Shown piece after piece: positions 1 through 37,781 of a stretch of 37,781 nucleotides of DNA. A program made the translations under genes and the position numbers. The DNA lies in contig JAJTUQ010000024.1 of the NCBI GenBank assembly GCA_021399445.1, forward strand, positions 1 through 37,781. The letters run 5' to 3'. The stretch is from Xylogone sp. PMI_703 (taxonomy: Eukaryota; Ascomycota; Leotiomycetes). The stretch's first letter is position 1. Every line of letters starts with the position of its first letter. Under the pieces are notes generated by a model. That model worked only from the letters and a program-made list of their open reading frames with translations, was not told where the DNA came from and did no database searches.

Positions 1-1011
1 TTACCATTTGTGATTATATTCAAAGGCAAATATATCTTTCAAGGATAGTAAGATGATTTGCCTGAAGGCTGGCGAATCAAAATAAGTAAAAATGGATGGA
101 CAAACAACGAAATAGGCTTGAATTGGCTTCAGGAAACCTTTGATCCAAACACCAAATCGTGTACTAAGGGTCAATATTATATGCTTGTCCTTGATAGTCA
201 TGGTAGTTATGTTGCACCTGAATTCAATCGATATTACCTTCAAAACAACATTATCACTGTGTGTATGCCTCCTCATTCATCTCATATTCTTTAGCCATTA
301 GATATAAGCTGTTTTGGGGTGGTAAAACGTGTTTATGGTGCTAAAATTCAAAACAAAGTACGTGATGAGATTCACCATATTGACAAATTCGGTTTCCTGG
401 AAATATACTCACTTGTACGTCAGGAAGCCTTCAAATCAACCAATATTTGTCAAGGTTTTGCAGCTACTGGACTGGTTCCATATGATTCATCGTGTGTTAT
501 AGACAAATTGCTACCTGAAGAGTATAAGACTCTTACTCCTCCTGGGAGTAGTCATAGTAATTCGACAGTATCTTGGATTCCAGAGATATCTCACAATTCA
601 GTTCAATTGCAAAAACAATACAAAAGTATCGAAAGAATGCTCAGGCAACATAGGAGTTTTTCTATACCTACCAGAATGGCGTTCAGTCAATTAATTAAAG
701 GGTGTGAAATGGCCATGTATAACGTGTTATTTCTAGCTAAGGAAGTGGAGCAATTGCGAGCTGCCAACGAATCAATTCAAAAAAAGCTCAAAAAGTCAAG
801 GAAGCGAGTACCCACTGAAAGCAATTCGACAGTTCAAAATGCTCAGGAAAGTGTAGAGGCTAGTACACAAGTCCATGAAGCTGTAGATCCAGCAAATCCT
901 TCTCCGCTTCCAGAGCCTTCAGCGCCTCCAAAACGACGTCCACCAAAGTGCTCAGGTTGTGGTAATCTAGATCATAAAATAAACAAATGCCCTAACTTAG
1001 CTAGTAATTAA
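1..1011 (+). pseudogene. pogo/Fot-type DDE transposase, 3' part, decayed
   Basis: One reading frame running from the window edge reads as the second half of a fungal pogo-family (Tc1/mariner superfamily) transposase. Visible are the LPEGW segment, NGWTNNEIGLNWL, LVLDSHGSY (the catalytic-Asp region) and CMPPHSSHIL followed by PLDISCFGVVKR. The frame is broken by TAG and TAA near base 46-51 and by TAG at 292-294, where family members have Gln (HSSHILQPLD). The C-terminal 230 codons (319-1011) are open, hold a short coiled-coil-like stretch (LAKEVEQLRAANESIQKKLKKS) and end in a CSGC...HKINKCP zinc knuckle, as in many fungal Fot elements. The 5' half lies outside the window. No full-length product is possible, so this is a relic. 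Confidence 0.85.
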
Positions 1012-1075
1012 ATAAACTGTATTTGACGTTGTTTGTGGTTGAATTTTTGGTGTTGAATGCTACTAGGATGGGGAA

Positions 1076-1107
1076 GGTGGGCGGTAAGACAGGGTGGGCG
1101 GTAAGAC
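1076..1107 (+). repeat. 17-bp direct duplication downstream of the pogo relic
   Basis: GGTGGGCGGTAAGAC occurs twice in direct tandem (1076-1090 and 1093-1107) just after the transposase stop codon. It may belong to the terminal region of the pogo element; the other end is outside the window, so I cannot confirm that it is a terminal inverted repeat. Confidence 0.4.
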
Positions 1108-1140
1108 CGGGAGTTACGTTAGACGGAATTAACTCTCTGT

Positions 1141-1630
1141 ACTTAAGACCAGAATGGTATGCCAGAGGTTACTTGAGGTAATATATAGTATTATTTTTAT
1201 CAAAAATTAAATTTACTGGAATTGGCAAAAGAGCAGTCATATTTTGCATCTGTTTCTCGTGTAATCCATTCGTGATATCAAATGTATGTGTTGCATGTCT
1301 ATTGTGCACTTTCACTCGTGAACACTCCAAGATCACCACCGAACCCATTCGCCTTTCTAACCTACCGCCCACTACTATTCTTTTCAAAGTCGCATCGTAA
1401 GAGAATCTCAGGAATAGGATACGCTATCTTCTGTAATTTATTTTAGTCAAATAGGCCAAACCACTCTGCAAATCACTCACAATCTCCTCCTTAGTTAGCG
1501 GGAATGACTCCTGATCTATCGAATTATATGTAGTATATCGACCGCTTGTCGGAATTAGATCCACAGTTTCCATTACTATTAACTTTACATGAGAGCTTTT
1601 CGAGGATAGTGTCCTTCAATGAAGGTTCGT
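1141..1630 (-). pseudogene. MADS-like gene relic, left arm of inverted repeat
   Basis: Read on the minus strand, this stretch matches the plus-strand sequence at about 2459-2888 almost base for base, with indels. It encodes METVDLIPTSGRYTTYNS, then IDQESFPLTKEEIVSDLQ and a downstream segment SRVKVHNRH...PIPVNLIFDKN. The pattern (short MADS/SRF-like N-terminus, RYTTYNS, then P-P-T-x-E-E-I) resembles the small MADS-like proteins scattered in fungal genomes. Here the beginning of the DNA-binding part is missing, and TAG and frame changes interrupt it. The family call is an inference; the homology to the other arm is directly visible. Confidence 0.45.
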
Positions 1631-2330
1631 TAGAACGTTAATGTGTTTAACTTACTTTCGCTTCTTCTAGAGACATGGGATTAAGAAGCGTAGGATCTGG
1701 TGGCCTGGAACCCATTACAAAGAGTAATATCTGAATAATACTATTGAATCGAATACTATTATTCTGTGATACGATAAGTCAATTATAACCTTAACAAGTT
1801 AGTAAACATCTCACTCGTTTTCCATCGAAAGGTCATTCCCCAGTGATAGATCACGTATGCTCTTCTCGGTTATCGATAATCTCCTGTGTGATGATCGCTC
1901 GCGTTTTGGATGATCTTGAATGGATGATCGCTCTTCGAAAGACCCCGCTGTTTTTTGGATGGCATTATCAAAAGATGAACGCTCTTAATCAGCAGATGTT
2001 GAGCATCAAGAAATCCAAAGCGGAGCGTTATAGGCTCTAGGGTTTCCCATGGAAGAGATGGCAGTCTGGAACGGAATAGGAGGAGCCTTAGTAACATAAG
2101 GGTCGCGACGATACAGGTAAACAATTGACCTAGTTATTGTGATGATGATTGCTAAGGCCGAAATCTTGATGATACTTAGATTCTATTGAGGATAAACTAC
2201 CCGCACTAAAAACAAAAGGATTGAGGCTAACTCTCGTAAACTAGAACAAACCAGACTACACTAATCATAAATGTCAACGTACCCTTCATCTCATCCTTTG
2301 AATATTCCGTCCGCAATAACCACCGCGAAG
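1631..2330. other. spacer between inverted MADS-like copies
   Basis: No convincing gene is seen. Short open stretches exist on both strands at 1843-2124 but have no recognisable motif. The stretch is the loop of the long inverted repeat formed by the two flanking relics. Confidence 0.4.
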
Positions 2331-2334
2331 AAGA

Positions 2335-2892
2335 AGCAGGCGTTGAAGAACAAATGAGAAAGGGAACGTACTGGCAGGAAAACAAACACTTTGTTAAAGA
2401 AGGCCCATGAACTAGGGATGCTTCCAGGAACCGACGTGTCATTGACCATTTGTAATCGTAGTCGATATACTACATATAATTCTGTAGATCGAGAGTCTTT
2501 CCCGCCGACGAAGGAGGAGATTGTAAGTGATACCTAGATTGGCTTGACTTATTGGACTAAAATATACATACAGAAGATAGCTTATCCTATTTCTAAAAAT
2601 CTCTTACCATGCGATTTCGAGAAGGACTGTTGTGGGGTGTGAGTTAGGAAGGTGCATGAGGTTGATAGTAGTAACTTGTTTACGAGTGAAAACGCTTAAT
2701 AGACATTGTAATGCAGATAACCCGAAGAATATACACTTAAATCACGAGCTTATTAAAGCAGAAATAAATGTAAATCCAACTATCTCCTCACCTATTCCAT
2801 TGAATCTACTTTACGATAAAAATGATGTTATACATATTACTCAACCATTAAGAGGTCGTCTCCGGCACACCATTCTGGTCGCTAAAGTATAA
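2335..2892 (+). pseudogene. MADS-like gene relic, right arm of inverted repeat
   Basis: In the frame starting at 2376 the sequence reads RKTNTLLKKAHELGMLPGTD followed by VSLTICNRSRYTTYNS and FPPTKEEIVSDT. This has the basic/KKA-x-EL-x-x-L-x-x-x-DV spacing of a MADS (SRF-type) DNA-binding domain. A TAG follows at about codon 53 of this stretch, and the frame then shifts. From 2632 a different frame gives LRVKTLNRH...SSPIPLNLLYDKNDVIH, matching the C-terminal part of the left arm on the opposite strand. Two or more disabling changes make it a relic. Confidence 0.5.
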
Positions 2893-3419
2893 ATGATCAT
2901 TTCATGACAACAGCATTACATATCACCGACATATTCGTCATTATATGACTGTATCCCCAATAAATCGTCTCCATCGATGACATCGTCAACTCTACGTGAT
3001 GTTGCAGGGGCAAAACGGACTCGTGGGATTAGTCTCCTTGGAAGTACAGCAAGACGAAGAAAACGATGCTGGTCTGATTAGTTGTTTCATTGGTATCTGG
3101 AGACTAGTGACTTCTCACATTCATCAACATCTCTAATGATCTCGACAATGTACAAGATAGAAAGCTGAGAGCGTCCTCGGACTACTTCTTATCATCAGGG
3201 GTAAGGTGATAACGTGTAAGCATCATCTCCTCTATGAGTCCAGCCAAGATCGGAAATCCAGCAGAACTTATGACACCTTTGAACCCTCGTACAGGTGATC
3301 ATCATGAAGCTTTTGAAAGTCTAAGACTATATGAAATGTGTTAAGTTTGATAACTGGAGGTGTTGAGCTGAGCTCACCAAGTTTTATTCCATTGAATATA
3401 ATTGGCGGCAAGAATGAAG
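2893..3419. other. non-coding stretch, nothing recognised
   Basis: This sits between the MADS-like relic and the dynamin relic. It could contain the eroded C-terminal half of the dynamin gene on the minus strand, but I found no alignable motif in any frame. Confidence 0.35.
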
Positions 3420-4020
3420 TTAGAGGAGTAAAAGGATTAGATCGTCTGAGCTTTTCGCAGGAGAGACGTACGTACGTTCACTCGTAAAACCGTGAATCAA
3501 AGTGTCAGGCTTTGTGATGACACCTGGAGTTTGCGTGCCTTGAGGATTACATTCACTGGCGAGCATCAACACAACCTGATTCACATAATAATTCTTGGCC
3601 GAGACCACCTCCATGATGATGTTTCTTGGTTCCTCCATACAGCTTTTCACAACGTCTTCAACCAACTTGATATCAGCAGGAGAATGCTGCTTTGTTGGCC
3701 AAAGGATCAGGCCATGCGAGTCCAAAATGGTCAAATAAGGCCGGTCAGGACCTCAAAGTTCAATTTGAAGGATTTAATTAGAGAAGGTTTTGCCACGTGT
3801 AGAAATTGACAAAACCGTCTTAGCATTCTCAATTAGAGGTGGAAGCCGGTCAAAGCCATCTAGCTTCTCATGTGTACTACTAATAAAAAGCCTTTCCGAA
3901 TCACTGCGAGAGTGATGTGGAACAATTGACATGTTGACACCTGGATGTGGTGTCTTGCGGAGGACTAACTGTATCCGAAAATCGGGCACAGGTTGCTCTT
4001 ATTGGGAAATAAGGAAGGGA
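3420..4020 (-). pseudogene. dynamin-family GTPase (Mx/dynamin-like), fragment
   Basis: On the minus strand two adjoining frames give the central part of a fungal dynamin GTPase domain. The first (3989 down to 3774) reads RIQLVLRKTPHPGVNMSIVP and IENAKTVLSISTRGKTFSN. The second (3734 down to 3420) reads LVEDVVKSCMEEPRNIIMEV, VSAKNYYVNQVVLMLA and TPGVITKPDT. TKPD is the G4 guanine-specificity motif. The G3/switch II DLPG motif has become DSHG. Upstream of 3989 the preceding FP...NLC-like segment is in another frame, showing a frameshift, and neither the P-loop nor the stalk is present. It is a decayed fragment and cannot give a working GTPase. Confidence 0.75.
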
Positions 4021-5119
4021 AGAGGTCAACGAAGATGTAAGCCTTAGTGGAATAATGAACGTGGTTACGATGGAGCGGTTTTATGATTAAGGCGATCGTA
4101 ATACGTGGGTTATTAAATATTGAGCGGCATATTGCTTTAGAGACTCATTGAAGATTTTGGTATATCCTCTATAACTTGGATGCGTCATTGTTATAGTCAT
4201 TTCTGTAGCAGCCTAGGGAAAGTGCCATTTCTATATTCAGCATTATCAATTTAAATAGTCATATTATTTTTGTCCTTGTAGGAAATCTATTATCAGGTTA
4301 TAGTATTTACGACCTTTTCCATAGGATGGCTTGAGCTTCAACTCAGCATTAAATAACTTACGTCTTATCTCGAGAATTATGCACCAGAGATCTTAATGAC
4401 AGTTGCGTGGAAATGAAGACATTTTTTCAGGGATGAGAGCTTCATGCTTGCCTATCTGCCTGCTTAATATTTGTTTTTCTTTGTTTCCTTACCATAACAG
4501 TATAGGATCAGCCAAGTGTAGACAAAAGAGATCAATTCAATGCTCAAACTGAGCGAGGTAGAACGTACATCACAAGCATAAATATGTTGCCATGGCTAGT
4601 GTTTTTTCCGAGTTTCTAATCCAATTATGCTCTGTCGATACTGATTTTACCCGTTGGTCTAGTATGGTAGTACAGCCCACACCAATACCCCGATGCAGAT
4701 ATCCGGATTTGTCGTGCATAAAATATTGGCAAGGAGGCTTGGGGAAGCCTTACGTAAAGCCGTTCTAAGTAGTTAACCCATGTTTGGTGGCCTTCACTGA
4801 TTACCATGCTTCGGTAACGAAAAACAGCTCTTGTATTTCTCCTAAATAGTCAAAAGGAAAAATTCATGCAATTGGTGGAACATGAAGCTATTGACTTGAC
4901 CCCTCAGACCATCCTTTGCTTCGGGACGGACTGCATCGAGAGGTATTACAAGCCGTGATGCTTCCATCGTCACTCATTTTGCGTCCACAATCAATTTGTC
5001 AGTTCATTGCCTACACGTCTGCCTCCCCATATGGATCCGCTGGCTAGAAGAGTACGGCCGAGATTCCGTTGAAGGTTGGAGGCTTGGAAATTTGAGAGGC
5101 CGAAGGGTAAGAACCGTTA
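4021..5119. other. non-coding stretch, nothing recognised
   Basis: No frame shows a domain, intron-exon structure or biased codon use. Open stretches near 4625-4807 and 5004-5309 lack motifs and overlap on opposite strands. The last part grades into the repeat copy starting near 5120. Confidence 0.4.
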
Positions 5120-6205
5120 TGCAGCTGTGCTTCCCTCCTAATCCGAGGTAAGCGAATGTGCTACCCAAGAGCACATGCCCTTCTGTGTCCAGTGTATGTT
5201 CACCAGATGTATGCTTTAAGAAATTCAATCGAGCGCCTGCCAAGTATATAGGTAACAAACGAACACTCCGCTGGAATCCCTGGTTGACCAGGTGTGTCCA
5301 AGACATCATTCCTGGGGACCCTCAGGTATCCTATATCCGGCCAACCTGGCTCAGCCGCCTATTTGCTCTTATCTTCTGTCTTGTCCGCGGCGTTGGATTC
5401 ACGTATAATTAGCTTTTATGAAAGGGCAGCATCGTGACGGACAGCAGCCTACCTAATCGCCAAGCGCAGGAGCTGGTCTGTTGAAGCGTGGGGTCAGAAT
5501 ATGGGGCATATCCTAGGGGTTGGCGCAGAAGTCGCTCGAGAGCTTGTCTCCCCACAGTCATCGGGTGCCCCTGACCAAGGTGCCCAAGTGGATACACGCA
5601 CAGTGATTGATTGGAGCGCGGATTCAAGATGTGGTGCCGCAACATCCTGGTGACACGGAAAGCACAAGTGCAGTGAAATGGTGGCCGGTGCATGGTGCTG
5701 CTTGCTGTTTTTGGTGCGTTGCAGGTGTTTGCTTTTGCGGGCTGCACGTACCAATATCCTAGACACCACCACGACCATCACATCTACGAATCCAAATATT
5801 CATAGATGCACCCAAAACAGCCAAAAATGGCAGCTGGCTAACTACCTGATCCATTGATCAGCATGGCGAATATCAATGCCTGCCAGGAACCCTTAAATGC
5901 GGCCATTCTCCATCCAACTCAACACCCGACTCCAATACCCTTGCAGCATCGCGCACAGCTGGATGCGAATTCTAAGGAACTTGCCCCTACCGTAAAAGCT
6001 CAGACATATTTCGTTCGTTTCTCGGCCCGCGGATGTCTAGACTCTTGGCTACAAGCCGGAGGCCCCTCTCCATCCCGGGCCGTACATTGTGGAACGAGCT
6101 TCAACCTCAAGTTCAGACATGCCATCACGCCTCGATAGCATTACGCCCCTGAGTGTGCAAGGTCATAAAAGCAGCGTCTTTAAATGGCGTTGCTTCTTTA
6201 AGATA
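5120..6205 (+). repeat. unidentified dispersed repeat, copy A
   Basis: Colinear blocks of similarity link this stretch to 12,690-13,835 in the same orientation. They include GCGAATRTG...AGCACATGC near 5153/12,733, CTGTTGAAG near 5478/13,038, CCAATACCCTTGCAGC near 5933/13,548, ATTGTGGAACGRGCTTCAAC near 6088/13,720, and AATGGCGTTG near 6183. The copies differ by many transitions and indels. No transposase-like frame, long terminal repeat or inverted end is evident, so the class is unknown. Confidence 0.6.
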
Positions 6206-6972
6206 GTTAAGGCTTGCACGGATTCTCCGTTTTTATCAAAATGGTCCACACTTCCTTCACGTCACTAGCCCGATCCAAATCTTCGACCATCGACAACTAT
6301 TTTTCGGCTACAAGTCTAACTCCTTGCTGCCCTTTTCGCCACATTATCGTTTTCAGGATCTCATTCTTATACAGTATTTTTACAACGCCAGTCAGTTGTA
6401 TAATCTTTGCCAAAGGAATAGACTAGAAAACCAACAAGTGTCGAAGTTATAAAGCTCGTCCCTCCTAATATTAGATAGCGAGATCTTATGTTGCCAGGTA
6501 CCCAGTAATGACTATTTCTCAATTCCTTCTTTTACACCGAGATCACAGGTATGTGGAATTTTCTAGTTATTGCTTGCTTTGAACAGATGTCGATCAATGC
6601 TTGAGGAGAAGACAATTACCTGTTCTATAACTACTAGTCAGTGCCTTGGCGCGTACTCTTCCTGCTTCAACCTCTTACCATATCTAAATACTTTTATTCT
6701 ATATACACAGAAATAGAACTGAACCGACTGACTCGCTCATAGAATTTAATAACACCTCTAATTTATTAGGATGCAAAGGAATATAACAAATTTTCACTAG
6801 GAAGCTCCAACTCAAATTATACCATCTCCAGCACCTCCCAATTCAATCTGCTTTCTACCTAAAGCTTATTCGATTCCGGAGCTTTATCACGGCGCAATCG
6901 AGATTCACGAAGCTCTGGACTCCCCAGCCTGCGCTAACTTCATGCAAGTTGGAGGACACTGCAGAGATCGAC
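6206..6972 (+). other. intergenic region upstream of the bHLH gene
   Basis: This contains no gene I can support. The last ~180 bases before the ATG at 6973 are C-rich, unlike the AT-rich sequence before them, and fit a 5' leader. An upstream ATG in another frame sits at 6942. Confidence 0.4.
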
Positions 6973-8107
6973 ATGGATCTATCATCGGACCACTTTTTCT
7001 CCGATCTACAGCTCGAAAACACCTTCTTATCATCAACAGCAGCTGGCTTGTACACTCAGACAGACCCAATTAGTGCAGAATTACAGCTCATGGACACCAT
7101 GATGCCAAACACAATCTATAATCTAGCTTCGGTCTTCGGCAAAGATCCTATCGCAGAAAAGCATCTGTTTGAGACACCACCTGTCAACACCCCGCCAGCC
7201 ACTGAAATACAATCTAGGAAACTATTTTACAATATTCATGCTCAACAACCATCTGACTCCGTCGCACAAGTCAATGGGCCCGTAACCTGCAAGACAACAG
7301 CAGCGGCACTGAAGAAAGGGCTCTCATCAATCCAAGAATCCAGACTTCACAGCACTGCGATGCCCTCCACCTCTTACATGTCGCCGAAGCCTGCGTCTTC
7401 ATCCGGCAGTCCTCCAGCAGTCACCACATGGTCCAGCCAACGAAAGCGGAAATCGTCAGACTCCAATGACGAAAACACAGAAGATGAATCCCCTCTTAAC
7501 AGGAGGAGTTATCATCGACGATATCATGCACCGGTGAAGAAAACAGCACACAGCATAATTGAAAAACGCTATCGTACAAACCTTAATGACAAAATTGCCA
7601 CGTTGAGGGACTGTGTGCCCAGTTTGAGGGATACGATTAATGTTGGGATCGGAAGTGTAAAGAAGGCGAAGAGAGATATAGCAGACAACTTGCAAAAGTT
7701 AATTCCAGTTCAGCAACTTAATAAGGTACGATTTTCATCCTTTTGTGTTAGCAATTCTCTCATTCATTTTCGTTCGACGAGCTCCTTTCCGTCCCCATTA
7801 TCGTCGTATTTACACAGTTACAACGGTGAATCTCCAACACAATAAGCAGGCAACCATATTCTCTAAGGCAACTGAATATATCCTGGACCTCGAGAAACGT
7901 AATAAAACGCTCTGTGAAGAAAACGCCGCGTACAAAGGCCGCATGGAGGACTTCAAGATCACTATGCTCACCAACAAGAACCGTAACACTATTACCACAA
8001 CGACAGCGAACACACCGCCTATGTTGGCTATCTTTACTTCAAGCCCTGGATCTAGTCCTTCCGGAAGTGGTAGCTTTGATAGCACAATTAGTGCTACTAG
8101 TATCTAG
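6973..8107 (+). CDS. SREBP-type bHLH transcription factor, two exons
   Basis: Proposed exons are 6973-7725 and 7850-8107, with a 124-bp intron (GTACGA...AAGCAG), giving 336 aa. The splice joins QQLNK to ATIFSKATEYILDLEKR, restoring a continuous bHLH domain at about residues 187-275. The basic region HSIIEKRYR has Glu197 and, at 200, Tyr where most bHLH proteins have Arg; this Tyr is the hallmark of SREBP-type proteins that bind sterol-regulatory elements. Helix 1 (TNLNDKIATLRDCVPSL) is followed by a loop, helix 2 and a leucine-zipper-like tail (LEKRNKTLCEENAAYKGRME). No membrane segments follow, so unlike true SREBPs it would be a soluble nuclear factor, as in several small fungal bHLH proteins. 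The N-terminal ~180 residues are Ser/Pro-rich. The start is the first in-frame ATG. The gene looks intact and converges on the Zn2Cys6 gene. Targets are unknown. Confidence 0.85.
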
Positions 8108-9198
8108 GGCCTACAGCTGTACGTTATGGTAGTATTTACGGCTACTATCGAAGTTTTACAGTAGTTCCTATAACCGTATTGCCGTCCGTAAACCTGTATA
8201 TAGAGACCTATTCTAGTTTAAATATCAATTAAGTCTTCCTACGGCTCTGAACTTGTATCATGCGTTTTATTATGTTGCTATAATTCAACAACAACAATTG
8301 AATATAAATGCTGACGGAAGTTAATGGAATTATTGAAAACTTTGAGCTTTTATTCCAGTATTGAAAACAATGGAAATTGAGAGCATCAACCAATAAATGC
8401 CGATGAGTTATTTGAAAAATGCAATGCGAAAATCGAAACAACGCAAATTGTTTTCGACATATTTCCCAATTTCTATCAAAGAAAGCATTTTCCGTGCTTC
8501 ATTATTGAATTGTAAACAAAGAAAATTCATATCTGGAAAAAATATATAATTATTCGAATCTCTGAATCTGATAATTCCGGATAATTTATATTACCCGAGA
8601 TGATCTGTTGAGGTTTGGCAATGGGCTCACGCGGAAACGCAGGGATGAATACAGAACCGCTGAATTGCTTGATTGCTTAGAGAGCCTACAGCTACAATTG
8701 ATTCTATATATACAGTATAGTTACGGCCCGTATAGGCTTGTAAAGCACCGATACTTGCCTAGGATAAGCCCTAGATATAGGCCCTAGTATCGGTGACCGA
8801 AAGAACCCTGTATAGTGGCAGAACCATATCCTCCAAATATTGAAACAAATAATTTAATTTAATTTAGTACATCCTTTCAATATTTATTTGATTAACTCTT
8901 GATAAACCTGGGTAATAAATTTCAAATAATAAAGTTAATGTTGAATTATAAACTTTCCAAAGTAAAGCCTTTTTTTTTTCGTATAAAGTCGCAGATTAGT
9001 ATTGTTACCTAGGAAAGAGAAGAGGGGAATGCTCCTCCAGAGTTATATTAAGAGTAATCTCATTTTACCAAAGAAAAAAAAACCTCCTCACGCCTACAAT
9101 TCCTTTACTTAGCCATTCAGAAAGCAGAACAGCTCGATCCTAAAAACCTCCTTCGTAAGCCCTTCGGGAATCCGTTTAAGAAAACGAATCCCTGCAAT
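8108..9198. other. AT-rich convergent 3' intergenic region
   Basis: This region separates the 3' ends of the bHLH and Zn2Cys6 genes. It is AT-rich with poly-T/poly-A runs and no gene. It holds a small inverted repeat at 8747-8794 (ACCGATAC...GTATCGGT) enclosing several CCTAG motifs. Confidence 0.5.
8747..8794. repeat. hairpin-forming inverted repeat
   Basis: Arms ACCGATAC and GTATCGGT (8 bp, perfect) enclose 32 bases containing CCTAGGATAAG and GGCCCTAG, which can pair further. It could be a MITE remnant or part of a 3' processing region for the convergent genes; the sequence does not decide. Confidence 0.4.
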
Positions 9199-10408
9199 CT
9201 AATCGTTGGAGCATGTTCCTTTTATTTCGGCATTCGGCGCATTCTCGATGATACTATTCAGCGACATAGGATTTAATCGACTGATAGGCTTAGGGCGTGG
9301 CAGAATAGCCCCTTGCTTAATGGCCGGCCGTGATGGAGGCTGAAGAGTTGAGATAGTGCATCCCTCCGATCTAGGCGAGTAGTACAACCCCGCGCCAGCG
9401 CCACTTGTAGCTGTCATTTGAGTTGACTTAACATCATACTTGATGGGGCGCCGGCGGGGCATAGCTCGCCGAAAGCCAACTTCCCCCGTAATAGGAGGTG
9501 GTAACATCAAAGGATGAGGATCCTGCCGTGGTCGTTTGCGGCCAGTGGCTTCATTCGGGCAGTCATTGCTAGATGAGCTGTGAGAGCTCGTCGGTGAAGG
9601 TAGTGAAGGTACTGGGTAGTCATCGCAGGGAGCCACCTGTAGTGGAGGAGTTCCTAGCGGTTGGCCATGAGCACCAAACAACTGTGTTGGCTGTGGGTAT
9701 GCCATCAGATGAAGGTGACCATCGGTGTCAACGATCATGTTGCTCATGTTGGGATACACAACATGAGCTGGAACAAAGGCTTGAGATTTAGATGACACTG
9801 GAACAAAGATACACTGTAGCTCAAGACGTTGGCAGTTCAAGCATTTTCCTTCTGGGTTGTGTTCGAAGCCTGAGCACCGAATCTGTATTTATGGTTAGCA
9901 GTCTAATTTTCAAAATATGCTTGCTCACATTCTCCTTCGGTGCATGTTGCTTGCAGAAAAGTACTGATATCTTAAAGTCTATGGCTAATTTATGATAAAT
10001 CATCATATTCCAGTTCTTTTAAATCATAATAAAAAAAAAGAAAACATTGCTTACCTTACGTCTTCTGCAGAATATACATGCAACAGGAGTTCTTGGCCTG
10101 GATCTGAAAGCATTCAGTTGTAGAAAATTTCCACCATTATTTTGCACAAAACCTTTGTTATTTTTGTATGCCCCTAGGGCCAGTTTTATGTTAAATGGGG
10201 GCTGATGGGCTCTTAGATTAGGAGCATAGTCGTTGGACGTATCGTATGATGACGTCGAGGGAACAGCAACAGTCTTTGAAACATAAGGAACAAACTGGTG
10301 CTGATCTACTTTAGTGTAACCCTGCTCCTCTTTTAGACAGGATTGAGATTCGACATAATCGAGGAAATCTAGCTGTGGATATTTCTGAGAATAGTCCTGG
10401 CATGCCAT
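9199..10408 (-). CDS. Zn(II)2Cys6 (GAL4-type) transcription factor, two exons
   Basis: Exon 1 is 10408 to 10055, the intron is 10054 to 9883 (172 bp, GTAAGC...ATACAG), and exon 2 is 9882 to 9199, giving 345 aa. The splice lies within the zinc cluster and joins VACIFCRRRK to IRCSGFEHNPEGKCLNC and QRLELQC. This gives C111-x2-C114-x6-C121-x10-C132-x2-C135-x6-C142, the fungal binuclear cluster consensus. The cluster is central rather than N-terminal, preceded by ~110 residues rich in Asn/Gln/Ser. The C-terminal half is Pro/Ser-rich with a basic patch (ATGRKRPRQ) that may be a nuclear localisation signal; no fungal-specific regulator middle homology region is seen. Both exons are open and the splice sites are canonical, so the gene is probably functional. 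It points toward the bHLH gene. No biosynthetic gene is nearby to suggest a target. Confidence 0.85.
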
Positions 10409-12689
10409 TTGATCCGGATATCGATAGCTATGGCGGGGTGTTTAACCTATTCGAGAAATTTATGAATTTGATTCCACGCTTCTAAATGAATGAAAGCAGG
10501 CAATCAAAACTATGCTTCGCTGTTCAAAGTCTGTGTCTTGCAAGGTTTTCGAAATATTGTAGAGTTAACTGGACAATGTGTTCAAAATCATACGAGATGA
10601 GCAATTTTAGCCTTGATAGCAGAGCATTTTCATATTATCCAGAAATGATGGTTTTGTGTAATAATATACATGAGGTGCAAATGCATTTGCATTGGAATAT
10701 ATTAATGTAACATGGTTAACTTGTAATGATCTGGAGGTGTTTGCGTGTTTGCGTGCTTTATGTCTTCTTAGACAGATATAAGGAGGACCACATTGCAAAA
10801 TGGGTGGATGCATGGGCCGGAGCACCGCATAAGAGGCGGCTGGTGTGTCCCCCCTTGGGCTTGGGAGGCAGTGAGTGATTAAGGACTGTCCGGGCCCCCT
10901 TTTGGCCTCTGGGCCTCCACGATTTCTGGCCATAAAGGGCCAGATGCTCTTATCAATTATCCTTTTTGCTTTTTTTTGGGAGAGGGGGGTTGGATGGAGC
11001 AAGCGTCAACCGTATCACAATGGATAGATATTTCACACTTCAAAAGAATAATGATATTATATGCCACAAAAACCGCTTTACCCAGGGACTGCAGGAAATG
11101 TGGTTACCAAATTGGACCGCCGCATTCCACTTATCCACTCGTAATGTGGTGGGCAGGCAAAGCCTAGAATATAGTTAGACCGTGCCAAGATTATGACCTA
11201 GAGAATGATGGCGTCACCTCACTCTACTGCTTGCATCCGTTCAGAAGAGGTTATCATTATCGCGGAAACCCCCGTCTTACCACCCATTCTGCCGGCCAAG
11301 ATAGGAAAGTGTAAAGCGCTGGTTGTTGACCCTGCCAGCCTGGAGGACCCCCTTTCCTCCGAATTACCTTGCAAATCCTTTAGTGATGCTATATACCTGG
11401 CCAAATGAGTTTACTTGGATGAACTTGAGTCTTATATAAGGCCCTAGATTTTAACCTCCTTTCTGTTTTGCAAGGACGATCGTCCGGGTATTCTCCATGT
11501 GTTTTCATTTAGATTTAAATCTGGTTAGAACGGGTGCTAACCTTTATTCGTTCCAAATATCATCTGCTCACGTGAAGATTTTAACAAACATAGCGTGACT
11601 AAGCCGAGATTTATATTTAAATTTTATAAATTTTATATCAATTAGTTAAAAACAATCAAAAAGTATGTTTATAAACTTCCTAATTGAAATATCACATTAA
11701 TATAAAGAATTATACAACATTACGAAGTATTACAATCTTAAAGAAAAAAGAACAAAAATTTATATACTATTATAAGAATGATTGTAATTGTGAAATATGG
11801 TTATATCGGTTGCATAGATGGATGGGCCAGCTAGTTCGTCAGGTGGTGAAGTGGATGGTTCGGCCGGCCAAATTGATGAACGGGCGAAACCGATACTGGC
11901 CGGAAGTCATATCAGAATGGATGTGATAAATAAACAAATGTGACAAAAATAGTTAAGGGTTCGTCCGTGACAGTCCCGTAAGAGAAGTCTTATTCAAAGC
12001 TGTGCTCAGACCTCAAAGCGTTGACCTTAGAGCAGCGACAAAGTCTTGTTGAGCTTCGTATTAGTGCCTCCAAAGTACAGCATTTCTCGGTTCACCCATT
12101 GTCGGCTAGTCTTTTGTTGGCAATATGCAATTACGTTGTATGCAGGCTCTCATAAATGTCTGCATTTCTTTGCAAATCCTCGGGCTGATTGAGGGTCCCC
12201 ACCACACCTTTTTCTGTTGTTTGCTTTGATGGAGAATACTCTGGACCTGCTTCTCGCATGCATCTCCCATGCGTCTTGCGTGGGGTACACAATGCAGGCG
12301 GCGGTCACTAATGCAAGTGCTGCTGCCTTCTTATGTCTAAAGAGAGCGTCTGCGAACGAAAGGTACACTTTTGCAATATGCCATTTAGTTTCTCGTAACC
12401 TAAGCATATGGCAAAACGTAACGTAATGGATAAAACTGAGGGGCATGGCTAATCCGTGGCGCTCACCTACTCCTCGCCCTTTGTTTTTTTGGCCTCGATG
12501 GGGTGTCGGCTGCCTGGTCAATCAGCATGTCCTGCACATCCTGCACGTAACTCCGAGACCCTCAAAGTGAGGCCTAATACTGCTATAACTGGTTGAGGAG
12601 GGCAATTAAACCGATCTTTCACTGCAATATCCATTGGAAGTCGACAACGTTGGGGAAAGCTGAAGGTTATGAGATCGATAGAGCAAGGG
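10409..12689. other. long gene-free stretch
   Basis: No frame over these ~2.3 kb carries a domain I recognise. Small open stretches (for example 10,607-11,002 minus, 10,966-11,178 plus, 12,150-12,521 minus) lack motifs and have overlapping opposites. Part of 11,580-11,780 is very AT-rich. The stretch may be eroded transposon or gene sequence. Confidence 0.4.
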
Positions 12690-13835
12690 CATCATGCAGC
12701 GGTGCGTCTCCCCTTTTCTGGAGGTGTGCAAGCGAATATGTTACCCTTACTCCGTAGAAGCACATGCTCTATGGTGTCCGGTGCATACCCACGGGGATCG
12801 AGATGGGGAGGTGTGCCAGATAATATGCCAAGCAAGCACGTAGATAAGAAACTCGCACATTCCACTGGGATCCTGGAGCGATGCCTCATCCGACCGGCTC
12901 AGCTCAGCTAGCCATTGCTGTACAGTATTGACCGGATCCTACATCCCCGGCGCCGCGCCAGGTCCACCTCTCAACTTTAATGGTGAGCGTCATCGCAGGG
13001 GACAGCCGCCCAGACAATCTCACAATTGTGGAGGCTGATCTGTTGAAGGTGCTCCGGCAGAACACGGGGGCTTCATCCTGGAGCATAGGCTGGGTTCGCG
13101 GTTACTACCCAAAAGAAATGGAGCGTTCACGATGATGCAGAACAGGCTTGGCTCCTCATCTAACATTTATAGTACTGTCTGTCTCATCGGGTCCCACCAT
13201 CATTGGCCCCCCCTGCGGCGCTTACGGGGAGAAGCTGCCTTGGATGGCGCGCGGAGTTGGGGCACATACAGGCCGTGTGCTGCCCCGTTGCCTTTCTATT
13301 TAGCTGCCTGGTTGCACCATATCCAGCTTCTCACCATATAGTACCCTACTTCATGAGCGATATCCAGCACCTCACCACGACGCTATCGTCACCCTTGAGA
13401 ATCCAGAGATGTGTAGATGCCGCCCCCAGACCACCACAGAGGCCAAAGCGGCCAAAGAGGGCAGCTAACCAACCATCGCCAGGCGTGGCGGAGATCAGTA
13501 CGCCGGGAATGCAGAATGTAGCCTCGTTCCTGGGCAGTACACCCATTCCAATACCCTTGCAGCGAGCGAATTGAGCGACCGCTGGATGTCAACCGAAGGA
13601 ACGTCAACCCTCCCATAGAGGCCGCCCATCGGCCTTCTACTATAGGTCCTTGCGGGACACATGAGTGTCTGGACCCTTGGTCTCTGAACGGGAGCCCAGT
13701 GGAGCCGTCCGAGCCGTCCATTGTGGAACGGGCTTCAACCTCAAACACGATCGGACTTGCCATGACGCTAGTCGTCAATGTACAAGCTGCGGCAAGTATA
13801 GTCTCCGAATGGCGTTGTTTTTCAAGGCCCGTAAC
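12690..13835 (+). repeat. unidentified dispersed repeat, copy B
   Basis: This is the second copy of the repeat described at 5120-6205, same orientation and same block order, with frequent C/T and G/A differences. It is somewhat more GC-rich than copy A, so copy A may have accumulated more C-to-T change. Open stretches inside it (13,203-13,574 plus; 13,389-13,919 minus) overlap in opposite directions and have no recognisable product. Confidence 0.6.
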
Positions 13836-14751
13836 CGACCCCCCCGTGTTTACTACTGGTGGTCCACGCCTCCTGGGCCTCATTAATCCAGTCTTGGACA
13901 ATGGACAGTCGTCAACCACCCGATTGCGGCTCTACCAAATAATGCCCGCTTCGACCCTTTTCGCTACGGCTGCTGCAGGTGATGACAAGTGTATATAGAC
14001 ACCAACCTCTGACATTGTACGTACTCACTCGAAGACAGCTCTAGGATTGCTGGCTCTTGCTTTTAGATCAGCGCACGAATTTGCCATATGGACTCTTGTG
14101 AGTAAAGCTCCCTTGGATAGCTATAGAAGAATGCCAAATGTATGCAGTTCGAGGAAGGCCAGTCGGGCTACTCGAAGCTAGTGATCAGACCCATAGCCTG
14201 TTTGTTTATGTTTTAGTGCAGAAATAACGCTCAATGCCATGAATGAGCCCGGCCGCTTTGCAAGATGATTTGCTATGCTGACATCTCCAAAATTCTCTCT
14301 ATAAACGAAATCCAGAAGGGGAGTTTGTCAAAGTAACCTCTTGGAGTCCTGGAAAGTTGTCAAGGTAATCGATTACGGCAGAGTCAACATTATTTTGACC
14401 TATTTCCTCGGATAGCCACTCAAGTTATAAGGGTGGGATCAGCGATAAAGGTCAAAAACCTTCTAGCTCACCAGCACATCCATCGTTGCGATTACAAAAT
14501 TGTGGCAGGATTGATTCATGTAGATTTAATATCCATCTAGGGGCGCCAGGAATGCGTATGGAAGTGCGCTTTAAAGCCCGCAGTGCTAAGGCGCGCGGAG
14601 CATGGCACACATGCAGTGTTGCTGGAATCAGGAAACGAGAGATCCCGGGGTACCACCACTTACGGAAGCAAGCCTCTCCAGCGATGAGGCATTGTTCACA
14701 TCGTAGCGGTTAATTGATTGAATAGGTCATTATAACCTGCCACATATACAT
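13836..14751. other. gene-free stretch before the MULE
   Basis: Nothing recognisable is coded here. It ends at the 8-bp target duplication of the MULE. Confidence 0.4.
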
Positions 14752-14759
14752 TATAAATA

Positions 14760-14813
14760 GGGTATACTTAAATCCACTTGACTGTTTTCTTATTTTCACT
14801 TCACACAGACCAC
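14760..14813 (+). repeat. MULE left terminal inverted repeat
   Basis: 54 bases identical to the reverse complement of 17,509-17,562. The inner boundary is set by the first mismatch; weaker similarity extends further in. Confidence 0.88.
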
Positions 14814-15160
14814 TACCTCCGAATACCGGATGTCTAACGCGTCTCTTCTCCACATACATTTTATTAGTAATATTGAGTAACAGCCGACTACCGGGCTATA
14901 AGTGCATAACCACTATGACCACCCTTCTACACCGTATATACAGTGGAGACCTAAACTTTCAGACTCAACTTTGCGGTAAGCAATAGCTATTGCTGTAGTT
15001 ATGGCCACATTATGTAGTATATATAGACTTGCTGTAGCTCTCAGAATATACAACGAATTCAACGATCTTGAATCTATTCCTTGTGTTTCCTTGAATTACT
15101 GTACTTTTTAGTAAGCACTACCGTTTCCTACCACTTTTTATTTGACTATATCCTCTATCA

Positions 15161-17355
15161 ATGGCAACTATTACTTCTCCATGCAGTCCTGCACCCCCAG
15201 AAGCATCTTACTCTGATCTACCATCATTATATACAGCAATTCAGGCCTTTGCGCGTGAAAACGGTTATGCATTTGCTGTTCGGGACAAACAAGCGAAGAG
15301 GGTTATGTATATTTGCGATCGAGGCGGTCAATACTAGTCCAAAGGCAAAAACCCTGATGTCCATCCTTCTAAATAGCGCAATGGTTCTACGAAAAAGTGT
15401 GGCTGTAAGATGAAAGTGGTGGGCAAAAGGGACGGCGATACCTGGAAAGTCCAGGTTATAGAAGGTATTCATAACCATAATGCCTCTGCATCGGCTGTAG
15501 CCCATCCAGCACACAGAAATGGTGCACTAGATGCTCATTTGCGTGCTTTGATCTTATCCAAGGCTAGAGCTGGAGTCTAGAACGCTCAGATCCTCAGCTT
15601 TTTCCGTATAGAACACCCAGAGGTTCTGATTACTAGGAGTGATATCACAATATTATTCAAAGTACAAAGAATGAGGAATTAGATGGCTGGACACCAATTC
15701 AGTGGTTATTGTATGTTTAACTATCTTCCGCTTTGACTATTTACTAATAGATCAGGAAACATTTACAACAAGAGGGCTTTAATCTGTCATATGTGCTTGA
15801 TTCTGCCAATCAGTTAGTTCATCTCTTCTATGTCCATCCAGATGTGATTACTTTATATCAACAATACCCTGACGTCATATTGATAGATTATATATATAAA
15901 ACCAATCAATTCCGCATGCCACTACTCAATATCTGTGCTATAACTGGTGGAAATAAAGTTGTTCAAGTTAGGTTAGCATTTCTCTCAAATGAGAATAAAG
16001 ATGCTTATAATTAGGTTTTAGCACGGATACGAGAGTTGATGCAAAAGTACTCTATCCCAGAGCCAGTTTCTATTGTAATTGATAAAGAACTGGCCTCGAT
16101 GAATAATATTAATATATTCTTCCCAGAATCCAGTCATTTCCTTTGTTAGTGGCATGTTAATATGAACATATTGGCCAGAACTAAGAAGTTCTTTCCAGCA
16201 CTAGTTATGGAAGATGGGGTCATGCAAAAACACCCTCAATTCCGGGAATTCCTTCAAGCATGGAGGACTCTTTTAGATTCTCTTACTTTTGAAGCTTATA
16301 CATCAAATCTCATACAGTTTTACGCTTTCCCTGATAGTGTGGTTCAATATGCAGAAAACACTTGGTTGGTCCTATGGAAAGAGAAGTTAGTTCGATATTG
16401 GGTTGATCAACAGTTGTATTTTGGTGTACTTGTCACATTAACCATCGAAAGTTGCCATAGTATTTTAAAAGGTTATTTGCAACGAGGAAACGGAGATTTG
16501 AAAGATGTATTCGATTACCTTACATACTTCTGGAAAACTTAGCATGATAACATTAATATAACTAAATTCCAAGAACAACTTCGTCAAAAAAACAACTTAA
16601 ATACCTCTCTTTTAGCTGTTGTCAAAGGCAATGTTTATGACTATACACTGAAGAAGATAGTGGCTGAACAGGCAAAGTTTCCTAGAGATCAATCTATTGC
16701 TTTGCCGGAGTGTAATTGCACAATTGAACGTACTTTAGGATTGCCATGTTATCACACGATATGGAGAAGGCAAAGAGATGATGGCGTGATTCTCCCTGAG
16801 GATATACATGTTCATTAGTACTATATTAGGCTAGATGAAAGTATTCCTTTGCTTTTAAACATTCTAGAGCCTGTTCTCAACCCACAGATTGTGAAAGGTA
16901 AAGGCAGGCCTAGAGGAGCTCTTAATAAAGGTCAGAGATCAGATATTAATACAATATCTGGTACTAGGCGGTTACCCTCTGCCTTTGAACTGCCTTCTAG
17001 TTCAGCTCCACCAGCTCTACAATCTTCAACTTCAAGGGCAACCTCTCCCTTAGGAAATCACAGGTCTGGCGGTATAACTAGCAATGTAGGACTACAGCGA
17101 ATCAAAGATCTTGAGATCGATTCATACGAGCCTGGGACCATGCGAGAAAGGGCCTACCAGCGTGGTATTTCATCAATTTACTATACAGATTCTATTGAAG
17201 ATACAGCTATATTAGCTGACGAGATAATGATGGACTTGGAGGGGTAGGACGAGGAAGATAATGCCGAAATTGAGTCTCAAAAGACCCAAGAGTACGTAGT
17301 AGTCTCGACCAGAGTTGAGTCTCAAAAGACTCAAGAGTACATAGTAGTTTCGGTA
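15161..17355 (+). pseudogene. MULE transposase, disabled by eight TAG codons and one frameshift
   Basis: Start ATG at 15,161. A FAR1-like region (ARENGYAFAVRDKQAKRVMY...CDRGG...KKCGCK...HNHNA) is followed by a short intron at 15,711-15,755 (45 bp, GTATGT...ATCAG) that joins TPIQWLL to KHLQQEGF. The MULE DDE core is present: Asp in ILIDYIYKTN, Asp in VIDKEL, the WHVN motif and Glu in TIESCHSILKGY. A SWIM-type zinc finger CNC...CYH follows, and an acidic tail with a duplicated ESQKTQEY unit ends it. In-frame stops are all TAG: 15335, 15374, 15578, 16012, 16147, 16540, 16816, 17245. Family context puts Gln or Trp at several of them (CQWHVN, TQHDN). One base appears lost near 15,645-15,655. Otherwise the protein is well preserved. 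Confidence 0.85.
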
Positions 17356-17508
17356 TAACTTCATTTTTGCCATATTAGGAAATACATATATTTGCGCTTA
17401 AATCATTATGAGGATCACTGGTTGCATGGCTGAGTCTCTTTGTACAGTACTAATTTGTATGCGATCGCGAGGCTGGGATGTGCGAAAATACGCTCCGGTG
17501 TCGGCGGG

Positions 17509-17562
17509 GTGGTCTGTGTGAAGTGAAAATAAGAAAACAGTCAAGTGGATTTAAGTATACCC
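17509..17562 (-). repeat. MULE right terminal inverted repeat
   Basis: Reverse complement of 14,760-14,813 without a mismatch, immediately followed by the TATAAATA target duplication. Confidence 0.88.
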
Positions 17563-17862
17563 TATAAATAGTAACTAGTTGCAGAACAGCCAAAAACTTT
17601 TGTTTGGGCAATGATTTAAGAACGAAGAACATAGCAGTGTAACTAATTTAATTAATCTAATGTATTTCCAGTTAATTTGTGCTCATCATCATCACATGAG
17701 ACAATTACCTAAACTCTCGAGTAATCCCGCTTCGGCTCCGATGGCATCAACATACATCTTCCGCATTCCTAGGTCTTGTAATTTTCTAACACTTATGTCA
17801 AGTAAACCGATCATGACAGGTTCTAGGTCTCGAGTTGCTAGAAATGAATATATGTTAACATC

Positions 17863-19335
17863 TTAGGAAGGGGGAGTAAAATTCTCATCAGGATCCAACA
17901 TACACGATATACAGATACATGTAAGTCCCCCTACGTCATCTCCAATCCGCCTTGCCCAAGGCAGATCGGAAATAATGTCCGCTGACGGTGTATAAGTAAT
18001 CCCAGCTGCGATTATAATCTCGTTTTTCGTGCTCACGACGATGTCTTTCGTATAAGCGATATTCCTCTTAAAGGAATACTGATCATACCACCCTACTTTA
18101 TCATATCTTTTAGTGAAGTCATGAACCATTTCGAGTAGTCGATCCATATCCTCTGGCTGACATGATCGAAACTTCAAGTTCGTATCTGAAAGCGAGCTAT
18201 CCAGAAACTTCCAGTCTGTGAATTCCAAGACCATATCCACAATCACTTGGCCTTTTCCAGGCTCTTCTTTATCCAACTGCCAACCTCTTCTTTCGAACCA
18301 TTCCCGGCAAGACTGGGCGTCGAAGGGTAACTCATAGAATAATCGAGGATATACACTTCCTAGTTGGATTTTTTTTTTAGGTCTCTTCTCCCTTCAAACT
18401 GCTTCATTCTATGAGAATAAAGACTCGTCCCAATTCCCAGGCCTCTAAAGTCAGGATGTACCAAGAGGAGTGCCAAATGGCCCATTCATTCCTCTCCTTC
18501 TCGGTTAGCATAGGAAAGATAGGTAGCAGCAAATCATCCCACAATTTGCTCGCTCCCTGGATCTCGGATAAGAAAATGCTTAGAGAAGCCTAGACGATCT
18601 AATATATCGCTAAGAGTTTTCCTATCGATGGCAAGGCGGCTGTCAATACTATTATTCCATAGATTATAGATCTCTGGCATATCCTTTTCTTTATCCATAG
18701 GCTTAACGCCCCATGCACGCAAACCTGGTTTGAGTGATGAGAGATGCTGCAACGTTGCAATAGCTTCTAATTCGGAGGGAGAATATCCAAAAGCATGAAT
18801 AATTGTAGGATACCGAAGAGCAGTGATTTCCTTGATATCACAAAAGACAACTATAATGCGAGGTTTCTCCTTACATATCTTAAGAGTAACTTCGGCAATG
18901 TTCCAGGGAATTGACTGACCTGGAAGGGATACCAAGCAGAGAATGATGATGCGGGACTCATTTAAATTTATAAACCCAGAATGTGTGTCTGTTAATCTTT
19001 GACTGTAATCATAAGATATTGAGTTAAGCAATAGCATAGAGGTTTCCATTTGATACTAGTACTCACTTTTTATATGGAATATGTCTGACTCTATTATGTT
19101 TTCTCGTTATAGCTTTGCCTAATGCCTCAAAAGGATCTGACCGATCCTCCGGACTGATAGGGGTCACAAGCGGGGTTAAAAGAATGATAAGCTCTTCCTC
19201 CTTCAAATTTCCGAGATTTAGAAGCCAGTTTTGATAATCGACAAGGGTAACTGGAGGCTTATAGCTAGAATCAGAGCTAAGATTCTGATTAGCATCCGCA
19301 ACGTCAAGAGTTGGAGAGGGCGTCGGAATAGACAT
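17863..19335 (-). pseudogene. GH3 C-terminal-like domain fused to GNAT acetyltransferase, disabled
   Basis: Exon 1 runs 19,335 to 19,067; the intron 19,066 to 19,003 (64 bp, GTGAGT...TTACAG); exon 2 from 19,002 to 17,863. The first ~200 residues (ILLTPLVTPI, DPFEALGKAI, RHIPYKNQRL, HAFGYSPSELEAIATL) resemble the C-terminal domain of fungal GH3 N-acetylglucosaminidases. The rest is GNAT-like: HFLIRDP, FAATYLSY, then LLVHPDFRGLGIGTSLYSHR with the acetyl-CoA-binding RGLGIG loop, then EWFERRGWQLDKEEPGKG and a second GNAT-like half. Defects are in-frame TGA at 18,536-18,534 and at 18,488-18,486, and a frameshift in the T10 tract at 18,369-18,378, where one more base would restore the frame. All three lie within ~170 bp. 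The GH3 catalytic domain is absent, so the gene either started short or lost its 5' part. Confidence 0.7.
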
Positions 19336-19955
19336 CTTTTAGAGAGAAATATAAAATAAATGAAGCTGAAAATCTAATCAAGTACACCACCTATCTATAT
19401 ATTCAAGGAGGCACGCACAATAGCAAAGAAAGAAGTTCAAAGCCAACAGTCTAACTCTGCAGTTTTGCTATAATTCCAAAGTAAACTCTTCAACGCTAAT
19501 CCGAGGTCTGCAATGCAATGTCGCCCAGAGAACATTGGGGCGGAGAACACGTTGCTTGGCATGGATACGGTAACCCTACTATTGCTAGTTTGGCAACCGT
19601 AGCTCAAATCATCCTTGCTCCACACCTGGTAAGGCAGCAAATAACACTTCTAATGACTCTGACGTGTGGGGAATCGCACACCATTTTCCCCGCTTTGATG
19701 CTTATTATTTGTAGTCTAAAGGTAGTACTACATTATCCCTCTCCTTCACACCAATACTCCACTGGTTATTTATCGGCTTGTGTACATGAATTCCCCTTCT
19801 TCCCCGTATCCGATGAAGGGCTTTTATCATGCGGCCCGCTCCATTTCCACGTTATTCTGACTTTATAAAGTAAAAAACTGAGAATTACCAAGTAAAAGAG
19901 TGTCACATTTAAAAAAATTCAAGGAGAAGAGTCTCAATATATTTTCCAAACTCCG
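19336..19955. other. intergenic, nothing recognised
   Basis: 5' flank of the GH3-C/GNAT relic. One plus-strand open stretch (19,518-19,868) has no recognisable motif. Confidence 0.35.
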
Positions 19956-20261
19956 TTAATAATCATCAACCCCTTCTTCTTTCGCCCTTTTCGAGGTTTC
20001 CAGTAGTTGCCTTAGTGCAGATCGAGTATCAGAGCAAGGGCGGCTACGACCTCCCCTTAGCCTCTGCCACGGCTTGTAGTGTCCGATCTTTGGCATCACA
20101 CTTGTATTTAACTTTAATTTCATCAGGACGAAAGCCGAAAACACTAAACGCATACGCAAAATTTGCTTCAAATTTATTAGCAATAACCCGCGCTCCATAA
20201 AGCTACATTATAACTTACCTTCGATTTCGTTCGCGATTTGATCAGATTCTTCTCTGTCCAT
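19956..20261 (-). CDS. small two-exon hypothetical protein
   Basis: A model with exon 1 at 20,261-20,219, intron 20,218-20,144 (75 bp, GTAAGT...GTTTAG, with GCTAAT branch-like site) and exon 2 at 20,143-19,956 gives 76 codons ending in TAA. The N-terminus reads MDREESDQIANEIE and the C-terminus ALRQLLETSKRAKEEGVDDY. The middle of exon 2 reads more like protein in another frame (FRPDEIKVKYKCDAKDR), so the gene may be frameshifted. No family is recognised. It lies just upstream of the GH3-C/GNAT relic on the same strand. Confidence 0.3.
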
Positions 20262-21050
20262 ATTTAAAAGTTCAAAGCAGGCAGTTATCTAATGTATTAA
20301 GATAAACTTAAATGTAGATGAAATTTAGATAGTTACTAAAGGCACAGCTTGGTATTAAATACGGCCGTGTCTCTTAATCCGGGCCTGCCATGTCAGCACC
20401 CACCGGAACGCCACACTAATGCATGGGAGAGCGCTTACTACACATTAATACGAGTACTTGCGGCTGTTTGGCATGCTTGCTAACACCCAGCTAGGGTAGA
20501 TTTCTGGTATATGGCGGTCTCCTATACTAGTCGTCCAGCTATGCTACACATTGCTAATCCAAGGATCGACGGCGCCCCCACTACTACCGTTCTCAGCTCT
20601 GCTAAAAGAGGAAGACGGTTCTGGACGGGATACCACCCCCCAAATCCAGATGCCGCCTGTGGCTGCAGCAAGGTATGCTCGGCTCCACTGTAACCGCATG
20701 ATCCAGGTAGATTGCAGTCTCCCTTGAAGCCTTTCCACTGCCCACTACTAGTTCTATACGCGATTGTGGTTGCAATTATAGAACTGCTCTGCACTGGAGA
20801 GTATTAAGATCAAGCTATCCACGGCAATATCCTAGTCCATGAGTAATATGACTGGGCTCAATGCAACAGAAGCAACACTCCCCTTCTGTTAACCCAGTCA
20901 GCAACAGTGGCATCACTTAATGCAAGGGAATAGTACCATCTTACTAACAACAGCATAGTTGATAGCGCTACGCCTCCGCTCCCAACTGACCGTCCAAGGT
21001 CAGCTTCCCCCAGCCGCGAGTCCGTTACACACCAAGCCGGCCCTCTAGAG
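20262..21050. other. gene-free stretch
   Basis: Nothing recognisable is coded. The stretch before 21,051 may hold the eroded N-terminus of the Myb-like relic. Confidence 0.35.
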
Positions 21051-22143
21051 GTGAATCCTGAGACTACACAGAGGAACACGAGCTATGTTGATCTTGATGT
21101 TACTGAGATGGAGGTTGAAAGCGTTGATATCTTTGCCAAGGGAGATGATGAGGATGATAACGATGACACCCGCACCATGAGCAGACCAAGGCCGCCTACT
21201 GTTTCTCCCGATATATCAGTCTCCGATAGCAATGTTTCCGTTTTGCAGCCTCAAGATGGCCAACATGACTCCGCTCAATCCCCACAACTAGGCCGGCCAT
21301 AGCATCTCTCGAACAGCCGGACTTGACAAATAACCCTGCACTAAAGCATCGCAGCCGACGAGATTCTACTACAAGTATCCGCCGTAAACGACTACGGACG
21401 CCAGCTCTCACTCGACTGACTAGCACCGCTTCCGCCACACTCGAATCCAACAGCCTGGAAGAATACCAGTCACGCGCCCCAAGTATGGCTCCGTGCCAGA
21501 AATAAGAATACTGCAATGTGAACCAGGAAGTGGTTGATGGTGGAAGTACCGACGTTTCTAGCGACGAAGATTATGATGATACAAGCAACACCGCTGCCTC
21601 TGAGATAGGAAGTCGGCCGCGTTCTCGGAAACGGGCCAGACGGGTGAAGGATATGAAACACAAGGATGCGGAAACCTCTTCCACTCATCCCCTCAACATC
21701 TCATGTCAAGCAGTTGCAGCTATTTCGTCTGGCGGTATGAAGGAGAGCGAAGAGATTCCCATCTATGGATACTCGACGCTGAAGACTATCGGATCGAAGG
21801 TCGTGTACCATCTCACACTTTCTCAAGGATTATTAGCAGAACCCAGTCCATCATCCCATAAACAAGATAATGCTAGGAACGTCTCCAGTAGCAGTGACAG
21901 GAGAGTCCTCAGAATAGTTACCTGTGCAAGAACAGGCTATGAGCAGACCTGTCAGAAATGCACCATTCTCGCCTGAAGAAGACAAACTTCTACAACGCCT
22001 AAAAGAAGAGGGTTTATCGTGGGATGAAATTTCGGATCACTTCTAGGGGAGGAGTAAAGGGACGTTGCAGGTACACTATAGCACTAAGTTAAAGCCTCGT
22101 TCAGAGATGTCTAAGAATATTAAAAAATGCCGGAGGTCCAGGT
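21051..22143 (+). pseudogene. Myb/SANT-like DNA-binding protein, decayed
   Basis: Frames alternate along this stretch: 21,051-21,302 (acidic, Ser/Pro-rich), then 21,323-21,976 in another frame (acidic; RPRSRKRARRVKD basic patch), then from 21,939 a third segment. That segment reads RNAPFSPEEDKLLQRLKEEG, LSWDEISDHF, then a TAG, then GRSKGTLQVHYSTKLKPRSE. This is the Myb-like helix-turn-helix common in Eurotiomycete genomes (SPEED...LSW.EI...F.GRS.GTLQVRY). The TAG replaces Gln or Pro at the F-x-GR position. At least two frame changes and one stop make it a pseudogene, though an unrecognised intron could explain one frame change. Confidence 0.6.
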
Positions 22144-22524
22144 GAGTTGAAGAGTAAGATGCCGTAGGTGGGAATACAATAGGAGAAAGTAAATGTTGTG
22201 ATTGGAAGGAGATATGAGGCGCAACGTCTGTCAGAAAAATTTCATGTACTGTAGTATACCCGGTATCTGTGTCATGCAGTTTTAGTAAAATCTTATATAT
22301 ACCCTCTACAAGCTGCGCTTGCTTCTCGCTACGCTCGAAGGAGGGGAAGCTTCGCACCCCTTAGGGTCACGTGCTAATACTCTGAATTGAATACAATGCT
22401 CTATCCGTATATATATATTTGGGCTACTGACCTCCGGCCAGTAGCCTCCTATTGCTCTGAATATTGATTATAGCTCTGGCCATTGGCTACGGCTCTGTAT
22501 GGCCTGTACGGTCTGTATTGATAT
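22144..22524. other. intergenic with small hairpin
   Basis: No gene is seen. A hairpin GGCTACTG (22,422-22,429) / CAGTAGCC (22,439-22,446) lies at the 3' side of the minus-strand CxxC gene. Confidence 0.35.
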
Positions 22525-22915
22525 TTAACTTGATATATCTCTATTCAAATAGTCGTCTACAGTTAAAGGCTTAAACCAAGGTTTCCGGAGAGGTATAAGC
22601 TCCCTTTCCCCGGCTACCGCAACCCAATTATCTAAATGCATTTCAGCCTGCTCTCTGGTGGCCTGTATGGTCTTTTGCCTCCTACGGTGGTTGGCCTTCG
22701 TATTGCGCTTCCTACAGGCCATACAGGTCAACCGGCCATTAAATTGAGTTGTTGGCTTGAACCGCTTACAGCCAGAGCAATGTTGGACGTCCTCCTGGCC
22801 TGTAAACTCCCCTGTATGCTCCTGTATATGCTCCCCCGTATGCTCCCCCGTATACTCTCCTGTATGCTCCCCAGGCTCTCCCATAGGCTCAGGCTCTGCT
22901 ACAGGCTCTACTCTA
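22525..22915 (-). CDS. hypothetical protein with HTGE repeats and a CxxC/CxxC motif, probably partial
   Basis: From ATG at 22,884 the minus strand encodes 119 aa. An N-terminal run of 4-residue repeats (GEHTGEYTGEHTGEH...) is followed by HCSGCKRFKP...LTCMACRKRN, a CxxC-x(n)-CxxC zinc-ribbon-like motif, then a basic stretch (KANHRRRQKTIQATREQAE) and a short C-terminus with LTVDDYLNRD. The same frame continues upstream of the ATG to about 22,925 with more Glu/Pro repeats (RVEPRVEPVAEPEP), preceded by an AG acceptor-like site. The true start may therefore be in an upstream exon I cannot identify. Its function is unknown; the layout suggests nucleic-acid binding. The family looks repetitive in fungi, which is my recollection rather than evidence here. 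Confidence 0.5.
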
Positions 22916-22927
22916 GGCTCTACTCTA
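22797..22927 (-). repeat. 12-bp-unit tandem repeat within the CxxC protein gene
   Basis: On the plus strand, variants of CTCCCCCGTATG repeat about six times, followed by AGGCTCT-based units. In frame on the minus strand they encode the HTGE and EP repeats; units of 12 or 15 bases keep the frame. Confidence 0.65.
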
Positions 22928-23365
22928 GTTATAATATTAGATGTTAAAAAACTGAGAGAGCCGTAGGCAATTTAAAACCTCAGGCGGCGGTCGGGGTCGG
23001 CTTCTGCCGCTGCGCTCGCCAGATTAGGAGCGTCAAAATTACGCACTTGTCAAGTTGTATATTATTGCCTGCTTTTCTGATGCCCCCAGGCGCATAATGT
23101 CGTTCGCATTTGTTACATGCGAACCTTACTTATGCACTGAAGTTTCTGGGGCACCGTCCTTGGCTCGTCATGCCCCCGGGGGCATATGGCATCTAAAAAA
23201 CATCGTTATTGGCATCCGCACGCACATATGGTCATCTACGAAGGCACAGACGGTATTATTGCCCCCGGGAGCATGATTTTGGTCTATAACTTGAGGGCTA
23301 AGGTCCCGTAAACTACTTATAACCTGAAGAAGGTTCAACAATATACCCACATTCTCCGATGCTTT
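22928..23365. other. gene-free stretch with three GC palindromes
   Basis: No gene is supported. It contains three ~16-bp palindromes ATGCCCCC-GGGGGCAT or near variants at 23,080-23,095, 23,170-23,185 and 23,259-23,274, 90 and 89 bp apart. Confidence 0.5.
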
Positions 23366-24830
23366 CTGCCGGTGGTTTTTGCCGACATTCTGCGTTCATA
23401 CGCAAGGCTCGTCGAAGTAGCTATCGACGAGATACATAGGCGATACACCGCGCGAGGTTCGAACCTTGGGCATCGGCCTGGCGGAGGCTGTCGCGGCCCT
23501 CGGTCGATTAGGACAGTGTTGCTTCAGTGGTGCCTCCAAAGCATTGATGCCGTCGGTTCCTGAGACCATTGGAAACTATGGAGAGCATCCAAAAAGGCGC
23601 TTGGCCATATCTCTCCCCGCGTATGCTAGATTTACGAGAGCTAGACGGCGGGACCAATGTGACGAGTTGACCCCCGGGCGACGATAATCGGCCCATCTTC
23701 ATGCACATGGCCGCCATCGCCTTCCACTATGGTCCCGAAGTCGCTGCCAGTCAACGCAGCTGGCTATGGTTCAAGGGCTTGGGAGCTCAGTCGATCCGCG
23801 GTCCAGCCGGAGCCATGCGCTTTCTGGACGACGTGTGGATTCCGCAGATGACCGATTTTGTCAGCCGTCAAGCCCTGCGCCTGATAGGTCAGCAAGATGC
23901 TGACAGAAGGGAGCTCCTCGAAAATCAAGATCAGCAACAACGGATGGTGGAGGCATGGCTGAAGATTAAGAACCGTTTTACCTGGAGGTACGTTTAGTCA
24001 TGCTTCGGTGGACAAAGGGGGGCAAGCTGACCTGATCGACTAGCAATTACCATCCAATCTATCAGCTAGCAGCCAGCCAGAGCACTGGCGGAGTCACCTC
24101 CAAGACGAGGCGCGAGTTTGCCCGCGAGCTGTCCCAGAGCTGCACCAGCAAAAGCTCACATGCGTTTCAACCATATTGTAGCCAACATGCCACCTGGTTC
24201 TCCATCCTTCGAGCTGCGTTCCAGCACACTGATGCTTGTGATGTCACCAAAGACCAGTGGGTTGGCGCCATGGCCACCACGATGCTCTCCAACGAGATCG
24301 AGTGCCTTCCGGCTCCCGCCAGGTACGCCTGACCTCGAAGAGAGTAATTCGTCTGTAGGGTCGGCATCAGGAAATCTGACTTTGTCGGCTCCCCTAAACA
24401 GCATCAAGAGGCGACAATGGAAGCAGCAATGGGAGAAGATCAGTTGATTCAGCGACGCCGCATTGATTTTAGCTGTGAGGCCCCATTCAAAACGGTGCCT
24501 CCACTGATAAAACGCGGCTTTGAGAGACTGGGTAAGATATCTTCAAGGACCTCAAGGATTACGGCGTCCTCCAACACTATAAGCTCCCAGAGATAATCCT
24601 GCAGGAGAGTCTAGAGCATCCAATCTGTTACGTGATGCTGATAATGGCGTTGACGTTGGCTTCATCGTTAGAAACACCTGCGGTACAGTCTGGCACCACG
24701 GGCTTCAGTGTGGGAAGCGCCGGGAACCACCTATCTTTGCAGCCACTCTGGTCACGAGGATGCAATGGTTCTTTCAGCGGGATAGGTTTCCCTGGGATGG
24801 GGGCAGGGACTGGTGCTTAAATTCTCTCTG
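23366..24830 (+). pseudogene. conserved fungal protein of unknown function, decayed
   Basis: Blocks of protein-like sequence follow each other on the plus strand in changing frames. They are LAEAVAALGRLGQCCFSGA (~23,470), MESIQKGAWPYLSPRMLDLR (~23,580), a TGA, then MHMAAIAFHYGPEVAASQRS and IRGPAGAMRFLDDVWIPQMT to KNRFTW (23,701-23,987). A canonical intron (23,988-24,043, GTACGT...GACTAG) joins to NYHPIYQLAASQSTGGVTSK, then DQWVGAMATTMLSNEIECLP. A second intron probably lies near 24,323-24,401, then IDFSCEAPFKTVPPLIKRGF, FKDLKDYGVLQHYKLPEIIL and VTRMQWFFQRDRFPWDGGRD. Frames do not connect without indels, so it is a pseudogene. I recognise the general pattern as a conserved fungal protein but know no function. 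Confidence 0.5.
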
Positions 24831-25144
24831 AGAGGAGAAAACAATTTTAAGAGTCACGAATGGATAACCTTAGGTAAAGTAGCATACTCAACAATATAAT
24901 AATACTTAAACCAATCAATCGCCGGCCGTTCAGGAATGGCCTACGACTAAGCGCTGTGCCGTTGTACAACCTCCCCAAAACTCTCATGCAGATACGAGAG
25001 TGCTAGTGTGACCCCCATAACCTTGAAAATCAGCATACCCGCTAGAGGTTGGTTTCTTTGGTAGGAGTACAATAGCAGAGAATAGATCGGGCCTAGAAGT
25101 CCAGATCTCGCCAATCTGAGCAATCCACCGAGATGTAGAAAGGA
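24831..25144. other. intergenic
   Basis: 3' flank of the minus-strand F-box gene; AT-rich and no gene seen. Confidence 0.4.
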
Positions 25145-25711
25145 TCACACTGTTCCTGATTTTTTGTGAGTGCGGTCCCAGCAAACAGTGCATCTCCTCT
25201 CAGCTACCTGAGCTTCGCTGCAATACCGAGTAACCTCAAGTTTTCCACACCCACGGCACACGAACTCATACCACGCAGACCACCCTCCAAACTGAAGATA
25301 TGTTCCTGCCTGGTATCTCCCATGCTTGATCCCGCACTGTATACAAAAGCGCTTAGACCTCTCCCTTACAGTGCCCTGGCCAAGTTTTCCTCGTTTGCCT
25401 TTCATCATGGCATTGGCAAATCTGTCGGCTGAGCAGATTTTCAGACAGAGATAACACGCAAAGAAGTCGCGCTGGCCGACTGATTGCTTGCGTTCGGGCG
25501 GCATGAATCTTGCTCCATTGTATTCCCGCCATTGCTCTATCTCAAGGAGATCTGCCATGTTGTAACCTTTGGTTGGCCGATTAGGGCGGTTGGTTTTAGC
25601 AAAGAGTTCACGGCAAGAAAGCTGCAGAGCGAGTCGCGAGCCATAGCTCATATAGTTTGATATTTCGTGTATTAATTCGGCGGGCAAGTCGGGCAATGCC
25701 ACTGCTGTCAT
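25145..25711 (-). CDS. F-box protein with cysteine-rich C-terminal region
   Basis: Minus-strand frame of 188 aa from the ATG at 25,711 (MTAVALPDLPAELIHEIS). The frame stays open upstream to 25,948, but this ATG places the F-box at the N-terminus as usual. LPDLPAELIHEISNYM...SRLALQLSCRELF is an F-box (residues ~6-45), expected to bind Skp1 in an SCF ubiquitin ligase. The rest has paired cysteines: CYLCLKICSADRF, KGKRGK, RFCIQCGIKHGRY, FVCRGCGKLE and RRCTVCW, as in the many F-box/Cys-rich proteins of Aspergillus-type genomes. These may form a zinc-binding substrate-recognition module. No disabling change is seen, which is unusual for this neighbourhood. The substrate is unknown. Confidence 0.8.
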   Translation of the reverse strand: MTAVALPDLPAELIHEISNYMSYGSRLALQLSCRELFAKTNRPNRPTKGYNMADLLEIEQWREYNGARFMPPERKQSVGQRDFFACYLCLKICSADRFANAMMKGKRGKLGQGTVRERSKRFCIQCGIKHGRYQAGTYLQFGGWSAWYEFVCRGCGKLEVTRYCSEAQVAERRCTVCWDRTHKKSGTV

Positions 25712-26530
25712 GGTTGAAATCCGGGCGAAATCGTGAATGCAATAGAGAGAATACTGAGCAGGCGTAACAGCTATATAGTAGGCAGAAGACGAACTAGCTA
25801 GGCGCCATGTCTCAGACTGCGTATTATGGTGACGTAGTACCTGTGATGCTTTGTTGCGGGGGATCATACCTTTTCCGGGTAACGTCAAGGGAAAAGGACG
25901 TACAGTGGTTGATACATAACGCTGGAGGCATAAACACAAGTGGACCATGGGGAAGCGTAACAGAAGCTATTCCATTTCAAAGTGTCTGCTCCGATTTCAG
26001 AGCGCAATGGCTTTCTCGAATGCCTAGTAAGGTCCGCAGTTGCTCCATTCATGCGGCTGTTCTCCTCAGCATGCTCGGCTCGCTTTTAAGCTTCATCGTG
26101 CAGATGCTTAAGTCCGTACGGCGTCGCTGATTGGCTGTTCTGTAGTTTAGGAGCTTGTATGAAAATGACATCCTCTAGGGCCCTGTCCAGAGGCGTGCGA
26201 CAGCGGCCGTGGAAATGTGCTGGTCTTCCACGCCTGCTGTAAAAATAGGCCAACCTCTCTAACCTCGTTACAGTCGCGTCGTTCCCGTTCCCCCGCTTTA
26301 CCCGTTCATGCCGACTGGTTTATCTGCACTCACGAAGGCTCCCAGCAGTACAGTAGTAAGCACAATCTACGAAATGTACCACAAGGAGATATCTTACAAC
26401 ATCTGCACAGGGATCTTCTCTCCAGGAAATGTTAATGATTAGCAATTGCTGAATAAACAAATAGAGTCTCGAATTCACCTCATTATTGTGGCACAACCCC
26501 GTCAGGCCGGCCCACGAGGTTTATTTGTAA
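25712..26530. other. gene-free stretch
   Basis: 5' flank of the F-box gene and unassigned sequence. Plus-strand open stretches at 25,807-26,130 and 26,217-26,435 show no motif. Confidence 0.35.
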
Positions 26531-26775
26531 GGAAGCCTAGTCGCTGAATCAGAAAATCGGCTAGTTTGCATTTACAATATCTAGTTAGTGCTAGAGTTAA
26601 CAAAATTCTTGGGGCCGAGACCAACTTACAGTAAGCTGTTGGAGGCACGTGACCTCGGTTAGCATCTCAGCCAACCACTGGTTTCCTTCCATAGCTTTGT
26701 AGCCGTAGAGTAGCTCTCCAATAGATCATACATCTACGTCCCCAACATAAGCTCGTAACACTGCAATGGAAATTA
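26531..26775 (-). pseudogene. protein kinase (SRPK-like) C-lobe scrap
   Basis: On the minus strand, VGDVDV-stop-SIGELLYGYKAMEGNQ is followed by WLAEMLTEV and, in a nearby frame, a GP-x-PQEF segment. This resembles the DVW-S-x-G and AEM...GPPPxEF motifs of subdomains IX-X in fungal SRPK-type kinases. A TGA stands where the invariant Trp of DVWS is expected. No ATP-binding lobe or catalytic loop was found nearby. It is a short, heavily eroded fragment. Confidence 0.35.
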
Positions 26776-27150
26776 TGAGCTTTCTTATGAGCTTTCTTAG
26801 TTTCTGTGAATAGTTAACCTTTTACTTATGATAATTAAAAGATATTATATGTAATATAATGTGAACTTACATGTTAAATGCAAATATGTACGTATTGGTC
26901 CTAGCCATTGCTTATTTAACCCTTGATCCTTCTCATTTCCTGGCTTTGATTCTCCTTCTCTTGAACAAGGTAAGTAATAGTTTCTTTAACTGTTAATTAG
27001 TAGATCCTCATAGATATATAGACTCCGTTCCTACCTATTTCGACGTGGCCCCTGAATGCGAGTCCTCCCCTAACTCTCAAACATCCTTGACTCTGAATCT
27101 CCTTCTAAGTCTGAACGCCACTGACCTTGAACATGTTAGGTCTTCAAGCA
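26776..27150. other. AT-rich stretch before the hAT relic
   Basis: No gene is seen. It may contain the eroded 5' end of the hAT element; I could not identify matching terminal inverted repeats. Confidence 0.35.
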
Positions 27151-28219
27151 TATGCCAGATTTAGACACTGAGGCTCCATACTATCACCCTACAACAGGAA
27201 AGCTGGAATGGAGACGTAAATGCTGTCCAAAGAGATACTCTAAATGGTGGCACATCCGTTATGAAGCAACACCTAAAATCAGCTCATGGGTTATCAGAAA
27301 GCTCACCTCGTGGAGACTGCATAATAAAACGCCAGCGGACAATTGAAGAGGCTATTAGGTTTGGAGAAAATTATCCACGAAAGAGATAGTGTATTACCTT
27401 AGATGATAGTAAGTATTATACCTTACTACTATTCTAGTACTAATTCTACTATAGCAGGATTCCCGGACCTCGGGTAACCATATCCCTATCCTAGGTGTTG
27501 TTGGACACACAATAGTCGGCGGCTAATTACAGGAATATGTCCTTGCTTTTCGACAAATTCAAGGACGCCATACAGGGGAGAATCTAGCTCCTATAGTCCT
27601 GGACATCCTACGGGACCATGGTATAACCAATAAACTAGGGTATATCCAAATGAATAATGCGACAAATAATGATACTCTAATAACCGCTTTAAGTTCAGGT
27701 ACGCACTTCCCTTATAGAACCTTGATTGCCAGTTATAATAGCTGTTTAATACTAATCTTTAAACTAACTAGCACTCCCCTATGATTATAATACTACTGAA
27801 CATCGAATACACTGCCTTGGCCATGTCATTAACCTTGTAGTTCAGGATTTTCTGTGTGTTAAGGATATTGAACTAGCTGAAGGAGCTTCCCTTAATGAGA
27901 TTAATACCAACCAACGCTTTGGAGCCCTTGGGAAGCTCCATATCTAGCTGTTACATTTGCCAGGGATCCTCAAAAACTCCAGCGATTTAATGCTATTGGT
28001 AATGGCCTTACATTGTCAAGCGATAATTCAACCCAGTGGAATTCCTGGCATAAGCTAATCCAACGCGCCATGAAGCTCCAGAGATATATCGAGAGATATT
28101 ACAACTCGTGGGACAAGGACAGTGTAGATTACTTAACTCAGGACGACTGGATAGTGCTAGGTCAGGTATTACACTCTCTAGGATCTCCTCTTAGAGCTCG
28201 ACTAATAGTACTAGTATAA
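27151..28219 (+). pseudogene. hAT-family transposase relic
   Basis: Ordered fragments of a fungal hAT transposase lie on the plus strand. A zinc-finger-like N-terminal piece is at 27,152-27,346. Then come HIPILGVVGHTIVGG, a TAA, LQEYVLAFRQIQGRHTGENL, DHGITNKLGYIQMNNATNND (the hAT DNA-x-xNND-like block), an intron-like interruption, TEHRIHCLGHVINLVVQDFL, FGALGKLHI, a TAG, and after a frameshift LTLSSDNSTQWNSWHKLIQR and LTQDDWIVLG. The C-terminal dimerisation domain is not seen. Multiple stops and shifts make it a dead copy. Confidence 0.75.
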
Positions 28220-29147
28220 TGAGCTACTGTCGGAACACAGGGTCCGATTATGGTAGAATGCAAAGAATTAATTGAATTAACTATCCTATAGTGCGATTAC
28301 AGTACGTACAATTTATAGTGACAATTGCACTAATGGACTACGAATGGAATAGCCTCGCATAGAAGAGTTCTCCTGACTAATCCTATTGAGGCAATAGAGT
28401 TTATGGTCCGTATGCGTAACCACAATTGTTCTGACAAAATTGTACTGTAGCTAGAACATGGGATAGTCAATTCAATTCAATTCGCATCTTTGAGTTCCCA
28501 CACAAATGTGGTATATCGGACCCATGTTCCGACACCTCGTTTCCCCGCCGGTCAAGAAGCAATGCCATGACTTTTTTGCCATGATAATTTTTTGCTGGTG
28601 CCTTCACCACTTCTTCGGTGGTGGTAATCTCGTCTCCCCGCTCAACGAAGGGTATAAATATTATTATCCCCTAGGCCGGCACTGCTCACACTTGGCCAAA
28701 ATGCACCCGCGGTTATGCAAGCTACTACGACGGTTTGTAGTATTTGATTGGAAAATTTGTCGTTAATTTTATAAGCGAAACTTAAAATAGTCCAGCGACC
28801 TTGCATAACTTAACCGGTCCACTAAGTGTTAATCATGAAAATAAAGTGGGTTCGATTTATGCATTTTTGCCAAGAGTGAGCAGTTGGTGCCAGCCAAGGG
28901 GATAAAGCTCACGTTCCAAACCGCGGTGCGGCGCAGGCACAGTGGAAACGAGATTAACTCAGCCTTGACAAAAGAAGAATATTTATCCTTGTCCGCCGTA
29001 TTTCACCCACAATTATCTACTATTTTATAGACAGAGTGACTTCGTAAGCCACAAAATATCCCCTTTTATAGTGTCCCGCCGCCTGTGCGTCTATGCATTT
29101 GTGCGTCGCTGCCGATGCATTGTATGACATGAACCAGCGTTGAAAGA
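28220..29147 (+). promoter_or_regulatory. intergenic region and probable promoter of the HeLo-domain gene
   Basis: ~930 bases without a gene between the hAT relic and the ATG at 29,148. TATAAATA occurs at about 28,653 and a small CACCAC...GGTGGTG hairpin near 28,606. Short CG-rich blocks near 28,900-28,960 could hold regulator sites. Nothing here proves a transcription start. Confidence 0.35.
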
Positions 29148-30710
29148 ATGTCCGGCCTTGAGGTCATCGGGTCGATTGCCAGCGTCGCCCAGCTCGCAGC
29201 GACTGTCTACTCCATTTCCAAGACCCTCTACGAGGTCGCTGACGCTCTGTCAAATGCTTCTGCCAATATAAAAGATCTCGCGCACGATCTGGAGACTTTC
29301 TCAGAAGAGCTCCAGCTTCTCTCGACGTTGCTCGATGCTAAAAATAACCGGTATTCGGACAGCGTCTACAGACTCACGGCCAAGATCATTGGAGACTGCG
29401 CGACGATATGTGTGAAGATCGACGGCATTCTACGCAAGCTGCGCAGCGGGAGTGTGTGGGCACGGATGAAATGGCTCTATAAGGAGAAGGAGGTCATGAA
29501 GCTGCTTGCGAGGCTGCGGGATCTGAAGCTAAGTCTGATGGGGATTTTGAGTCTGCTGAGCGCCTTAAAAGCAGATCATATGCTAAATGCAATGGGGGTG
29601 TCTAACCCGAGTTTGATTCAGGGAACGAAAGATGAGAAATTGGCGCGGGAAGCTATGGAGGATCTAGAGAAAACGAGAAGGAAATTGACTGGCATCTCTA
29701 TAGGACAGCAATTGGACGATTCGATCTCTAGAACGACTCTGACGCCTCAGGGTTGTTTGAAGTCTAAAGCCTCAGAAATGGCTGTCTTCACCAATTTCCA
29801 GCAGTTCCCTCCGCCTACAACGTATTTTGTCCAGCGAAGAAATCACGCTATACCGACGCCTTCAGTCACTGTTGCTGCAAAAGAAGTTGAGAAGTCAGTC
29901 CCAAATATCTCTATTACAGGCGTCGCTTTACCGGGGAGACTCCCCACCGTGCGCAACTCCGAAGCTATGGAATCAGTTGACTCTTTTCATAGTGCTGTAT
30001 CCCATCAGAGCCACGATCTCGTTGATAACAATGAGGTGCTTGTTCAAAGATGGAGAACAGATACGATAGAATCGGCTATGAAACATTTCAAGATGACACG
30101 ACAGGATGCTGAATCTTGGACTTCATCTATCCTAAGACCGAGTATGGAGAGTCATAAGCTATATCTGGAGGAATCCACGAACCTCAATAATGTCTGTTTG
30201 AATGGTATTAATCCTGAAGGCCCTGCGAGAGATGGAGGTTACATCATGGATGTGGAAGCGGAACCTAAAGCTAACAGTTTTGCTGAACCTTCCCGGATCT
30301 CCCCCAACACTTCAGACCTGCCTATACACGCCGTTTCCAGCGTTGATTCCGATAGTTCCAGTAGTGAACTCGTCCCTCAGCCACAGATGATCTCTCATAC
30401 TGATTATTTTCGCAGTCCACAAGGTGAGCCGCAACTTGTCGCAACTATTACCATTGATCGTCGGAGTTCATCTTGGAGCCAACTTTGGCATCGAGCACTC
30501 GAAAAATTGCAAGGTGAAGATCTTAGAACTTGGCAATGGCATCACAACGCCTGGAACTATGCTTACCGACTCAACTCTTCGGGACTCTCTAACAGCGTTA
30601 CGGACGTAGTAATTGCAGTAGTTGAACAATTATTCATAGATATTGATCAAGTAAAAAGGCAAATGAAGGATGTAAAAGACTATGATACTTTTGGTATAGT
30701 CTCGGATTAA
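29148..30710 (+). CDS. HeLo-like / STAND-type N-terminal domain protein
   Basis: Single open frame of 520 aa starting at ATG 29,148. The N-terminus (MSGLEVIGSIASVAQLAATV, then YSISKTLYEVADAL, IKDLAHDLETFSEELQLLST) and the following helices to about residue 170 match the fungal STAND-protein N-terminal/HeLo-like domain. That domain is found on NLR-like receptors, and HeLo relatives act in membrane targeting during incompatibility and cell death. The middle (about 190-430) is low-complexity and Ser/Pro-rich. The C-terminal ~90 residues (LWHRALEKLQGEDLRTWQWH...) form another helical block. No NACHT/NB-ARC P-loop or repeat domain follows, so this is a domain-only protein rather than a full receptor. 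Its stop lies at the edge of the CT-free domain, and its own sequence uses CT normally. The frame is intact; function is inferred from the family only. Confidence 0.75.
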   Translation: MSGLEVIGSIASVAQLAATVYSISKTLYEVADALSNASANIKDLAHDLETFSEELQLLSTLLDAKNNRYSDSVYRLTAKIIGDCATICVKIDGILRKLRSGSVWARMKWLYKEKEVMKLLARLRDLKLSLMGILSLLSALKADHMLNAMGVSNPSLIQGTKDEKLAREAMEDLEKTRRKLTGISIGQQLDDSISRTTLTPQGCLKSKASEMAVFTNFQQFPPPTTYFVQRRNHAIPTPSVTVAAKEVEKSVPNISITGVALPGRLPTVRNSEAMESVDSFHSAVSHQSHDLVDNNEVLVQRWRTDTIESAMKHFKMTRQDAESWTSSILRPSMESHKLYLEESTNLNNVCLNGINPEGPARDGGYIMDVEAEPKANSFAEPSRISPNTSDLPIHAVSSVDSDSSSSELVPQPQMISHTDYFRSPQGEPQLVATITIDRRSSSWSQLWHRALEKLQGEDLRTWQWHHNAWNYAYRLNSSGLSNSVTDVVIAVVEQLFIDIDQVKRQMKDVKDYDTFGIVSD

Positions 30711-30865
30711 ACGTCGTGTTATGTGCACACACAACAAGTTGTATGTAAACGGGGATTGGTCAGATTAAGGTTTTGAGGCCCGTGCAGCGAGAAGACGTTT
30801 TGTGAACACACAACAAGATTAGGGTTATACAATAATCCACGAAATTTAATGATTTGACATCGAAA
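30711..30865 (+). promoter_or_regulatory. short intergenic strip with direct repeats and a telomere-like octamer
   Basis: Only 155 bases separate the HeLo gene from the helicase ATG, so the helicase promoter must be here or inside the upstream gene. GTGCACACACAACAAG (30,723-30,738) recurs as GTGAACACACAACAAG (30,802-30,817), one mismatch in 16, 79 bp apart. TTAGGGTT, the fungal telomere repeat in the same G-strand orientation as the window end, lies at 30,819-30,826. Confidence 0.5.
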
Positions 30866-33800
30866 ATGAATTCAGCATATGAAGTTAGACCCATCCCCGA
30901 AGTTTGGAGCGATATAGTCCATTTGAACGTGAAGTATAAGGTGTTGTTGTGTTTGAGCGACCGGTGCAACAAAGCGGTCAGCGCCCGTGGGTTAGTAGAG
31001 CACATCCGCAGGTATCACGACGTCAAGCCAGCAATCCGGCGTCAAATCGAGCGATATACGAAAGAATTCAAGCATGATTACAATTACGCGACGATTCCCA
31101 TTCCCGAGAATGGTTTGGCACCACAGCCCATCATCCCCATCGTAGATGGATACCAATGTAGAGAGTGTTCGTATATCACCCAAAGCGACCAATATATACG
31201 ACGGCATGCAAATAAGGACCACGAGAAAAAGCGAACAACCATCGACGAGATATGTACCAGAGTACGGTTGCAAACATGGTTTCGGGATGGCAAAGAGCGA
31301 TATTGGGTGGTGGACGAGAGCAAGCAGGCCGACGAGGAGTATCAACGTCGCCAGATCACCGTCCCCGACGTGGGAGAAGTCGACAACAACCCGGTTGACG
31401 GAGAAGGGCCAGATGAGGAAGTCCCAGCGTGGGTTTCGGCCAGTGATCCAATTGCCCAAGAGATCCGGGCATGGGAGATAGCCAAGCAGGAGCATCGTGC
31501 AACATTGTTAGCCACGGTGCCGGCCGACGAGTGGGATCCATGGTTGCGGTTTACCGGATGGAATACAGTATTGCAGCAGTCCAAGCATGATTTGGTCAAG
31601 ACACATGCGTTCAGTGAAGTAGCCAAGCCAGAGGAGCCACAGTTGTGTCGATTGATGGCGGCATGGGGCCGGATTTTGGAGCGGTGTTTGGATACGTTGG
31701 CCAGCGTGGACCACAAAGATGCATTAAAGTGGTGGAAGTCGCCGAAAAATGAGGTGGCCCACCAGCACCCATTTGAATTACACCAGAATTCAAAGTCAGT
31801 GGACCGGTGCAGCGAGGATTGGCAGCGGTTTATATGTTACGCCATGCGCACGGCGCCAGAGGAGGAGGGAGGTGAGACGGGTAAGTAATGAGTTTTATTC
31901 GTACCATTGGAGAGTATGATTATGCAAAGGAGCCCATTCGGAAAGGCATATCAAAAGTTGGACGTGCAGAAGGGGTTTTCAAGAAGGGATTAACCCAGCG
32001 GCAAAGGCGGTATTTAAATCATTTAGGAGTTAAGAAAATGGTCAAGTGATCAATTCAGAGCCGAGAGGTTAAATCATATAGGATTTAAGGGCCAGCGCCA
32101 GTAACCGAAAGGGAGGCCAACCCAGCCAATGTGTAAAGTACGTTAAATCATGTAGGATTTAAGGGCCGGCACCAAGCCGGATTTTTTTTTGCATGACGTA
32201 TACGCCGGAGAAAAAGGATAGATGTTAACGGTGTACAGAGACAGGAGTCACGTTCACCAGCGGCCAGTGGAAGTGTATCAACCGCATACGTGAGTGGATG
32301 GAGGAGAACGAGGATCCCGACGAGCCCACGGCCGAAGACGACCCATTGGCCGATATGTTGATGTGTTTGTGCATGTTGGTGTTAAAGCAGGACACCAGCC
32401 GGATGCCGTTGTACGAGTCGCCGTTGATGCATTATATGGCGGTCCGAGGAATCGACGTCAGCGGCCCACGGTTACGGTCATCCATGCAGTCGACGCCCAC
32501 GATGGGACGCATATTGTGGATCGGGCGATTGATCATGTTAGAGGTGGCGGTCCCATTGGTGGGGTGGCCAGCATTAGGGTTGCAGGCCAGGCACGAGTTG
32601 CGGTCCGTCCCGCAGCGGATCCAGGAGATTCGACGACACCATTTGTGCGAGGGGTCGTATTCACCAATATCCAGCATTTTGTCGCAGTTAGCCAAGGGCA
32701 AAAAGTCCAACGATGAACATCAGGAACCGTCGAATATCCATTGGTCCCACGACGAAGAAACGATTTATTATCAGGGACCAGGAATCCGGATGGATAGTTT
32801 ACGCAGGATGTGTCGGAATTTAATTAGCGAATTAAGAATATTAATTCGAGAATTGATGTTTGACCAGCCACCACCCACGATTGATTTGACGACAATCGAG
32901 GATTCGATGGCGTGGAATACGCATTTTCGACGAGTTGAATATAATTTTATTGAGAACGTCAAAAATCAGAAGCAGTGCAAAGTTGGGTGGGAATATTTGT
33001 ACCGGCGGGCACGGCAGAAGGGCGGACCATGGTCATTAATCAAGCGGGCAGCAGATGGGACGGAGACGTGGAACGAGTCACAGAAGAGAGGGTATTTAAA
33101 CCGGGAAAGGGAGTTTTTGCGGAAGTTGATGGTGACGATGCATATCACAGGAGGACAGCCGGCGCGGGGGCCGGAGATCGGGTCGATCAAGGTCAGCAAC
33201 AGCGTATATTCGGCACGCAACATATACGTGATCAACGGGCAGGTATGTTTTTTGACGATGTACGACAAGTCACGCAAACGGCGAGGCAACACGGATTACA
33301 TCGTGCGATTTTTACCAACGGCGGTCAGCCAGATGGTGGTACAGTATTTGGTGTACGTGCGGCCATTCGCGCGGGCATTAGACCGTCGCGAGTCGGAGTA
33401 TTTGTTCGCGGACGAGGGCAAGCCGTGGGCAGGGGAGGAGTTGAGCAATCAGTTGGCCAAAGACAGCCAGAGGTATTTAGGAGTGCGGTTGACGACGCGG
33501 GGATATCGACAGGTGGCGATCGGGATAGCGGTGCGCAAGTTGGGACGGGCCAGCCGGACGTGGGAGAAGGAGGAGGGAATGAAGGGGGAGGAGGAGGACG
33601 AGGACGAGGGTGAAGAGGAGGAAGCAGAGGGAGATGGAGAAGAGACAGGAGGATTAGCATTGGATACGTTTCGACATGCGTTGATTCGGTGAGTGATTTT
33701 TATTTTTTTATATTTTTTATATTTTTATATTTTTATTTAATATTTTTAATTTTTAATTTGGTTATTTTATCATACAAAAAGATAAAAGGAGAAAGTTGGT

Positions 33801-36371
33801 AATAGATGAGGTTAGCAAGTAGGGAGAGGGTGAGAGTTGGCAAGGGCCACAGTGAAAGCAGAGTTTAAATCATACAGGAGTTAAAGGAGTAGAACAGTCA
33901 AGTGATTGAACAGCGAGAGGTTAAATCATACAGGAGTTAAGGGATAAGCACAGCAGCCAATCAGAAAGCAAGGCATTAAATCATAAAGGATTTAAGGGCC
34001 ACGTTCGTACAGTGGTTACGTATTTGAACACATCAATGTCACATATTCAGGAGGTTTAGCAGATTGAGTAAAGATTTGGGTTGACAAGTTATACAGGCAA
34101 GCCGGGCATCAACGACGCGTCGCACAACAGCATTACGCCATCGACGGGAATTTTTTGCATCGATTGGGGCCAGAGTTGATCAGCGTGTTCGAGCAGGCAT
34201 CAGTCAAGTGGCATGAGTTTTTGGAGTTGGAGACGATGAGCACATGGTATTATGCCACCGGCAGCAAAGGTGAAGTAAAACGTCGGACCAAGCACGAGCG
34301 AGGCATCAGCGAGGAGTTGATGAGGTATAGCATCCCACGACGTATCAAGAGAGAGCATCAAGTTAAGGCCGACGCGGACCAGGCCAGAGGCGTCCATCAC
34401 AAGAAAGCCGCGCAAGCAACGAGCAAGGCAGTCCAAGGGATCCGGGCGATATACGGACCACAAGGACGATTCAAGTCGGTGGAGCAGCAAGAAGCGATGG
34501 AGTTTATGCATCACGGCCATACAACATCGATCATCGTGTTACCGACCAGCAGCGGCAAGTCAGTGTTGTTTTTTTCGATGGCAGCAACGGTGGTACAGCA
34601 AACGGTAGTAGTGGTGGTTCCATTTGCAGCATTAGTGGATGATATTATGGAGCGTGGACGAGAGGCCGGATTGAATTGCGAAGAATGGCGAGATGAGCAC
34701 AGTGGTAAGGAGTTACAACAGTTGATAGTGGTCAGCGCAGACCGAGCCGTCAACGGGCCGTTTTTGCAGTATGCGCAAGGGATGCAGATCCGGGGACAGT
34801 TGGCGCATATGTTTTTCGACGAGTGCCACGTTGCAATCACAGACATATCATACCGAGCACGATTGCGAACATTGTGGCAGTTACGGTATATTGGGTGTCG
34901 ATTTACGGGGTTGACAGCGACGTTGATAGTAGATTTGGAGTGGATATTACGAGAGCAATTGTCGATTGAGGGAGCGGTATTATTTCGACGACATACAGCA
35001 CGGCGGACGATTCGATATCGGGTGATTGACAGCAAGAATGAGCCGCCATTCGAGGTTGGGATTCGAGTTGTGCAGCAATTAGGAGAGTTTTCGGGCAACC
35101 AGGGTGGGATTATATACGTACGTAGTTATGCGGTGGGCGAGAAAGTTCAGGAAATATTGGGATGTCCGTTTTACAAGGCCACAGCGGAGGATAAAGGGGA
35201 GATGTTACAACAGTGGATACGGGGAGAGTGGAGGGAAAGGAAGGAGAGAAGTGAGACAGAGGAGACCGAGGAGGGAGAGGAGAAGCAGGAGAGAGGGATC
35301 GAGGAAAGAAGGACAAGGGGACAGGGGAAGGGTTGGATCGTAGCCACAGGAGCGTTGGGGACGGGGATCAACATCGAAGGCATCCGATACGTCATTCACA
35401 TTGACCGGCCATACGGATTGACGAGTTTCGTACAGCAGAGCGGACGTGGAGGACGAAGTGGTGAGGTGAGCGAGTCGATAATCGTAGTTAATGTCAAGCA
35501 CACGCGGCCATTCAAGGGGGAGGAGGAAATTACGGCGTACAGCGTGGAGGAGGTAGACGAGCAGGCAATGACAGAGTATATCCAAAGTCGACCATGTCGA
35601 CGGATAGTGTTAGGACGGTATATGGATGGCGTGGTGCGAGTGGATTGCGGACGGGTTGACGGGGTGTTGTGTGACGTATGCCACAAGAGAGCAGCACAAG
35701 AGCAGTACATCCGGGAAGAGGAGGGAAGTAAGGCAGAAGAAGACGGAGGAGGAGAGGGAAGAGAGGTGAGGTTTGAAGGAGAAACAAGTGAGTCAGGGAT
35801 TGAACGGGAAGAAGAAGAAGGGCCACGGGTGGAAATTCGACAACGGTTGGGGATGGAGGAGATGACGGATGGGGAGATGTTTTGGGTGATGGGGGAGTTG
35901 CAGAAGAGATGTATATATTGCGAATTGACGCAGGAAGGCGAAGCAAAGGCGGAGATTCACGAGTACACGGATTGTGAATTGGCGTCACGGGCAGGATGTG
36001 GAATGGTAGCATACGAGCAATGGCGAGAGGAGGTGCGGTTAGACGTAGGGCAACAGTGTTGGGAGTGTGGATTGACGCAAGAGTTGTGTCGGCGCGTTGA
36101 ACGAGGGTTGGCGGAGTGTGAATATTCGATGGTGATGTTGGTGGGAATATTCATCATGATGCAGCAGGAGGCGGGATGGAGGAGGATTGGATGGGACATT
36201 GGATTTCGAGGGCAAAGTCGGAAGGAGATAGTTCAATGGATGGGACAGTGGGAGGCGAATTGGTGGGTGGGAGGGCGATGGGAGAACAATTGGATGCGAG
36301 TGTGGCGATGGATATGTCGATTATACGTGTACGAGCAGGCGGGAGCGTTACGGGTGATGAAAGGAGATTAA
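30866..36371 (+). CDS. telomere-linked RecQ-type helicase (OrsD-type zinc fingers, central recombinase-like domain, RecQ), three exons
   Basis: Exons 30,866-31,880, 32,239-33,688 and 34,097-36,371 join in frame to 1,579 aa; an alternative acceptor (exon 2 from 32,245) also keeps frame. The frame upstream of ATG 30,866 has no earlier ATG. Exon 1 has two C2H2-like fingers of the OrsD/DUF3505 type: C29-x4-C34...H46-x4-H51 and C98-x2-C101...H114-x4-H119. The central part has Arg648 in GGQPARGPEI, Arg762 in TTRGYRQVAIGI, and His826 and Tyr835 in AGHQRRVAQQHY, with the GH-x8-Y spacing of tyrosine recombinases. The helicase has motif I LPTSSGKS (~970-977), motif II DECH (~1063-1066), LTATL, GALGTGINIEG and motif VI QQSGRGGRSGE (~1268). 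Cys pairs follow (LCDVCHKR, CIYCELTQ, CWECGLTQELCR). Glu-rich inserts lie near 790-810 and 1202-1232. No stop or shift was found. Members of this family sit next to telomeres; a role in telomere or subtelomere recombination is inferred. Confidence 0.88.
31881..32238 (+). other. helicase intron 1 with three palindromic repeats
   Basis: GTAAGT donor after ...GAGACG-G and TACAG (or GACAG six bases on) acceptor. At ~358 bp it is several times longer than other introns in the window. It carries TTAAATC-N6-GATTTAA-type motifs at 32,014-32,033, 32,069-32,088 and 32,143-32,162 and has no CT. Confidence 0.75.
32014..32162 (+). repeat. palindromic repeat array 1 (3 motifs)
   Basis: Motifs at 32,014-32,033 (second arm GAGTTAA), 32,069-32,088 and 32,143-32,162 (both perfect). 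Steps are 55 and 74 bp. Sequence between the first two, including TCAAGTGAT and CCGAGAGG, matches intron 2. Confidence 0.85.
33689..34096 (+). other. helicase intron 2 with subtelomeric repeat modules
   Basis: GTGAGT donor after ATTCG; ATACAG acceptor; 408 bp. It splits the recombinase-like signature (Arg762 in exon 2, His826/Tyr835 in exon 3). Order inside: a T-rich tract (33,700-33,770), a GATGAGGTTAGCAAGTAGGG minisatellite-like piece (from ~33,806), then three palindromic motifs (33,865, 33,921, 33,976). Confidence 0.8.
33865..33995 (+). repeat. palindromic repeat array 2 (3 motifs)
   Basis: Motifs at 33,865-33,884, 33,921-33,940 (both with second arm GAGTTAA) and 33,976-33,995 (perfect). 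Steps are 56 and 55 bp. AGTCAAGTGATTGAACAGCG between the first two corresponds to intron 1. Confidence 0.85.
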
Positions 36372-36517
36372 GAGTTGTGAGATCGGGACAGTCAGGAGAG
36401 AGGGAATGATTAGAGATTAGGATTGGGTAGTCAAATCGGAAGGAAAAGGAAACGGGAGAAGCAAAGGAAGAAGCAAAAGGAAGGGTAAAAGGAAAGATGT
36501 GAATGATAACCAAGGAG
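36372..36517 (+). other. helicase 3' flank, purine-rich
   Basis: Immediately after the TAA. Strongly A/G-biased plus strand, no gene, no CT. It probably contains the 3' untranslated region; no clear poly(A) signal stands out. Confidence 0.4.
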
Positions 36518-36557
36518 ATTGCGAAGCAATCAAGCCAATAGCATCGGCGCGAAGCGC
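36518..36557 (+). repeat. paired GCGAAGC mini-hairpins, copy 1
   Basis: ATTGC-GAA-GCAAT (36,518-36,530) and GCGC-GAA-GCGC (36,547-36,557) each contain GCGAAGC. This sequence is known from in vitro work to form an exceptionally stable DNA mini-hairpin. They are separated by 16 bases. Confidence 0.8.
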
Positions 36558-36631
36558 ACAAGGGGAGAAAGGTGAAAAAGATATGGATTTAACAATAGTA
36601 TCAAGGTAAGGGAAAATAAATTAAATAATAT

Positions 36632-36632
36632 A

Positions 36633-36679
<47 letters not shown>

Positions 36680-36690
36680 GAAGAAAGAAG
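36632..36690 (+). repeat. (AAAG)n microsatellite
   Basis: About twelve AAAG units with one or two interruptions at the right end. It lies in unit 1 of the tandem duplication only. Confidence 0.9.
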
Positions 36691-36748
36691 ATGTTAGATT
36701 AGCAGTTTACAGGAAAGGGAGATAATTAAACAATTAGAAAGCAAGAAG

Positions 36749-36824
36749 TTAAATCATATAGGAGGTAAGAAAGTAAGTATAGTAATCAATTAAAGAGCAG
36801 AAAGTTAAATCATAAAGGATTTAA
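36749..36824 (+). repeat. palindromic repeat array 3 (2 motifs)
   Basis: Motifs at 36,749-36,768 (second arm GAGGTAA) and 36,805-36,824 (perfect), 56 bp apart, downstream of the helicase. The spacer keeps the AATCAAT...AGAGCAG pattern. Confidence 0.8.
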
Positions 36825-36959
36825 GGACAGTAATTATAAACAGTTAAGAGAAGAATAATAATAATACAAAATTAGATGTATAAAAGGAAATTTGAGAAAA
36901 GAAAAGTTGGGAGATAAAGCAAAAGGAGTAATTAATAAATCAGGATTAGATATTCAAGG

Positions 36960-36999
36960 ATTGCGAAGCAATTAACCCAATAGCATCGGCGCGAAGCGC
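36960..36999 (+). repeat. paired GCGAAGC mini-hairpins, copy 2
   Basis: ATTGC-GAA-GCAAT (36,960-36,972) and GCGC-GAA-GCGC (36,989-36,999), same spacing as copy 1. Both hairpins are perfectly kept although the surrounding unit has diverged. Confidence 0.8.
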
Positions 37000-37135
37000 A
37001 CAGAAGAAAAAAAGGGGTAAAGATATAGATTTGGCAATAGTACAAAGTAAAGCGTAAAAGGTATAAAGTAAAGGGGAAACAAGTTAGATTAGTAATTTAA
37101 GTAAATTAATAATTGAATAATAAGTCAACAATAAG

Positions 37136-37210
37136 TTGAATCAGATAAGAATTAAGAAAACAAATAATTAAGTAATCAAAAAGCAAAGAAATAAATTATA
37201 GAGAATTTAA
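37136..37210 (+). repeat. palindromic repeat array 4 (2 degenerate motifs)
   Basis: Degenerate motifs at 37,136-37,155 (TTGAATC...GAATTAA) and 37,191-37,210 (ATAAATT...AATTTAA), 55 bp apart. They occupy the same place in the second half of the 442-bp tandem duplication as array 3 does in the first. Confidence 0.6.
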
Positions 37211-37519
37211 AAGTAAGTATAATAATTAATTAAAAAGTATAAAATATTAAGATTAGTATATAAAAGAGAATTTAGATTATTTGGTGAAATAAAAGAAAAG
37301 AGTTTAAAGGGATTAAAAAGAAAAGAAAAAAAAAGAATGAAGAGAAAAATAAAAGAGAATAATGAAATATAAAGAAAGAAATAAGAAAAAAATAAAAACA
37401 TAAATATATATGAAAAAGAAATAAAAATAAGAAATGAAAATATAGTAAGAATAAGTAAGAGAAATCAGGGAAGAGAGTTAAAATAAGAGAGTAAAGAGTA
37501 AAAGTTAATAATTAGGAAT

Positions 37520-37705
37520 TAGTTTGAAAGTGAGGATTAGTAGTAGGTGAGAGGGTGAGGGTTAGTAGTTAGTGGTAAGTGAGAGGGTGAGGGTTAGTAG
37601 TAGGTAAGATGAGGTTGATATTGGTGGTAAGTGAGAGGTGAGGTTGGTGATAAGTGAGAGGGTGAGGGTTGGTGATAAGTGAGAGGGTGAGGTTAGTGGT
37701 TGATG
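37520..37705 (+). repeat. degenerate G-rich minisatellite, telomere-like
   Basis: Irregular repeats of GTAAGTGAGAGGGTGAGG followed by GTTAGTAGT or GTTGGTGAT. They contain GAGGGTTAG, which overlaps the fungal TTAGGG repeat out of phase. The G-rich strand runs 5' to 3' toward the window end, suggesting that the telomere lies to the right. A similar piece is in helicase intron 2 near 33,806-33,845. Confidence 0.7.
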
Positions 37706-37781
37706 AAAGGAAAGTTAGTAATTATAACGTTAATAAATAATAAAAGAGAAGTGTAGATAAAAAGAGTATAGATAAAAAGAG

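Follow-up and report, generated by a model that had tools for sequence, protein, structure and literature searches.

To our knowledge, the role of telomere-linked RecQ helicase (TLH) genes is unsettled. Passages of three published accounts mention TLH genes for Fusarium, Magnaporthe, Metarhizium, Ustilago and Agaricus, but do not portray them as elements that begin at an exact 5′ position, carry a recombinase domain, target CT or lack a dinucleotide (PMC12857005, PMC7473861, PMC8381367). A section of the first of these reports MoTeR/FoTeR-type elements co-occurring with TLH genes in Fusarium (PMC12857005). Cryptons are fungal DNA elements that, in the part of the source cited here, have a tyrosine recombinase, lack terminal inverted repeats and recombine at very short sequences; most of the fungal ones have a GCR1_C domain as well as 6-bp direct repeats at their termini (PMC3212892). 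An excerpt on poxvirus topoisomerases states that these enzymes favour cleavage at (C/T)CCTT, a CT-containing site (PMC2666729).

Here we describe a terminal element (30703..37781, + strand) in a 37,781-base stretch of the Xylogone genome, hereafter the window. Like TLH genes, it has a RecQ-like helicase, is multicopy and lies at contig ends. Unlike Cryptons, it has helicase and OrsD domains, an apparent two-base target and a terminal far end, and a search of four window open reading frames (ORFs) and six homologues gave no GCR1_C match. Chromosome-end location and truncated copies are shared with the MoTeR/FoTeR telomeric retrotransposons; however, those elements code for reverse transcriptase and have telomere motifs on their flanks, and scanning the four window ORFs, of which three lie in the element, revealed no reverse transcriptase. 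The excerpts of the literature matches listed contain no CT-free element and no telomere-linked helicase with a recombinase.

A dinucleotide missing from one strand

The initial annotation had reported that CT is absent from 7,079 bases of the + strand, and our recount of 30703–37781 gave the same value, zero. Composition (C 15.0%, T 20.9%) predicts 222 occurrences, which upholds the depletion but lowers the approximately 250 first estimated, and 2000 shuffles of the stretch contained 181–274. Outside the stretch, the distance between successive CTs in the window never exceeds 126 bases, and the final CT before it (30701–30702) abuts base 30703. AG is abundant on the same strand (758; observed/expected 1.04), in agreement with the strand-specific rule originally proposed. 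As also proposed, the rule spans coding, intronic and noncoding DNA: CT is missing from every compartment tested, namely the 163 bases upstream of the ATG (6.9 expected), the coding sequence (CDS; 172.1), intron 1 (13.3), intron 2 (12.5) and the 3′ tail (13.2).

Obedience in all compartments is also what selection at the transcript level might produce, if AG were avoided on a C-rich antisense transcript (for example, to deny 3′ splice sites) and the boundary AG, which is the first on the antisense strand, served as the acceptor. Such splicing-driven avoidance would not, however, predict the CT already present in target paralogues (see below), and we consider it very improbable.

The C content falls toward the contig end. 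The A/G-rich 3′ tail (36372..37781, + strand; C 4.5%) includes a telomere-like minisatellite (about 37511–37725, + strand), and two direct repeats of 21 bases close to the 5′ end (30718..30738 and 30797–30817 (90%), + strand) are candidate protein-binding repeats. Observed/expected TT in the CT-free stretch is 1.49 overall and 1.45 outside the CDS; the overall value is above the approximately 1.18 reckoned for pure CT exclusion, and we counted this against our main explanation.

A strand-specific mutator could also have removed CT by converting it to TT, for example through deamination of the C of CpT on an exposed G-strand or in telomeric R-loops, and the initial annotation had listed a strand-biased mutator or base modification as a candidate. 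The TT excess, the scarcity of C toward the end and a strand polarity that tracks the contig end on contig C9 as on right-end contigs are consistent with this process. The coding sequence argues otherwise: the third base before T in GGN, GTN and CGN codons is T in only 4 of 69 cases, whereas conversion of CT to TT would predict 20 (p = 1e-4) and simple exclusion of CT would predict 9 (NCN codons were left out of the count, as NCT is barred in any case). None of 43 pyrimidine changes is a CC-to-TT exchange, a weak argument given that the region is mostly coding and coding constraint acts. The C-to-T replacement at the target dinucleotide that would mark RIP or a deaminase was not found, with the regional TT excess pointing the opposite way. 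Furthermore, all main copies share the element base at which the zone stops, the abutting CT is retained in 15 of 15 copies, and a telomere-directed mutator would not predict a start immediately after CT in every copy found. We regard a mutator as quite unlikely.

Gene structure and predicted recombinase

The element contains a gene model of 1,577 amino acids; the intact frame described initially is borne out, whereas the length given then (1,579 amino acids) is not. The product consists of an OrsD region, a predicted tyrosine-recombinase/topoisomerase-IB-like domain and a RecQ-like helicase. Exon 1 (30866..31880, as delimited by reading frame and homologues) encodes the OrsD zinc-finger region, and the ORF at 30854–31888 matches Pfam OrsD (E = 2.5e-13). 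Exon 2 (32245..33688) encodes most of the recombinase-like domain, which spans roughly residues 560–860, and exon 3 (34097..36371) the end of that domain followed by the helicase; intron 1 (31881..32244) and intron 2 (33689..34096) are both GT..AG and CT-free (all + strand). The helicase core (34485..35462, + strand) has DEAD/ResIII and Helicase_C matches (DEAD, E = 4.6e-8; Helicase_C, E = 5.4e-10), and a profile from 36 homologues matches RECQL5 (E = 6.3e-55). Contrary to what had been supposed, the rule required no adaptation of the protein: the genetic code offers a CT-free sense-strand spelling for any amino-acid sequence, and changes between two lineages are mostly synonymous (dN/dS 0.10).

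Five predicted catalytic residues of the recombinase-like domain—R646 (33165), K680 (33267) and R760 (33507) in exon 2, and H824 (34107) and the predicted nucleophile Y833 (34134–34136) in exon 3, all on the + strand—are conserved among homologues (R 63/63, K 63/63, R 65/65, H 58/59 and Y 59/60, excluding sequences gapped at the site). The residue following the second R is Q in the window protein and H in 40 of 65 sequences. Structural comparison of the predicted model placed Xer and Cre at the head of the list and recovered the catalytic-domain fold of tyrosine recombinases and topoisomerases IB, at Z values that, according to the aligner's notes, helical models can reach through common arrangement. 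Plain Foldseek of a second model against the PDB yielded nothing significant (best E = 0.38, Cre entries only at E = 5.7–9.3), nor did a search of that model against viral structures; viral matches of the first model were mostly helicases and polyproteins. Model confidence is low around the tyrosine, and no Pfam recombinase family matched in the four window ORFs or six homologues. The conserved R, K, R, H and Y, taken with the structural match, suggest a tyrosine-recombinase/topoisomerase-IB-like domain. By the same residues and modelled fold, it would resemble poxvirus topoisomerase, Xer and Cre, from which it differs in lacking a sequence-level family match and in a target-side specificity that appears to be CT alone.

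Copies at other contig ends

Near-identical copies occur on contigs C8, C9, C14, C20 and C24, with short terminal pieces on C5 and C12 and partial copies at additional contig ends. A protein search gave five matches of 100% identity near contig right ends (738/738 residues in three, 732 and 730 in two). The terminal copies on C8, C14, C20 and C24 are CT-free, as are the short pieces on C12 and C5, and the left-end copy on C9, in the opposite orientation, is AG-free over 3,915 bases; the exception is approximately the last 200 bases of C8, which carry seven CTs where the tail has C for A. The contig ends bearing the element are probably telomeres; no run of three TTAGGG units is present in the assembly.

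A diverged copy has accumulated 483 substitutions and a single CT (dS 0.67, dN/dS 0.10), and a relic family at 26% identity shows the same CT depletion. An assembly or polishing artefact might be suspected from the position of the main copies at contig ends and the odd A-to-C changes in the C8 tail. Given the intact 1,577-amino-acid frame, its dN/dS of 0.10 to the diverged copy, the recurrence on several contigs in both orientations and the depletion in the 26%-identity relics, such an origin is barely conceivable. The initial view of a DNA-level, strand-specific and long-maintained constraint tied to a telomere-linked helicase is supported.

The first C5 copy, a truncated relic, shows a single in-frame stop when aligned and carries one internal CT (a local alignment omitted a part including this CT; the substitution figures use the whole copy), and a C25 relic has six internal CTs. 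No insertion was seen at any of these internal CTs, an observation that counts against our main explanation.

Every copy found starts immediately after CT

We found 15 copies of the 5′ end in the genome, all with the same starting base immediately after CT, in flanks that are mostly unrelated. They were located through the 16-base 5′ terminus (30703..30718, + strand), a candidate recombinase-recognition end, so that its conservation is by construction, whereas the preceding CT lies outside the pattern. Four weaker matches (1–2 mismatches) were obtained, versus two from a reversed control pattern. The CT-free zone of the main copies always ends at the same element base. In all copies found, CT directly precedes the left end; the assembly contains no right flank of a main copy.

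In the window, the junction CT (30701..30702, + strand), the predicted cut/join site, lies in the host flank (29148..30702, + strand). This flank carries a 520-amino-acid ORF whose final 8 bases lie in the element (end at 30710) and which has a weak PigL_N match under the curated cut-off. The terminal 803 bases of the flank recur on another contig (C3:581768–582570), where the match extends through the junction CT and no element start was found. Altogether the CT is present in ten paralogues without a detected element, covering three of the six flanks tested, and therefore belongs to the target; besides the C3 site, the paralogous sites include C4:255543 and C1:9059967. The sole paralogue of the C20 flank ends 5 bases before the CT, the nearest of 13 paralogues of the C24 flank end 2 and 7 bases before it, and none was found for the C9 flank.

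Nested copies provide a further set of junctions. Element positions 753/754 (31455..31456, + strand) are CC in the window and CT in truncated copies on C14 and C5, in which a new element starts exactly there, fitting CT as a cut-and-join site. Position 753 being common to both, these may represent one event spread by recombination.

Junctions with CT in both donor and target might also arise by microhomology-primed copying, whereby broken chromosome 3′ ends that finish in CT pair with the CT at the donor junction and are extended along the element outward to the telomere; internal CT would be selected against as copies would start too far in, and the recombinase would be incidental. Replicative spread of this kind would give the near-identical, terminal copies observed, but it leaves unexplained why only CT among the 16 dinucleotides would prime, and the element encodes a conserved recombinase-like domain. 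We judge microhomology-primed copying unlikely.

A model for self-protection

The explanation that we favour, and hold to be probable, is that the predicted tyrosine recombinase cuts and joins right after CT, and that selection purged CT because an internal CT would make the element a target for the next copy. This favours another of the initial candidates, an incoming element from a system that cleaves this dinucleotide. The recombinase would cut at CT, probably leaving the usual 3′-phosphotyrosine on T, and accept the element 5′ end, attacking only the strand that runs 5′ to 3′ toward the telomere. The RecQ-like helicase may engage the 3′ overhang and unwind toward the chromosome interior, which would expose the attacked strand; 3′ to 5′ translocation is known for other RecQ enzymes. 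The mobile unit would extend from the telomere to the first CT met on the way inward, and a boundary set on one strand would explain why AG, which is CT on the other strand, is tolerated.

On balance, we lean toward a selfish chromosome-end element that is self-immune, its own recombinase's two-base target having been deleted from one whole strand, with a telomere-to-first-CT mobile unit. In the target immunity of Tn7 and Mu, proteins clear targets; copies here would likewise be protected from self-insertion, but the protection would reside in the DNA sequence. If correct, this would be a new self-protection for a mobile element, a restricted vocabulary instead of an insertion-repelling protein, with a 1,577-amino-acid protein kept even though one dinucleotide is missing from a 7-kb stretch of one strand, and with a one-dinucleotide grammar setting where the element begins. 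Telomere-linked helicases would gain a concrete function, in a recombinase–helicase element that caps chromosome ends. A strand-specific missing dinucleotide identical to the junction dinucleotide would be an easily recognised fingerprint by which similar elements could be found and their target sites read from sequence alone.

Relatives outside the Xylogone genome

Dinucleotides were counted in 1,371 windows, none shorter than 400 bases, and scored only if more than five were expected; these windows are not independent, as the loci overlap one another and two belong to other genomes. Close homologues of the protein occur in Pseudogymnoascus destructans and Botrytis and on metagenome contigs. 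The viral contigs searched contained no related DNA, and the genome contigs searched contained two related loci. One, a distant relative of 3,348 bases on a metagenome contig (L049; 25% identity), uses CT at a normal frequency; the CT rule therefore does not hold across the wider family, which counts against our main explanation. The other (L050) is on a bacterial contig and matches only in the helicase part.

A CT-free zone at contig ends

The genome comprises 50.1 Mb in 25 contigs, and the window is the whole of contig C17 (37,781 bases). The initial annotation had described the plus strand from position 30703 to the contig end as free of CT, which direct counting confirmed (0 CT, against 181 to 274 in 2,000 base-shuffled versions); its view that the rule is strand-specific also held, as AG occurs at the expected frequency in the same stretch. 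CT is absent from every compartment of this element (5′ leader, coding sequence, both introns and 3′ tail). All 102 leucines are encoded by TTA or TTG, and the codons GCT, CCT, ACT and TCT are not used in the coding sequence, in contrast to the adjoining upstream open reading frame (ORF), in which CTN encodes 40 of 52 leucines. The helicase ORF matches a deposited Xylogone sp. PMI_703 protein with 100% identity over 87% of the ORF. A hairpin-like repeat (TTAAATCAT..AGGATTTAAGG) occurs eight times at window positions 32009–34007 and 36744–36836, in both introns and the 3′ tail (spaced by about 55 bases in places), and a 100-base direct repeat with short palindromes lies at 36517–36616 and 36959–37058 (80% identity).

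A protein search of the genome recovered five right-end copies with 100% identity on C8, C14, C17, C20 and C24 (all 738 residues matched in three, 732 and 730 in the other two). C9 gave a partial match at its left end and C5 a diverged match, and nine further matches were weaker. Adding a DNA search with the first 1.2 kb of the element revealed a relic inside C25 (92%), a short terminal fragment on C12 and weaker matches on C6, C24, C14 and C13. In every main copy (near-identical and terminal), the CT-free zone starts at the same base of the element and extends as far as the contig end, except in the tail of C8; in the C9 copy, which has the opposite orientation, the zone is AG-free. Of the 25 contigs, 20 were examined over their initial 10 kb, where the zone was found only on C9. 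Just inside the C9 element, a second RecQ-like ORF of 485 amino acids (C9:4817–6274; locus L025) points inwards and has ordinary CT and AG use. In approximately the last 200 bases of C8, C is read in place of most A; this tail (C8:200599–200799; L001 4905–5105) carries TTCGGG arrays where sister copies have TTAGGG-like ones, and holds the only CT of any main copy. The change is probably a low-coverage consensus problem, although it is oddly systematic. Three consecutive exact TTAGGG units occur nowhere in the assembly; canonical telomeres seem to have been left out of it, and we infer that the contig ends are telomeres.

Across all DNA analysed, CT or AG fell below 0.35 of expectation in 200 of 1,371 overlapping 500-base windows, which we place in element copies, in their relics (on C25, and on C24 near 1262 kb and 1069 kb) or in the DNA directly upstream of the C24 copy. 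This last stretch (C24:1289400–1289899; L039 501–1000) has CT at 0.3 of expectation, is partly repeated on other contigs and is perhaps the tail of an older relic.

CT at the element junction

A genome-wide search with a 16-base pattern of the element 5′ end, from which the preceding bases were left out, gave 15 occurrences, and CT directly preceded all 15. The ten further upstream positions that were examined show no conservation (G at −3 in 8 of 15); one flank was common to two starts (the second copy on C14 and the third on C5). Ownership of the CT was judged from alignment end-points after searching the genome with flanks ending exactly at CT; under the scoring scheme that the bit scores imply, we infer that no local alignment can reach the final base without covering both the C and the T. 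Alignments extended through the last base at the single other place matching the C17 flank (on C3), at all four matching the C8 flank (78–82% identity) and at five of the eight matching the C5 flank (95–100% identity), the remaining three ending at 911, 424 and 380 of 948. The C20 flank had one other place, with the alignment stopping 5 bases short of the end, the C24 flank had 13 (the nearest stopping 2 and 7 short) and the C9 flank had no other place in the genome. The C3 match (C3:581768–582570), near-identical to the last 803 bases of the host flank in the window, is a recent duplication. None of the ten CT-reaching sites was among the 15 element starts or the matches to the first 1.2 kb of the element; given these sites without a detected element, the CT would most simply have been present in the target before the element at three of the six flanks tested.

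Nested copies also start directly after CT. C14 carries a truncated copy, identical over positions 1–753, with a full copy behind it; C5 carries copies 1, 2 and 3 in succession, of which copy 2 likewise breaks off at 753. On both contigs, each nested new start lies directly after CT. Given that positions 753–754 are CC in the copy in the window and in two diverged copies, the simplest reading would be that a C-to-T change created a CT and the next element joined there; it is possible that the donor element instead supplied the T at 754. In the C25 relic, six of six CT derived from CC. The nested cases on C14 and C5 may have one origin, because copy 2 matches the main family exactly over its final 212 bases.

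Probable selection against CT

Between C5 copy 1 and the main family, 3,183 aligned bases contain 483 substitutions (dS = 0.67, dN = 0.07; 945 codons); the copy has a single CT and, in its aligned part, one in-frame stop. When the same substitutions were placed randomly in the best-aligned part of this copy, a mean of 38 CT arose (minimum, 23) compared with 0 observed; the same procedure gave 6.5 compared with 0 for copy 2, and the C25 relic has 6 compared with 22.8 simulated. A much older family (C24, about 1261.97–1264.00 kb), which has 26% protein identity and stop codons in its match, contains 5 AG (equivalent to CT on the coding strand) in 2,033 bases compared with 79.5 expected, within limits that were chosen from the depletion itself. 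Mutation of CT to TT predicts T at fourfold-degenerate third positions before T, where other such positions have C. The GGN, GTN and CGN third positions before T are A in 31 cases, G in 34 and T in 4, a distribution consistent with exclusion (P = 0.18) and inconsistent with replacement by T (P = 0.0001), which makes CT-to-TT mutation an unlikely cause. TT is nevertheless in excess across the region (1.49), and this excess is not fully accounted for. On these sequence comparisons, the depletion more probably reflects selection than mutation.

Proposed mechanism

The best explanation, which we consider reasonably likely, is that the predicted recombinase cuts and joins after CT, with the element purged of CT by selection. 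The recombinase would cut after a CT and join the 5′ end of the element there; as the far end of the element is terminal, joining would cap the chromosome end and the DNA beyond the joint would be discarded. A resident copy that gained a CT would in turn serve as a target, losing its helicase half, such that CT-free copies would persist. The RecQ-like part may unwind from a 3′ overhang and expose only the telomere-ward strand, although this route to strand-specificity is the least supported step. Poxvirus topoisomerases are described as preferring cleavage at (C/T)CCTT (PMC2666729). These enzymes share the fold class of the recombinase-like domain and their preferred site contains CT, so that sites with CT have a precedent within this class. 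A distant relative on a metagenome contig (L049) has normal CT, and the exclusion may thus be confined to this subfamily.
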